Assembly (NCBI GenBank): GCA_020050685.1
Contig: JAGVKG010000068.1
Coordinates: 1 to 52,594 of the forward strand
Length of the DNA: 52,594 nt
DNA from: Candidatus Obscuribacterales bacterium
Lineage (GTDB): Bacteria; Cyanobacteriota; Vampirovibrionia; Obscuribacterales; Obscuribacteraceae
Direction of reading: 5' to 3'
The translations under genes and the position numbers were made by a program. The notes beneath the pieces are model-generated. The model worked only from the letters and a program-made list of their open reading frames with translations, made no database searches and was not told the origin of the DNA. Positions 1 through 52,594 of the stretch are shown here, piece after piece (positions within the stretch are counted from its first letter, which is position 1; the number at the start of each line of letters is the position of its first letter).

Positions 1-115
1 AATCTGGGTAGATTTTCTCATAGGAAAATCCTCCTTTCTGGGCGTATTGGGTGTTTGCAATTACCGATGTGCCCAGTTTGGATTTCCAATAATCGAACAG
101 AAACCTCTTTCTCAA

Positions 116-159
116 ACTGTGCGTGAGTTAATAGCTGTAGCTGTTTGCTCACGCACAGT
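116..159. repeat. 12-bp inverted repeat (hairpin)
   Basis: Perfect inverted repeat: ACTGTGCGTGAG at 116-127 and CTCACGCACAGT at 148-159, separated by 20 bases. It lies downstream of the minus-strand aminopeptidase gene (stop at 343). On that strand it is followed by a weak T-containing stretch (TTTGAGAAAG), so it may be its terminator. The rest of 1-342 holds no convincing gene: the open frame at 47-334 has no ribosome binding site and an Arg/Cys-rich, non-protein-like composition. Confidence 0.5.
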
Positions 160-255
160 GTCTCTTAACCTGCGCTATGCACTGCCCTTCTTTCGCTGCC
201 GCCCATCAAGCGCTGCGCATACATACCATCTACACTTCGCACCGCTCCTCGCGGC

Positions 256-295
256 GCTGCGTTTCGCTGTTCGTCGTCGGTGCTGCGTTACGCTG
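256..295. repeat. short tandem pair of a GC-rich 14-mer
   Basis: GCTGCGTTTCGCTG (256-269) and GCTGCGTTACGCTG (282-295) recur 26 bases apart. The second copy is found again in inverted orientation at 39120-39133, between two convergent genes. This could be a fragment of an intergenic repeat family; only three copies are visible here. Confidence 0.35.
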
Positions 296-342
296 AAGCG
301 TCTCAACGCGCGGAGGAGTCGAAAGGCGACGTAGCGCTTATA

Positions 343-1869
343 TCAAATCTCTGAGATGATGAAGTGGCATAGCGTGCGGACGCCGAATCCGGTGCCGCCT
401 TTGTTGCATTCATCGCGTTCTTTATCGAGCCAGCCTGGACCAGCAATATCTAAGTGCGCCCACGGACGTTCGTCAACAAATTCTTTTAAGAACATGCCGG
501 CACAAGATGAACCAGCCTCACCGCGAGAGCCGGCATTTTTTAAATCGGCAATGTCGCTTTTAAGGGACTCTTTGTATTCTTCAAATAGTGGCAATTGCCA
601 AAGCCTTTCTCCCGCAGAAGAACCGGCCTTGATAATTCTTTCGATCAGTGCGTCATCATTACCCATGATGCCTGCTGCAACTCTTCCGAGAGCAGTGACG
701 CATGCGCCGGTTAGCGTTGCTACGTCGATGATCATGTCGACCTTGCCCTTGTCTGTGCTACCTTTGCCATTGGTTTCATTACAGACATAAGTAAGAGCAT
801 CTGCCAAGATTAATCGGCCTTCTGCATCGGTATTGTTTACTTCTATTGTCTTGCCGTTCATGGCCTTTAAGACATCGCCTGGATGCATGGCTTGTCCACC
901 AGGCATATTTTCGCAAGCCGCAACGACTGTCACTACATTTACCGGTAGCTTGAGCTGGCTGATTGCCGAAATGGTGGCAATCACGCAGGCAGCTCCTGCC
1001 ATGTCGTACTTCATTGTCTCCATGCTCTGTGCGGGCTTGAGTGAAAGTCCGCCGGAATCAAAGGTAATACCTTTACCGACAAGAGCAACTGTCTTCTTTG
1101 CCTTGGGGTGATTGTATTTCAAGACAATAAATTTTGGTGGCTCTTTTGCTCCGCGTGTGACGCCGAGAAATGAACCCATCTGCAATTTTTCAATTTGCGC
1201 CTTGTCGATAATTGTGGCATGCAGGTTGTGTCTGTCTGCAAGATCCTTTGCCTCTTCTGATAAGCGCGTCGGTGTGAGATAACCAGCTGGCTCAGCAATT
1301 AATTGCCTGGCAAAATTGGTGGCATCACCAATGGTCTTTCCTCTTGTAATTGCTTGATCAAAATCACTCTTGCTCAGGTTTACACCAACGAGGTGCAGCG
1401 ATTTTTTTGCCGGTTTCTGATTCTCTTCTTTATTGGTTTTGTATTTGGTAAAGCTATATGAACCGAGTTGCCATCCTTCTGCTAAAGCTTGAATAAACGG
1501 TGCTTCAGCTGAACCAGGAAGAGCAATGCCGATTTTGTTGATGTTTTCTTTGTTCGACACTTGGCGGGAAATATTCGCTGCTAATTTACGAGCCTGTGAA
1601 GGCTCATAGTTGGATTCTTGTCCCAGTCCTCTGACAATGACCTTCTTCGCGGAAACCAGACCGAATGTACGCAAGTTGATTGCTTGATCGGGCTTGCCTT
1701 TGAAGCTTTCGTCTGTGCAGGCTTCCTCGATATGATCTAGAAGTTCCTTCGGGAAATCTTTGTCCTTCTCCAAAATTTGTTTGGCAATTGGCTTGCCTGC
1801 AAATACACCAATAATCATCACGTCTGCTTTGAGAGATGACAGTGCGCTTTTATCTAAGAGGAATTCCAT
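343..1869 (-). CDS. pepA: leucyl aminopeptidase (M17 family)
   Basis: Cytosolic metallo-exopeptidase that releases N-terminal residues from peptides. The 508-aa length is typical of the family. The N-terminal macro-like domain covers about residues 1-170 and the catalytic domain about 180-508. Metal and catalytic residues are visible in KGITFDSGG (266-274, Lys266 and Asp271) and in the family signature NTDAEGRL (346-353, Asp348 and Glu350). The ATG start at 1867-1869 is the first in frame and gives a natural MEFLLDKSAL beginning. It is followed at 1912 by the 3' end of another minus-strand gene, so the two could be co-transcribed, although the 42-bp gap has no obvious terminator. Identification is firm. 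Confidence 0.95.
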   Translation of the reverse strand: MEFLLDKSALSSLKADVMIIGVFAGKPIAKQILEKDKDFPKELLDHIEEACTDESFKGKPDQAINLRTFGLVSAKKVIVRGLGQESNYEPSQARKLAANISRQVSNKENINKIGIALPGSAEAPFIQALAEGWQLGSYSFTKYKTNKEENQKPAKKSLHLVGVNLSKSDFDQAITRGKTIGDATNFARQLIAEPAGYLTPTRLSEEAKDLADRHNLHATIIDKAQIEKLQMGSFLGVTRGAKEPPKFIVLKYNHPKAKKTVALVGKGITFDSGGLSLKPAQSMETMKYDMAGAACVIATISAISQLKLPVNVVTVVAACENMPGGQAMHPGDVLKAMNGKTIEVNNTDAEGRLILADALTYVCNETNGKGSTDKGKVDMIIDVATLTGACVTALGRVAAGIMGNDDALIERIIKAGSSAGERLWQLPLFEEYKESLKSDIADLKNAGSRGEAGSSCAGMFLKEFVDERPWAHLDIAGPGWLDKERDECNKGGTGFGVRTLCHFIISEI

Positions 1870-1911
1870 GTCCGAAAACGGTCCTTTCTTTTGTGGTCTA
1901 TTGTAATTGTT

Positions 1912-3243
1912 TTATTGGAGAGCCTGACCATCGCTGCCGGCCACAGATTTGTTGCTTGCAGCGTTGCCTGCATCCGGCAAAAGCGCCGGCTTCATTGTCT
2001 CTACTGACTCAGACATTGGTGGCAACACTTTAGCAATTTTTTGTAGAACTGCATTGGCTGGAGCAATAAAGATGGCTTTGATTGTCCATTGGTTTTTGAT
2101 TTTGGCGACATCGAAAATCAAATCATTCTTGTCGAATGTAACCAAGCGATAACGGTAATTGCCGGACTGAGTACTCGACATACCCATCAAACGATAAGTT
2201 GATCCTTTTGTCGTCAAACCCATATAGCGCGGTATGCTCACCAGCTTCGGATCGGAAAGCCAAGCCTTGGCCATATCCATGTGTCCTTGACGTACAGCGT
2301 TGAGGAACTGAGTGACGGTACCAAGCGGCGTATCTTCTAATGGTTTGCCTTCTAATTCATATTTTCCTTCGACAAAACGCAATGCCAACTTGTAAGTGTA
2401 AGCATCACCTTTTGTCTTTGGCTTATCGGCTGTTGTTTGCTCGGTGGTAGTGACTGTTGCACCATTGGCCTTAACGGCAAAAACCAAATCCGATCCGGAA
2501 AAATAAGCTTGACCGGTGAGGCTGTGCAAAAGCATAGTTGGAATTTGTGCCAGCGGCTCAGCGTCTTGAGTCCAGGTTCCACCAGTCAGTCTGAAGGTAT
2601 CAACCCAAATGCCCTGGGTGGAACGATTTGAACCAGCAAGAATCAAGAACTTGCCACCACTGGTAGTGGCAGCAGTTTTGTCCTTGAACAACAGATCGAG
2701 AATTCTGGCATCAGAAACAAGAGTAGACGCCGGTATTGAAATTGCTTGTATTTTGCTTGTCACGACTTGCGATTGCACGACTTTCTTTTTCTTGCCTTTG
2801 CGAATCACAACCGGCTGAGTTTTTGATTCTCTCCACTCAACTAAAACTTGGTGTGCCTGGGAAATTTCCGGGAAACTATAAACTCGTGCTGAACCATACT
2901 CAATTAGCTTGATGCGCAGTTCGGCAACCGGGCTTGTGCTGCCAATCAGCATTTGTTTCGCAGTCGGAAGGGAGATGACGCTTTTGACTTGATTGAAAAC
3001 TTCCGACCAAGTGGTGTCGTTAGGCTGCGCTTTGTAGGCAGCGGCTGCATCAATGAGAGCTTGAGATGTCTTGTGCTCCTCAATGGCAGCCGCAATCTGC
3101 ACCGCTGTCTTCGATGTATCTGCTTGCGGCTTTGCCAGCATTGGCAAAGCTAGAACCGAATTCAGACCAAGTGCCAGCGCAAAAGGCAGCACAGCAGGCT
3201 GAGTCCATTTTCCGGAAAGACCAAAACGTTTGCAATTAGTCAT
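1912..3243 (-). CDS. secreted protein of unknown function
   Basis: The frame is open from 3447, but the ATG at 3241-3243 is chosen because it is preceded by a CGAGG ribosome binding site and begins a signal-peptide-like segment. That segment has a short basic start (MTNCKR), a hydrophobic core around ALPFALALGLNSVLALP, then AKPQA. The product is 443 aa. It has a Lys/Val-rich middle stretch (KGKKKKVVQSQ) and a C-terminal part (about residues 330-420, around GTVTQFLNAVRQGHMDMAKAW) that resembles small NTF2/DUF4878-type domains. That resemblance is weak and by eye only. The protein is probably exported or envelope-located; no catalytic motif was recognised. It is divergent from the LysM gene at 3477. 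Confidence 0.8.
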   Translation of the reverse strand: MTNCKRFGLSGKWTQPAVLPFALALGLNSVLALPMLAKPQADTSKTAVQIAAAIEEHKTSQALIDAAAAYKAQPNDTTWSEVFNQVKSVISLPTAKQMLIGSTSPVAELRIKLIEYGSARVYSFPEISQAHQVLVEWRESKTQPVVIRKGKKKKVVQSQVVTSKIQAISIPASTLVSDARILDLLFKDKTAATTSGGKFLILAGSNRSTQGIWVDTFRLTGGTWTQDAEPLAQIPTMLLHSLTGQAYFSGSDLVFAVKANGATVTTTEQTTADKPKTKGDAYTYKLALRFVEGKYELEGKPLEDTPLGTVTQFLNAVRQGHMDMAKAWLSDPKLVSIPRYMGLTTKGSTYRLMGMSSTQSGNYRYRLVTFDKNDLIFDVAKIKNQWTIKAIFIAPANAVLQKIAKVLPPMSESVETMKPALLPDAGNAASNKSVAGSDGQALQ

Positions 3244-3476
3244 AGCAGCCTCGAAAGAAGTATAAATCGAAAAATCTAGCCACTCTATTTTAACCCTCGC
3301 TGGGCAACGGTTGCCAATTGGTCTCTGAAATCTTTGTAAGGGATTTGCCCTTGTTTTAGCGGGGATTACGCAAATTGAGCGCCTGAGCGTGGGAATCCTC
3401 CCCCCAACTGTCTTTACTATTGCATAAAACCACTGTAGATTATGCATTACTTATCAAGTGGAGTCAGGAAAGCCCG

Positions 3477-6053
3477 ATGCCGATCAATTTCCGACCAGAA
3501 AGCAATATGGCCCAAGGAGACCTAACCAAAGGTCTCAATCCAGCCGCCGATGTTTCTGCTCGCCTCTCCGCTGATGTCTCAGCTCACTCGCAAGCCCAGT
3601 TGGCTGGCAAGGCAGGCATTGGCACGGCTCAGGCATTTACGGGCGCTGAGGCAAGCATGGCTCATGCGATGCCCCTCCCGGCTGATGCCGGCACGCATGC
3701 AGCAGCACAAGCGGCTTGCCAGCAAGTCTCTCCTTTGATTCAGCTGATTATGAAAATGCCGGGGCATATCGGTGTTCTCGGTAATTTTTTTGAAGCTATC
3801 GGTGCGTTCTTCTCACCCAGTCATGAACTTTTCTCTGGCTTTGATCTCAGCACATTGGCGGGTCATGCTCAGGAAGCAGCCAAACATGCTTCTTCTTCAC
3901 TAGCTGAGCATGGTCACATCGATCTTTCACTCTTCCCAGATGGCGCACCGACTCTTGCGCAATTGGCTCACATGGATGGTGGCATGCACACTGGCATGTC
4001 CGGTGGTCTAGAAAAATTGTCGGGGCACGGAAGTTTGTCATCGGCATCCGCGGCTGTGTCCAAGACAGCTCTAACCAGACAACTAAATGTTTCAGGCACG
4101 CTTGATTTAAAGAAACCACAGTTTGAACAAGAACTTGGTAAACAGGCAGATGGTGCAGCAGGTGAACCAGCAATTTCTGGACCGGAATTGTCTTCTTCAA
4201 GCCCGAATGCTGCGCTCGGCGAAAACCACAGATTGTTTGTCGATAAAATTGATAGCATCTCGAACAATGCAATGGCTTCACAAACTTCCACGGCTGGCAG
4301 CGCTGCTGCGCTACCGAATAATTTGAATGTTGGTGCTTCACCGCTTAGCCAGGCAACCGGTCAGGCGATGCCGGAAATTTCCGTGCATAACGAAATGCCG
4401 GATTTACAAGTCAGCGGACCGAGTCTTTCGGAGAATAACGTTGGCTATCATTTAGGTTCGAATGCTCCCACTACAATAGATGGCAACTTGGGTCCGTCTG
4501 GCGCAGTTTCAAGTGAGCTTGGTGGCAAGGCGCTTTCTGGCGGTGACGTCAGCCAAACGCAACAGACACTTGCCGCGACCCCATCATCTTCATCTAATGT
4601 ATTGGCGAGCAATCCACCTCAGACCGATTGGGCTGGTGGCACATCAACAAACAATATTGGTAACGCTTCTGGCGCAGGCATGACTGCACTCAAAGCAAAG
4701 CAGTTGAGCTTCGGAAAACTAAATGCTAAGTCTGCAGTTGATCATGTTGGACATCAAGCCAAAGGACATGTTGCTTCCGTCAAGTCTGCTGTATCCAAAG
4801 TAGATGGGGCTGCTGCCAAACCGGTAATGGATCAAGTGGCACATCAAGTGCGTGGTCATCATTCTACTGTCGATGCTCCACAAGCGCACGCTCAAAATCC
4901 TGGCATCGATCATGTGGCTCATCAAACACGCGGTCACGTAGGTCAAGCCGATGTCTCGCACGCAGCAGCCACACAACATCCAGGAATCGATCACATTGCC
5001 CACCAAACTCGTGGACACGTTGGACAAGCGGATGGCTCAGCGCACGTTGGGCACAAATCCGGCATTGATCAAATTGCTCATCAGAGCCGTGGTCATGTTG
5101 GTGGCAAGGCTGTCGATCAAATTTCTCACCACAAAATCACGAATAAAGTTGGCGATCACGTTGGTACAAATAGTACGGTTTCCGAAAGCACAATTGATCT
5201 GCCAAAGTCCACTCCAAATACTTCTTCTGCCGCCTCGACAATTGCTCCCAAATCGATAGTTCCTTCGTATGCTTCAAGAGTTGATGGTATCGCTCAAGCC
5301 AATCCACTTTCAACAATCAAGCCAACCGGTGATTTAACCAGTGGTGCAAATATTGGCTCATACACGGTGAAGTCTGGAGATAGTCTTTGGAATATCGCCA
5401 AAAATCAATTAGGTGATGGCTCGCGCTGGAAAGAAATCTACAATTTAAATACTCAATCGTTAGGCAGTGATCCATCGATGATTCACACTGGCGTCAAGAT
5501 TGAATTGCCGGGACAATCGCACGATATTGCTCAAGCGGCAACTCAAGTAGATAAATATGTAGTGCAACCAGGAGATAATCTCTGGAACATTGCAGAAAAG
5601 CAGTTGGGCTCAGGCTCTCGCTGGGGCGAACTGTATCAAGCAAATGCTTCCGTGATTGGCGCGAACCCACGCATGATATTGCCAGGACAAGAAATCAATC
5701 TTTCTTCGGTTTCACAAGTTGCCTCAGTTCCTGATGCTGGATCCGCACTAGGTGCAACTGCTCAATCATCTGGTGCTGCCGCATCATCTGCTGCCCAATC
5801 AGCCGTATCATCTTCTGCACCAACGGCATCTGGATCCGCTGATTTGGTATCATCGGCACCAACGCAACAAGCTCAACCTGGTGGACCAGCATTCGGCATG
5901 GAACAAGCAATGTCTTCCTCCGGCGTCAACGCGGCGCAACCAGCCACGCAAGCCATGGCCGCAGGACCTGGAGCTGCCGGCGCACAAACAATCGCCACGA
6001 CATCTTCGATGCGTTCCTTGCGCCCGGATCTTTCCTTCCTGAATCGTAAGTAA
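3477..6053 (+). CDS. LysM protein with His-rich internal repeats
   Basis: 858 aa from the ATG at 3477, which has AGGAA 7-12 bases upstream; the frame is also open further 5' (3420). Two C-terminal LysM domains are clear: about residues 628-680 (YTVKSGDSLWNIAKNQLG) and 693-745 (YVVQPGDNLWNIAEKQLG). Both have the GD-x-LWNIA signature for binding glycan chains with N-acetylglucosamine. The middle (about 420-560) holds repeats of the type ID-H-(V/I)-A-H-Q-T-R-G-H. The rest is Ser/Ala/Gly-rich and low complexity. No classical signal peptide is seen, so the export route is unclear. Likely a cell-wall-associated or structural protein; the function of the His-rich segment is unknown. Confidence 0.88.
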   Translation: MPINFRPESNMAQGDLTKGLNPAADVSARLSADVSAHSQAQLAGKAGIGTAQAFTGAEASMAHAMPLPADAGTHAAAQAACQQVSPLIQLIMKMPGHIGVLGNFFEAIGAFFSPSHELFSGFDLSTLAGHAQEAAKHASSSLAEHGHIDLSLFPDGAPTLAQLAHMDGGMHTGMSGGLEKLSGHGSLSSASAAVSKTALTRQLNVSGTLDLKKPQFEQELGKQADGAAGEPAISGPELSSSSPNAALGENHRLFVDKIDSISNNAMASQTSTAGSAAALPNNLNVGASPLSQATGQAMPEISVHNEMPDLQVSGPSLSENNVGYHLGSNAPTTIDGNLGPSGAVSSELGGKALSGGDVSQTQQTLAATPSSSSNVLASNPPQTDWAGGTSTNNIGNASGAGMTALKAKQLSFGKLNAKSAVDHVGHQAKGHVASVKSAVSKVDGAAAKPVMDQVAHQVRGHHSTVDAPQAHAQNPGIDHVAHQTRGHVGQADVSHAAATQHPGIDHIAHQTRGHVGQADGSAHVGHKSGIDQIAHQSRGHVGGKAVDQISHHKITNKVGDHVGTNSTVSESTIDLPKSTPNTSSAASTIAPKSIVPSYASRVDGIAQANPLSTIKPTGDLTSGANIGSYTVKSGDSLWNIAKNQLGDGSRWKEIYNLNTQSLGSDPSMIHTGVKIELPGQSHDIAQAATQVDKYVVQPGDNLWNIAEKQLGSGSRWGELYQANASVIGANPRMILPGQEINLSSVSQVASVPDAGSALGATAQSSGAAASSAAQSAVSSSAPTASGSADLVSSAPTQQAQPGGPAFGMEQAMSSSGVNAAQPATQAMAAGPGAAGAQTIATTSSMRSLRPDLSFLNRK
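4735..5165 (+). repeat. degenerate His-rich repeats inside the LysM gene
   Basis: Six to seven diverged units encode D-(H/Q)-(V/I)-(A/G/S)-H-(Q/H)-x-(R/K)-G-H. They begin near 4738, 4828, 4906, 4987, 5065 and 5113, with a partial unit near 5152. Spacing is about 26-30 codons, falling to 16 for the later ones. Each unit carries three to four histidines. DNA identity is moderate, so the duplications are old or selected at protein level. Confidence 0.75.
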
Positions 6054-6071
6054 CAGCGATTTGCTTGTCTC

Positions 6072-7211
6072 TCAAGTGGCAAATAGTTTGTGGGTCATTT
6101 TTTGTACATCGCTAACAGCGGCTTTGCGATCAGGCGGCGCCGCTACTTGTAGTTTTTCGATCCCCACGGATTGCCAATTGTAATTTATGCCGAAGTCAGC
6201 GTCAACTTGTGCGCAGATTAGCCACAGTCGCTTGTCATATATTCTGCACAGGTCAATTAATTTACCGATCACCTTGCCTGTTCCTTTTGATGTCGTGGAT
6301 GATTTCGTCGACAAATCTGGCAGCGACTGTTGATCTAACTTTCCTTCGCCAGAGATAACCAGATCGCACTCTTTGATTTTATTATGCAAATCAGTTAGCT
6401 CGGCAACGAAATCGAATCCGGAAATAATTTCTGCATCTAATGCACATGCCAGGCCAAAAGCTGTGCCGCCAGCAGCGCCTGCACCATGTGCGTCACGCAA
6501 TTTTCTGCCGCTTTCATTTTCCAGAACATCAGCAAATTTTTTCAGTGCTGATTCCAGATGGCCAACCTGATCGTCGTCCGCTCCTTTTTGTTTGGCAAAT
6601 ACGAATGCAGCACCATGTGCACCCAATAGTGGATTGGCGACATCACAGGCAATACGAATGCGAACCTTCCCTCTGTATTTCTCCAATGCCGAGAGATCTA
6701 TTCGGGCCAGATCAATTAGCGCACCGCCGCCAGATGCAACTTCTTTTCCGGATGCATCAAGCAGCTTGGCACCAAGGCTCCGCAGCGCGCCACTGCCACC
6801 ATCAGTGGAGGCGCTTCCGCCGATTGCCACGACAATGTTTTTGAAACCCAGCTCAATGCAATGTTTCAACACCAGTCCCAGACCTTCAGTGTTGGCCGCA
6901 AGCGGGGACAAGTTATCGTTTGTCAAATAATGTATACCGGATGAGGAAGCTAATTCTACGACTGCCAAATCATCAAGGCTGAGCCATAGCGCTTCGACAA
7001 CGTCACCAATCGGGCCGGGTACTGCCAGGTCGTGCAGGTCTCCACCGCAAGCAAGATGCAAGCTCTCAATTGTGCCGTCGCCGCCATCAGCAAGCGGTAG
7101 CTCCACGACATCGTGATTGTATGAGCGCGCCACGCTGGCGATTGCTTCGCATACCTGGGATGGCGAAAGTGTGCCTTTGTAAGCCGTCGGTGCTACTAAT
7201 ATTCTACTCAT
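6072..7211 (-). CDS. glxK: glycerate 2-kinase (GarK/GlxK family)
   Basis: Phosphorylates D-glycerate with ATP, normally giving 2-phosphoglycerate in this family, and links glyoxylate/glycerate salvage to lower glycolysis. The family N-terminus (ILVAPTAYKGTLSPSQV) is followed by ADGGDGTIESL (about residues 42-52), the Gly-rich GGSASTDGGSGALRSLGAKLLD block and a C-terminal ISGEGKLDQQS motif. The 379-aa length is normal. It converges with the LysM gene, leaving an 18-bp gap and no visible terminator. The ATG at 7209-7211 is the natural start. Confidence 0.93.
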   Translation of the reverse strand: MSRILVAPTAYKGTLSPSQVCEAIASVARSYNHDVVELPLADGGDGTIESLHLACGGDLHDLAVPGPIGDVVEALWLSLDDLAVVELASSSGIHYLTNDNLSPLAANTEGLGLVLKHCIELGFKNIVVAIGGSASTDGGSGALRSLGAKLLDASGKEVASGGGALIDLARIDLSALEKYRGKVRIRIACDVANPLLGAHGAAFVFAKQKGADDDQVGHLESALKKFADVLENESGRKLRDAHGAGAAGGTAFGLACALDAEIISGFDFVAELTDLHNKIKECDLVISGEGKLDQQSLPDLSTKSSTTSKGTGKVIGKLIDLCRIYDKRLWLICAQVDADFGINYNWQSVGIEKLQVAAPPDRKAAVSDVQKMTHKLFAT

Positions 7212-7332
7212 TACTTAATAATTGTCTTTCGAAAGTTTACGGCTCACACTTTTGTGGAAAATATTTCTTTAGAAATGAAACTTGTATTTCACTCCAGGTT
7301 TACGCTTTCAATTTTGACGGAGGATTTAACCA

Positions 7333-7794
7333 ATGTCTATGGAAGATGACGTTAAGTATATCCTGTACAAATTTGACGCGGTCGTCGATAAGCAAGCCTC
7401 CTCACATCCCGAGGTGAAGCAAGATATTTCCATCTACAGGAAGTTGAGATTATGGCCAGGTGAAGAATATAACCTGATAGGAAATTCCACATATATGGAA
7501 TATCATCTGGTCGGAACAGAAATGGAAGCCAAACGCGCCGGTTGCATCGCTTTGATGTTGCAGAAACTTGGCAATCAGCACCATTGTTTGGCACTCAAAG
7601 AGGCTTTCGCTTTTGAAGGATTTCTAGACATATTGGAAGAGCCAGAACGCGATTGGCTTTCCAGTTTTCCTGATAACACTTTGATTGGACCTGCCTACCA
7701 TGTTGATGGTGTTGTTGTCCGTTCGACCTTTGCTGTTTGGCAGCCAGTCTGCAAGACGGAAAATGCAGAAAAGGAAGTATCACTTGCGCGATGA
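7333..7794 (+). CDS. conserved-looking small protein, function unknown
   Basis: 153 aa, soluble and acidic. The ATG at 7333 follows a strong GGAGG (7319-7323). No signal peptide, membrane helix or recognised motif. The N-terminal half (MSMEDDVKYILYKFDAVVDK) is helix-rich. A middle segment (WPGEEYNLIGNSTYMEYHL) and the C-terminal YHVDGVVVRSTFAVWQPVC look like a compact beta-containing fold. It stands alone between the divergent glycerate kinase and the convergent WYL gene. The strong ribosome binding site and normal composition support it as a real gene; no function is proposed. Confidence 0.75.
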   Translation: MSMEDDVKYILYKFDAVVDKQASSHPEVKQDISIYRKLRLWPGEEYNLIGNSTYMEYHLVGTEMEAKRAGCIALMLQKLGNQHHCLALKEAFAFEGFLDILEEPERDWLSSFPDNTLIGPAYHVDGVVVRSTFAVWQPVCKTENAEKEVSLAR

Positions 7795-7835
7795 AATGCG
7801 CAGGCAATGAATCTTCGATCAAGCTGAATTATGTA

Positions 7836-8447
7836 CTAGCTAGCAAATGGTAGATGTGTCGATGGGCTAAAATTCTGCGGCACATTGAAGTGGCGCGAAG
7901 TCTCAATTAGCTCCTTAATGCGGTCGACACGAAAGATCATGTTCTCGTCTCTTTCGTGGCAATAAGCAACCATTTTCCAGAGTCCGGTTTCTTTGAAGAT
8001 TGCCAGAGGATTGAGATTAATCAGGTCTATGGCTTCACGCGCAAAGCTGTAATAGCTGACCTTAACAGTGCAATGATTTGTCAGCGCATGTTCGAGCGCT
8101 GGCAAGGTTTTTTCTACTGGATACATAGGATAGTTGCATGGTGATTGTTCCGCTTCCATCTCGTCCATGTCCAAGCACGCTGCTGCTCTGGCTAACTCAT
8201 CATCTTCCAAATCGCCGGCAGCAAATAAAGATTCCAAAATTACCTCGGCTATCTCATCGGACAATCCAGCCAGCTCGGGCGAGATTTGTTTGGAAATTTT
8301 GTGAATTATATTTCTAATTAGTTCGTCGCGATCTTTTGCTTGAATGGAAATGCCTGCAACAAGCTTGTCTAAGAGCCTCGCGCCAGTCAGTAAGAGAATT
8401 GCTTCCTCAGGTGTAATGTCCAAAGAAAATCTTTGTCCCATTTGCAT
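7836..8447 (-). CDS. WYL-domain protein
   Basis: 203 aa. The C-terminal ~70 residues (VKVSYYSFAREAIDLINLNPLAIFKETGLWKMVAYC, then IFRVDRIKEL and F) match the WYL ligand-sensing domain pattern: an aromatic YY, a central proline, G-x-W-x-x-x-AY in place of G-x-WYL, and F-R-x-D-R-I. WYL domains usually sit behind a helix-turn-helix in transcriptional regulators. Here the N-terminal ~100 residues are helical and acidic with no recognisable HTH, so it may act through a partner. The start at 8447 is supported by AGGAG nine bases upstream (minus strand). A second in-frame ATG lies two codons later. Confidence 0.8.
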   Translation of the reverse strand: MQMGQRFSLDITPEEAILLLTGARLLDKLVAGISIQAKDRDELIRNIIHKISKQISPELAGLSDEIAEVILESLFAAGDLEDDELARAAACLDMDEMEAEQSPCNYPMYPVEKTLPALEHALTNHCTVKVSYYSFAREAIDLINLNPLAIFKETGLWKMVAYCHERDENMIFRVDRIKELIETSRHFNVPQNFSPSTHLPFAS

Positions 8448-8653
8448 TCTGCGTCTCTCCTATATGGGTCCCACCCGCCAAAAGAATGATTAGTTCCCGA
8501 TGTGTGCCTGCTTGACTACCTCTATTCAGCATACACCTAGTGGGAAAAAGTGGAAAGATAGCGATAAATGGACAGATCCAGCCACCTGCTTATAAAACAT
8601 GGCGTGCCGGCATTCTGGCTGGGGGCATTAATCTGTTGAGGCGCTCTAGGGCT

Positions 8654-9481
8654 CTAATATTGGGGCAACTGGCGGGCGCTAGCTAATAATTTTTGGCAAG
8701 CAAGTGCGAGCCCCAGCATTGCGCTTGTAGTGTTTCGATCGCGCTGGCTAAATGTTGCAAGCTTACAAAACTGGCTAAAATCGTCAGCAATTCTGCTCAA
8801 TTTCTCTATTAAATATAGATTGGAGCGTGGTTGTGCGCTGGCTGCCAGAAATTCGTCCATATGCAAAATTAATAATTTTTGATAGGCAACAATTTGTGAT
8901 TGATTATCAAACAGCGGCATAAATGCGCCGGGAGAAGATTTATAGGACACATTTAGGCTTTCCCATTCTTCCGTGGATATATAAGGCGGCTCGATTCTTT
9001 CGGCTAACAAATTCACCCGACTTTCCAAGGCGTTTTTGAGAATGGCGCGTGCCGTTGCCTCCGCATTCTGGATGCGGACAAAATCTGGTGCCATTGCGGT
9101 TCTGGTCTCCTCGTCAAAGCTCAGAATGTCTGTTGTTTTTAGCGGATCGAGCTTTTGAAACAGGTCACAAAGTGACTGGGAAAGCCAGTCTTGACCAAGT
9201 TCAATATTAAGAAAACCAGGCTCTGCTGGAGTAATTTGGAAAGTGGATTTGGATTTGTCGGCAATATTTGTGCAAATTACCTGGGCAATTTGCATGGCAG
9301 ATAATCCAGCGTCTGCGGCGAGCCTGAGCGCGATTTGACTGCAATAATCCCCATGAGAAGCCTTGTGCGGTTCATCTATTGTTACTTCTTGCGACACGCT
9401 CAAGAGCTGGCCCAGCTTGCCCTGAGCCAGGGCATCGTTTAATGCCGTGATGATTTTGGACCGTAGTTTTTCTTTGATCAC
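8654..9481 (-). CDS. ArgRS-like protein: N-terminal and DALR domains, no catalytic core
   Basis: 275 aa. Residues 1-95 match the ArgRS N-terminal tRNA-recognition domain (KASHGDYCSQIALRLA at 40-55, PGFLNIEL at 88-95). From about residue 132, DFVRIQNAEATARAILKNA resembles the ArgRS helix that normally reads YVQYAHARI. The C-terminal part (about 195-270: YLIEKLSRIADDFSQFCK, then QRDRN and LGLALACQKLLASA) resembles the DALR anticodon-binding bundle. The Rossmann catalytic domain with HIGH and KMSK-like motifs, expected between them, is absent. It is therefore not an aminoacyl-tRNA synthetase but may bind tRNA. The start is GTG at 9479-9481 with AGAGAG upstream. It is divergent from panB with a 33-bp gap. 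Confidence 0.82.
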   Translation of the reverse strand: MIKEKLRSKIITALNDALAQGKLGQLLSVSQEVTIDEPHKASHGDYCSQIALRLAADAGLSAMQIAQVICTNIADKSKSTFQITPAEPGFLNIELGQDWLSQSLCDLFQKLDPLKTTDILSFDEETRTAMAPDFVRIQNAEATARAILKNALESRVNLLAERIEPPYISTEEWESLNVSYKSSPGAFMPLFDNQSQIVAYQKLLILHMDEFLAASAQPRSNLYLIEKLSRIADDFSQFCKLATFSQRDRNTTSAMLGLALACQKLLASARQLPQY

Positions 9482-9504
9482 GGCCTAACTCTCTTTTGAT
9501 GCGC

Positions 9505-9510
9505 TATCAT
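9505..9510 (+). promoter_or_regulatory. possible panB -10 (TATCAT)
   Basis: TATCAT lies 4 bases before the first panB ATG (9515) and 10 before the second (9521). If used, transcription would begin about 9517, giving a nearly leaderless message from the ATG at 9521. No good -35 hexamer is present at 16-18 bp and no Shine-Dalgarno precedes either ATG. Confidence 0.3.
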
Positions 9511-9514
9511 TTGC

Positions 9515-10378
9515 ATGATTATGAGCAAATCCGTCTCTATTCTTACTCTGCAGAAGTATAAGCATGAGGGTCGTAAGATTGTCGCCCTTACCGCTTATGA
9601 TTATTCAACGGCCAAGACGCTAGATCAAGCCGGTGTGGATATTATCTTGGTCGGCGATAGTCTGGCAATGGTAGCACTTGGTCACAAGACTACGCATGCT
9701 GTTACCGTTGACGAAATGCTGCATCACACAAAGGCCGTGACGCGAGGAGCGACACGCGCTTTGGTAGTAGCTGATTTGCCGTTCATGAGTTATCAGGTTG
9801 ATGTCACTCAGGCGATTATCAATGCTGGTCGTTTTATTAAAGAAGCTCAAGCTCATGCAGTGAAATTGGAAGGGGCAACGCCGCTCAATTTGGAAATCAT
9901 TGAGCGATTGTCCGGCATGGGAATCCCGGTCATGGGTCACTTAGGTTTTACGCCACAATCCATTTTTGGCTTGGGTGGAACGAGAGTGCAAGGTAGAAAT
10001 GCTGATGAAGCTCGCAAGCTAATTGCTGATGCCGAGAAATTGCAAAAGGCTGGAGTGTTTAGTGTGGTTTTGGAAATGGTGCCATCGGTTGTTTCCAAAA
10101 TTATTTCTGAGCGTTTGCATGTGCCGACAATTGGCATTGGTGCTGGCAATAATTGTGATGGACAGATTTTGGTTACTGATGATTTGCTAGGGAAATATAC
10201 GGATTTTCAACCGCGCTTTGTGCGGCGCTTTGCTGATCTTGCCACCATTTGCCAGGAAGCAATTGAAGAGTATGCTCAAGCGGTAATGGCCAGTGAATTC
10301 CCCAATGCGCAGGAATCATTTGCTTTGGATAAAGAAGAAGAAACAGAGTTGATGCGCACTTTGGTTGAAGCAAAATGA
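9515..10378 (+). CDS. panB: 3-methyl-2-oxobutanoate hydroxymethyltransferase
   Basis: First committed step of pantothenate synthesis: adds a hydroxymethyl group from methylene-tetrahydrofolate to 2-oxoisovalerate, giving ketopantoate. 287 aa, typical length. Family motifs are KIVALTAYDYSTAK (residues ~21-34), DIILVGDSLAMVALGHKTT (Mg-binding Asp), GHLGFTPQS, and IGIGAGNNCDGQILVTDDLLG near residue 208. Two ATGs compete (9515 and 9521); neither has a clear ribosome binding site. The stop overlaps the panC start by 4 bases (ATGA), so panB-panC are translationally coupled. Confidence 0.97.
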   Translation: MIMSKSVSILTLQKYKHEGRKIVALTAYDYSTAKTLDQAGVDIILVGDSLAMVALGHKTTHAVTVDEMLHHTKAVTRGATRALVVADLPFMSYQVDVTQAIINAGRFIKEAQAHAVKLEGATPLNLEIIERLSGMGIPVMGHLGFTPQSIFGLGGTRVQGRNADEARKLIADAEKLQKAGVFSVVLEMVPSVVSKIISERLHVPTIGIGAGNNCDGQILVTDDLLGKYTDFQPRFVRRFADLATICQEAIEEYAQAVMASEFPNAQESFALDKEEETELMRTLVEAK

Positions 10379-11262
10379 GCGTACAAGATACTGCCACTCA
10401 GGTAATTGAAACCAAGAAAGAATTGTCGGCTTGGAGAAAGGCCAAAGGGCGAGATTGCCTAATCGGCTTTGTGCCAACTATGGGTGCTTTGCACGAAGGG
10501 CATATGTCGCTCGTACACCAAGCAAGACAAGAGTGTGATTTTGTTGTGGTTTCAATTTTTGTCAACCCGCTGCAATTTGGTGTGAATGAGGATTTGAGCA
10601 AGTATCCTCGTCCTTTTGAAAAGGATTTGGAATTCTGCCGCAATGCCGGAGTGGATCTTATCTTTCATCCTTCAGTTGCGGAAATGTATGCGGATGAATC
10701 AATGTCTGCTGGCGAAAATCAAACTACAGTTGTTCCGCCGCAATCGCTAATTTCTACGCTTTGTGGTGCATTCAGACCAGGACATTTTGTCGGAGTGGCA
10801 ACCGTTGTTCTGAAACTTTTCAATATGGTGCAAGCAGATATCGCTTATTTTGGTGAGAAGGACTATCAGCAATTGATGGTGGTACGTCGGATGGTGGCAG
10901 ATCTAAATGTGTCAATAAAAATTGTTGGCGTGCCGACAGCGCGGGACAATGACGGTCTGGCGCTCAGTTCGCGAAACATTTATCTCAATTCCGACCAACG
11001 AAAATTGGCGCCAATTTTGCATCAGGTTCTTAGCCAGATCGGTGATGATATTCTCAAGCAAAATATGTCCATTGAATCTGCACTAGCTCGTGGAAAAAAA
11101 CGTATCGCTGAAATTCCGGAATCGGATTTGCAGTATTTAGAAGTTTGCCATGCTGACACGCTTGAGACCTTAACTACAGCCAAATTGCCGATGGTAATTC
11201 TTGTTGCTTGTAAGCTGGGCACTGTGCGTTTAATCGACAATATTATTTTGCGCAATAATTGA
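10375..11262 (+). CDS. panC: pantoate--beta-alanine ligase
   Basis: ATP-dependent condensation of pantoate with beta-alanine to pantothenate. 295 aa, normal size. Signature blocks: VPTMGALHEGHMSLV (HxGH nucleotide-binding motif), FVNPLQFGVNEDLSKYPR, GAFRPGHFVGVATVVLKLFN, FGEKDYQQLMVVRRMV and GLALSSRN. The start ATG overlaps the panB stop. No panD or panE homologue is seen within the operon; the next gene is a Rossmann-type protein. Confidence 0.97.
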   Translation: MSVQDTATQVIETKKELSAWRKAKGRDCLIGFVPTMGALHEGHMSLVHQARQECDFVVVSIFVNPLQFGVNEDLSKYPRPFEKDLEFCRNAGVDLIFHPSVAEMYADESMSAGENQTTVVPPQSLISTLCGAFRPGHFVGVATVVLKLFNMVQADIAYFGEKDYQQLMVVRRMVADLNVSIKIVGVPTARDNDGLALSSRNIYLNSDQRKLAPILHQVLSQIGDDILKQNMSIESALARGKKRIAEIPESDLQYLEVCHADTLETLTTAKLPMVILVACKLGTVRLIDNIILRNN

Positions 11263-11284
11263 TTCAACAAAAACGGACTTGCTA

Positions 11285-12190
11285 ATGTCCTCCTCATCCA
11301 TTTCCAGTATTCCAAATATTGCCATCATCGGCCCCGGTCGAGTCGGTAGCACTCTGGCTATGGCAATGGTGAATGCGGGATTGCCATTGGTAGCAATTGG
11401 CGGACGCGATCAAGCGAAGAGCAAAAGTGCCGCACCATCGCTCGAGGCTTGTACTCCATCTGTGGCAGCGAGCATAGCAAAAATAGTTTTCTTGACCGTC
11501 AGCGATTCGGCAATTGCCCCGGTTTGTGATCAGCTTGTCCGCGAAGGCGCGCTCTCACCTGGCACCATACTTGTACATGTAAGTGGTGCTCTTTCCAGCG
11601 AAATCTTGCAATCGGCCAAAGAAACAGCGCACTGCAAAATTGCCTCTGCTCATCCACTGCAAACTTTTGCTTCTCCGGAAACTGCCTTAGAAACTCTTGC
11701 TGGTGCTCACTGGTTTCTCGAGGGAGATTCCGAAGCAGTCGATCAGTTAAGTAAATTGATTGTGGTAATTGGTGGCAAGGCCAACTCTTTGCCCACGGAC
11801 AAAAAGCCACTCTATCATGCAGCATCAGTGCTAGCCAGTAATTATTTGACAGCACTTTTAGATGCAGCTTTAGAAATTATGGAAGAAGCCGGTATTGATC
11901 GCGAGCACGCACTTCCGGCACTTGAGCGTTTGAGTAAATCGGCATTGAATAATACTTTTGCCCTAGGCCCGGAAAAAGCTTTAACCGGTCCTATTGCTAG
12001 AGCAGACTTTGATACGGTAAAGCATCACCTAGTACAACTTTCACAAAGTGGTGGCAATGTAAGTGTAGATTCTCTTTACAGATCTATTGGCCGCCAGACC
12101 ATTAAACTAGCTTTGCGTCAGGGATCAATTGACAATAAGCAAGCACAAGAAATGCTTGAGCTGCTAAATTCCTCAGTGGTATCAGCCTAA
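11285..12190 (+). CDS. Rossmann-like/DUF2520 family protein
   Basis: 301 aa from the ATG at 11285, which has CGGA seven bases upstream; an in-frame TTG at 11279 sits too close to that site. The N-terminus has a dinucleotide-binding fingerprint, NIAIIGPGRVGSTLAMAM (G-x-G-x-x-G). It is followed by HPLQTFASPETAL (about residues 118-130) and a helical C-terminal half with HAASVLASNYLTALLD, as in DUF2520 proteins and related 6-phosphogluconate-dehydrogenase-like reductases. It follows panBC by 22 bases. The missing pantothenate activity is ketopantoate reduction, so it may serve that step, but this is inference from position only. Confidence 0.85.
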   Translation: MSSSSISSIPNIAIIGPGRVGSTLAMAMVNAGLPLVAIGGRDQAKSKSAAPSLEACTPSVAASIAKIVFLTVSDSAIAPVCDQLVREGALSPGTILVHVSGALSSEILQSAKETAHCKIASAHPLQTFASPETALETLAGAHWFLEGDSEAVDQLSKLIVVIGGKANSLPTDKKPLYHAASVLASNYLTALLDAALEIMEEAGIDREHALPALERLSKSALNNTFALGPEKALTGPIARADFDTVKHHLVQLSQSGGNVSVDSLYRSIGRQTIKLALRQGSIDNKQAQEMLELLNSSVVSA

Positions 12191-12258
12191 TCCAACGCTA
12201 AGAACGCTAATCCCTTTTTCTACCATGCTTAAAAGCTTCAGCGCCGGGCCGCTAGGTT
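12178..12258. repeat. direct repeat, left copy (flanks Phd-VapC)
   Basis: Matches 13021-13103 over its whole length, with 39 bases identical (12220-12258 against 13065-13103) and a few substitutions and a 2-base indel before that. The right copy is the 3' end of the higA-like gene (minus strand). This left copy starts inside the last codons of the DUF2520 gene and is a headless higA 3' fragment. The span from one repeat start to the next is 843 bp and contains only the toxin-antitoxin pair. Confidence 0.9.
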
Positions 12259-12262
12259 CATG

Positions 12263-12283
12263 TTAGACTAGTATTAGACTAGT
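12263..12283 (+). promoter_or_regulatory. possible autoregulatory operator of the phd-vapC pair
   Basis: TTAGACTAGT occurs twice (12263-12272 and 12274-12283) with an 11-bp period, about one helical turn, directly before TGGAGG (12284-12289) and the antitoxin ATG at 12299. Each copy contains the palindrome ACTAGT. Tandem sites on one face of the helix are typical of antitoxin binding. This is inference from sequence only. Confidence 0.5.
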
Positions 12284-12298
12284 TGGAGGTCTGAGGCT

Positions 12299-12541
12299 AT
12301 GGAATCGATTGGATCTTATGAAGCAAAGACGCACTTGCCCAGGCTGTTGAAGAAAGTTCAGGATGGGCAAAGCATTACCATTACAAAACATGGCTCACCC
12401 ATAGCCATGCTGGTTCCTTATAAAAAGACCGATCCCGATAAAATTAAAGCCGTAATTGAAGAAATGAAACGCGAGCGCAAAAAACATAAGTTAGGTGAGA
12501 TATCGATCCGGCAATTAGTTGAAGAGGGCCGGAAATATTGA
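12299..12541 (+). CDS. Phd/YefM-family antitoxin
   Basis: 80 aa. The N-terminal ~50 residues (SIGSYEAKTHLPRLLKKVQDGQSITITKHGSPIAMLVP) are a clear Phd/YefM DNA-binding and dimerisation domain. The C-terminal tail is basic and helical (KRERKKHKLGEISIRQLVEEGRKY) and would wrap and inhibit the toxin. Strong TGGAGG nine bases before the ATG. Its stop overlaps the toxin start, the usual antitoxin-first order for translational coupling. Pairing of a Phd-type antitoxin with a PIN toxin is common. Confidence 0.92.
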   Translation: MESIGSYEAKTHLPRLLKKVQDGQSITITKHGSPIAMLVPYKKTDPDKIKAVIEEMKRERKKHKLGEISIRQLVEEGRKY

Positions 12542-12957
12542 GCGCCATTATTGTTATTGACTGCTCAATCACAATGTCCTGGCTATTTGAGGACGAAAAA
12601 AATAAACTGGGAGAGCACGCACAATCCTCACTTGTTGAAGGACAGGCTATAGTTCCAAGCATCTGGTCTTGGGAGGTCGTCAATGCACTGCTTGTCGCCG
12701 AACGCCGTCGTCGAATTTCGAGAGAAGACTCCAACCGGTTTCTACGGCAACTTGATGTCTTGCCATTTGTGATAATGGGGGATTCAAACTTGCAGTTGTC
12801 TCTAAACGTCATCAACATTGCACGCACTTGCAACTTATCCGGATATGATGCCTGCTATTTGGAACTTGCTCACAGACAGAAATTGCCTCTGGCCACGCTT
12901 GATAATGACTTGGCCAAAGCTGCTAAGAAATTAGGAGTAGCGCTTTTAAGTGCATGA
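12538..12957 (+). CDS. vapC: PIN-domain toxin (VapC-like RNase)
   Basis: 139 aa. A PIN-fold Mg-dependent RNase, inhibited by the upstream antitoxin. The acidic active-site residues are visible: Asp in IIVIDCSITMSW, Glu in SWEVVNALLVAE, Asp in LSGYDACYLELA and Asp in LATLDNDLAKAA. The start is TTG at 12538, overlapping the antitoxin stop (TTGA), which gives the IVIDCS beginning expected for PIN proteins. Full length with all catalytic residues present, so probably active. Confidence 0.9.
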   Translation: MSAIIVIDCSITMSWLFEDEKNKLGEHAQSSLVEGQAIVPSIWSWEVVNALLVAERRRRISREDSNRFLRQLDVLPFVIMGDSNLQLSLNVINIARTCNLSGYDACYLELAHRQKLPLATLDNDLAKAAKKLGVALLSA

Positions 12958-13020
12958 CGCTCTGCTCTCAAGCTACGATTTCCTAATAGACGTGAATTGA
13001 ATCTGTTCGCTCCAGGCATC

Positions 13021-13103
13021 GGTATCGGCCTAATCCATCACTAAGAAAGCTAACCCCTTTTTCTCTACCATGCTTAAAAGCTTCAGCGCCGGGCCGCTAG
13101 GTT
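13021..13103. repeat. direct repeat, right copy (3' end of higA-like gene)
   Basis: Partner of 12178-12258. This copy includes the stop codon and last ~25 codons of the intact higA-like gene plus about 9 bases beyond it. The base just before the shared GCCTAATCC differs between copies (TATCG here, TATCA at left). Confidence 0.9.
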
Positions 13104-13341
13104 TCTTCTCTCCTTGTTCCCAGCTTTGAATTGTCGATGGTGTGATGTTTAAATAAGATGCAAACACAGCCTGACTAGCTTTCTCTCGTTCACGAATCTT
13201 CTTAATCTCTTCCTTCGTGAACTGCTTAATCGGAGGAAGGCAGAGTGCATCGAACTCGCGCATTGTTTGCTTATCCATAACGCCAGCAGCAGTCAGCCCT
13301 TTGGCTGCCTCATGTATTGTCTTTAGTACCTTACTTTTCAT
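13030..13341 (-). CDS. higA: XRE-family antitoxin (HigA-like)
   Basis: 103 aa. The C-terminal half contains a helix-turn-helix of the XRE/HigA type: EREKASQAVFASYLNITPSTIQSWEQGEKKPSG, about residues 50-82. It is followed by PALKLLSMVEKKGL. It both represses its own promoter and neutralises the toxin in characterised HigBA pairs. It lies downstream of the toxin gene with an 11-bp overlap (13331-13341), the toxin-first order typical of HigBA. The last ~75 bp of the gene are duplicated at 12185-12258. Confidence 0.9.
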   Translation of the reverse strand: MKSKVLKTIHEAAKGLTAAGVMDKQTMREFDALCLPPIKQFTKEEIKKIREREKASQAVFASYLNITPSTIQSWEQGEKKPSGPALKLLSMVEKKGLAFLVMD

Positions 13342-13720
13342 TGCTGCTTACCTCTTCCGTTATCTCGTATAGCTCTCCTGCCGTTACGGCTTTCAGAAGT
13401 TGCTGATCCGAATATCCCAATAATTCCTTGGCAAATCGTTTCAATGCTATTTTCTCATTAGTATCAATGTTATCCTTTTCGTTTTTAGCGAATCCGACGA
13501 TAAAGAAGGCCTTCTCCTCGGTTTTATAGGCAATTATTGTTCGTGCACCTCCACGTTTACCACGCCCCTCTAATTTGACACGCTTTTTATAGACGTTGCC
13601 GCCTAAGTTGTCGCCGATCAATCCTTCTTCCATTTCTTTAATTACCGTGCGCAAGTCAGCGTCGGTTAGCCCTTCGTCCTTTGCCCAGCGTCTAAAAGAA
13701 TTATATTGAAATATCCGCAT
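13331..13720 (-). CDS. higB: RelE/HigB-type toxin
   Basis: 129 aa. Fits the HigB-2 / RelE-like (PF06296-type) mRNA interferase family: an N-terminal FRRWAKDEGLTDADLRTVIKEMEEGLIGDNLGG block, then VYKKRVKLEGRGKRGGARTIIAYK and FFIVGFAKNEKDNI. These are the basic beta-strand residues that contact mRNA on the ribosome in the family. Start ATG at 13718-13720; no Shine-Dalgarno is visible in the short predicted leader. First gene of the higBA operon. Confidence 0.9.
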   Translation of the reverse strand: MRIFQYNSFRRWAKDEGLTDADLRTVIKEMEEGLIGDNLGGNVYKKRVKLEGRGKRGGARTIIAYKTEEKAFFIVGFAKNEKDNIDTNEKIALKRFAKELLGYSDQQLLKAVTAGELYEITEEVSSNEK

Positions 13721-13741
13721 CGATTGGTTTGATTCTATTCT

Positions 13742-13768
13742 TTACTATACCACTCGGTGGGATAGTAA
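13742..13768. promoter_or_regulatory. higBA promoter-operator palindrome
   Basis: 27-bp interrupted palindrome TTACTATACCAC-TCG-GTGGGATAGTAA, 11 of 12 pairs matching. On the minus strand it overlaps a promoter: -35 TTGCTT (complement of 13767-13772), 17-bp spacer, -10 TATAGT (complement of 13744-13749), with transcription expected near 13737. An operator covering the spacer and -10 suits repression by HigA. Confidence 0.75.
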
Positions 13769-13813
13769 GCAAGAGGCCACGACAGAATCCTAACCGATTG
13801 TCATTTCTTGGAC

Positions 13814-13847
13814 AACAGTGCCGAAAATGTACGTTTTAGGCATTGTT
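13814..13847. repeat. hairpin repeat, copy 1
   Basis: Imperfect inverted repeat with arms AACAGTGCCGAAAA (13814-13827) and TTTTAGGCATTGTT (13834-13847). Twelve Watson-Crick pairs plus one wobble and one mismatch. It is clearly related in sequence to the hairpin at 15012-15047 on the other side of the orphan gene. Confidence 0.7.
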
Positions 13848-13887
13848 ATCTGTAAGATGGACCAATCTTGCAGTCTACGGTGGTCGC

Positions 13888-13918
13888 ACGTAGGGGTGAT
13901 TTATTTCCCCAGCTACGT
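13888..13918. repeat. hairpin in the leader of the orphan gene
   Basis: ACGTAG-GGG (13888-13896) can pair with CCC(C)-AG-CTACGT (about 13907-13918) across a 10-base loop with a two-base bulge. It lies about 70 bp before the ATG at 13991. It could be a 5' UTR structure or an old terminator; there is no T-tract. Confidence 0.4.
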
Positions 13919-13990
13919 AATTTTACCAATGATTCCGCATTGTCTTGTTGTTAGGCTTTACCTGGACATGCATAAAAGGAAGTTGCGCAC

Positions 13991-14968
13991 ATGAGTGATG
14001 TAATGTTGAAAGGGAGTGTTGAAGCCAGCGAACCTAATTCAAGAGCGTGCTCGCCGGGGTTGAAGGCTCTGGAACCTAAAGCTGCGCCGTCCGAGCAATC
14101 CTCACTTAACGATGAGTCTGTGGCACGAGCATTGTGTCAAGCTGCCTATGCAACCGATGATTGCCTCCTCCATGGCCAGGATTTTAATCTTGCACCAACG
14201 ATACATCGTCTTGAAGATGAAGTCAGGCATGAAATTGAATTGCAGCATATCAGCCAGGATAAAGTGGCAAAGTTTAAAAATCGCCTAGTTGAGGATCTGA
14301 TCTATGGCGCGCCGGAAGTTGTGGCAGCAGCGATTGAGATGGATCATGATGGAGCCAGGCCGCTTAGTAACCTCAAAGAGCGTGCAAAAGAGTTGGAGCA
14401 CGAAGGTAAGATTGTGGAATCAGCGCTGTGCCAGGCTAAGGAAAAGCTGCTGGTACAACTGATAGGTGTACATGATGTACCTCGCGACCGCAGCGCAGAC
14501 GATGGTAATGATGATATCTGTCGTCGCTACGCTCACACCTATAGCAATAAATATTTGGTTGGTGTATTAGATGAGGTGAATTATCTTTGTTCAGACCCGA
14601 AAGCATTCAATAAGATTGCCGGAAGTGTGCCAGCAACCTTTGCATCACCTCACAACGAGCGTCCGGGCTTGGTCAATTGGATGTATGTGCGTGAAAATGT
14701 CCATAAGCCGGTGGATATAGAAAAGCTGCATAGCCAGTTTAATAGAGACCGCACTCTATTTGAAAGGATGAACGAAATTGCTCCTCAATCCACTGAATCT
14801 TCAGCGAGGCCAGGACAGTCGCTTTCCGATTGGGCCGAACTAAATCGAGAGTTTGAGCGAGAGGAAACGTTCAGGCGGCTTGAGAAAAGAAAGAATGCTG
14901 AGCTGTATATGTTTTTGCACATTCGCCCGGAAAGTATGACATCAGTTTTTGGCAAATTGAAGCAATGA
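13991..14968 (+). CDS. orphan protein of unknown function
   Basis: 325 aa, hydrophilic, charged and mostly helical by eye. No signal peptide, membrane segment or known motif. The N-terminal ~45 residues are Ser/Pro/Glu-rich and probably disordered. The rest alternates Glu/Lys-rich helices (LKERAKELEHEGKIVE, LNREFEREETFRRLEKRK). Start ATG at 13991 with AAGGAAG about 8 bases upstream. It lies between the higBA island and the PfpI gene and is bracketed by related hairpin repeats (13814-13847 and 15012-15047), which suggests it belongs to the accessory region. No function is proposed. Confidence 0.8.
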   Translation: MSDVMLKGSVEASEPNSRACSPGLKALEPKAAPSEQSSLNDESVARALCQAAYATDDCLLHGQDFNLAPTIHRLEDEVRHEIELQHISQDKVAKFKNRLVEDLIYGAPEVVAAAIEMDHDGARPLSNLKERAKELEHEGKIVESALCQAKEKLLVQLIGVHDVPRDRSADDGNDDICRRYAHTYSNKYLVGVLDEVNYLCSDPKAFNKIAGSVPATFASPHNERPGLVNWMYVRENVHKPVDIEKLHSQFNRDRTLFERMNEIAPQSTESSARPGQSLSDWAELNREFEREETFRRLEKRKNAELYMFLHIRPESMTSVFGKLKQ

Positions 14969-15011
14969 AAGACAGAATTTACATGTCGCCTTAACCCCGC
15001 AAGGAATTCTA

Positions 15012-15047
15012 GAACAATGCCGAAATGGACTCATTTCGGCATTGTTC
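15012..15047. terminator. perfect 16-bp hairpin, hairpin repeat copy 2
   Basis: GAACAATGCCGAAATG (15012-15027) is perfectly complementary to 15032-15047 around a GACT loop. It sits between convergent genes, so it may act as a bidirectional terminator. There is no good T-run on either side, so Rho-independent function is uncertain. The same core, AACARTGCCGAAA, occurs in the hairpin at 13814-13847 and in a weaker one at 15083-15120. Confidence 0.6.
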
Positions 15048-15082
15048 ATAATTGGCGGCACAAAGCTATCGGAGTTTAAGCA

Positions 15083-15120
15083 TTGTCAGTCGAAATTCCC
15101 CGGACATCATTTTCGGCAAT
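15083..15120. repeat. hairpin repeat, degenerate copy 3
   Basis: CATTG-(TCAGT)-CGAAA near 15083-15098 can pair with TTTTCGGCAATG near 15110-15120. The right arm is the same sequence family as the two preceding hairpins; the left arm carries an insertion. Confidence 0.5.
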
Positions 15121-15123
15121 GTT

Positions 15124-15672
15124 TTATACGCGAACTTTAGACAGTTCTTCTAAGCAGTGCCTTGCAAAAGTCTCTGCTGCTTCCGGTCCGTCGGCAGTGA
15201 CGATGTGACCGTCTTGCACAACTGGCTCTTTCACATAGCTGGCTTTGCCAGTCTTTAATTCTTGTATGGCTTTATCATCTGGCCACACGGTTGCGGACTT
15301 TCCATTTAGTACGCCAGATTTCGCTAGCACTGCACCGGAAAGGCAAATTGCCGCGACGAGTTGTTTGCGGGAATGGAAATGTCTAATCAAATCGTGCAGT
15401 TGAACAGCGCCCCATAAATGTTCTGGTGAGCCCATGCCGCCGACGATTACAATGCCTGCGAAGTTATCCGGGTTGACACTATATATGGTGGCATTGACAT
15501 TTACCTTCGCACCCAACATTCCTTGGGCCTCACCTGGTCGTGTGCTGGCAACTGTGACGTTGGCTCCTGCTGATTCAAATTCTTTCTTGGGTACCAAAAG
15601 CTCTTCATCGCGAAATTGCGTCGGAGCTATAATCATCAATACACTTTTACCGGAAAGAAACTTATCCGCCAT
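15124..15672 (-). CDS. DJ-1/PfpI family protein
   Basis: 182 aa. A cytosolic class I glutamine-amidotransferase-like fold; family members are reported as proteases, glyoxalase/deglycases or chaperones. The nucleophile is the Cys in VAAICLSGAVLA (about residue 109), with a supporting acidic residue in FRDEELLVPK near the N-terminus. VIVGGMGSPEHLW and DGHIVTADGPEAAETFA are typical of PfpI-type proteins. The gene stands alone between the hairpin repeats and the sigma-factor operon. The exact substrate cannot be told from sequence. Confidence 0.92.
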   Translation of the reverse strand: MADKFLSGKSVLMIIAPTQFRDEELLVPKKEFESAGANVTVASTRPGEAQGMLGAKVNVNATIYSVNPDNFAGIVIVGGMGSPEHLWGAVQLHDLIRHFHSRKQLVAAICLSGAVLAKSGVLNGKSATVWPDDKAIQELKTGKASYVKEPVVQDGHIVTADGPEAAETFARHCLEELSKVRV

Positions 15673-15699
15673 TATCGTCTCCCCTTTCTGAATTGTTTA

Positions 15700-16230
15700 T
15701 TACCGCTGACTCGGAACGTCGTTGCTCATATTGGTCCAAATAGTTTGCACGCGCCGCCAGAGATGTTGAATTCCATCACCAGCATCATCTTGACCGCCAC
15801 CATAATTGTTCATGCGCTTGCGCTCAGCCAATACTTGGTGAATCATATTCTCCAACTGTCGTTGTTGCGTTTCATTCAGTATTTGTCGCTTGCGTAAATA
15901 ATTAGCACAAGCCTGCGCACGCAATTGCTCTTGCTTGCGAGCAATTGATTGTTGTAGTGCCATCACTTCCAAAGGATCAGGTCTGGATTCGCTAAGCTCT
16001 TGTTGCAATTTGCGTTGTTCATCAACAATGATTGGCTGCAACTGCATGTAATCTTTATTCCACTGCGATTCAAGATTGTGAATTTGACCTTGCTGATCGG
16101 CATTCAAATTCAGCTTTCCCCAATCAATTGAACAGCGTGCACCACCCTGCGCAAAGCCAGGATGAGCAGTTGCTATGGTAAAAGCAACGGCAAATACAAA
16201 TTGCGCAAGAGTGACTCTAATTCCCTTCAT
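15700..16230 (-). CDS. Spy/CpxP-like periplasmic protein
   Basis: 176 aa. Signal peptide MKGIRVTLAQFVFAVAFTIA with a cut site after PGFAQ, then an all-helical mature part rich in Gln/Glu/Arg. LNADQQGQIHNLESQW and ILNETQQRQLENM match the LTxxQ-type motif of the Spy/CpxP/heavy-metal-resistance family, which senses or chaperones misfolded envelope proteins or metals. Its start overlaps the anti-sigma gene by 14 bases, so it is the third gene of the sigma operon. It may be an effector or a periplasmic input to the anti-sigma factor. Confidence 0.82.
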   Translation of the reverse strand: MKGIRVTLAQFVFAVAFTIATAHPGFAQGGARCSIDWGKLNLNADQQGQIHNLESQWNKDYMQLQPIIVDEQRKLQQELSESRPDPLEVMALQQSIARKQEQLRAQACANYLRKRQILNETQQRQLENMIHQVLAERKRMNNYGGGQDDAGDGIQHLWRRVQTIWTNMSNDVPSQR

Positions 16231-17125
16231 ATACCATTAATTCCGCCTGATCCGCTGGTTGCACTAACGCTTGTTCGAGTAAATAAGCTTCTGCCGATAT
16301 TGGCCGTACTTCTGGTCTGTGTGGACCAAAAAGCATCGATCCAAGCAAGACTACTACCGCAAAGGACGCCACTGCGGCAAGGATTCTTGGATGGAGCTGA
16401 ATAACTTTGGCTGCCACGTTTGTTTTCGCTGGCTTGGCTTTGCTTGCAAATGGGACAACTTGCAGCTTAAGCTTAATTTCCGGCCAAAGATCAAAGTCAT
16501 CAGCAATATCTGGTGTGTATGAACTGCGGATTAAATCCCCAAGTGAGAATAACGACTCGAACGTTTGCCTGCAACCTGCACAATCAAGCAAATGTTCCAC
16601 AATCGCCCGATGTCTCAAGACTGCCACTTCTTGATCCAAAAAGGCCGATAGTTCGCCCTGAATTAGAGCGCAATCTTCATTGAGGCGTGATTTAATTGCG
16701 GGCCAAAGATCAACCTTCGTTTTTTCGGGAAGCTTGAGTCCGTTGGCTAAAAGTAAATGTGTTTTGGAAAGCAGCGAGAATTTTTGCGCGCAGGCACTGC
16801 AATTAGCAAGGTGCGTGTCGATGCCTTCCTTGGCTGGCTCAGCTAATTCATCGTCGATATAAGCGGATAAATCTTCTGAGATTACTTCACAAGTTGAGGG
16901 CAATTTGTCGGAAATGGCTTGCCAGATGTCCGGTATGTCATCGGCTTCCACCGATTTGGCAAACATTCTGCTGACATCCATGAGGCTCTCATGTTCAGCC
17001 TGGCAGTCACGACAGGATTTCAAGTGGGCGGCGACTTGCTCAGCCACGTCAGGCTGAAGCTCACCGTCAATATATGACGATAGTTCTTGCCGATAATTTT
17101 CGCATGGCAGAGACATTGGCTTCAA
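16217..17125 (-). CDS. anti-sigma factor with three zinc-finger (zf-HC2) domains
   Basis: 302 aa. Three complete ZAS-type modules, each Cys-x25-His-x3-Cys-x2-Cys: C8/H34/C38/C41, C79/H105/C109/C112 and C152/H178/C182/C185, spaced 71-73 residues apart. One membrane helix at about 248-266 (ILAAVASFAVVVLLGSMLFG) leaves only a short ~35-residue outer tail. The family binds an ECF sigma factor in the cytoplasm and releases it on an envelope or redox signal. One such module is usual. The start overlaps the sigma gene stop by 4 bases. Confidence 0.92.
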   Translation of the reverse strand: MKPMSLPCENYRQELSSYIDGELQPDVAEQVAAHLKSCRDCQAEHESLMDVSRMFAKSVEADDIPDIWQAISDKLPSTCEVISEDLSAYIDDELAEPAKEGIDTHLANCSACAQKFSLLSKTHLLLANGLKLPEKTKVDLWPAIKSRLNEDCALIQGELSAFLDQEVAVLRHRAIVEHLLDCAGCRQTFESLFSLGDLIRSSYTPDIADDFDLWPEIKLKLQVVPFASKAKPAKTNVAAKVIQLHPRILAAVASFAVVVLLGSMLFGPHRPEVRPISAEAYLLEQALVQPADQAELMVYEGN

Positions 17126-17742
17126 ACCTCGCTCATTGAGCTAGCAGTTCCCAGATAAGGCTTAAGCAGTTCTTGCAATTTTGACCGAGCACGGGCAATT
17201 CTGGACTTTACGGTTCCCATTTCTGTCTTGGTGAGGATAGCAATCTCCTCGTAGCTTAGGCCTTCCACCTCTCGTAAGACGATGTCCGTGCGAAACTGTT
17301 CCGGGAGTTTTACCATTGCTTGTCGAATGGCATCCGAAACCTCTCTTCTAAGAATGGTTTCATCCGGAGAAGGGGCAGAATCGGCAATATCGCGAGTTGG
17401 ACCTTCGTCCCCTTCGTCGCTGGAAAGTGCCTCATCCATGGAAATTGTCGGCAAGCGGCGTGGGCGTTTGCGCAATTCGTCGTAAAAAAGATTGGTGACA
17501 ATCTGGGCCAGCCAGGAGCGGAAAGACGATGGATTACGCAGGTTGCCGACCGAGCGCCAAACCCGAATAAACACCTCTTGAGCCAGGTCCGATGTATCGG
17601 TCCAATCCGGCGCTAGCTGATAAAGCAAGGTATAAACAGTGCGCTGGTGACGCTTGACCAATTCCTCAAAGGCCAACGGCTCTCGCCTTTGGCAGGCAAG
17701 TATTAAATCCCGGTCGCTCTTTTGATTGTGTTGTGTAGCCAT
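17122..17742 (-). CDS. ECF RNA polymerase sigma factor (RpoE-like)
   Basis: 206 aa from the ATG at 17740-17742, which has AGGAAA about 6 bases upstream; the frame extends to a TTG at 17790, which I think is not used. Region 2 is clear (LAFEELVKRHQRTVYTLLYQ, DLAQEVFIRVWRS, FRSWLAQIVTNLFYDELRKR). So is region 4 (LPEQFRTDIVLREVEGLSYEEIA, then MGTVKSRIARARSKL). The linker is acidic (SSDEGDEG). Such sigma factors direct a small stress regulon, usually including their own operon. It is co-directional and overlapping with its anti-sigma. Confidence 0.95.
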   Translation of the reverse strand: MATQHNQKSDRDLILACQRREPLAFEELVKRHQRTVYTLLYQLAPDWTDTSDLAQEVFIRVWRSVGNLRNPSSFRSWLAQIVTNLFYDELRKRPRRLPTISMDEALSSDEGDEGPTRDIADSAPSPDETILRREVSDAIRQAMVKLPEQFRTDIVLREVEGLSYEEIAILTKTEMGTVKSRIARARSKLQELLKPYLGTASSMSEV

Positions 17743-17837
17743 GTGATGTTTCCTGGAATCATTATCCAACATTGTAGAATTCAAGGACAACAGGTTGCCA
17801 GATTGAACTCGGCTTTTGTTGAATTAGGTGTTGAATT

Positions 17838-19211
17838 ATGAACCAGGCTAAACCCCTCTGGCTTTCCGAATCGAATTTGGCGCTGGCAGCCGACCTCTAT
17901 CAGTTGACAATGATGGCGGGTTATCGCCAAGTCTGCCCGGAACGCCAAGCCACTTTTGAATTATTTGTCCGGCGCCTGCCGCCCGGGCGTGCTTGCTTAA
18001 TTGCCTGCGGGCTTGAGCAAGTGGTTCATTATTTGCAGAATTTGCATTTTGAAGCGGAGCAGATTGATTTTTTGCGTGGCCTGCCAACATTTGCTCAAGC
18101 AAAGGAAGAATTTTGGCAGTATCTGCAATCGTTTACTTTTATGGGTGAGCTGTGGGCTATCCCGGAAGGAACGCCAATTTTTGCCAATCAGCCAATTTTG
18201 CGTGTCCGTGGTTCCATTACAGAAACTCAATTGATCGAGTCTTATTTATTGTCCGTTATCAATGCTCAAACAATTGTGGCCAGCAAGGCGGCGAAAGTTG
18301 TTCAGGCTGCCTGTGGCAAGCCGGTTTTTGAATTTGGTTTGCGGCGAGCGCATGGTCCGCAAGCGGCAATTGCTGCTGCGCGTGCTGCTTACATTGCCGG
18401 ATTTGCTGGCACATCTAATGTAGTTGCTAGTGAGCTTTTGCAAATTCCGGTCGTGGGCACGATGGCCCATTCATGGGTGATGTCTTTTACCTCCGAGGAA
18501 GTCGCCTTGAAGCGCTTTCGTCAAATTTATCCGCAAGCGGCTTTGCTGATTGATACATATGACACCACAGGTGGTGCCAAGCTTGCTTGCCAAACCGGCC
18601 CGCACTTGAGCTCGGTGCGCATAGATTCTGGTGATCTTTTAGCGCAATCAAAATCTGTGCGAGCGATTTTGGACGCAAATGATCAGGGCAAAACAACCAT
18701 TCAAGTATCTGGCGATCTGAATGAGGAAATTATTGCTGGGCTCGAGCGGGATTCTGCCCCAATTGATATTTATGCCCTGGGCACGGAACTTGTTGTTTCA
18801 CGTGATGCGCCTTCGCTCAGTCTGGTTTACAAGCTTGTTGCCGTAAAAGATGGGGCAGATGGCTGGATGGGCGTGGCCAAGGCATCTGAAGGTAAGCAGA
18901 CTCTTGCCTGCGCCAAACAAATTTATAGACAAATTGCTTCTGACGGTAGTTACAGTAAGGATATTGTCGCTGTGGATAATGAAGAGATGGCCGGTCAGGC
19001 ACTCTTACAAAAGATCATGGAGGGCGGCAAGCTTGTCGGGGAATTGCCCGGGCTTGATCAGATTCGCGCCTATTGTGCCTCTGCAAAGAGGGCGCTTGGC
19101 TCTGATTATTTTCAGATTATCCAAAATGATCAAGTCGACTCAAAGCCGCCCCAATACACCATTGAGCTTAGCCGCAAACTAGCCGACGCTCAAAAGATTT
19201 TTGTTCATTGA
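17838..19211 (+). CDS. pncB: nicotinate phosphoribosyltransferase
   Basis: Salvages nicotinate to nicotinate mononucleotide for NAD synthesis, coupled to ATP hydrolysis. 457 aa. Motifs: ADLYQLTMMAGY at the N-terminus, ELFVRRLPPGR, FGLRRAHGPQAA, SNVVASELL, GTMAHSWVMSF (containing the phosphorylated His of the family), LIDTYDTTGG and VRIDSGDL (phosphoribosyl-binding loop). Start ATG at 17838. It is divergent from the sigma operon, and no partner NAD genes are adjacent. Confidence 0.95.
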   Translation: MNQAKPLWLSESNLALAADLYQLTMMAGYRQVCPERQATFELFVRRLPPGRACLIACGLEQVVHYLQNLHFEAEQIDFLRGLPTFAQAKEEFWQYLQSFTFMGELWAIPEGTPIFANQPILRVRGSITETQLIESYLLSVINAQTIVASKAAKVVQAACGKPVFEFGLRRAHGPQAAIAAARAAYIAGFAGTSNVVASELLQIPVVGTMAHSWVMSFTSEEVALKRFRQIYPQAALLIDTYDTTGGAKLACQTGPHLSSVRIDSGDLLAQSKSVRAILDANDQGKTTIQVSGDLNEEIIAGLERDSAPIDIYALGTELVVSRDAPSLSLVYKLVAVKDGADGWMGVAKASEGKQTLACAKQIYRQIASDGSYSKDIVAVDNEEMAGQALLQKIMEGGKLVGELPGLDQIRAYCASAKRALGSDYFQIIQNDQVDSKPPQYTIELSRKLADAQKIFVH

Positions 19212-19283
19212 ACCTATTTAATTCGAGTTAAATTCAAGCCTGATAAAAGGTGATAGCATAACCTTGAGAAGTCCTGATTTTTA

Positions 19284-19334
19284 GGCGCTTTTGCTAGTTA
19301 AGCGCCCACTGCGCGATAGCAGCAGTTCGCTGCT
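19284..19334 (+). promoter_or_regulatory. two hairpins in the metK1 leader
   Basis: Hairpin 1 pairs GGCGCTT (19284-19290) with AAGCGCC (19300-19306). Hairpin 2 pairs AGCAG (19321-19325) with CTGCT (19330-19334) around a TTCG tetraloop and ends one base before the AAGGAG Shine-Dalgarno. No match to the SAM-I, SAM-II or SAM-III riboswitch signatures was recognised. Role unknown; it could affect translation initiation. Confidence 0.4.
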
Positions 19335-19349
19335 CAAGGAGAATAGAAA

Positions 19350-20606
19350 TTGTCTAAGCGATACTTATTTACCTCTGAATCGGTAACCGAAGGTCATCCT
19401 GACAAGGTGTGCGACCAGATTTCTGACGCCATTCTTGATGCGATATTAACTGGCGATCCGAAGGCGCGTGTTGCTTGCGAATGCAGTGTGAGCACAGGGC
19501 TCGTTCTCGTATCCGGTGAAATCACCACCAATATTTATGTCGATGTGCCGGAAATTGTTCGCCAAAAGATAGCCGACATCGGTTACGAAGGTGAGCGCAG
19601 TGGCGGCTTCGATGCTCACAGTTGTGCCGTGTTGACGGCAATCAACAAGCAATCGCCAGACATTGCCTCTGGTGTAAGCAAGGCCTTGGAAGCAAGAGGC
19701 CAATCCAAAGACGAAATTGATGAAATTGGTGCAGGCGATCAAGGCATGATGTTTGGTTATGCCTGTAATGAAACACCAGAACTTATGCCGATGCCGATTT
19801 CCATTGCGCACCGCATTGCCAGAAGATTGGCTGAAGTGCGTAAGTCCGGAGCGCTCAAATATTTGCGTCCAGACGGCAAGTCGCAAGTGACAATTGAATA
19901 CGAAGAGGAAAAGCCGGTTCGCGTTGATTCAATTGTTATTTCTACTCAACACGATCCGGAAATTGCTGGCATCACCGATAACGATAAGCTGCAAGCAAAA
20001 ATTGCTGAAGATTTGAAAGCCTATGTAATTATGCCGGTCTTCCAAGATATTGCCGTTAAGCCGGATGACACGACTCGCTATTTGATCAATCCATCTGGAC
20101 GCTTCGTCGTCGGTGGACCGCAAGGCGATTGTGGTTTGACCGGACGCAAGATCATTGTCGACACCTATGGTGGTTATGCCCGTCATGGTGGCGGAGCATT
20201 TTCTGGTAAGGATCCAACCAAGGTTGATCGTTCTGCTGCATACGCGGCTCGCCACATGGCAAAAAATATTGTTGCCGCTGGTTTGGCTGAGCGTTGCGAA
20301 GTACAAATTGCCTATGCAATTGGTGTGGCTCGCCCAGTATCTGTGCATGTGACGACATTCGGCACTGGCAAACTTACCGATGACGAAATAACTGAGATCG
20401 CCAAGAAGATATTTGACTTGCGTCCAGCAGCAATCATCAAGAACTTTGATCTTTGCAATTTGCCAAAAGCCAGAAAGGGCAAGTTCTATCAGGAAGTCGC
20501 CGCTTATGGACATTTCGGTCGCAACGATCTCGATTTGCCATGGGAAAAGCTGGACCGCGTTGATGAGCTGAAGCAATCACTTTCAAAAGTTGCTCACGCT
20601 AAATAG
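19350..20606 (+). CDS. metK: S-adenosylmethionine synthetase (first copy)
   Basis: Makes SAM from methionine and ATP. 418 aa. Starts with TTG at 19350 after AAGGAG. Signature blocks: [33 protein letters not shown] (hexapeptide motif), [19 protein letters not shown] (P-loop-like phosphate-binding motif) and a C-terminal YGHFGR. Complete and apparently functional. It stands alone with its own leader, so it is the likely housekeeping enzyme. A second, clearly homologous copy is at 28569. Confidence 0.97.
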
Positions 20607-20646
20607 CCTTTCGGTTTAGCCAGAAAGACTTTGCCAGAAGCTAAGT

Positions 20647-20668
20647 GCAACCATCCCGAAGGGGTTGC
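20647..20668 (+). terminator. possible metK1 terminator hairpin
   Basis: GCAAC at 20647-20651 and GTTGC at 20664-20668 enclose CCC-GAA-GGG, giving a bulged 8-bp stem 40 bp after metK1. There is no T-run, so the call is tentative. Confidence 0.35.
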
Positions 20669-20744
20669 GAAGTGGTGCGTGGACGAATCACAAAGCGACT
20701 CTGTGAATAGTCTATTGGGCCGAAGCGTTTCTGATTGAAACGGC

Positions 20745-20750
20745 TATAAT
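20745..20750 (+). promoter_or_regulatory. consensus -10 box abutting the FHA-cyclase start
   Basis: A perfect TATAAT directly precedes the ATG at 20751. If it is a real -10, transcription would start about 20757 and the ATG at 20760 (fourth codon of the long frame) would be within three bases of the 5' end, i.e. a leaderless message. No matching -35 is seen at 16-18 bp. Confidence 0.45.
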
Positions 20751-21722
20751 ATGAGCCGTATGAAAACTGGGCAGATAACCGTTTATCCAAATTCCGATCA
20801 AGCCTTCTCCTTTCAGTTTGAAGCAGGTTCGGTCGTGCGCATCGGACGCAAACCCGCAGATGTGGGTGAAACGAAACTGGTTATTCCTGTGCCGGAAGTT
20901 TCCAGTCAGCATGCGGAAATCCAATTTTCTCCGCGCGGTTGGATCATTCGTGATACCGGTTCGACCAATGGAACATTTTTGAATGGAGAAAGGCTGACCG
21001 CTGGACGAGAGTATATCCTGCAAAGTGGTGATCAGGTTGCCATCGCGCAGATTCCTTTGGCAATTGAGTTGCCGGATACAGAAGCTCAAGCGAGCTCGGG
21101 TCATCATTTGGCAGAGACGACTCGCCTGCGCATTCAAATTATTCAGGCAACAATTTTGGTCGGCGATCTGCGGGGCTTTACAAGCTTGATGGAAGAATAT
21201 GCCGAAGAGCCGCAGGTGGTGATGCAAGCTGCTCAGCAAGTGTTTCAATTCTTGCGTGGTGAGATTCGTTCCAATGCCGGACAAATTGAAAAAATATCTG
21301 GCGATGCGATATTGGCATATTGGACTAGTGATCACAGCAAAGTGGCGGAGAATGCTTATAAGGCTTGTCAGACTGCCTTGCAATTACGCTCCATGGTACG
21401 CACGCTAGCGCGCAATAAAGATTACTGGCCGTTTGAGAAGCATCCCTTGTTTTTCGATATAGCTTTAGCAACAGGGCCTGTAGCGGCAGGCACTTTGATT
21501 TATGATGAAGGCAATTCGGCGTTGCTTGGTGACACCGCTAATGTCGCATTTCGCATTGAGCAATTGATTGATGACGAGCATCCCGGTGACATCGTGGTCG
21601 ATGGCACCACTTATGAATTTGTGCGGCAGTCCTTTGCTTGTGAAAACCTTGGTGACTTTACAATCAGAAATCGCCAACGTCCTGTCACCGTGTATCGGCT
21701 GAAGGATTATTTGAGGTCTTAG
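20751..21722 (+). CDS. FHA domain - class III adenylate/guanylate cyclase
   Basis: 323 aa (320 if the ATG at 20760 is used). The FHA phosphopeptide-binding domain covers residues 22-105, with the usual IGRK, SSQHAEI and GSTNGTFLNG motifs. A class III cyclase domain follows from about residue 126: VGDLRGFTSLME with metal-binding Asp139, ISGDAILAYW with the second Asp, and LLGDTANVAFRIEQL. No membrane segment, so it is cytosolic. It probably makes cAMP in response to a phosphorylated partner; specificity for ATP versus GTP is not assigned. The stop is two bases from the GH3 gene start. Confidence 0.9.
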   Translation: MSRMKTGQITVYPNSDQAFSFQFEAGSVVRIGRKPADVGETKLVIPVPEVSSQHAEIQFSPRGWIIRDTGSTNGTFLNGERLTAGREYILQSGDQVAIAQIPLAIELPDTEAQASSGHHLAETTRLRIQIIQATILVGDLRGFTSLMEEYAEEPQVVMQAAQQVFQFLRGEIRSNAGQIEKISGDAILAYWTSDHSKVAENAYKACQTALQLRSMVRTLARNKDYWPFEKHPLFFDIALATGPVAAGTLIYDEGNSALLGDTANVAFRIEQLIDDEHPGDIVVDGTTYEFVRQSFACENLGDFTIRNRQRPVTVYRLKDYLRS

Positions 21723-21723
21723 G

Positions 21724-23328
21724 GTGGGCAGAGCGGTCGATTTAGAAAGAGCAGTTGGGCGGCTGATTGTCGGACGAGTGGCTGGCACGGCTCTGGATAA
21801 TGATACGGGCAAACTTTTGCAATCTGGTGTCGTCGGCGGCGTCTGTTTATTTAAGAACAACGTTTCAGATTTAGAAGGTCTGGTGCGTTTGATTTTTGAC
21901 ATTCGCCAAGCCATTGGTGCCAGTGAGACGGAGCCTCATATTTCCGCAGATCAAGAAGGTGGGCCAGTACAACGATTTGATCATGTTATTTCGCCGCTGC
22001 CTTCATTAATGGCGCTTGCGGCGACAGGAGATCCCGAGCATGTAATTGCCACCACAAAAGTAAGTGTGGAGCAATTGAAACTTGCTGGCTTGAGTTGTGT
22101 CTTGTCACCAAATCTGGATGTATTTCAAACTCCGATCAACCCGGTGGTGGCAACCAGATCCTTTGGTGATGATCCCGAGCAAGTAGCTGAACTGGGTGCG
22201 CTTGTTCTTAAGACAATTACCGAGAGTGGCTTGCTGGCGATGGGCAAGCACTTTCCCGGACATGGTGCGACCAAGGAAGATTCTCACGTCGGATTTGCTA
22301 CTGATCATTCCAGTGCTGAGTCGCTTTGGGCCAAAAATATTGCCCCATTTAAACAGTGTCTGGATCTTTTGCCGGCCATTCTAGTCGGTCATATGTGGAT
22401 CAAGGCAGTCGACAGTGAACAAATTCCTGCCAGTCTTTCTCCTAAAGTGATCACTGGTATTCTTCGCCAATATTTGAAGTTCGATCGCTTAATCGTCTGT
22501 GATGATTTGCTGATGAAAGCAATAACCGATCAATATGGTTTGGCCGAAGCGGCAGTTCTTTCTGTGGAAGCCGGTGCCGATCAAGTGTTGCCCTGTGGCA
22601 CGGTGGAAGAAATGATTTCAGTGCATAAGGCTTTGCTGGAGGCTGTTAAGTCGGGACGCATTTCAGAGTCGCGATTGGAATCAGCGCTTGCGCGCATTGA
22701 TGTTGCCTTCGCTAAAAGAAAACCGGCTTTGTATGCAACTAAAGAAAATGAAATAGCCTCAGTCGTTCGTCAATTGGCAGACTCAACTAACAATGGACGC
22801 AGAACAAGCTTGCAAGCATCTCTTGCTGCTATCGCATCTTTGCGCGGTGGCATAACGGAAGATTTTTCTGGCAAATGGGTTGTGGTGGCACCAGATCATC
22901 CGCGCTACAAACTAGATTTGGCGCAGATGCTCAGAGGCGGCTGTGGCTCTGCATGTGCGCCGAAAGATCTAGTTGTTAATGAGATTCGCTATCCACTCAA
23001 TCCTACGGCTAGTGAATGTAAGTCGATTCGGAAATCTTGTAACGAGCTCGGCCGTGATACCAACATTATCTATTTGACTTTCCGTACTCTTATAAACAAA
23101 GGACAGCGCCAACTTGGCGAAATGCTACATCGTACCGGTAACAAACATATTCATGTCGCCTGCGATGTACCCCACGATACTATCTTGTTGCCGGAGTGGG
23201 AAAATTGCCTGTGCACTTTCGATCCATCCGATCTCGCCATGGAAGCATTAGCTAGCCTACTCGTGGAAGGAAAAGCCCCTCAAGGAAACTGCCCCGTCAA
23301 ACTTGAGATGCACCGAGCCCACGTATAA
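21724..23328 (+). CDS. glycoside hydrolase family 3 (NagZ-like)
   Basis: 534 aa, starting with GTG at 21724 after TTGAGG. The catalytic TIM-barrel (about residues 10-330) has the GH3/NagZ signature KHFPGHGATKEDSH, whose His-Asp dyad belongs to the beta-N-acetylglucosaminidase branch, and ISADQEGGPVQRF. The probable nucleophile is Asp in IVCDDLLMKAI. The C-terminal ~200 residues form an additional alpha/beta domain absent from short NagZ. No signal peptide is visible, consistent with cytosolic recycling of cell-wall muropeptides. Probably co-transcribed with the upstream cyclase. Confidence 0.88.
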   Translation: MGRAVDLERAVGRLIVGRVAGTALDNDTGKLLQSGVVGGVCLFKNNVSDLEGLVRLIFDIRQAIGASETEPHISADQEGGPVQRFDHVISPLPSLMALAATGDPEHVIATTKVSVEQLKLAGLSCVLSPNLDVFQTPINPVVATRSFGDDPEQVAELGALVLKTITESGLLAMGKHFPGHGATKEDSHVGFATDHSSAESLWAKNIAPFKQCLDLLPAILVGHMWIKAVDSEQIPASLSPKVITGILRQYLKFDRLIVCDDLLMKAITDQYGLAEAAVLSVEAGADQVLPCGTVEEMISVHKALLEAVKSGRISESRLESALARIDVAFAKRKPALYATKENEIASVVRQLADSTNNGRRTSLQASLAAIASLRGGITEDFSGKWVVVAPDHPRYKLDLAQMLRGGCGSACAPKDLVVNEIRYPLNPTASECKSIRKSCNELGRDTNIIYLTFRTLINKGQRQLGEMLHRTGNKHIHVACDVPHDTILLPEWENCLCTFDPSDLAMEALASLLVEGKAPQGNCPVKLEMHRAHV

Positions 23329-23364
23329 CCAGATTGGATAGTACTCCACCGTCAGCACCGAGAT

Positions 23365-23643
23365 TTACGCAGACCGCCGCGCTCCTTTTGCTGTGCGTTT
23401 ATCGGATTTATTTTCAGACTTGGTGGCTTTAATTGCATTCAATTCGATACGTGATGTTAGTGCTTCGATCATTAGCATTCTCGCGAATACTCCAAACGGC
23501 ACTCGAACTTTGTTTGCCTCACTCATCAACATATTCATCATCTCTGGATCAAGGCGGAAGTGAACCGATCCTCTTGAGACTACATTATGAGTGGCATCTT
23601 TACGCGATTCCCTCACGAGTTCTTTAAGCTTATCTTTGTTCAT
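23365..23643 (-). CDS. small RHH-like DNA-binding protein (paralogue of 33226-33453)
   Basis: 92 aa. The core (SRGSVHFRLDPEMMNMLMSEA, then KVRVPFGVFARMLMIEAL) shares pattern S/N-RG-x-V-x-FRLD-x-E-x-M and KVRVP-(F/Y)-GV-(F/Y)-ARMLMI-x-AL with the protein encoded at 33226-33453. A beta strand followed by two helices with basic flanks fits a ribbon-helix-helix or antitoxin-like fold. The C-terminal tail is Lys/Arg/Ser-rich. No toxin partner is next to it; the nearest is BrnTA 114 bp upstream. Function unknown. Confidence 0.7.
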   Translation of the reverse strand: MNKDKLKELVRESRKDATHNVVSRGSVHFRLDPEMMNMLMSEANKVRVPFGVFARMLMIEALTSRIELNAIKATKSENKSDKRTAKGARRSA

Positions 23644-23756
23644 GAAATTTCTTTCTGTTCTCCTTGGAACACTTGTCTATATGAAAAACAATCATCGTGT
23701 CCTCTGAAGAGGTTTCAATATAGTCCACAATTATCTCAAGCTTCATTGAATAGCTG

Positions 23757-23987
23757 TTAAGAACTAGATAGCTGATCCAGCCGTTCCGCGATCCACATCT
23801 TGATCACGGATTGCCGAGTCACGCCTAGTCGTTTAGCTTGAAAATCAAGTTGCTCGATTACCCATGATGGAAAATCGACATTTACTCTTTTTTGTTCGTG
23901 CCCTGGACGACGCGCTTTTGAGACATTCAAATGGGCAGTTACGTCCTGATTGCTATCAAACTTTTTGTCGAACTCTTTAGCCTTCAT
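23757..23987 (-). CDS. brnA: BrnA-like antitoxin (RHH)
   Basis: 76 aa. The C-terminal part (KRVNVDFPSWVIEQLDFQAKRLGVTRQSVIKMWIAERL) is a ribbon-helix-helix domain of the BrnA/CopG type. It overlaps the upstream toxin gene by 11 bases, the toxin-first order of BrnTA. In the family, BrnA sequesters BrnT and represses the shared promoter. Confidence 0.88.
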   Translation of the reverse strand: MKAKEFDKKFDSNQDVTAHLNVSKARRPGHEQKRVNVDFPSWVIEQLDFQAKRLGVTRQSVIKMWIAERLDQLSSS

Positions 23988-24237
23988 ATAATTTGACCTC
24001 TTCTGCCCTGGATCGTCTCACTGAAATTATTCTCGTCTTTCCATTTCTTTCGGTGAAGATTGCTGACCAACATATGTCTGCAAGTTTGGCGATTAGAACG
24101 TATCTTGATTCGTCTTCGGTTCGAGCCGGTATTACCAACCTGTTTGAGTCATCCCATAATTCTTGGGCTTCGGCGAAATCAATTCCATGTTTTTCTTTAT
24201 CGGACAAACTTTTGTCAGTGTCAAATTCGAATTCCAT
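23977..24237 (-). CDS. brnT: BrnT-family toxin
   Basis: 86 aa. Matches BrnT, a small RelE-fold RNase: FEFDTDKSLSDKEKHGIDFAEAQELWDD at the N-terminus and FTERNGKTRIISVRRSRAEEVKLY at the C-terminus, where the basic residues act in the family. Full length. Start ATG at 24235-24237. It has its own promoter-operator just upstream. Confidence 0.92.
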   Translation of the reverse strand: MEFEFDTDKSLSDKEKHGIDFAEAQELWDDSNRLVIPARTEDESRYVLIAKLADICWSAIFTERNGKTRIISVRRSRAEEVKLYEG

Positions 24238-24252
24238 CAGTAATCCAATTTC

Positions 24253-24290
24253 GGTATATTAATTATACCATATTGGTATAGTAAAAGCAA
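24253..24290. promoter_or_regulatory. brnTA promoter-operator
   Basis: On the minus strand: -35 TTGCTT (complement of 24285-24290), exactly 17 bp, -10 TATAAT (complement of 24262-24267). Three 6-bp sites of alternating orientation overlap it with an 11-bp period: GGTATA 24253-24258, TATACC 24264-24269 and GGTATA 24275-24280. They form two overlapping palindromes, suited to cooperative binding by BrnA dimers. Confidence 0.75.
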
Positions 24291-24358
24291 AAATGACTCC
24301 GTCAGGAGTTGTCTGGTTGGATGCCAATCGCCATCCGATCAGTTTGAAGGCTTTCCAG

Positions 24359-25810
24359 CTAAGCTAACTCGCCGCGGAGGGCCCAGGGGTTGGCGGATTG
24401 GATTTTTACGTTGACTAATTGGCCGATCAGTTTTTCATCGCCGGCGAAGTTTACTAGTTTATTAGTGCGCGTGCGGCCGGTTAGACGTTCTGGATTGCGG
24501 GTTGAGCGTCCTTCTACCAATAATTCTTGTACGGTGTTGAGAAGTTTTTGATTGCATTTGTGTGAGGATTCGGAAACGGCCATATTGAGGAAACGTAGTC
24601 GCTCTTGTTTTACTTCGTGCGGAATTTGATCTGGCCAATTTGCAGAAGGTGTGTGATTGCGTGGTGAATAGGCAGCAGTATTGCAGGCATCGAAACCAAT
24701 TTCTTCGACAAGTCTGACGCTGTTGAGGAATTCCTCTTCGGTTTCGCCGGGGAAGCCAGCGATAATATCGGATGTGATGGCCGCATCGGGAATTCTTGTG
24801 CGAATTTGATCGACTATGCGTTTGTAAAAATCAACTTTGTAGCCGCGTGCCATGCGTCGCAATGTGCGATCATCGCCGGCTTGAATTGGTAGATGGAAGT
24901 ATTCGCAAGCGGAATCGACTTCGGCAACAGCGTCAATAATTTCCGGATTGAGATCGCGCGGGTGACCCGTGAGAAATCTAATCCGTTTGATACCACTTAT
25001 GCCACCAACTTGCCTTATTAGATCTCCGAGATGAATCTGGGGATCGAGATCATGACCATAAGCTGTGACGTTTTGTCCAAGCAGCGTTACTTCCTTGTAG
25101 CCGCTAGCGGCGAGTTCTTCCATTTCTCTAGCGATTGATTCTGGTGAGCGCGATTTTTCTCGCCCGCGAACGTAAGGAACAATGCAATATGTGCAGTTGT
25201 AATCACAGCCGTAAATAATTGAAACCCAGGCGGTAGTGTCATTCATGCGAATTACTGGAGTCTCAGGTAGATCTTCTGGCAATTCTTGAATGATTTCGAC
25301 TACGCGCTTGCCAGTGTTGCGAGCTTGCAATACGAGATCGGGAAGACGGTGCAAATTGTGCGTACCAAAAACAATATCTACTGCGGGAGAACGCTCGAAT
25401 AGATTCTCTCCTTCATCTTGAGCGACGCATCCACCGACTGCAATCAGCGTGTCTGGTCTATCTCTTGTGATTTTGCGCCAATGACCGAGGTAACTATAAA
25501 CTTTATCCTCAGCACCGCCTCTGATGGCACAAGTATTGAGAATCATTAGATCGGCTATTTTTAAATCATCAGTTGCTGCATAACCAATTTCTTCCAGAAG
25601 CCCAAACATGTGTTCTGAATCAGACTTGTTCATCTGACAGCCGAATGTCTCGATATAAACATGTTTGTCTAAATTACTTGGTACTGGTTTCGTACTAAGT
25701 ACAACGCTTGGCTCTGTGCAACTTGTCTCTTCTGCGCAACAAGCATCGGCTGATGCCACGGGAATGGTCAGCTCGGCGGTTGATTTGTCGTCGGTGAAAG
25801 TCTGAGACAT
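24359..25810 (-). CDS. miaB: tRNA-2-methylthio-N6-dimethylallyladenosine synthase
   Basis: Radical-SAM methylthiotransferase that modifies A37 of tRNAs reading U-starting codons. 483 aa. An N-terminal UPF0004 domain holds the cluster Cys residues in ETFGCQMNKSDSEHM, LNTCAIRGGAEDKV and GGCVAQDEG. The radical-SAM CxxxCxxC is in GCDYNCTYCIVPYVRGRE, and a C-terminal TRAM region ends the protein. It has a ~45-residue non-conserved N-terminal extension containing three extra Cys (DACCAEETSC). Start ATG at 25808-25810. Confidence 0.96.
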   Translation of the reverse strand: MSQTFTDDKSTAELTIPVASADACCAEETSCTEPSVVLSTKPVPSNLDKHVYIETFGCQMNKSDSEHMFGLLEEIGYAATDDLKIADLMILNTCAIRGGAEDKVYSYLGHWRKITRDRPDTLIAVGGCVAQDEGENLFERSPAVDIVFGTHNLHRLPDLVLQARNTGKRVVEIIQELPEDLPETPVIRMNDTTAWVSIIYGCDYNCTYCIVPYVRGREKSRSPESIAREMEELAASGYKEVTLLGQNVTAYGHDLDPQIHLGDLIRQVGGISGIKRIRFLTGHPRDLNPEIIDAVAEVDSACEYFHLPIQAGDDRTLRRMARGYKVDFYKRIVDQIRTRIPDAAITSDIIAGFPGETEEEFLNSVRLVEEIGFDACNTAAYSPRNHTPSANWPDQIPHEVKQERLRFLNMAVSESSHKCNQKLLNTVQELLVEGRSTRNPERLTGRTRTNKLVNFAGDEKLIGQLVNVKIQSANPWALRGELA

Positions 25811-25908
25811 AGGCTCAATATTTTACTGATTCCAGCCGAGCAAAGCCGGTTTAAAAGTGGCTAGTAGACATCTTGCGCAATAAATATTTGTTTATGTCCG
25901 CGTGGCAA

Positions 25909-27033
25909 TTAGAGCCAATCGTTGTAGGACGTTGGAATGGTGCCGGAAAACAGAACGTCATTGCCTAATTGTGTTGTTGACAACCGGTCAAGCTTAAGCA
26001 CATCCGGTAATAGCACTTCCGCGAAACTGGTTAGGGCGGGAATCGCTTGAGCGTCGCCAATGATTTTGGGACAAACGAACCAGCTAACTTCGTCAATCAA
26101 ATGCTCTTGCATCAGAGCACCGGCTAAGCGGCTGCCGCCTTCGCAAAGCACATACAACGCGCCTTCTTCCGCGAGAGCTGACAAGACTGCCTTTAGATCA
26201 AGTTTTGGACCGGGTGTTTCAAAGCCAATTACTTTGACGGAATCAGGAAACTGTTTTGCTTTTTTAGACATGGCATTTTTGGAACAGAAGACAATTGTTT
26301 GACCGCCGCTGTCTTTTTTGCAGATTCGCGAATTGGGATTAAGCGTCAATTCTGTATCCAAAACCACGCGTTTTGGTTGATTGATGTTTGTCTCCGCTGG
26401 GAGATCTCGCACGGAAAGTTCCGGATCATCTCTTAAGGCAGTGGCACCACCCACCAGAATGCAATCAGAAACGTTGCGCAATTGATGAACATATGTACGC
26501 GCTTCTGCACCAGAAATCCAGCGACTTGTACCCTGGCGGTCAGCCAGTCTGCCATCAAGAGTGGTGGCAAGTTTGAGAGTCACCCAGGGCAATCCCGTTA
26601 TCATGCGTTTGATGAATCCGCGATTCAACCAGCGGCAATCCGCCTCTAGTACATTTGAAATTATCTCAATGCCGGCTTTCTCTAATTGCTTGATGCCATC
26701 ACCTGAGACTAGTGGATTAGGATCGATCATCCCCAGCACTACTTTGGCGACGCCAGAGCTAATGATTGCGTTCACGCAAGGCGGTGTCTTGCCAAAATGG
26801 CAACACGGTTCAAGGTTGACGTAAAGCGTACCACCGGCGGCAGCCTTGCCAGCCTGGTTGAGAGCGTTCACTTCTGCATGGGCTTGACCAAACGCTTGGT
26901 GATAGCCCTCGCCGACAACCTCGCCTTTTTTGTTAACTATAATTGAACCAACCAAAGGATTGGGCGAAACGCGCCCGGCAGCCTTGCTTGCCAGCTGAAG
27001 GCAGTTGCGCATGCGCTCTTCGTGCAGGCGCAT
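25909..27033 (-). CDS. ribD: bifunctional riboflavin deaminase/reductase
   Basis: Second and third steps of riboflavin synthesis. I place the start at the ATG 27031-27033 (374 aa): it gives the family-like beginning RMRNCLQLASKAAGRVSPNPLVG. The frame is open to a GTG at 27108, but that would run through the znuA-like promoter and start. Zinc ligands are in QAHAEVNAL and EPCCHFGKTPPC. The reductase half begins with TLKLATTLDGRLA and ends near LCEGGSRLAGALM. No other rib genes are adjacent. Confidence 0.93.
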   Translation of the reverse strand: MRLHEERMRNCLQLASKAAGRVSPNPLVGSIIVNKKGEVVGEGYHQAFGQAHAEVNALNQAGKAAAGGTLYVNLEPCCHFGKTPPCVNAIISSGVAKVVLGMIDPNPLVSGDGIKQLEKAGIEIISNVLEADCRWLNRGFIKRMITGLPWVTLKLATTLDGRLADRQGTSRWISGAEARTYVHQLRNVSDCILVGGATALRDDPELSVRDLPAETNINQPKRVVLDTELTLNPNSRICKKDSGGQTIVFCSKNAMSKKAKQFPDSVKVIGFETPGPKLDLKAVLSALAEEGALYVLCEGGSRLAGALMQEHLIDEVSWFVCPKIIGDAQAIPALTSFAEVLLPDVLKLDRLSTTQLGNDVLFSGTIPTSYNDWL

Positions 27034-27057
27034 CTGGTCTATTTGGGAATTGGATAT

Positions 27058-27086
27058 TTGCTTGCTCACGTCTTGAATTGTACAAT
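27058..27086 (+). promoter_or_regulatory. promoter of the znuA-like gene
   Basis: TTGCTT (27058-27063), 17-bp spacer, TACAAT (27081-27086). Transcription would start about 27093, two bases before the ATG at 27095, so the message may be leaderless. No Zur-type palindrome was recognised. Confidence 0.5.
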
Positions 27087-27094
27087 GCTTGACT

Positions 27095-28021
27095 ATGCAA
27101 TGTTCCACCGATAATTATTCACGTTCCGGCAGATTTTCGGCAACTGCCATGGCACTGGCATTTGTTTGCCTTTTGCTTGGTCTCCTTTTCGGTCTGAATC
27201 AGCAAGCCAATGCCTGCCCGCGGCCTATCAAAGTTGTTTGTTCGATTTCGCCGTTGGCAAATATTGTTTCATCCATCGGTGGTGCAAAAGTTCAAGTCAA
27301 ATATTTCGTGCCGCCCGATGCCGATCCGCATAGCTTTGAGCCGACATTCTCTGCGCTTGAAGATGTTTCGCAAGCCCATCTGATTTTTCTCAATGGTGAT
27401 GGTTTGGATCATCTGGCTGAGGATTGTGTCAATAATGTAAAAGCAAGTGCTTGTCGAGTTATTAGTTTGTCCAATTCAATTCCACAGCAAGAAAAAAACG
27501 CAACCGATCCTCATTATTTCCTTGATCCAAAAATGGCCAAACTTTATGTCAAAGCGATTGCTCAAGCACTGAAAGAAATTGATCCGGAAGACGCAAAAGA
27601 ATTTGATGCTAACGCTAATAAATTTTGCCAGAAGCTCGATGATTTGGATTTGCGCTATCGATCTTTATGTCAGAAGTTGCCGCAGTCTCGTAAGGGTTTG
27701 GTTCTCTATCACAATTCGTGGACTTATCTTGCTGCAAGATATGGTTTCACTGTCGTGGGAGTTGTAGAGGAGTCTGGCGAAGGCGAACCATCTGCGCGTC
27801 ATCTGGCACATCTAATTAGAGATGCTAGAAAGGCTGGTGCCTTTGCAATTGTGGCAGAAGCAGAACACGGTTCCAAAATCTTGAACGTGATCAAAGAAGA
27901 GGCGAGAATTTCCCGAGTAATTCCAACAGTGGAAGATTCTCTTTCTAAGGCTCCTTACGACACATATTTGGGTATGCTCGAGGCCAATCTAAAACAATTT
28001 GCCAGTACAGATATGAATTGA
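27095..28021 (+). CDS. metal ABC transporter substrate-binding protein (ZnuA/TroA-like)
   Basis: About 309 aa from the ATG at 27095 (a TTG two codons earlier is also in frame). Signal peptide: hydrophobic MALAFVCLLLGLLFGLNQQANA, then mature CPRPIKVVCSISPLANI. Cluster A-1 family features: His in DADPHSFEP, His in DPHYFLDP and HNSWTYLAARYGF, and an acidic/His AEAEHGS near the C-terminus, which would bind Zn or Mn. The short loop lacks the long His-rich stretch of ZnuA proper. No permease or ATPase gene is adjacent, so its transporter must be elsewhere. Confidence 0.88.
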   Translation: MQCSTDNYSRSGRFSATAMALAFVCLLLGLLFGLNQQANACPRPIKVVCSISPLANIVSSIGGAKVQVKYFVPPDADPHSFEPTFSALEDVSQAHLIFLNGDGLDHLAEDCVNNVKASACRVISLSNSIPQQEKNATDPHYFLDPKMAKLYVKAIAQALKEIDPEDAKEFDANANKFCQKLDDLDLRYRSLCQKLPQSRKGLVLYHNSWTYLAARYGFTVVGVVEESGEGEPSARHLAHLIRDARKAGAFAIVAEAEHGSKILNVIKEEARISRVIPTVEDSLSKAPYDTYLGMLEANLKQFASTDMN

Positions 28022-28139
28022 GCAAAAGCTAGCTGTAAATTCCAGCAGATTAATTGGAGTGATCTAGAGTACGTCTCCAAGAGTTCCTTGTAAGCGCCAT
28101 GAGGCAGTGGTGCTAAATTGACTATCTGCCGGTGGGAGC

Positions 28140-28188
28140 GCTGTAAAAAACAGCAATACACACCCGGCGCAGGCAATTAGACCTGCGT
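28140..28188 (+). terminator. two hairpins after the znuA-like gene
   Basis: GCTGT/ACAGC (28140-28144 and 28150-28154, A-rich loop) and CGCAGG/CCTGCG (28168-28173 and 28182-28187), the second followed by TATCTACTTTTCT. The second is a plausible weak terminator. The rest of 28022-28350 shows no gene. Confidence 0.4.
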
Positions 28189-28352
28189 ATCTACTTTTCT
28201 GATCTGTATGCATCATTTACTGAGTCCGTTTCAGTTGCTTCTCAGATTTTGAATGCGTTTCTCAAAAACACCTGGGGTGCATGACGTAGAAAAGCCCGGA
28301 AAAGGTTCCCACCTTGTTGTCATCATCGTGGCGGAGTCTTAAAAAAAATTTC

Positions 28353-28382
28353 TTGACAGACGTAGGCTGACCAACCTAAGCT
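28353..28382 (+). promoter_or_regulatory. possible promoter of the metK2 operon
   Basis: A perfect TTGACA (28353-28358) is followed 18 bp later by TAAGCT (28377-28382), a poor -10. If used, transcription would start about 28389-28390, right at the ATG of the short leader ORF. A promoter further upstream cannot be excluded. Confidence 0.4.
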
Positions 28383-28389
28383 GGTGGCT

Positions 28390-28485
28390 ATGAATAAGCA
28401 ACTGCTTACTATGAACGCGATGATGTTGATGTCCTGCTTTGTCAGGGGGTCACGTCCTTTGTATTTGTATCTAGATAGTAAGTAA
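28390..28485 (+). CDS. Met-rich leader peptide of the metK2 operon (candidate)
   Basis: 31 codons from the ATG at 28390 to TAA at 28483-28485. Met is at positions 1, 8, 11, 12 and 14, i.e. four Met in seven consecutive codons (28411-28431). The C-terminal half reads SRPLYLYLDSK. The Shine-Dalgarno is poor (GGTGG only two bases from the ATG), so it would need leaderless initiation. It is placed between a TTGACA box and a strong terminator that precedes a SAM synthetase gene, as expected for a translation-coupled attenuator sensing methionine. It is too short to be judged coding by composition; the case rests on context. Confidence 0.5.
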   Translation: MNKQLLTMNAMMLMSCFVRGSRPLYLYLDSK

Positions 28486-28519
28486 TAGCGACAAACATCA
28501 ACAGGATCTGCAGGCCCCC
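28424..28519 (+). promoter_or_regulatory. alternative leader RNA pairings upstream of metK2
   Basis: Stem A: TGTTGATGT (28424-28432) with ACATCAACA (28495-28503), extendable with TTTGTC (28438-28443) and GACAAA (28490-28495). Stem B: GGGGGTC (28445-28451) with GGCCCCC (28513-28519, one G-T wobble), plus GTCCT (28454-28458) with AGGAT (28503-28507). Stem B uses the 5' arm of the terminator, so it is a candidate antiterminator. A and B together would form an H-type pseudoknot. No known SAM riboswitch consensus was recognised. Confidence 0.5.
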
Positions 28520-28543
28520 GATTAATCGGGGGCTTTTTCTTTT
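28514..28543 (+). terminator. intrinsic terminator in the metK2 leader
   Basis: GCCCCCGATTAATCGGGGGC (28514-28533) is a perfect 20-bp palindrome folding into an 8-bp GC-rich stem with a TTAA loop. It is followed by TTTTTCTTTT. It lies 26 bases before the metK2 ATG, within the leader, so expression of metK2 should require read-through or an internal start. This is the strongest terminator seen in the window. Confidence 0.85.
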
Positions 28544-28568
28544 ATCTATTTATTAAAGAGAGGAATTT

Positions 28569-29828
28569 ATGTCAAAGACAACTTTATTTACATCAGAATC
28601 AGTAACGGAAGGACACCCCGATAAAATCTGCGACCAAATCTCCGATGCGATAGTCGACGCCATTTTGGCCGAAGATCCGGAGGCACGTGTAGCTGCCGAG
28701 ACTGTAGCCACCACCGGTGTGGTTCTGGTGACCGGCGAAATAAGCACAAAAACTTATGTTGACATTCCGGCATTGGTTAGAAGAGTCGTGTCTGATATAG
28801 GCTACAGTGGGCATCAGGCAGGCGGCTTCGATGCCTCTACTTGTGCAGTATTTACAGCCATAGATGAACAGTCGCCTGAAATTGCTACGGGAGTAAGCGT
28901 TGCATTGGAGCATCGCAATTCACTGTCTGATCCAGCGTTCGATGCTATTGGTGCTGGCGATCAGGGAATTATATTTGGCTATGCCTCAAATGAAACATCT
29001 GACTACTTGCCATTGGCTATTGTTGCTGCCAATCGCATTGCTAAGCGTCTTGCCTATGTCCGCAAAGCCGGGATCCTTCCCTATTTGCGTCCGGATGGTA
29101 AAACGCAAGTAACGATTGAGTATAAGGACAACCAGCCGGTACGAGTTCACTCGATTGTTATTTCGGCGCAGCATGATCCTCAAATCGCGGAAATTTCAGA
29201 CAACGTTGGATTGCAAGAACGTATAGCACGAGATTTAAGAGTTCAGGTCATCGAACCTGTATTTACTGAATTGGCTGTTAAACCGGACGATGATACCAAG
29301 TTCTACATAAATCCCTCTGGGCGATTTGTTAGTGGTGGCCCACAAAGTGATTCAGGTTTGACAGGCAGAAAAATTATTGTTGATACTTACGGTGGTTATG
29401 CACGGCATGGTGGTGGCGCCTTTTCTGGTAAGGATCCGACAAAAGTCGATCGTAGTGCAGCCTACGCTGCTAGGCATGCAGCCAAAAATATTGTTGCTGC
29501 AGGTATTGCTGAACGTTGTGAAATTCAGATTGCCTATGCAATTGGAGTTGCTCGACCTATTTCCATCAACGTCACAACATTTGGTACAGGCAAGTTGAGT
29601 GACGAGGAAATTACCGAGTTAGTTGAGAAGACCTTTGATTTGCGGCCAGCCGCGATCATTGATCGATTCCAACTGCGCTATTTGCCAAAACTGCGTGGTG
29701 GTCGGTTCTATAGGGATGTAGCTGCCTATGGACACTTTGGTCGGCCGGATCTCGAGCTTCCTTGGGAAGAACTCAACTATGCCAATCAGCTGAAAGAGGC
29801 TTTGCTGAAGAGCTCGTCTCGTTCATAG
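28569..29828 (+). CDS. metK: S-adenosylmethionine synthetase (second copy)
   Basis: 419 aa. All catalytic motifs are intact: [52 protein letters not shown] and YGHFGR. It is closely similar to the copy at 19350 over the full length but diverged at many positions, so it is not a recent duplication. Good Shine-Dalgarno (AGAGAGGAA) before the ATG. First gene of a tight + strand operon with an unknown protein, a methyltransferase and a dioxygenase (gaps of 33, 44 and 19 bp). This suggests a dedicated SAM supply for that pathway. Expression is probably controlled by the leader terminator. Confidence 0.96.
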
Positions 29829-29861
29829 GCAATCAGTCAAAGACAAGAACAGGAGCAAATA

Positions 29862-31556
29862 ATGGCTACGCTTATTGAAGCAGCGCAAATCGGATCGTCT
29901 CCGGTTGCAGTATCAATTTCAGATCGGATAAAATCCAATCCAATTTATCGAACTGCTAATTCACATAATCAAAATAATCAGACTTTATTTGCTCCTGATT
30001 TGCTTAAGCAATGCCTGGAGGATAAAAGTTTAAGAGACTTTACTGGAGATCTTGCCGGCGTTGCCGTGGCGCTTCCGGAAAGGCTTGTTGGCTTATTGGC
30101 AGCTTCCTTTATAGCGGGGAGGAAAAAAAGCAAACAATTAGGACTTGAATTGGTGAAAGACGAGAGTTTCTTGCCATCGGCCCAATTGGAAATATATCAA
30201 GCCTTAGCCGGTATAGCGCAAGATAGCAGCTTTGTTGCTTTCAATCCAAAAGCTGACCTGAGAAAAGTATTGCTTGGTCATCCTCTCAGTGCGGTTGGGG
30301 ACTGGCTTGGTCTATTGGCTGATATTGGTCGTGCCTCGCGAGCCGCACTAGCCTTTCAAACCAATTTGGAAGTGCTGGTTGGTGGTGTTACATGGATGCA
30401 CGACAATCGCTCGTTCTATCAGTTCGTGGGCAAATCTTTATCCGAATCTGATCTTGAGAAAGGACTTTGTCTAAATAGTGACAGCCGGCGGCGACTCTAT
30501 GAATCCCTTGGTATCACTATGAACTTACAAGACATATACCGTTATGGTAATGGCCAGGGATTAGCGGGAGCTAAGCTGCAAGAAATTGCCAGTTTCTATA
30601 ACCGTCTGGCTGAGGTCTTGTATGGAGTTGTGGATGGTGCCATTAGTCCGGAAATGGCGAAAGTAATTGCTGGCAAGCAATTGAATCTTGCGTCAAAGCA
30701 TTTGCCAGATTCTCTCAGGCTACTTCTTGAGTGCGAAGTTGCGACAAATGATACCAACAATCCGCATCTGGAAATACTGGCCAGAGTAGCCAATCAATTT
30801 AAGAGGTTGGATACCGATGTTTTTCGTTATTTCTTTGCTCAGTGGTTCGCGCAGGAGCAATATCGTGGTTCGGCTTTCAAATGTGCTGTATTTACGGAGC
30901 GGCCTTTTGATCGCTTGTTTGATGACTTGGATATTCAGATCAAGAATAAGTGGTGTGCCTCCCAAAGCAACATTTCCAGACCGTCACCATTGGCGGCAGC
31001 TTACTTTCCTCACTACCGCATTGGCAAGTTGCAAGTGTTGCCCTACAACCCACTTTCTCTTGATGTCCTCAGGGCAAAACTTAAAAGCCATAAGCAATTG
31101 GAAAATCTCATATGTCCGCTAGACGGATCAATAGATCGCAGGGCTGTAGTCTCACTCTTAACCGATACGCCACCCCTCGATCGCAATCGTCTGCTTTATG
31201 ATTTGGTAAGTTTTTTGATGCTTTGTCAGAGAAAGGTTCCTGAAGCGATATCTGATGCCTGTAGGAATTTGGGACTTTGGGAGCTAGCGGATGTGGTGGC
31301 ACTTGTGTGCCCAGAGGCTGCGACTTCTCTCAAGCAAGAATTGGAAATTCAAGGCAATGCTGGTCAACTTTGGACTGGCTGGCTGGAAGCTCTGCAGGCT
31401 GGTGGTACTTTGCCTTATACACCCGTACATATCCAGTTCCTTTTATTGGACACGAGTGCTCAGGCAACAATCGAAAAGTCAGTCAACATCGTATTGTTGG
31501 CTCACGATGTTTACCAAAGGCTGACAGAGCGTAATTGGCTGCGGGCAAAAATCTGA
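29862..31556 (+). CDS. unknown 564-aa protein of the metK2 operon
   Basis: Not recognised. Soluble, no signal peptide or membrane helix, mixed helical composition, and no Gly-rich nucleotide loop or obvious metal motif. Notable stretches: TWMHDNRSFYQFVGKSL (about residues 178-194), DIYRYGNGQGLAGAKLQEIASFY (227-249) and FPHYRIGKLQVLPYNPLSLDVLRAKLKSH near the C-terminal third. The C-terminal ~150 residues are helical (LLYDLVSFLMLCQRKVPEAI). Strong AGGAG precedes the ATG. Its place between metK2 and two tailoring-type enzymes suggests it makes or carries the pathway's core substrate, but this is inference. Confidence 0.85.
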   Translation: MATLIEAAQIGSSPVAVSISDRIKSNPIYRTANSHNQNNQTLFAPDLLKQCLEDKSLRDFTGDLAGVAVALPERLVGLLAASFIAGRKKSKQLGLELVKDESFLPSAQLEIYQALAGIAQDSSFVAFNPKADLRKVLLGHPLSAVGDWLGLLADIGRASRAALAFQTNLEVLVGGVTWMHDNRSFYQFVGKSLSESDLEKGLCLNSDSRRRLYESLGITMNLQDIYRYGNGQGLAGAKLQEIASFYNRLAEVLYGVVDGAISPEMAKVIAGKQLNLASKHLPDSLRLLLECEVATNDTNNPHLEILARVANQFKRLDTDVFRYFFAQWFAQEQYRGSAFKCAVFTERPFDRLFDDLDIQIKNKWCASQSNISRPSPLAAAYFPHYRIGKLQVLPYNPLSLDVLRAKLKSHKQLENLICPLDGSIDRRAVVSLLTDTPPLDRNRLLYDLVSFLMLCQRKVPEAISDACRNLGLWELADVVALVCPEAATSLKQELEIQGNAGQLWTGWLEALQAGGTLPYTPVHIQFLLLDTSAQATIEKSVNIVLLAHDVYQRLTERNWLRAKI

Positions 31557-31600
31557 ACACAAAGATCTGAACAATAGGTTAGTTAATGGAGGTATGAATT

Positions 31601-32347
31601 ATGACCGGACTCGACTACTTTTCCAAGCAAGCATCTGATTATGCTCGCTATCGCTTTGGCTATCCTCAGGAATTGATCAAGGAAATAGCTTCGCTAACAA
31701 ATGAGAGAAACTTGGTGTGGGATTGCGGTACTGGCAGCGGGCAGGCGGCAGTTAGTCTGGCTGAATACTTCGGGCATGTGGTGGCAACCGATATAAGTGA
31801 GCGGCAAATCGCTAATGCAGTCTGCCACGAACGCGTTGATTATCGAGTTTGCGCAGCTGACAATTCGGGATTGAAGGACCAAAGTGTAGACTTGGTAACA
31901 GCAGCTCAAGCTGCACACTGGTTCGATCTTGATCGATTTTACGTAGAGTGCAGGAGAGTTCTCAAACCAAAAGGAGCAGTTGTGCTATGGTGCTACACTC
32001 TACCTAAGAGTAGAGAGGAAATTGACAGGTTAGTTAACCGTTATTATCACGAGGTGCTAGCACCATTTTGGTCACCTTGTCTTAAGCTGGTTGATAACGG
32101 TTATAAGGACTTGCCGTTTCCGTTTCATGAGATCTCTTTCGGTACCTATGAAGCGGAAACGCGATGGAGTTTTTCTGATCTTCAAGGACATTTGAACAGT
32201 TGGTCTGCAGCTCAGGAATTCCAACGAGTCAATAGGAAAGACCCATTTGCTCTCATTCGTGAAGAATTAGCAGCTGCTTGGGGAGATCCAAACACTGTGG
32301 TGACTTTCCGCTGGCCGTTACATATAAAAGCCGGCCGCATAGACTAG
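31601..32347 (+). CDS. class I SAM-dependent methyltransferase
   Basis: 248 aa. Begins TGLDYFSKQASDYARYRFGYP, as in the trans-aconitate methyltransferase/Crg1-like group of type-11 methyltransferases. The SAM-binding motif I is VWDCGTGSGQAA (residues 39-50), followed by the acidic end of strand 2 in VVATDIS (about 60-66). Motif II/III regions are DYRVCAADNSGL and AAQAAHWFDLDRFY. Strong GGAGG before the ATG. The substrate is unknown; it is presumably the main consumer of SAM from metK2. Confidence 0.9.
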   Translation: MTGLDYFSKQASDYARYRFGYPQELIKEIASLTNERNLVWDCGTGSGQAAVSLAEYFGHVVATDISERQIANAVCHERVDYRVCAADNSGLKDQSVDLVTAAQAAHWFDLDRFYVECRRVLKPKGAVVLWCYTLPKSREEIDRLVNRYYHEVLAPFWSPCLKLVDNGYKDLPFPFHEISFGTYEAETRWSFSDLQGHLNSWSAAQEFQRVNRKDPFALIREELAAAWGDPNTVVTFRWPLHIKAGRID

Positions 32348-32366
32348 TGCCGAGGAGGGCAATGCC

Positions 32367-33215
32367 ATGACAATTGAAATTATAACTTCACCAATAGATA
32401 ATGCGATTTTACGTTTGAATATTTACGCTGGAAAAATTCTTCGTTTGCCAGCAACGGAGGCAAGCAGAGATCTAGTGGGTGAGATTATTCAAATTGTAGA
32501 AAAGGAATTTGGTGAAGAGTATCGCAAAGCCCAATTTCGACTCTCGTTCGATCAGTTTAAACAAGCTGTCTTAAGAACAAAAAAACAAATTTACAACAAT
32601 CAAGAGCTTTTGAGTAAATTGTCTAGAGTGATTACCAATGTCGGCTTTACGCTTGAAGAAAATGCTATTGATCCCATTCGTGTTCGTACTGTTCCCCATG
32701 GTGCTCATGAAACTGAGAATTCAGCACCGGCATTTATATTTCACAGGGACACATGGTTGGCCAACCCACAAGCACAAATCAACTGGTGGATCCCCCTGCA
32801 TGATGTCAGTGAGCAGGAGACTTTTAGTCTCTATCCAGGCTACTTCAGTAAAGCCATTGCTAACAGTTCCAACAATTTTGATTATGCGCAATGGGTCAAA
32901 GTTGTCGGCTTCAACAATTCGTATGCCAATCCGAGCCAGGCAAATTTATATCCGACGATAACTGGTGACGAGCCGAATGATAATGAGGCTCTGAAATTCT
33001 CTGCAAGTGCTGGCGATATCATAATCTTTTCCGGAGCCCATCTTCATAGGACCAATCATAATTCGTCCGGAAGCACACGGTTCAGCATTGACTTTCGCAC
33101 CGTTAACCTTGACGATCACCAAAGCAATATTGGTGCCCCTAATGCAGATAGTCGATGCAGTGGATCTGCCTTGGTTGATTACCTTCAACCAAATCACGCT
33201 CTGTCAACTGTTTGA
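32367..33215 (+). CDS. Fe(II)/2-oxoglutarate-dependent dioxygenase (PhyH-like)
   Basis: 282 aa. The facial triad is visible: His126 and Asp128 in FIFHRDTWLANP, and a distal His (225 or 227) in FSGAHLHRTNHNSSG. Arg238 in TRFSIDFRTV is placed to bind 2-oxoglutarate. QINWWIPLHDV lies between them, as in phytanoyl-CoA-dioxygenase-like enzymes. Such enzymes hydroxylate, desaturate or halogenate small molecules; Asp128 argues against halogenation. Strong GAGGAGGG before the ATG. Last gene of the operon, ending 10 bp from a convergent small gene. Confidence 0.88.
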   Translation: MTIEIITSPIDNAILRLNIYAGKILRLPATEASRDLVGEIIQIVEKEFGEEYRKAQFRLSFDQFKQAVLRTKKQIYNNQELLSKLSRVITNVGFTLEENAIDPIRVRTVPHGAHETENSAPAFIFHRDTWLANPQAQINWWIPLHDVSEQETFSLYPGYFSKAIANSSNNFDYAQWVKVVGFNNSYANPSQANLYPTITGDEPNDNEALKFSASAGDIIIFSGAHLHRTNHNSSGSTRFSIDFRTVNLDDHQSNIGAPNADSRCSGSALVDYLQPNHALSTV

Positions 33216-33225
33216 GAAATGAAAC

Positions 33226-33453
33226 TTAAGTCTCTGCTTCCAATGCCTTGATCATCAGCATTCTGGCGTACACGCCATAAGGAACTCTCACCTTATCTGC
33301 TCTTGCCAGCAATTCCTTCATAATTTCTTCATCGAGACGAAACTCAACTTTGCCTCGGTTGATGATCCGAGATCGAGCATCTGTTTTAGTCCTAGCAATG
33401 CGTTTGTCTAGATCGGATGGTCTGGTAATTTTGCTTTTCCTAAGTTCTTTCAT
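33226..33453 (-). CDS. small RHH-like DNA-binding protein (paralogue of 23365-23643)
   Basis: 75 aa. The core (NRGKVEFRLDEEIMKELLARA, then KVRVPYGVYARMLMIKAL) matches the protein at 23365-23643, while the basic N-terminus (MKELRKSKITRPSDLDKRIARTK) differs. GAGGAA precedes the ATG. It converges on the dioxygenase gene with a 10-bp gap. A ribbon-helix-helix-type regulator or orphan antitoxin is likely; the target is unknown. Confidence 0.7.
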   Translation of the reverse strand: MKELRKSKITRPSDLDKRIARTKTDARSRIINRGKVEFRLDEEIMKELLARADKVRVPYGVYARMLMIKALEAET

Positions 33454-33622
33454 ATTTCCTCAAAGACGCTCTTGTTATGTGAAAGCGAATTCCACAGCCT
33501 CTTCATCTATCATATTATTCTGTCTGACAAGGGCTGTCAAAACCAGCCAGCGTCGGACAGATTAAATATCCCAAGTGCCACGATGTTAAAACACTGCGAT
33601 GTGTCAGAGATTAGGTGAATGC

Positions 33623-33638
33623 TTCCCATTAATGGGAA
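33623..33638. repeat. 16-bp perfect palindrome
   Basis: TTCCCATTAATGGGAA in the 324-bp gene-free stretch 33454-33777. It could be a regulator site for the small RHH-like gene or a fortuitous palindrome. Apart from the hairpin at 33739-33772, I see nothing else convincing in this stretch. Confidence 0.4.
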
Positions 33639-33738
33639 TGAACAGGCACCTATTCGTTCCTTGTCATGATTGCTGGACTTGACGCGTGCCAAAGTATGTG
33701 TTATTTGTTGGAGTATAAGGACTGGGGATTCCCGGTCG

Positions 33739-33772
33739 ACCAGCAGTTCTGACAGATGTCGGAGCTGCTGGT
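33739..33772 (-). terminator. hairpin after the DUF3800 gene
   Basis: ACCAGCAG (33739-33746) pairs with CTGCTGGT (33765-33772), continuing through TTCTGAC and GTCGGAG to a 15-bp stem with two G-T pairs and an AGAT loop. It begins 6 bases after the minus-strand stop codon. No T-run follows on that strand, so the mechanism is uncertain. Confidence 0.55.
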
Positions 33773-33777
33773 TTGTA

Positions 33778-34509
33778 TCATGGGAAAATCTTCAAACCGA
33801 TCTCTTGACCTTTTCGCTTATAGAATTTGTCTTTGAAGACTAGAAATGAGGCATTATCGGCACTCGGATTAATGATCCACCGCGCCGTAGGATAAGCTAC
33901 CAAATCAGCTAATTGTGTTCCCACAACATTCATGGACTTGCTACGAAAAAGCAATTCAAATTTGATTTTGCGAAATCGTGAAGAATCAAAAAAGGAAGTG
34001 CCTTGGTTAATTATGTTGAGAAAAGAAAGCTGCAATTGCTTGTCTTCTGATTTTCCTCGCGCTTCAGCAACGATTTTAATTTCTTTCTGTCCGCAATCCT
34101 CTAGCAATTGCAATAACCTCTCTAATGCAAAAGTTAGTGCAAGGTCATAGGGATTATTTGCATTGTGTCCATAACGATCACTGAGTTGCTCCTTGCGAAT
34201 TGCACTACATATAAGTGAGTAGTTACTGTTTCCTATGATCTGATTCAAACGTTCATAGAATGGTTTTCTGGCCTCCGCCTTTGCGAGAAAGGCAAAATCT
34301 CTTTGTGCCTTTCTTATATCTCGTGAATGAAGAATGACAGCCTCATGTCCCCAGTAGTCCATCTTTAACTGATAAATTGAAGGCACTATAATTTGGGCGT
34401 AATGGCTACAATCAGTCACCAGTAACATCAATAAAAATACTGGAAATCCAGGATCGATTGATGTCAAAGAATGATCGCCAGTTTCATCTAAATAAGCTAT
34501 CAGAGTCAT
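33778..34509 (-). CDS. DUF3800 domain protein
   Basis: 243 aa. Typical DUF3800 pattern: LIAYLDETGDHS at the N-terminus (acidic DE-x-GD), HSRDIRKAQRDF near residue 60, RYGHNANNPYDLALTFALERL, and a C-terminal VVGTQLADLVAYPTARWI. The conserved acidic residues suggest an RNase-H-like nuclease fold; biochemical function is not established to my knowledge. GAGGA precedes the ATG. Such genes are scattered, often near mobile or defence loci, and this one sits alone beside gene-poor DNA, so it is probably accessory. Confidence 0.88.
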   Translation of the reverse strand: MTLIAYLDETGDHSLTSIDPGFPVFLLMLLVTDCSHYAQIIVPSIYQLKMDYWGHEAVILHSRDIRKAQRDFAFLAKAEARKPFYERLNQIIGNSNYSLICSAIRKEQLSDRYGHNANNPYDLALTFALERLLQLLEDCGQKEIKIVAEARGKSEDKQLQLSFLNIINQGTSFFDSSRFRKIKFELLFRSKSMNVVGTQLADLVAYPTARWIINPSADNASFLVFKDKFYKRKGQEIGLKIFP

Positions 34510-34584
34510 GTTGTCCTCTAACTAACCATGAGATGACGCCGAGTTCGGTAAGATGTGCCTGACTTAGTGACGACGTAGTTAATA

Positions 34585-35610
34585 TTAGCCGAAAAATACT
34601 GAGGCGACATCATAAAGGCCCATATCGAGAGTCTTTAATTTGCCCACTCCGGCTTCGACTGGCACGTCGACGATTTGTCCGCCGTTTAGTGCCACCATTC
34701 TGCCGAATTTTTTCGCGTGTACCAGATCGCAGGCGGCGACGCCGAAGCGTGTTGCCAGCACTCTATCGAATGCAGTTGGTGAACCACCGCGTTGAGTGTG
34801 TCCGAGCACCACGGCTCTGGTTTCAAACTTGGTTTCTTTCTCAATATGTTTGGCTAGGCGATCGCCGATTCCACCCAGAATCACGTGACCGAAGGCATCC
34901 TTCTCATCGGTTTTGAGCACTTCTTCGTCAGAAAGCTTTGCGCCTTCGGCGACAACGACGATGGAATAATTGCAGCCATTGGTGTGTCTGCGTTTAATTG
35001 ACGCCACAACATCGGCAATCTTTGTTGCCTTCTCCGGAACGAGGATATAATCAGCACCACCAGCGATACCACCGTAACAAGCGATCCAACCGGCGTGTCT
35101 GCCCATTACTTCGCAAACAAGAACGCGATTGTGCGATTCCGCTGTCGTGTGCAAGCGGTCAATTGCTTCGGTGACTATGCTCACTGCTGTATCAAATCCA
35201 AAAGTAAAATCGGTTGCATCCAAATCGTTGTCAATCGTCTTAGGAACGCAGACAACATTCAAATTATGTTCGAGGCTCATCTTGTGAGCAACACCGCAAG
35301 TGTCTTCACCGCCAACAGCAATCAAAGCATCGAGCTTGTTGGCTGCCATAGACTTCATGATTTTCTCCGGCCCACCTTCAACTTTGAAAGGATTGGTACG
35401 CGAGGTGCGAATAATTGTCCCGCCTTTTTGCACCAGACCCACGGTCGAATCAATTGTCAAAGGCATCGTGTTGTTCTCAATAGGACCGCGCCAGCCCTCA
35501 AGAAAACCAATCACCTCCGAACCTTGGGCTGTGGCCTTTCGCACCACCGCTCTAATCACTGCGTTTAGTCCTGGAGCATCGCCGCCGCCTGTCAGAATGC
35601 CAATTCGCAT
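34585..35610 (-). CDS. pfkA: 6-phosphofructokinase, pyrophosphate-type signature
   Basis: Phosphorylates fructose 6-phosphate in glycolysis. 341 aa, bacterial short form. Residues 100-104 read GGEDT instead of the GGDGS of ATP enzymes, and 123-129 read PKTIDND instead of PGTIDND. The Asp103/Lys124 pair is the known mark of pyrophosphate-dependent, reversible enzymes such as the Amycolatopsis one. Other motifs: GILTGGGDAPGLNAV, EVMGRHAGWIA and LGHTQRGGSPTAFDR. I therefore infer PPi as donor. Start ATG at 35608-35610. Confidence 0.93.
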   Translation of the reverse strand: MRIGILTGGGDAPGLNAVIRAVVRKATAQGSEVIGFLEGWRGPIENNTMPLTIDSTVGLVQKGGTIIRTSRTNPFKVEGGPEKIMKSMAANKLDALIAVGGEDTCGVAHKMSLEHNLNVVCVPKTIDNDLDATDFTFGFDTAVSIVTEAIDRLHTTAESHNRVLVCEVMGRHAGWIACYGGIAGGADYILVPEKATKIADVVASIKRRHTNGCNYSIVVVAEGAKLSDEEVLKTDEKDAFGHVILGGIGDRLAKHIEKETKFETRAVVLGHTQRGGSPTAFDRVLATRFGVAACDLVHAKKFGRMVALNGGQIVDVPVEAGVGKLKTLDMGLYDVASVFFG

Positions 35611-35661
35611 AATCTATTGCCTCGCAACTCGTGGTAATTCACTGGGAGATTCGATAAGTTT

Positions 35662-35699
35662 GAGAGATCCATCTCAAGAGGCTCGTTCAAATTTGAGCC
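35662..35699. repeat. two small hairpins between pfkA and sucC
   Basis: TTGAGA/TCTCAA and GGCTC/GAGCC inverted repeats lie about 50-90 bp upstream of the pfkA start and 190 bp before sucC. They could be 5' UTR structures. No convincing promoter was identified in 35611-35884. Confidence 0.3.
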
Positions 35700-35884
35700 A
35701 AGCCCCATAAAGATATCCATAAAAGGCGCGACTAACTTTAGAAATGACTAAAGGTCTCATCTATATACTGCAACTGGCATGGCAATGATCTACACTTTTT
35801 GAGGACTTTTCCCAAGCTTTCTCAGGGCGACTTTGAACTGAGTCTTTGGAACTGGCACTTTTTACCCATGAGGGAGACAAGAAA

Positions 35885-37015
35885 TTGAATCTTTACGAAT
35901 ACGAAGCCAAGCGCATTTTTGCTGAATATGGCATAACTACTAGCCCAGGCGTCAGAATTACTAAACCTGAGGAATTGCGCAAAATACATTTTGGCTATCC
36001 GCTCACGCTCAAGTGCCAAGTTCTGGTTGGCGGTCGCGGCAAAGCCGGCGGTATAAAATTCGCCAAAGATTTAAAAGAAGGCGAATCATTAGCAGCTCAA
36101 TTGTTGGCTCTTGAAATCAAAGGCTGCAAAACAGAAAGTTTGCTAATTGAACCAAAAGCCAGCATCAAAAGAGAACTCTACTTGGCAGTCACCTTGGATC
36201 GCGGACGTGGCTGTCCGATTTTCATCGGCTCGGCTGAAGGTGGAATTGAAATTGAATCATCGGAAAATGTCATAACTGTTCCGGTGCCAGGAAAATTCCA
36301 ACCGTACATTGCGCGCGATTTGGCTAAGAAGCTTGGCTTCAGCGGTGCTCTCTTCAACAAGATTGCCGACTGCGCCACCAAGCTCTACAAATTGTTTGAA
36401 GAGCTTGATCTTGATCTGGCGGAAATCAATCCACTCGTGATCACCGAAGGTGATGATGTTTTGGCGCTCGATGGCAAAATCATTGTTAATGACGATGCAA
36501 TCGGCAGACAAAAACGTTTTACTGGCTGGCAAGAAAAACACTTGACCGATATGAGTGTCAGAGAAGGTCGGGCCAAGTTGGCTGGATTGAATCTGGTAGA
36601 ACTCGATGGAAATATCGGCATCATTTGTAACGGTGCCGGCTTGACCATGGCAACAATGGACATGGTGAAAAAATTTGGTGGCAGACCAGCAAACTTCTTA
36701 GATGCTGGTGGTGGCTCCGATGCAGAAAAGACACTTTTTGCTCTGGAAATCGTCAATGAAAATCCGGATATCGAAGTAATTCTGCTCAATATCTTGGGTG
36801 GTATCACTGCCTGCGATGAAGTGGCAAAGGCACTTGTTGAATTTAGGAAGAAACATCCGAATCGCAAAATGTCTGTGCGCTTGCGTGGCAACAACCAGGA
36901 TGTGGCAGCAAAAATGCTTGCTGACTCTGGTCTTAAGCTCATTGCTGATGTGGAAGCAGCTGTCAAAGACGCTGTTGCCCAAGCAAACAGTAAGACACCG
37001 GTTGGTGTGAAATAA
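35885..37015 (+). CDS. sucC: succinate--CoA ligase, beta subunit
   Basis: TCA-cycle enzyme interconverting succinyl-CoA and succinate with nucleotide triphosphate formation. I start it at TTG 35885, which has GGGAG 8-12 bases upstream and gives the family N-terminus MNLYEYEAKRIFAEYGI; an upstream TTG at 35846 would add 13 unconserved residues. 376 aa. ATP-grasp domain with KCQVLVGGRGKAGGIKFA, LEINPLV and DGKI. The C-terminal ligase domain has GAGLTMATMDM and FLDAGGGSDAEK. sucD follows after 47 bp. Confidence 0.95.
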   Translation: MNLYEYEAKRIFAEYGITTSPGVRITKPEELRKIHFGYPLTLKCQVLVGGRGKAGGIKFAKDLKEGESLAAQLLALEIKGCKTESLLIEPKASIKRELYLAVTLDRGRGCPIFIGSAEGGIEIESSENVITVPVPGKFQPYIARDLAKKLGFSGALFNKIADCATKLYKLFEELDLDLAEINPLVITEGDDVLALDGKIIVNDDAIGRQKRFTGWQEKHLTDMSVREGRAKLAGLNLVELDGNIGIICNGAGLTMATMDMVKKFGGRPANFLDAGGGSDAEKTLFALEIVNENPDIEVILLNILGGITACDEVAKALVEFRKKHPNRKMSVRLRGNNQDVAAKMLADSGLKLIADVEAAVKDAVAQANSKTPVGVK

Positions 37016-37062
37016 CCCAAACAAGTATCAAGAACAAAACCAAAATATTTGGAGATTGAGAA

Positions 37063-37944
37063 GTGATTTTAATTGATAAAAATACAAAGATTATTGTCCA
37101 AGGTGTGACAGGCAAAATGGGTGCTTCACACACCAAAAGAATGTTGGAGTACGGCACCAAGATTGTTGGTGGTGTCACTCCTGGTAAAGGCGGCGAAAGT
37201 ATTCATGGCATTCCCGTGTTTGATACTGTCGCAGAAGCAATGTCTGCCACTGGTGCAACAGTGTCTGTGATTTTTGTGCCACCATATCTCTGTCTCGATG
37301 CCGGCGCCGAAGCCATTGATGCTGGTTGCGAATTGGTAGTCGTAATTACCGAGGGAATTCCTCCGCAAGATACGGCTAAGTTAATTGCCCATGCAAAAGC
37401 CAAAGGCACACGCGTAGTCGGACCAAACTGCCCAGGTTTGATCACTCCCGGACAATGCTTGATTGGCATTCTTCCTGGTGTGATTTTTAAACCAGGTCCG
37501 GTTGGCATGATTAGTCGTTCGGGAACGCTTACTTATGAAGTAGCCCTTGGTCTAACAGACGCTGGCCTTGGTCAATCGACTTGTGTTGGCATTGGTGGCG
37601 ACCCGATTAAAGGACTTGGTTATGCCGAGTTACTCACGGCCTTCAATGACGATCCGGCAACGGAAGTAATTGTCTTGATTGGTGAAATTGGTGGTACTGC
37701 GGAAGAAGAAGCGGCTGCGTTCATTAAAGAGAACATCCGCAAACCGGTAGTCGCTTATATTGCCGGCCAAACTGCACCGCCCGGCAAGCGTATGGGACAC
37801 GCCGGTGCGATCATTTCCGGTGGCAAGGGTACCGCCGAATCCAAGATGAAGGCCTTCAAGGATGCCGGAGTATCTGTGGCAACGACGCCCTTGGAAGTTG
37901 TCGATGCCGTAAAAAAGTGCTGTAAACAACCAGTCACGAAATAA
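37063..37944 (+). CDS. sucD: succinate--CoA ligase, alpha subunit
   Basis: 293 aa with GTG start at 37063 (TTGGAG about 10 bases upstream). It binds CoA and carries the phosphorylated histidine, here in [19 protein letters not shown]-terminal CoA-binding Rossmann: [17 protein letters not shown], then [19 protein letters not shown]; also GPNCPGLI and [10 protein letters not shown]. Forms the SucCD complex with the preceding gene and is followed by a strong terminator. Confidence 0.97.
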
Positions 37945-37978
37945 TTCTCGAAAGTTCATCTTTCGGGAGCAAGTAATT

Positions 37979-38008
37979 AAACTGCCACGCAAGTGGCAGT
38001 TTTCTTTT
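37979..38008 (+). terminator. sucCD terminator
   Basis: AACTGCCAC-GCAA-GTGGCAGTT: 10-bp stem (37979-37988 with 37993-38002), GCAA tetraloop, then T-rich TTTCTTTT. A textbook intrinsic terminator 35 bp after sucD. Confidence 0.93.
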
Positions 38009-38047
38009 GGGCGATTTGGCGTGCTGGCGGTGTTCTAAAGACCGATA

Positions 38048-38073
38048 ATTGGGGCGGGCGGCCCCGATTTTTC
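38048..38073 (+). terminator. second intrinsic terminator
   Basis: GGGGC (38051-38055) pairs with GCCCC (38061-38065), extended by A-T and G-T pairs, followed by GATTTTTCATTTT. It lies between the sucCD terminator and the patatin gene and may back up the first. Confidence 0.65.
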
Positions 38074-38190
38074 ATTTTGGTACTAGCCAGTTGATCGCTC
38101 TGGCGCTAGACTGAGTCTGGATATTTGCTCAAAGTGAGATTGATATCTCTCGATTACGGGCAAATATAAGGTGATAAATGAAGGCATCCT

Positions 38191-39108
38191 ATGACTACGG
38201 AAACCAAAAGTAAAAGAGCATTAGTATTACCTGGCGGTGGGGGACGGGGAGCCTATCAGGTAGGCGTAATCAAAGCCCTTAAAGAATACGGCCTTCACTT
38301 TGATATGGTTTTTGGCACTTCAATCGGTGCGCTCAATGCCACGCTGTTTTGCCAGGACTCTATTCGCCGCTTAGAAGAATTGTGGACGAGCATGCGTCCC
38401 AAAGACATTTTTCGCCTGCCGTCAGCGCCCCATATTGGTGGCATGATTCTCGGATCAGCCTTGGGTCTTTTAGATACTACGCCGCTGGAAGAACTTTTGC
38501 GCCGCGAAATTGACCTGCAAAAATTGAAAGCGAGCAAGACCAAACTTGGATTTGTCACGACTGATTTGTGCTCGTTAGAAACGAAGCTAATTACAATGGA
38601 CACGATTATGTCCACAAATGAATTGATTGACGGACTGATGGCCACATCGGCTGTGCCGCTTGCTTTTCCACCGCGTCACTTGCATGGCAAAGGACTTTGG
38701 GTGGATGGGGGACTTGTGCGTAATACACCGCTTCAAGCTGCTCTCAATGAAGGTGCCACGGAAATATTTATGGTGCTTTTGCACCCAGAAACAATTGACG
38801 CTTGTCCTACGAACTTATTTCAGGTATTGGTGCGTTGTCTGGACATTCTCTTGGATGCCTCTGCCCGTAAGGAAATTGAATCAGCACAACTATTCAATCG
38901 TTTGATTGAAAGTGGTGCTCGGGAAGCGGAAGGCAGGCACTTGGTCAAGATCCACGTAATACAACCACGCAAGCCGGTGAATACAACTTTGTTGGAAATC
39001 GATCCGGAGCGCTCACGTTTCTTAGTGAAATTAGGCTATCAAGATGCACTTGATCAACTTGCCACCATTTACCAAGACAAAGCCGCCGAGGAAGTGATTA
39101 TGTCTTAG
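38191..39108 (+). CDS. patatin-like phospholipase
   Basis: 305 aa. Serine lipid acyl hydrolase fold with the oxyanion motif LPGGGGRGAYQVGV (residues 11-24), nucleophile Ser in FGTSIGALNA, and catalytic Asp in WVDGGLVRNTPLQAA. No signal peptide or membrane anchor, so it is cytosolic or peripheral. It stands alone, after the sucD terminators. The substrate is not predictable beyond lipid esters. The ATG at 38191 has AGGCATCC about 6 bases upstream, a weak ribosome binding site. Confidence 0.9.
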   Translation: MTTETKSKRALVLPGGGGRGAYQVGVIKALKEYGLHFDMVFGTSIGALNATLFCQDSIRRLEELWTSMRPKDIFRLPSAPHIGGMILGSALGLLDTTPLEELLRREIDLQKLKASKTKLGFVTTDLCSLETKLITMDTIMSTNELIDGLMATSAVPLAFPPRHLHGKGLWVDGGLVRNTPLQAALNEGATEIFMVLLHPETIDACPTNLFQVLVRCLDILLDASARKEIESAQLFNRLIESGAREAEGRHLVKIHVIQPRKPVNTTLLEIDPERSRFLVKLGYQDALDQLATIYQDKAAEEVIMS

Positions 39109-39119
39109 TCAGCAAACCC

Positions 39120-39133
39120 CAGCGTAACGCAGC
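39120..39133. repeat. copy of the 14-mer found at 282-295 (inverted)
   Basis: CAGCGTAACGCAGC, exact reverse complement of 282-295, in the 43-bp gap between the convergent patatin and flavin-reductase genes. Confidence 0.35.
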
Positions 39134-39151
39134 GCTAAAAAAAGATACTAT

Positions 39152-39679
39152 CTAATACCCAAAACCACTTTTGCGCAGGTGTACCATCGGCTCGTCGCAA
39201 TTGAGCAATTGCCCTTCAAAAACTTCGCCAAGGACGACGACGTGATCGCCTGCTTCCACTAGCGTGCGGGTCTTGCAATGCATGTAAGCAACGCTATCGG
39301 CAATCACTGGTCCGGCATTGCTGTTGGGGATCAATGTTAAGCCTTCAAAGCGATCCATGCCTTCGACAAATGGTTTGGCAAAATTCTTGAATGCTTGCTG
39401 GTTTTGTTTGGACAAAACGTTGACAGTAAACTTTTTGCCGATAATTAAGGAGTTGAGAATATTTCTGTCTTTGTGCACAGCCACAGTGATGATCGGCGGC
39501 TCAAAAGCTGCTTGTCCGATCCAAGATGCCATGATTCCATCCTTGATACCACTTTGTTCGACAGTAACAATATAAACGCCGCTGGCAATTCGCCCGATTG
39601 CTTTGCCAACTGCCTCTTTGTCAAACTCGTTCATTTGATTAACTACCTGTCCTGCTTGTGGTACATCGGTAACTGTCAT
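39152..39679 (-). CDS. flavin reductase-like (FMN-binding split barrel) protein
   Basis: 175 aa. Matches the Flavin_Reduct domain: AVGKAIGRIASGVYIVTVEQ, GIMASWIGQAAFEPPIITVAV, FTVNVLSKQNQQAFKNFAKP and DHVVVLGEVFEGQL. Such proteins bind FMN and reduce flavins with NAD(P)H. Similar domains form the C-terminus of cyanobacterial flavodiiron proteins, but no diiron partner is fused or adjacent here. Start ATG at 39677-39679. It lies 12 bp downstream of the yvcK stop and may be co-transcribed with it. Confidence 0.9.
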   Translation of the reverse strand: MTVTDVPQAGQVVNQMNEFDKEAVGKAIGRIASGVYIVTVEQSGIKDGIMASWIGQAAFEPPIITVAVHKDRNILNSLIIGKKFTVNVLSKQNQQAFKNFAKPFVEGMDRFEGLTLIPNSNAGPVIADSVAYMHCKTRTLVEAGDHVVVLGEVFEGQLLNCDEPMVHLRKSGFGY

Positions 39680-39691
39680 TTGTTTCTCCTC

Positions 39692-41113
39692 TTAAGCAGA
39701 GATGTTATCTATGGAAAGTTGCTCTCTCGCTGGCTCTGGTGTTGCTGCACCTACACCGGCTAATTGAGGAACGGCCGCCGCTCTGACTTTTGTCGATTGT
39801 CCCTTCTTGCGTTTGCGGCGCCGCAAGAACCAGATCATCACGGCTTGAGCCAACAGATTGGCATCATGTTGCGATTGGGTCGAGCTGGAAAGTACCGGAC
39901 GTAATACGGTTCGCACGTTCAATTCGCGCATCCGATCCGGATCGTATACGACGGGCTTAGAATCTGGGTTAAGTGGGTTCGGGCCAGGCGGGATGGTTTC
40001 GTTTACCATAACCGCATCAATAAACTTGCGTGCGTCTTGCGGTTGAAGTCCGGCGGCTGCCAGCAAGCCTTGTACGTGGTCGAACACGGAGAAATTGTCT
40101 GTTTCACCAGGCTCGGTCATCACATTGCAGACATAAATCTTGCGACCCTTAGCTTGTTTAACCGCATCGACAATGCCATCAATCAACAAGTTGGGAATGA
40201 CGGATGTATAAAGGCTGCCCGGTCCAAGAATAATTAGGTCAGCGTGCAGTATGGCCTCAATTGCCGAAGGCGTTGGCTGAGGATGTGCAGGCAGGCATTG
40301 AATCTTTGTGATCTTGCCATTGGCTCCGCGGATTTGCGATTCGCCCACAACTTTGCGCCCGTCTTCCAGCTCTGCTACTAAAGTAATATTGGCTAAGGAC
40401 GAGGGCAAAACTTGTCCGCAACTGTTTAAAACGCGACTGGCAACACGTGTTGCTTCCAACATGTCGCCATTGGTGATAGACCAAAGTGCGGTCAAGAAGA
40501 GATTGCCAAAGCTATGTCCTTCCAAACCATCGCCGGATTGAAAACGATAACGGAAAAGTTCTGTCACCAGTTTGTCTTCATCGGCTAAAGCTGTAATACA
40601 GTTACGAATGTCGCCGGGTGGTAGAACGCCAAGTTCATTGCGCAAGCGTCCGGATGAGCCGCCATCATCACCGACTGTAACGATAGCGGTGATGTTATTC
40701 GTATAAAACTTTAAGCCACGTAAAAGATTGGACAATCCGTTGCCGCCGCCAATGACGCAAACTCTTGGAGCGCTTTCCGACTGATGTCTTCTAAAAAGGA
40801 CATCGGGAATGGACTCACGATCTTCCGGCAAATAAGAACCAACAATATATAAGATGATCCGCGCGATGGCTAGGAAAATTGCAAACGCCCCAAGGGCAAT
40901 GGCAAAGAAGCCGGAAATTCGATAAGGTAAAACATCGGCGGCATGCTCGAGCACGTCACGCAAAAAATTGCCCATGACAGTAATCGGGTGATAGCCGAGT
41001 AAAAGCAAAAAGCCAAAGACAACGACAAACATTCCGGCCATGACAATGACAATCCAACGCTTCAATCCAGGAAGCATAAGGCGCTGAATTTGATAATTCA
41101 AAGGACCCTTCAT
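39692..41113 (-). CDS. yvcK: YvcK-family (gluconeogenesis factor) protein with membrane anchor
   Basis: 473 aa. The CofD/YvcK core begins near residue 115: VCVIGGGNGLSNLLRGLKFY, TVGDDGGSSGRLRNELGVLPPGDIRNCI, GPGSLYTSVIPNLLI and YVCNVMTEPGETDNFSV. It is preceded by two hydrophobic helices (about 19-41 and 67-93), so the protein is probably membrane-anchored; Bacillus YvcK is soluble and shorter. YvcK proteins bind UDP-sugars and affect wall synthesis and central carbon use. The start overlaps the rapZ-like stop by 4 bases, the conserved rapZ-yvcK order; whiA is absent. Confidence 0.92.
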   Translation of the reverse strand: MKGPLNYQIQRLMLPGLKRWIVIVMAGMFVVVFGFLLLLGYHPITVMGNFLRDVLEHAADVLPYRISGFFAIALGAFAIFLAIARIILYIVGSYLPEDRESIPDVLFRRHQSESAPRVCVIGGGNGLSNLLRGLKFYTNNITAIVTVGDDGGSSGRLRNELGVLPPGDIRNCITALADEDKLVTELFRYRFQSGDGLEGHSFGNLFLTALWSITNGDMLEATRVASRVLNSCGQVLPSSLANITLVAELEDGRKVVGESQIRGANGKITKIQCLPAHPQPTPSAIEAILHADLIILGPGSLYTSVIPNLLIDGIVDAVKQAKGRKIYVCNVMTEPGETDNFSVFDHVQGLLAAAGLQPQDARKFIDAVMVNETIPPGPNPLNPDSKPVVYDPDRMRELNVRTVLRPVLSSSTQSQHDANLLAQAVMIWFLRRRKRKKGQSTKVRAAAVPQLAGVGAATPEPAREQLSIDNISA

Positions 41114-41676
41114 TTGCGCTCCTTTGGATTGGCCTTGTGCGGAATCTCTTCCTCGTCTGACGCAAATTCTTCTCGATTTGTGCCGCTATTTTTCTTGTTT
41201 GTTGCTTGCGAAGGACCCAGGCTTATTTCTAATTCTCTATGCTGGCGATAAATCGGATAACTGGGCAGAATTTGCGAAAGCTTTTGGGCTAGCGATTCAA
41301 CCAAAGCACAGGAGCGGTGCTGACCGCCTGTGCAACCCAAAGCAACTGTTAGTTCAGCCAAACTCAGGCGTGAAAGCTCAGGAATAACTTTGCCCAATAG
41401 TTCTGTCAGAGTCTTAAGGAAGTCCTGAGCCAGACTTTGGTTGAGCACATAGTCTTGCACTTGCTTATCCAGACCGGTTAAAGGTCGAAGCTCATCGACC
41501 CAATAAGGATTTTTCAGGAAACGCACATCAAATACGATATTAGCCGGGGGCGGCGGAGCTTCTTTATAGCCAAAGGAAATTATGGTGATTCTCACCGGTT
41601 TGACCGAGGCTTGTTCGCCGATGCCTAGGGCGGCAATCTCATTGGTGTAGGTTTTATCCATAAATGGCTTATCCAA
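41110..41676 (-). CDS. RapZ C-terminal domain protein (no kinase domain)
   Basis: 188 aa. Residues about 28-150 match the C-terminal half of RapZ/YvcJ: ITIISFGYKEAPPPPANIVFDVRFL, KNPYWVDELRPLTGLDKQVQDYVL, and ALGCTGGQHRSCALVESLAQKL. In E. coli RapZ this half binds RNA and glucosamine-6-phosphate. The usual N-terminal P-loop NTPase half (~150 residues with GxSGxGKS) is missing. The tail is hydrophilic. The start overlaps the def stop by 8 bases, so def-rapZ-yvcK are coupled. Confidence 0.9.
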   Translation of the reverse strand: MDKPFMDKTYTNEIAALGIGEQASVKPVRITIISFGYKEAPPPPANIVFDVRFLKNPYWVDELRPLTGLDKQVQDYVLNQSLAQDFLKTLTELLGKVIPELSRLSLAELTVALGCTGGQHRSCALVESLAQKLSQILPSYPIYRQHRELEISLGPSQATNKKNSGTNREEFASDEEEIPHKANPKERK

Positions 41677-42241
41677 GCATCAATTCAGTGGAATGAGCTG
41701 ATACAAGCTCAGGTGTCTTTTCTTCTACTTCTACGGCCACACCCATGAAGCCATGTTTGGTCAGCTCCAAGTCTGCTTGCAGTTTCGAGACAGCTTTATC
41801 TATGTATAGTTCGCCATCCAGGTGGTCCATTTCATGTTGAATTGCGCGGCAGAGCAAATTGTTGGCTGCCTCAATCTTCATTTCTTTGCCCGTGACGTTT
41901 TGGTAACGGACCACTACACGGGAAAAGCGCTTCACTTCAAAATAGACATCCGGGAAGCTTAAGCAGCCTTCTACGCCAGTCATTTCACCATCTGCTTCCA
42001 CGACCACGGGGTTAATGAAGATGATCGGCTTGCGCCCATCTTCCGGATCGGATACGTCAATGACCATAATCCGCTTGGACACGCCGACTTGCGGTGCGGC
42101 CAGACCGACACCATTGTTCTTATACATTGTTTCCAGCATGTCGTTGGCCAATTTGCGCACGCTGGCGTCGAAATTGGTTATCTTCTTGGTTTTTTGCCTA
42201 AGAATGTCGTCGGGAAAAAATCTAAGCTGTAACTTGGCCAT
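41669..42241 (-). CDS. def: peptide deformylase
   Basis: Removes the N-formyl group from new proteins. 190 aa. All three metal-site motifs are present: GVGLAAPQVGVSKR, EGCLSFPDVYFEV (metal Cys) and QHEMDHLDGELYID (two metal His and catalytic Glu). First gene of the def-rapZ-yvcK run; start ATG at 42239-42241. It is divergent from the hydrolase gene at 42383. Confidence 0.97.
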   Translation of the reverse strand: MAKLQLRFFPDDILRQKTKKITNFDASVRKLANDMLETMYKNNGVGLAAPQVGVSKRIMVIDVSDPEDGRKPIIFINPVVVEADGEMTGVEGCLSFPDVYFEVKRFSRVVVRYQNVTGKEMKIEAANNLLCRAIQHEMDHLDGELYIDKAVSKLQADLELTKHGFMGVAVEVEEKTPELVSAHSTELMLG

Positions 42242-42382
42242 AATCTCTTTACAAATCTCTTATTAACTATACTTCTACTCTAACGCTTATTTTGAAATTC
42301 TATCTACTTCTGCGCCGATATTAGCATACCCTTGGCAATCTTGTCCCGCTTATAATAACTGGCAGGGAGCTCGTTTTACTAA

Positions 42383-43216
42383 ATGAAATTTAGGGTGAGG
42401 GCTGAATTGTCCAGATGGCCGACTAGCGGAAAAATCGCAGGCATTTTTCTAATTGTGTTTTTACTTTGCGCCTATCTTGCCGCAGAGGCAAAAGTAGCGG
42501 ATTTGCGCCCGCAATCAGTGAGCTTTGTTGGCGTTGATTCAATTAAGATTGCTGGTGATTTATATCTGCCAGGCAATCGGCAGGTAGGTGTTGTCAAAAA
42601 GTATCCGCTTGTAATTTTGCTTCACATGATGGGGCATGACAGGACAACTTACGATCCCTTGGTGAAAGCTCTGTTTGCTCGCGCCCCAGATTTTGTTGTG
42701 CTTGCCATTGATCTGCCTGGTCATGGCGAATCGAGGACGCGTGTCGACGGCCAAAACATGGATTTTCGACGCTTCACCCAGAATGATTGGGCTCAATGCA
42801 TTGATGATATCAATAAAGTGATTTGGGACATGCAAAATTTGCCGGGAGCGGAGGCAAAGCAAATTGATAGTCAAAGAATCGTTATTGTCGGTGCATCGGT
42901 TGGAGCTAATTTGGCTTTGGCGGTAGGAGCACGCAACAAACGTGTGCAAGCAGTTGTAATGCTTTCTCCCGGTATGGGTTTTGTTAGTGGTCCAGCTGAT
43001 GCTACTTTGCGTGAGTTTAATCGCCCTGTACTATTGGTGGCAGGCAATGACGATGTATTCTCCCGTGATGCTTGCAAAATTCTCTCTCAAGCAAGCGCCA
43101 AGGCGAAGCTTAGGTTGTTTGATCGTGCAGGACATGGTACAGATATGTTTTTGCCGCATCCGGAATTAATCAATGAAATTGTAGTTTGGTTGAAGGGACA
43201 GTTAGCAATTCGATGA
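42383..43216 (+). CDS. alpha/beta hydrolase, exported or membrane-anchored
   Basis: 277 aa. N-terminal hydrophobic stretch IAGIFLIVFLLCAYLAAEAK (about residues 18-37) acts as signal or anchor. The oxyanion region is VILLHMMGHDRTTYDP. The nucleophile Ser is in VGASVGANLALAVG, the acid in VAGNDDVFSRD and the His in DRAGHGTDMFL, so the triad is complete. Probably an esterase or peptidase of the dienelactone hydrolase-like group; the substrate is unknown. Its stop overlaps the next gene's ATG (ATGA at 43213-43216). Confidence 0.88.
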   Translation: MKFRVRAELSRWPTSGKIAGIFLIVFLLCAYLAAEAKVADLRPQSVSFVGVDSIKIAGDLYLPGNRQVGVVKKYPLVILLHMMGHDRTTYDPLVKALFARAPDFVVLAIDLPGHGESRTRVDGQNMDFRRFTQNDWAQCIDDINKVIWDMQNLPGAEAKQIDSQRIVIVGASVGANLALAVGARNKRVQAVVMLSPGMGFVSGPADATLREFNRPVLLVAGNDDVFSRDACKILSQASAKAKLRLFDRAGHGTDMFLPHPELINEIVVWLKGQLAIR

Positions 43217-44313
43217 TCACAGTAAGAGATGGTAAGACATATTGGACAGTTGCGCTTTTGCTTGCTGCAATAGCAATTTTGTCGTTGTCTGAAAGCGCGT
43301 TTGCAGACTGGGGCTATGACGAAACTCCTCAGCAAGCTCCTGCCACTGAGTCAAAGGAGGAAGAAGCTTTGCCACCACAGTTAGTGGCACCGAAAGCCGG
43401 CAGACTGCTAGTGCCTGCTCAGAAGGCACCACTGGCTAAAGGCAAAACTGGATCGACAGGGACGCCAGCCAAGCCTGGCGCTTCGCCGCAGGCAACCAAA
43501 GCGGTTTCGCAAAGCGATATCAAAATTGCTACAGCCCAATGGCTTGATCTTTATAGTTTGGTTGCCGATCGCGAGCTGACTGAGGAAGAAGAAAGCACGC
43601 TGACAAATTATTTGACTGAGACAATCACAAAGGGCAAGAAACCAAATCAGCCAAACTTGCTTGGTATTTTGCGATTTTGGCCGCAAGTAAAAAGCACAAT
43701 TGCCGAAAGTGCGATTCAAAAAGATAATTACCGAGCGCTCTTTCATGCACTTTTGCGCTTGCAGTTGAGTGCTAAACAAATGCTCAAGGTAAAACCGTCG
43801 GCAAGTGGTGAAGAAGATCAAAGCGATTCGAAAAATAGTCCAGGTAAGATGGTGATTACGAAAGTAAATCAGGGAGAAGAAATGGGATTGGCAGAACAAG
43901 GCGAAGAGGCAATTTCTTGTTTGCTTGGTCCGCAACGAATCGCCAAACCTGGTTCGCCACCTTTAACCGAAGACGCCATCAATGCATATGCAGATATGGC
44001 CTGCTTTCTATACGAACAAAAAAATCCTGGCAAAACAGTGGATGCAAATGACAATCGCACATTATTTGCTGAGGCAATTTCTTACAAATATGACGAAGCA
44101 CCGACAGCTTCTGATCGGGCAGCGATGGCTAGTTTTGATCTGACCTGGTCAATTTTTAAGATCGAATGGGAATCCGCTGATGAGGCGGGTCGCAAGCAAT
44201 TGCTTCAGCATCTGGGCAAGAAGAAAACCGATGCTGCCAGTAGTATCGCAGAAGATCCTGTTTTAAACTGTGTATTGATAAACGGGCCATGGAAAAGTCT
44301 TGTCTCTGGTTAG
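43213..44313 (+). CDS. secreted protein of unknown function
   Basis: 366 aa from the ATG at 43213 (frame open from 43186). Signal peptide: MITVRDGKTYWTVALLLAAIAILSLS, cleavage likely after ESAFA. A Pro/Lys/Gln-rich linker (about residues 25-90) leads to an all-helical domain with no recognised motif (FADLTWSIFKIEWESADEAG-like pattern near the end). It is translationally coupled to the upstream hydrolase, and the downstream metallopeptidase follows in 11 bp, so the three form one operon. Confidence 0.82.
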   Translation: MITVRDGKTYWTVALLLAAIAILSLSESAFADWGYDETPQQAPATESKEEEALPPQLVAPKAGRLLVPAQKAPLAKGKTGSTGTPAKPGASPQATKAVSQSDIKIATAQWLDLYSLVADRELTEEEESTLTNYLTETITKGKKPNQPNLLGILRFWPQVKSTIAESAIQKDNYRALFHALLRLQLSAKQMLKVKPSASGEEDQSDSKNSPGKMVITKVNQGEEMGLAEQGEEAISCLLGPQRIAKPGSPPLTEDAINAYADMACFLYEQKNPGKTVDANDNRTLFAEAISYKYDEAPTASDRAAMASFDLTWSIFKIEWESADEAGRKQLLQHLGKKKTDAASSIAEDPVLNCVLINGPWKSLVSG

Positions 44314-44324
44314 GATAAAAGCAG

Positions 44325-44972
44325 ATGTTTAGCGCCAAGCAAAACCAGAACAATCTAGACAAAGATAGTCTAGAGCAACTCAACTTGGAAAAATGTCGTG
44401 CTTTCATGGAAGGCTACGTCGCTCGGATCAATGCGGCTACTTTCAATGTCACCATCGGTGGTGTCAGAATCGGCAAAGCAAAACGCTCTCGTTTGGCGCA
44501 AATTAATCTCAAAAGCCGGATTATTACTTTCTCACGCTATGCAATTGAAAACGTTCCGGAGCGCGGACGTCGATATCTTGTGATTCATGAATTGGCTCAT
44601 GTCAAGGAGCCAAGCCACAACAAGAATTTTTGGCAGCTGGTCGGTACTTATGAACCGGATTACAAGCGGATTGAAAAGGACCTCGAGGACTCGTTTCGCC
44701 TCAATGTAAAGAGCAGCGGAAGAAGAAGGCATGTGCTGGGAGTGCTTGGTTCTGCCGCCGAGAAAATGCCGAGCAAAATAATTGCACCAGGAGCAGTTGA
44801 ACCAAATGTTATTCGCGAGCAAATGGCCGATGCCGCTCCCAGCCTTGATTTTGAGCCTGTGCCTGCAAGTGAGGACTTTTCTTGCTTTGATGAAGTTGAT
44901 CTGTTTGATGATTTGCAGTCCGGTATAGCCTGCGGCAGCGATTTCCATCAATTGCACCTCGATCGGCTATAG
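44325..44972 (+). CDS. YgjP-like zinc metallopeptidase (DUF45/M48-related)
   Basis: 215 aa. The zincin motif with extension is visible in YLVIHELAHVKEPSHNKNFW: HExxH supplies two His and the Glu, and the third His lies a few residues on. This pattern is that of YgjP/DUF45 proteins. The preceding NLKSRIITFSRYAIENVPERG is also typical. The C-terminal ~70 residues are acidic and not conserved-looking. Cytosolic, with no signal peptide. Role in the operon is unknown. Confidence 0.88.
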   Translation: MFSAKQNQNNLDKDSLEQLNLEKCRAFMEGYVARINAATFNVTIGGVRIGKAKRSRLAQINLKSRIITFSRYAIENVPERGRRYLVIHELAHVKEPSHNKNFWQLVGTYEPDYKRIEKDLEDSFRLNVKSSGRRRHVLGVLGSAAEKMPSKIIAPGAVEPNVIREQMADAAPSLDFEPVPASEDFSCFDEVDLFDDLQSGIACGSDFHQLHLDRL

Positions 44973-45104
44973 AAAAAGCCCGCATGAGATATACAGCTGA
45001 TTAATTATTATCTGTTTCAAATACAACTTCGATTGATTCACTCTACACTTTAGTCTGAATAATTTGTACTTCGTTGTTTATCCATTGTCGACTAAGGTTC
45101 ATAC

Positions 45105-46370
45105 ATGAAAAATCGCAGAGTGGTAATTACTGGAATGGGCGTCGTTAGCCCTCTGGGAATTGGACGGCATGACGCCTGGAAGGCGCTGTTGGAAGGGCGC
45201 TCCGGCGTTGATCGCATTAGCCTATTCGATCCGGATGAATACAAGCTGGAAACGCAGATAGCCGCAGAAGTCAAGGAGTTTGACATCAACAACTTCTACA
45301 CGGACAGGCGCAAAGTCGGGTCCATGTTGAAAGAAATGGATCGCGTCACACTTTTTGCTATGGCTGCAGCCAAGCTTGCCATTGAAGATGCAAATTTAGA
45401 AATTAGAAAAATGGTGCCGGAAAGAGTTGGTACATTTATAGGTACCGGCGTCGGCGGCTTGATTACGACCACTCATGATCACATCAGATTATTTGCTGGT
45501 GGTCCGAGAAAGATGGGCATTCGTACAATCATCAAACTCATGCCGAACGCACCGTCCGGACAAGTTGCCATTGAGCATGGTGCTAAAGGACGCGCTAAAT
45601 CGGATAACACGGCCTGCGCATCCGGGCTTGATTCGCTCTTTGATGCTTATATGTACATCAAAAACAACAGGGCGGACGTGATGATTTCCGGCGGTACGGA
45701 AGCCTCACTTAATCCTTTTGCCGTTGCCGGTTTTGGCAATATGATGGCATTGTCCAAGCGCAATTCCGAGCCGCACAAAGCCAGCCGCCCATTCTCGGCA
45801 GACCGGGATGGATTTGTCATTGGCGAAGGTTCCGTCGTTCTGATTTTGGAAGAACTTGAGCACGCTGAGCGTCGCAACGCACCAATTTTTGCCGAAATTC
45901 GTGGTGGCGGCGCTACTTGCGATGCAACCCATATTGTTGCTCCCGACGAAACTGGTTCCGGCGCTGCTCGCGCCATGCGCGAAGCGCTTAATGATGCGGA
46001 AATGTCCCCAAGCGACATCGACTACATCAACGCTCATGGCACATCGACAACATTAAATGATGAGCGCGAGACCATGGCTATTAAGACCGTCTTTGGCGAC
46101 CATGCCTACAAAGTGGCTATTTCTTCCAGCAAATCCATGATGGGTCATATGCTTGGAGCGGCTGGACCGGTTGGTGTTGCTGCGACAGCTTTGTCGATTG
46201 GCGATCAAAAGGTTCACCCGACCATTAATCTCGACAATCCTGATCCAAAATGCGACCTCGACTATGTGCCGAATGTGGCTCGCGAAATGAAGATCAACAA
46301 TGCCATGGTTGAAGCACTTGGGTTTGGCGGACACAACACAGTGATTATCTTGAGCAAGTTTGTCGCTTAG
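45105..46370 (+). CDS. fabF: 3-oxoacyl-ACP synthase II
   Basis: Elongating condensing enzyme of type II fatty-acid synthesis. 421 aa. RRVVITGMGVVSPLG start, active-site Cys in NTACASGLDSLFDAY, His in NAHGTSTTLND and second His in MMGHMLGAAGPVG, plus FGFGGHN-like ALGFGGHNTVIIL at the C-terminus. No acpP or fabG is adjacent. Start ATG at 45105. Confidence 0.96.
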   Translation: MKNRRVVITGMGVVSPLGIGRHDAWKALLEGRSGVDRISLFDPDEYKLETQIAAEVKEFDINNFYTDRRKVGSMLKEMDRVTLFAMAAAKLAIEDANLEIRKMVPERVGTFIGTGVGGLITTTHDHIRLFAGGPRKMGIRTIIKLMPNAPSGQVAIEHGAKGRAKSDNTACASGLDSLFDAYMYIKNNRADVMISGGTEASLNPFAVAGFGNMMALSKRNSEPHKASRPFSADRDGFVIGEGSVVLILEELEHAERRNAPIFAEIRGGGATCDATHIVAPDETGSGAARAMREALNDAEMSPSDIDYINAHGTSTTLNDERETMAIKTVFGDHAYKVAISSSKSMMGHMLGAAGPVGVAATALSIGDQKVHPTINLDNPDPKCDLDYVPNVAREMKINNAMVEALGFGGHNTVIILSKFVA

Positions 46371-46384
46371 AATGGTAATTGTTA

Positions 46385-46401
46385 GGGCAAGAATTTTGCC
46401 C
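46385..46401 (+). terminator. weak hairpin between fabF and the cysteine module
   Basis: GGGCAA/TTGCCC (46385-46390 and 46396-46401) with a 5-base loop, followed by GATAATTTCC. It may terminate fabF or be part of the downstream leader. The T-run is poor. Confidence 0.4.
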
Positions 46402-46433
46402 GATAATTTCCTCAGTATTGGAGATTGGTTCGA

Positions 46434-46946
46434 ATGTCAGATGCTGGCGCCGAAAAAGTGTTTAAACAGATAATTGATGCGGCCGAAGAAGTTGCTTGCG
46501 GCAAACAATCGAAAGAATTTCTGGCCAAAATCCTCAAGCAATTTGCCGAGAACAAAACTCCCATTGATCAATTTGTTGAATACTCTGAGGAAAGCTACAC
46601 TCGAAACCAAATTTATGTCTCCGATCGCGTTGAGGTCGTGCTCACTTGTTGGGATAAGAAGCAAGAATCAGAGCCTCACGATCATGGTGGCTCCTGGGGT
46701 ATCGTTGTAGCTTATCAAGGCAATATCGTCAATCACATGTACAAGAGAGTATCTGGCGATTGCGTGGAAGAAATTGACACGATTATCCAAGGCCCCGGCG
46801 ACGTACTGGTCATGGATGTAGAAGACATTCATAAGGTGGAATCAGATGCGTCAACGCACTCTTGCCACGTTTCCCTGCATTGTTATTTTCCACCGGTGCC
46901 AAAGATGAATGAATACAAGCCGAAATCGAAAGTCTCAGGAGGCTAG
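46434..46946 (+). CDS. cysteine dioxygenase-like cupin
   Basis: 170 aa from the ATG at 46434; a TTG at 46425 is in frame but lacks a better ribosome site. The cupin core contains the iron ligands His-x-His in [18 protein letters not shown] and a later His in [10 protein letters not shown], as in type I thiol dioxygenases. Characterised relatives oxidise cysteine (or mercaptopropionate) to the sulfinate. It is immediately upstream of cysK (2-bp gap), so cysteine breakdown and synthesis genes share a transcript. Substrate assignment is by family and context. Confidence 0.83.
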
Positions 46947-46948
46947 AA

Positions 46949-47920
46949 ATGGCCATAGCAAACAACATTACACAGGTGATTGGCAAAACGCCGCTTGTGC
47001 GTCTAAATCATTTGGCAGAAGGTTGCCTTGCCACGGTTGCTGTTAAGCTGGAATCAGCTAATCCACTTGGTTCTGTTAAGGATCGTATCGGCGTTTCGAT
47101 GATTGATGAGGCGGAACGCCAGGGCTTGATCAAGCCGGGCGTCTCAACCATTATTGAACCAACATCGGGAAATACTGGAATTGCCTTAGCATTTGTAGCT
47201 GCAGCACGCGGCTACAAATTGATCTTGACCATGCCTGATACTATGTCGCTTGAGCGTCGCAAATTGCTTTATGCCTTGGGTGCAGAGCTTGTGCTCACAT
47301 CTGGTCCACAGGGTATGAAAGCGGCTATTAGCAAAGCAGAAGAAATTGTTGCTACCGTGCCGAACGCATATATGCCGCAACAATTTCAAAATCCGGCCAA
47401 TCCGAAAGTGCACCGCGAAACTACTGCCGAAGAAATTTGGCGCGACACCGAGGGCAAAGTGGATATTTTTGTCGCAGGGGTCGGCACCGGTGGCACCATT
47501 ACTGGTGTCGGGCAAGTGCTGAGAGAACGCAAGCCATCTTTCAAATGCGTTGCAGTTGAGCCAAAAGATAGTCCAGTGATTTCACAAACTTTGGCTGGCG
47601 AACCACTAAAACCTTCACCGCACAAAATTCAAGGCATTGGCGCTGGATTCATTCCTCAAATTTTGGATTTGTCCGTCATCGATTCTGTTATCCAAGTTTC
47701 AAATGAAGATTCAATTGCCTATGCCAGAAAAGTGCATAAGCATGAAGGAATCTTTTGCGGTATCTCAAGCGGTGCCGCTGTTTATGCCGCACTTGATTTA
47801 GCCAAGCGTCCGGAAAACAAAGGCAAGTTGATCGTGGCAGTCCTGCCTTCCACCGGTGAGCGTTATTTGTCCACGGCTCTGTTTGCTGATTTGGCACCCG
47901 AGTTAGTTGGCGTATCCTAG
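46949..47920 (+). CDS. cysK: cysteine synthase (O-acetylserine sulfhydrylase)
   Basis: PLP enzyme making cysteine from O-acetylserine and sulfide. 323 aa. [10 protein letters not shown] start, PLP Lys in [26 protein letters not shown] (the substrate loop), [13 protein letters not shown] for phosphate binding, and [12 protein letters not shown]. Strong CAGGAGG before the ATG. The stop is 6 bp from cysE. Confidence 0.97.
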
Positions 47921-47926
47921 TCAGCT

Positions 47927-48700
47927 ATGTATTTAAAAGAAGACATCGATAACATCCTCAAAACTGATCCGGCAGCCAGATCGTCTCTGGAAGTGATGTT
48001 GTGTTATCCTGGTCTGCACGCAGTTTCCATTCATCGCTTTTCGCATAAGCTCTGGCAAAGTAAAGTTGGGTTTTTGCGCCTTTGGGCGCGCCTAATCTCG
48101 CATTGCTCGCGATTGTTCACCGGAATTGAAATTCATCCTGGCGCCACACTAGGCAGGCGCGTTTTTATCGATCATGGCATGGGAGTCGTTGTTGGTGAAA
48201 CAGCTATTGTCGGCAATGATGTTGTTATCTATCACGGCGTAACACTTGGTGCTGCAGCTCAGGCGCGCGAAGGTGAAAAAGCTCGCGATGTCAAACGTCA
48301 TCCAACGCTCGGCGATTCCGTTGTAGTTGGTGCTGGCGCGCAAATAATTGGTGATATTAAAGTTGGTGACAATTGTCGTGTTGCCTCCGGATCGATTGTC
48401 TTAAAGAATGTTCCAGATAATTGTGTGGTTGCCGGAATTCCCGGACGAATTGTCTACAAAGAAGGGCAAAAGGTCAAAGAAGAAGTTCCAGATATCGAAG
48501 CTGAGGCAATCAAGGTCTTAAAAAATCACATACTAAAATTGGAATCAGAAGTTGCCTTGTTAATCTCTCAATCACAACCACAAACTACAAGCTCACAGAT
48601 AGCCATGGCGCAGGAAAGCTCCCCTCTGGATGACGCCGTCACCAGTCAAGACAACTCTATGGAAGCCGTTGACGCTTTTCTCTGGGGTGCTGGGATATAA
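47927..48700 (+). CDS. cysE: serine O-acetyltransferase
   Basis: Makes O-acetylserine from serine and acetyl-CoA, the substrate for CysK. 257 aa, of the short EpsC-like type. N-terminal helical part (LEVMLCYPGLHAVSIHRFSHKLW) then left-handed beta-helix hexapeptides: IHPGATLGRRVFIDHGMGVVVGE, VVIYHGVTLGA and RHPTLGDSVVVGAGAQIIG. The C-terminal ~60 residues are Ser/Gln-rich and lack an obvious Ile-terminated CysK-binding tail. Operon with the dioxygenase-like gene and cysK. Confidence 0.95.
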   Translation: MYLKEDIDNILKTDPAARSSLEVMLCYPGLHAVSIHRFSHKLWQSKVGFLRLWARLISHCSRLFTGIEIHPGATLGRRVFIDHGMGVVVGETAIVGNDVVIYHGVTLGAAAQAREGEKARDVKRHPTLGDSVVVGAGAQIIGDIKVGDNCRVASGSIVLKNVPDNCVVAGIPGRIVYKEGQKVKEEVPDIEAEAIKVLKNHILKLESEVALLISQSQPQTTSSQIAMAQESSPLDDAVTSQDNSMEAVDAFLWGAGI

Positions 48701-48769
48701 GCGGGTGTTAAAGGCGGGCAAGCTGGGTAGAATAGCTGATAGGCCGCACTTTTTTTAGGAAAATTTATC

Positions 48770-49000
48770 ATGCCACAAACAGAGCTTGAAAAGGCATTTT
48801 CTACCCTTGCGGACGCCTTTAACCTTACCGAAACCGAAATGGCGGAGGAGATTAAGGTAATTCAGCAGCAAATTGAAGAGCTAAAAGGGCGCATTGTCGA
48901 GCTTAATGGCAAGCAAGAAACATTGTCGCACGACAGGGCTGCCATAGAGCAAATTTACAATCGCTACTCTGACACTGGCGCCACACAAGCTGCCAAATAG
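48770..49000 (+). CDS. small coiled-coil protein, unknown function
   Basis: 76 aa. A single long heptad-like helix (EEIKVIQQQIEELKGRIVELNGKQETL) with acidic ends. No motif. The ATG at 48770 follows TTTAGGAAAA. Eight bases separate its stop from the next gene's ATG, suggesting a two-gene unit. Real by spacing and composition; function unknown. Confidence 0.75.
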   Translation: MPQTELEKAFSTLADAFNLTETEMAEEIKVIQQQIEELKGRIVELNGKQETLSHDRAAIEQIYNRYSDTGATQAAK

Positions 49001-49008
49001 GGAACGCA

Positions 49009-49443
49009 ATGCCTACCCTGATTTGTCCGCACTGTGGAGCAGAAATGAATGCACCATTGAAGTTTTGTCTCTCCTGCGGGCGACTAATCTCGGAGGCTGA
49101 TAAAAAACGCTTTGGTGGTATTAAGGCTATCGGCAAGGGTGGTGTTACCAAACGTTTAGGTGAAGTATTGTCGCCGGCATCGTTTGGTTTGTCCAAAAAA
49201 TCTTATGGCGTACAACGTTCAATGCGCGAGTTTCTTTTGCAATTTTCATTGGCGCTTGGTTTTATTTTCTTCGTCATCTTTGGACTAAAGTATTTATTTG
49301 AAATAGTAGTACCAAAGTTGGTACCCAAACATGCGGCTCCGGCGCCCAGTGCAGAACCCCTAAACGGCAAAGAGACTCCCGAGGAATCCCCAGCTTCAAG
49401 TCAGCCAGATACTCATTCGGATAGCGGTTTGCCATCCAAATAA
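49009..49443 (+). CDS. zinc-ribbon membrane protein, unknown function
   Basis: 144 aa. N-terminal zinc ribbon CPHC-x12-CLSC (residues 6-24), a basic linker, one transmembrane helix (FLLQFSLALGFIFFVIFGLKYLF, about 75-97), and a Pro/Ser/Glu-rich tail. The ribbon is therefore cytoplasmic or peripheral depending on topology. The last 31 bp overlap the 3' end of the large convergent LysM gene, which also carries a zinc ribbon. Confidence 0.82.
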   Translation: MPTLICPHCGAEMNAPLKFCLSCGRLISEADKKRFGGIKAIGKGGVTKRLGEVLSPASFGLSKKSYGVQRSMREFLLQFSLALGFIFFVIFGLKYLFEIVVPKLVPKHAAPAPSAEPLNGKETPEESPASSQPDTHSDSGLPSK

Positions 49444-52400
49444 TTCTGATAATATTGTTGCCAGTTTGAATCCAAGTCGCTTTCGGCTAATTCTTGCACT
49501 GCCTGTGGTGGCAGATCAATTCGGATTGTGCGCTTTCTATTGTGCTTGGTAAATTCATGACGCACTGCTTGTGTTTCAGAAATTTCATAAGCAAGTATGG
49601 GCTTCCATTCTTCCTTATCGCGTATTTCTAAAGAAGATTGCCTAACGGTGCCAGACTCCAATTTGTCGGTGACCAATCTGCACGTTTCGCTCAGCTCTTT
49701 TACTAGCTGCTTGGCGGATTTAACAACGCTCTCAGTCTCTTGCCGCATCAATCCAGCTGCCCGCAAAATAGTACTGGTCGGATTGTCATCCTCATTTGTT
49801 TCAATACCTTTGACTATAGGCACTTTACTCGCCTGTGATTTGTCTGCATCCTTGGCAATGGGCTCTCGTGCCGTTTTCTTGGTCTTATCACCAAGTTTTT
49901 CAGTCTTCAAATTTGCAGTATCCATTTCCTGAGTTTCTGCATTGGCAGCCTTTTCGCCAAAAGAGTGTCCGCATTTTGGACAGAATGTTGCGGCCAATGT
50001 TGTGATGCTTGAGCACTCGGGGCATGGTTTTGTGACAATGTCGAAATCGTGGGTGCTGCCACCAGCTGATTTTGCTTGTCCTGTCCCACCAGTATTGGCG
50101 GTCTGTCTGCTCTGACCGAACGTATCTTGATTCTCGCTGATAAATGTTTCAATTTGTTCGGCAGTTGGGATGACCAAGGACATGCCACGTTTGAGTGCAA
50201 CGGTTGGCACTCCTTTGGCATCGGCTGTAGTTGGAAGTTCATTGACTGCTGCCAGCAATTTCCAAAGCTTGATGTTTTGCAGGGCTGGATGTTTGAGGGC
50301 AATTGTTCGTAGTGTGTCTCCCAGCCGGACCGTATATTTGATCTGTCCTGACTCCTCTTGTTTGCCTTTTTTCAATGGCCCCAAGAGTTTCTCCATGTTT
50401 TCGCGGCGAATTTGGGCAGCAGCAAAACTCTCGGCAGCTGATGCCGGATCAGCGAACATTGATGCACCACCTGCGGTATCAGATAGTCCTAATTTACCAG
50501 ACAATTCCGTGCGCAAGTTGTCTGCTTGTCCCAGTGCGTTTGCTTCCCAGGCTGCCAATTCCTCTTCTGCGGTTTGGAATTGACCGGCATAAGCAAACTC
50601 ACCTTGATCACCGGAAAATGGTCTTTCGCGGAAGTCCTTAATATCGGTTGTTGTTGGTAAGTAAAGCGCTAATTTCGGTTTGAGGTTAAGGATCTTTTTG
50701 CCATCACGTGTCCAAGAAGGAATATTGTTTTGGTTTATTTCGTAAATCAACGGCGCTAATTTGCGATCACGCAATCTATTGCTGGCAATTGACTCAAGCG
50801 TATCACCTTGTTGGACAATGTATTTTTCCCGACGCTCGTCGTCTTGCTTTTTCTGCTCTTCTTGCTTTTCTTCCTCTTTAGTGCGATCGGCAGAGGCAGC
50901 GGTCATTGCACTGCCAAGTCCACCCATTTGTTGTGCAGTTAGTCCATCTTGATCCTTATCTTTGTCTTCTGCCTTCTTGCCTTTACCGTCGTCTTTGCCG
51001 GCAAGGCTTGGATCTTTTTGTCCTGGTCCTAATCCTTGCTGTCCAGGTTGGCCTGGTTGTTGACCGGATTTCAGTGCATCAAGTGCTGCTTCGGCAATTT
51101 GGCCTTTTGCTGTTGGATCTTTAGTGCCAAGACCTAATCCCTCTAGTGCTGCAGCTGAGACGGCAGCAGCTGTGGCGTCTTTGCCCGGAACTTTGGTTGC
51201 TAAATCACGACCGGCTAGATCTTTGCCGGCTAAATCTTTGCCAGCCAAATCACGTCCGGCAAGATCTTTTAGTCCGCCGAGAACTGATTCTAATTGTTTT
51301 TGTTGATCTAACTTGGAAGCAGCATCAAGTCCTCGGGCAGTTGCGTCTTGTGTACTTGTGTGTGTACCAAGCTCTTTCATGGCGATAAGCGCTTTACCAA
51401 GTTCTGCTGCCGGACCGGTTTTTGCTTGGTCTTGCATAGCCCGCATCACATCAAGGGCCGTCAAGGCTTTCTCCGGACCAGTTTGTTTGTTGTATTCACC
51501 AAGTAGTTTTGTTAGTTCAGTAAATGCAGCACCTCTCTGCTTGTCTGAACCAGAAAGCAACTGATCTCTATTTGAATTGAGAAATAGTGCCAGAGTATCA
51601 AATGGTGCTTTTGATAATCCGCCCAAGCCACCGCCTGGAATGTCCGAAGGTTTTGTCCCAAGACCAAGTAGCTCTTTCAGTCTATCCAAAGATGCACCGT
51701 CCAAACGATCTTTGTCTTTGTTGAGCTCGAGTAAAGATTTGATTTCTTTCAGTGCATCCGGGCTAATGCTTTTCAGAAGCTCTGCCAATTTTTGCTTGCT
51801 TGGATCGAGATCGGAAACTTTTCCTTGCTCGAATGCCTTGATCGCATCTTGTAAAGATTGTCTACCTTCTTTGGTGGTTAAATCGATAGGCTTGTCCTTC
51901 GCATCCGGTGCTGGCTTTTGCAAGTCGCTTGGTTTGTCGGAAGGCTTCTCTTTTGGTGCATTGTCCTTCGGCGCATTGTCTTTTGGTTCACGTGGAGTCT
52001 CAAGTTTGGGATTATCGTCTCGCCCTCTGTTCTTTCCCGAGTCGTCTGACTTAGGAGAGTCAAGGCGATCGCTGCCCTTTGGTCCGTCACCAGCCTTCGG
52101 TCCGTCATTTTTGGGTGTGTCGCCACCTTTTGGTGTATCACCGCCTTTTGGTGTGTCGCCACCTTTTGGTGTGTCGCCACCTTTTGGCGTGTCGCCGCCT
52201 TTTGGCGTGTCGCTGCCTTTTGGCGTGTCGCTGCCTTTTGGTGTATCACCACCCTTTGGCGTGTCACTACCTGTGTCTAGACCGCGACTTTTGCCCTTGC
52301 TATCATCCGAATCTTTTTTGCCATCAACCGAGCCTGAGTCGATTTTGTCTTTTTTGTCTGAAAAGCCCCCTGTTTTGTTGTCTGTCGGGATGGTACCGGA

Positions 52401-52594
52401 TCCGGAATCCTTTTTCTCGTCTTGCTTGTCCTTCTTATCTTGGAAGTTGGACTTCTCGTCTGTTTTTGATTTGTTTTCTGTGCCGCTACCGGTGGTGCTA
52501 TCTGTAGAAGTGGAATCCTTTTTCTCGTCTTGCTTGTCCTTCTTATCTTGGAAGTTGGACTTCTCGTCTGTTTTTGATTTGTTTTCTGTGCCGC
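49413..52594 (-). CDS. giant LysM and zinc-ribbon repeat protein (5' end outside window)
   Basis: The frame is open from the window edge to the stop at 49413, at least 1,060 codons; the true start is not in this window. From the N-terminal side: Asp/Lys/Ser-rich repeats (52404-52594), DTPKG(G/S) hexapeptide repeats (52114-52271), a Leu/Asp-rich helical region, DLAG(R/K) repeats (about 51190-51275), and a charged linker. Then come two LysM domains (about 50690-50830, with VQQGDTLESIA; about 50150-50335, with VRLGDTLRTIA), a C-x2-C...C-x2-C zinc ribbon (about 49960-50030) and a C-terminal tail. LysM suggests binding to a GlcNAc-containing glycan; overall role unknown. A TTG at 51923 is not needed as a start. 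Confidence 0.85.
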   Translation of the reverse strand, partial: GTENKSKTDEKSNFQDKKDKQDEKKDSTSTDSTTGSGTENKSKTDEKSNFQDKKDKQDEKKDSGSGTIPTDNKTGGFSDKKDKIDSGSVDGKKDSDDSKGKSRGLDTGSDTPKGGDTPKGSDTPKGSDTPKGGDTPKGGDTPKGGDTPKGGDTPKGGDTPKNDGPKAGDGPKGSDRLDSPKSDDSGKNRGRDDNPKLETPREPKDNAPKDNAPKEKPSDKPSDLQKPAPDAKDKPIDLTTKEGRQSLQDAIKAFEQGKVSDLDPSKQKLAELLKSISPDALKEIKSLLELNKDKDRLDGASLDRLKELLGLGTKPSDIPGGGLGGLSKAPFDTLALFLNSNRDQLLSGSDKQRGAAFTELTKLLGEYNKQTGPEKALTALDVMRAMQDQAKTGPAAELGKALIAMKELGTHTSTQDATARGLDAASKLDQQKQLESVLGGLKDLAGRDLAGKDLAGKDLAGRDLATKVPGKDATAAAVSAAALEGLGLGTKDPTAKGQIAEAALDALKSGQQPGQPGQQGLGPGQKDPSLAGKDDGKGKKAEDKDKDQDGLTAQQMGGLGSAMTAASADRTKEEEKQEEQKKQDDERREKYIVQQGDTLESIASNRLRDRKLAPLIYEINQNNIPSWTRDGKKILNLKPKLALYLPTTTDIKDFRERPFSGDQGEFAYAGQFQTAEEELAAWEANALGQADNLRTELSGKLGLSDTAGGASMFADPASAAESFAAAQIRRENMEKLLGPLKKGKQEESGQIKYTVRLGDTLRTIALKHPALQNIKLWKLLAAVNELPTTADAKGVPTVALKRGMSLVIPTAEQIETFISENQDTFGQSRQTANTGGTGQAKSAGGSTHDFDIVTKPCPECSSITTLAATFCPKCGHSFGEKAANAETQEMDTANLKTEKLGDKTKKTAREPIAKDADKSQASKVPIVKGIETNEDDNPTSTILRAAGLMRQETESVVKSAKQLVKELSETCRLVTDKLESGTVRQSSLEIRDKEEWKPILAYEISETQAVRHEFTKHNRKRTIRIDLPPQAVQELAESDLDSNWQQYYQNYLDGKPLSE
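51190..51275 (-). repeat. DLAG(R/K) pentapeptide repeats
   Basis: About five consecutive units of DLAGR/DLAGK, imperfect at the DNA level (period 15 bp), inside the giant LysM gene. Confidence 0.75.
52114..52271 (-). repeat. 18-bp tandem repeat, about nine units
   Basis: Nine 18-bp units such as GGTGTGTCGCCACCTTTT (plus strand), encoding D-T-P-K-G-(G/S) on the minus strand. Units differ by a few third-position changes. It is preceded in the protein by further Asp/Lys/Pro-rich sequence. Confidence 0.9.
52404..52594 (-). repeat. 83-bp exact repeat, period 108 bp
   Basis: 52404-52486 is identical to 52512-52594 (83 bp), giving a 36-codon period. It encodes a Lys/Asp/Ser/Gln-rich hydrophilic unit (NKSKTDEKSNFQDKKDKQ and following). 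The second copy runs into the window edge, so more units may follow. Exact identity points to recent duplication or homogenisation. Confidence 0.92.

Follow-up and report, generated by a model that had tools for sequence, protein, structure and literature searches.

A candidate methionine-codon leader-peptide attenuator upstream of a SAM synthetase operon

Known leader regulators and the metK2 locus

Leader-peptide attenuators that sense amino acids other than methionine are well known, and induction on scarcity is the usual logic for biosynthetic operons. Synthesis of S-adenosylmethionine (SAM) is usually regulated by SAM itself, via riboswitches or repressors. The leader RNAs that act in cis on SAM synthetase and methionine genes include the SAM riboswitches (SAM-I, which commonly acts on a terminator, and others) and the Streptomyces-metK RNA (RF03076). 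An earlier note on the DNA studied here stated that no described Met-codon attenuator is known for metK. We found none in the open-access literature, which was the scope of our search. The statement must be qualified in one respect, since Met-codon attenuation has been proposed for metNIQ of Streptomyces lividans TK24 (PMC8079986). There, the proposed metL leader peptide is leaderless and has 29 codons, with Met codons among them; according to the paper, a typical Rho-independent terminator is missing (PMC8079986). This is the nearest precedent that we found. According to a 2010 survey, demonstrated leader-peptide systems had until then been confined to Proteobacteria and Actinobacteria; the survey added Firmicutes (PMC2965389). 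The searchable papers yielded no published case of leader-peptide attenuation in the source lineage.

The leader of metK2 shares several properties with these systems. Like Escherichia coli pheL-pheA and trpL-trpE (RF01859, RF00513), it has a short ORF, clustered regulatory codons and a matching stall profile. In addition, the arm that holds these codons pairs with RNA immediately ahead of the terminator. Conversely, the metK2 leader would sense methionine, and its target uses, rather than makes, the sensed amino acid. Its antiterminator 5' arm is inside the ORF, and this ORF exceeds theirs in length (31 codons) and is probably leaderless. We claim no sequence homology. The likeness to S. lividans metL is a Met-codon ORF, leaderless there and probably so here, ahead of a methionine-related operon. 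The differences are that metL precedes a Met importer, has less clustered Met codons and is without the typical terminator. Unlike the SAM riboswitches and RF03076, the metK2 leader carries a Met-rich ORF and gives no match at the gathering threshold.

The locus lies in a window of 52,594 nt, the whole stretch of DNA analysed, which is one contig of a 4.2 Mb assembly (70 contigs, 98.7% complete). SAM synthetase is encoded twice in the genome, by metK1 (19350-20606) and metK2, and both genes are within the window. They are 70% identical. The two paralogues are separated by 8 kb. MetK2 scores far over the cut-off of the NCBIfam equivalog metK. Its alignment with SAM synthetases of solved structure covers the full length, and the HPDK, GAGDQG and GGGAFSGKD motifs are intact. 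Three genes follow, encoding a 564-aa protein, a methyltransferase and an oxygenase. The spacing of these genes is 19-44 nt and, hence, a four-gene operon is likely. The coordinates are collected in Table 1. As a separate observation, distant relatives of the 564-aa protein (33-37% identity) occur in only three other family genomes, where there is no adjoining metK. Two scans of genome contigs, one made with this protein and the other with a fragment of metK2, turned up no close relative (best 59%).

Table 1. Features of the metK2 leader and the putative operon.
Feature	Coordinates	Strand	Basis or description
Probable promoter, upstream half (A-tract 28341-28348 adjoining consensus -35 TTGACA 28353-28358)	28341-28358	+	sequence; inference
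Probable -10 hexamer TAAGCT, 18 nt past the -35	28377-28382	+	sequence
Leader ORF, 31 codons, peptide MNKQLLTMNAMMLMSCFVRGSRPLYLYLDSK	28390-28485	+	sequence
Default hairpin of untranslated RNA, rival to the antiterminator (outer stem 28403-28412 with 28475-28484)	28403-28484	+	MFE fold
Met codons 8 (28411), 11 (28420), 12 (28423) and 14 (28429), proposed stall sites	28411-28431	+	sequence; ribosome-position scan
Stem A, anti-antiterminator (28424-28432 with 28495-28503)	28424-28503	+	fold
Antiterminator hairpin	28445-28519	+	fold; ribosome-position scan
Intrinsic terminator, 10-bp stem and U-rich tract	28512-28543	+	terminator scan; fold
Shine-Dalgarno of metK2, AGAGAGGA	28557-28564	+	sequence
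metK2	28569-29828	+	S-adenosylmethionine synthetase, 419 aa
Putative operon gene 2, 564 aa	29862-31556	+	no Pfam or NCBIfam match
Class I SAM-dependent methyltransferase	31601-32347	+	
PhyH-like Fe(II)/2-oxoglutarate oxygenase	32367-33215	+	weak match

Elements and predicted folding of the leader

The earlier note had pointed to a 31-codon ORF with four Met codons in seven positions, and this ORF is present. Thus, the leader has a putative short ORF with a codon cluster for the amino acid that would be sensed. The ORF has no Shine-Dalgarno at a usable spacing. A short ORF with four Met among seven codons arose in 2 of 30,000 Markov-simulated leaders of 216 nt (about 0.02% or less). Across the 4.2 Mb genome there are 79 ATGATGNNNATG sites, and the metK2 leader is the only one with a short ORF and a strong terminator no more than 250 nt away; one other site has a weak terminator candidate. 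On both strands of a 0.85 Mb genome sample we counted 12 leader-position terminators and 29 nearby short ORFs. The sole Met cluster was that of the metK2 leader. No further copy of this leader, or of its peptide, was found in the same genome.

The strong intrinsic terminator that had been noticed inside the metK2 leader was also found. Its stem (28512-28535) is AGGCCCCCGA UUAA UCGGGGGCUU, and the U-rich tract then runs to ~28543. The stem ends 33 nt before metK2, so that an intrinsic terminator lies between the leader ORF and the first gene. Both of the pairings proposed at the outset were verified on the sequence. In stem A, which overlaps the Met codons, TGTTGATGT pairs with ACATCAACA. In the antiterminator, GGGGGTC (28445-28451) pairs with GGCCCCC (28513-28519) of the terminator 5' arm, and GTCCT (28454-28458) pairs with AGGAT (28503-28507). 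The folding model adds pairs at 28459-28461/28499-28501, 28464-28468/28491-28495 and 28471-28473/28486-28488. This lengthens the antiterminator to 28445-28473 with 28486-28519 and uses up much of the stem A 3' arm.

The transcript was folded, at equilibrium, to the end of the terminator 5' arm with a ribosome footprint at each codon in turn. The score is the free energy gained when the terminator 5' arm pairs with upstream RNA. Without a ribosome, the antiterminator gain was -2.2 kcal/mol. A ribosome at codons 6-9 gave -4 to -5 kcal/mol, one at codons 10-14 gave -11 to -12 kcal/mol and one at codon 15 gave -9 kcal/mol. At codons 16-30 the gain was -0.3 to -0.8 kcal/mol (about -0.3 at codons 21-28); stem A appears in the fold when the ribosome occupies codons 21-29. 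On the stop codon, the ribosome gave -3.7 kcal/mol; some antiterminator is thus left, as without a ribosome. Therefore, according to this profile, the antiterminator becomes the obligatory fold when the ribosome stalls at Met11, Met12 or Met14, and is precluded once the ribosome has passed codon 16. Hence, the predicted folding has a mutually exclusive antiterminator that would be freed by a stall on the regulatory codons. The earlier note had leaned to this same direction of control.

The three-state logic was reproduced by none of 400 dinucleotide shuffles and none of 400 codon shuffles. Antiterminator strength with a stall at Met11 exceeded that of 299 of 300 shuffles, and with a stall at Met14 that of all 300. 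The profile held across five footprint sizes. It also held for most 5' ends between 28360 and 28393, and looked cleanest for those at 28387-28393. In the model, a transcript beginning at 28353 had no default to termination (-7.9), and one beginning at 28384 had a weaker gain at Met11-14 (-6 to -9).

As a positive control, Trp leaders of the family were weak; a clear signature was obtained for only 1 of 9. Attenuators of E. coli MG1655 were added as controls for this reason. The trpL, pheL, thrL and leuL leaders gave a like profile, with the peak at Trp, Phe, Thr and Leu codons respectively, and zero afterwards. The hisL leader scored weakly, and the ilvL terminator was not found by the terminator rule used. 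Thus, given the family Trp leaders and hisL, the folding metric is not a complete detector. In the 0.85 Mb sample, the signature rule was passed by 0 of 33 ORF-terminator pairs; these included the metK2 leader itself, started automatically at GTG 28384, which scored -7.0 against a strict threshold of -8. The amino-acid attenuator architecture proposed in the earlier note is borne out in ribosome-placement folding, where the critical window falls on the Met codons and the four E. coli leaders are recovered. What is established is that the sequence elements exist, that they are non-random and that folding predicts three states.

The attenuation model and its alternatives

From the elements and the folding model, we think it probable that the metK2 leader is a trp/phe-type leader-peptide transcription attenuator that senses methionine, with the operon switched on when Met-tRNA is scarce. 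For the transcription start, leader translation, stalling, antitermination and the methionine signal we infer the following. Transcription would begin at the leader ATG or slightly ahead of it, and a ribosome would trail RNA polymerase. With plentiful Met-tRNA, the ribosome would move past codon 16 and cover the antiterminator 5' arm. Stem A would then form behind the ribosome, the terminator would fold and transcription would end before metK2. With scarce elongator Met-tRNA, the ribosome would stall at codons 11-14. The stalled ribosome would block stem A and the default hairpin and leave the RNA from 28445 onwards free. The free antiterminator would capture the terminator 5' arm, and the metK2 operon would be transcribed. 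With no translation, the default hairpin would mostly leave the terminator free.

The architecture is real, non-random and coherent, and most likely methionine-specific. We lean towards regarding it as the first Met-codon leader-peptide attenuator of a SAM synthetase, with a leaderless ORF, in which Met-tRNA rather than SAM would control an operon of metK2 with methyltransferase and oxygenase genes, in a lineage for which leader-peptide attenuation is not known to have been described. If so, Met-tRNA charging would switch on a Met-consuming enzyme, and SAM supply would be uncoupled from the SAM level. The repertoire of classical attenuation with an intrinsic terminator would also gain methionine as a sensed amino acid. 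From a metabolic standpoint the proposed control is odd, since low Met-tRNA would induce an enzyme that consumes methionine; such a response is unusual for a SAM synthetase. Our guess is that MetK2 is a low-Km isozyme for low methionine, or that it supplies the methyltransferase of the operon. Either would explain the logic.

The best match in a search of the leader against all of Rfam was Phe_leader (RF01859), at full length, with 29.6 bits and E=0.0026-0.0068. This is short of the 55-bit gathering threshold; the metK2 leader works alike in this comparison and is not a member. The codon-bearing 5' stem arm of the match falls on the Met codons, its terminator falls on that of the metK2 leader, and stem A sits where the Phe_leader 1:2 stem sits. 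Sub-threshold matches of the leader to Rfam sRNAs were dismissed, because what they matched was the generic terminator hairpin. No Rfam riboswitch was found in the window at threshold, and at the metK2 leader there was no SAM riboswitch covariance-model match at threshold. A Met-specific T-box was seen neither at threshold in the window nor among the weak leader matches. SAM-I was found in none of 50 family genomes.

These searches bear on a different reading of the stall. The leader could be an attenuator in which stalling does not come from scarce Met-tRNA; instead, the peptide or RNA would sense another signal (SAM, methionine, an antibiotic or slow translation), and the Met codons would be in part a by-product of stem A. 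We regard this as unlikely. The stall window spans six codons (10-15), with Ala, Leu and Ser besides Met. Furthermore, the repeat GATGATGTTGATG doubles as the stem A 5' arm, so ATG triplets could be favoured by the demands of pairing, and induction of metK at low Met is not an obvious logic. However, stem A takes only 28424-28432, which leaves out Met8, Met11 and base 1 of the Met12 codon, and a riboswitch match from Rfam is lacking.

The probable promoter bears on a second alternative. The arrangement TTGACA-18-TAAGCT would probably put the transcript start at ~28389-28390. The leader ORF would, with such a start, probably be leaderless or nearly so. The predicted start agrees with the 5' ends (28387-28393) that give the sharpest folding signature. 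Against the attenuator reading count the -10 element, which is only moderate, and the missing Shine-Dalgarno of the leader ORF. Only T1, A2 and T6 of TAAGCT agree with the -10 consensus, and a simple promoter scan did not report this hexamer.

A moderate, terminator-like hairpin (GCGCAGGCAATTAGACCTGCGT, 28167-28188) lies ~145 nt past znuA. The terminator of the metK2 leader might simply end upstream transcription, from znuA or as the end of a small RNA (28390-28543). Expression of metK2 would then depend on a separate promoter within the 33 nt that follow, or on leaky readthrough, and the Met ORF would be an untranslated product of chance. The ORF without a Shine-Dalgarno, the AT-rich 33 nt between the terminator and the metK2 ATG and the moderate strength of the hairpin after znuA would all fit. 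We nonetheless hold this to be quite improbable. Transcription of znuA has its own terminator candidate at that hairpin, and the gene ends at 28021, ~490 nt upstream. The consensus -35 at 28353 is also against it, and a 33-nt gap offers little room for a promoter and a Shine-Dalgarno. Moreover, the Met cluster, the antiterminator and their register would all become coincidences. Finally, the ORF might encode a functional small hydrophobic peptide with a Met/Leu-rich N-terminal half, the RNA structures serving its own expression or stability, and MNKQLLTMNAMMLMSCFV is indeed hydrophobic, but the run is short (~14 residues), there is no second genome copy and the register of stem and terminator is left unexplained, so that we consider this very improbable.

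Relatives of metK2 and Trp leaders of the family

Among 50 family genomes, metK2 occurs only in the source genome; none of the 49 others has a metK2-type second copy. A second near-full-length metK is present in only one of those 49 (G013) and is 50% identical. Searches of the 49 genomes for leader-like DNA gave only chance matches of 18-32 nt. The Met ORF was absent from the relatives' metK leaders examined. A terminator-like hairpin within 450 nt was seen at only three of the relatives' metK genes, and these hairpins are weaker than the metK2-leader terminator. The two observations mean no more than that the device is tied to metK2. No Met leader was found before metH at any of 30 family loci, and none was seen before the CBS/cgs/metH operon of the source genome.

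Trp leaders are frequent in the family. An automatic rule found a Trp-rich short ORF at 27 of 30 trpE loci; it picked the wrong frame at a few (e.g. L230, L240), where a proper leader is present. A Trp leader together with a terminator precedes trpE at 22 or more, at least, of these 30 loci (L218-L247). Hence, the family appears to make use of leader-peptide attenuation. Taken with the Trp leaders of relatives, the metK2 leader would extend the mechanism to a lineage of probably non-photosynthetic relatives of cyanobacteria. Unlike its relatives, the source genome showed no Trp leader in the fetched region upstream of its own trpE (L231).

The family Trp leaders likewise have no evident Shine-Dalgarno; therefore, leader ORFs of this kind are normal there. 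They differ from the metK2 leader in their codons, in their terminator sequence and in being spread across genera. Their peptides contain WWxW, often followed by PGKxxPGW, and the usual terminator is CCGCAGGCUU...CCUGCGG with a U-run. The distance from the leader stop codon to the terminator is similar, at 26-42 nt in the Trp leaders measured and 26 nt in the metK2 leader.
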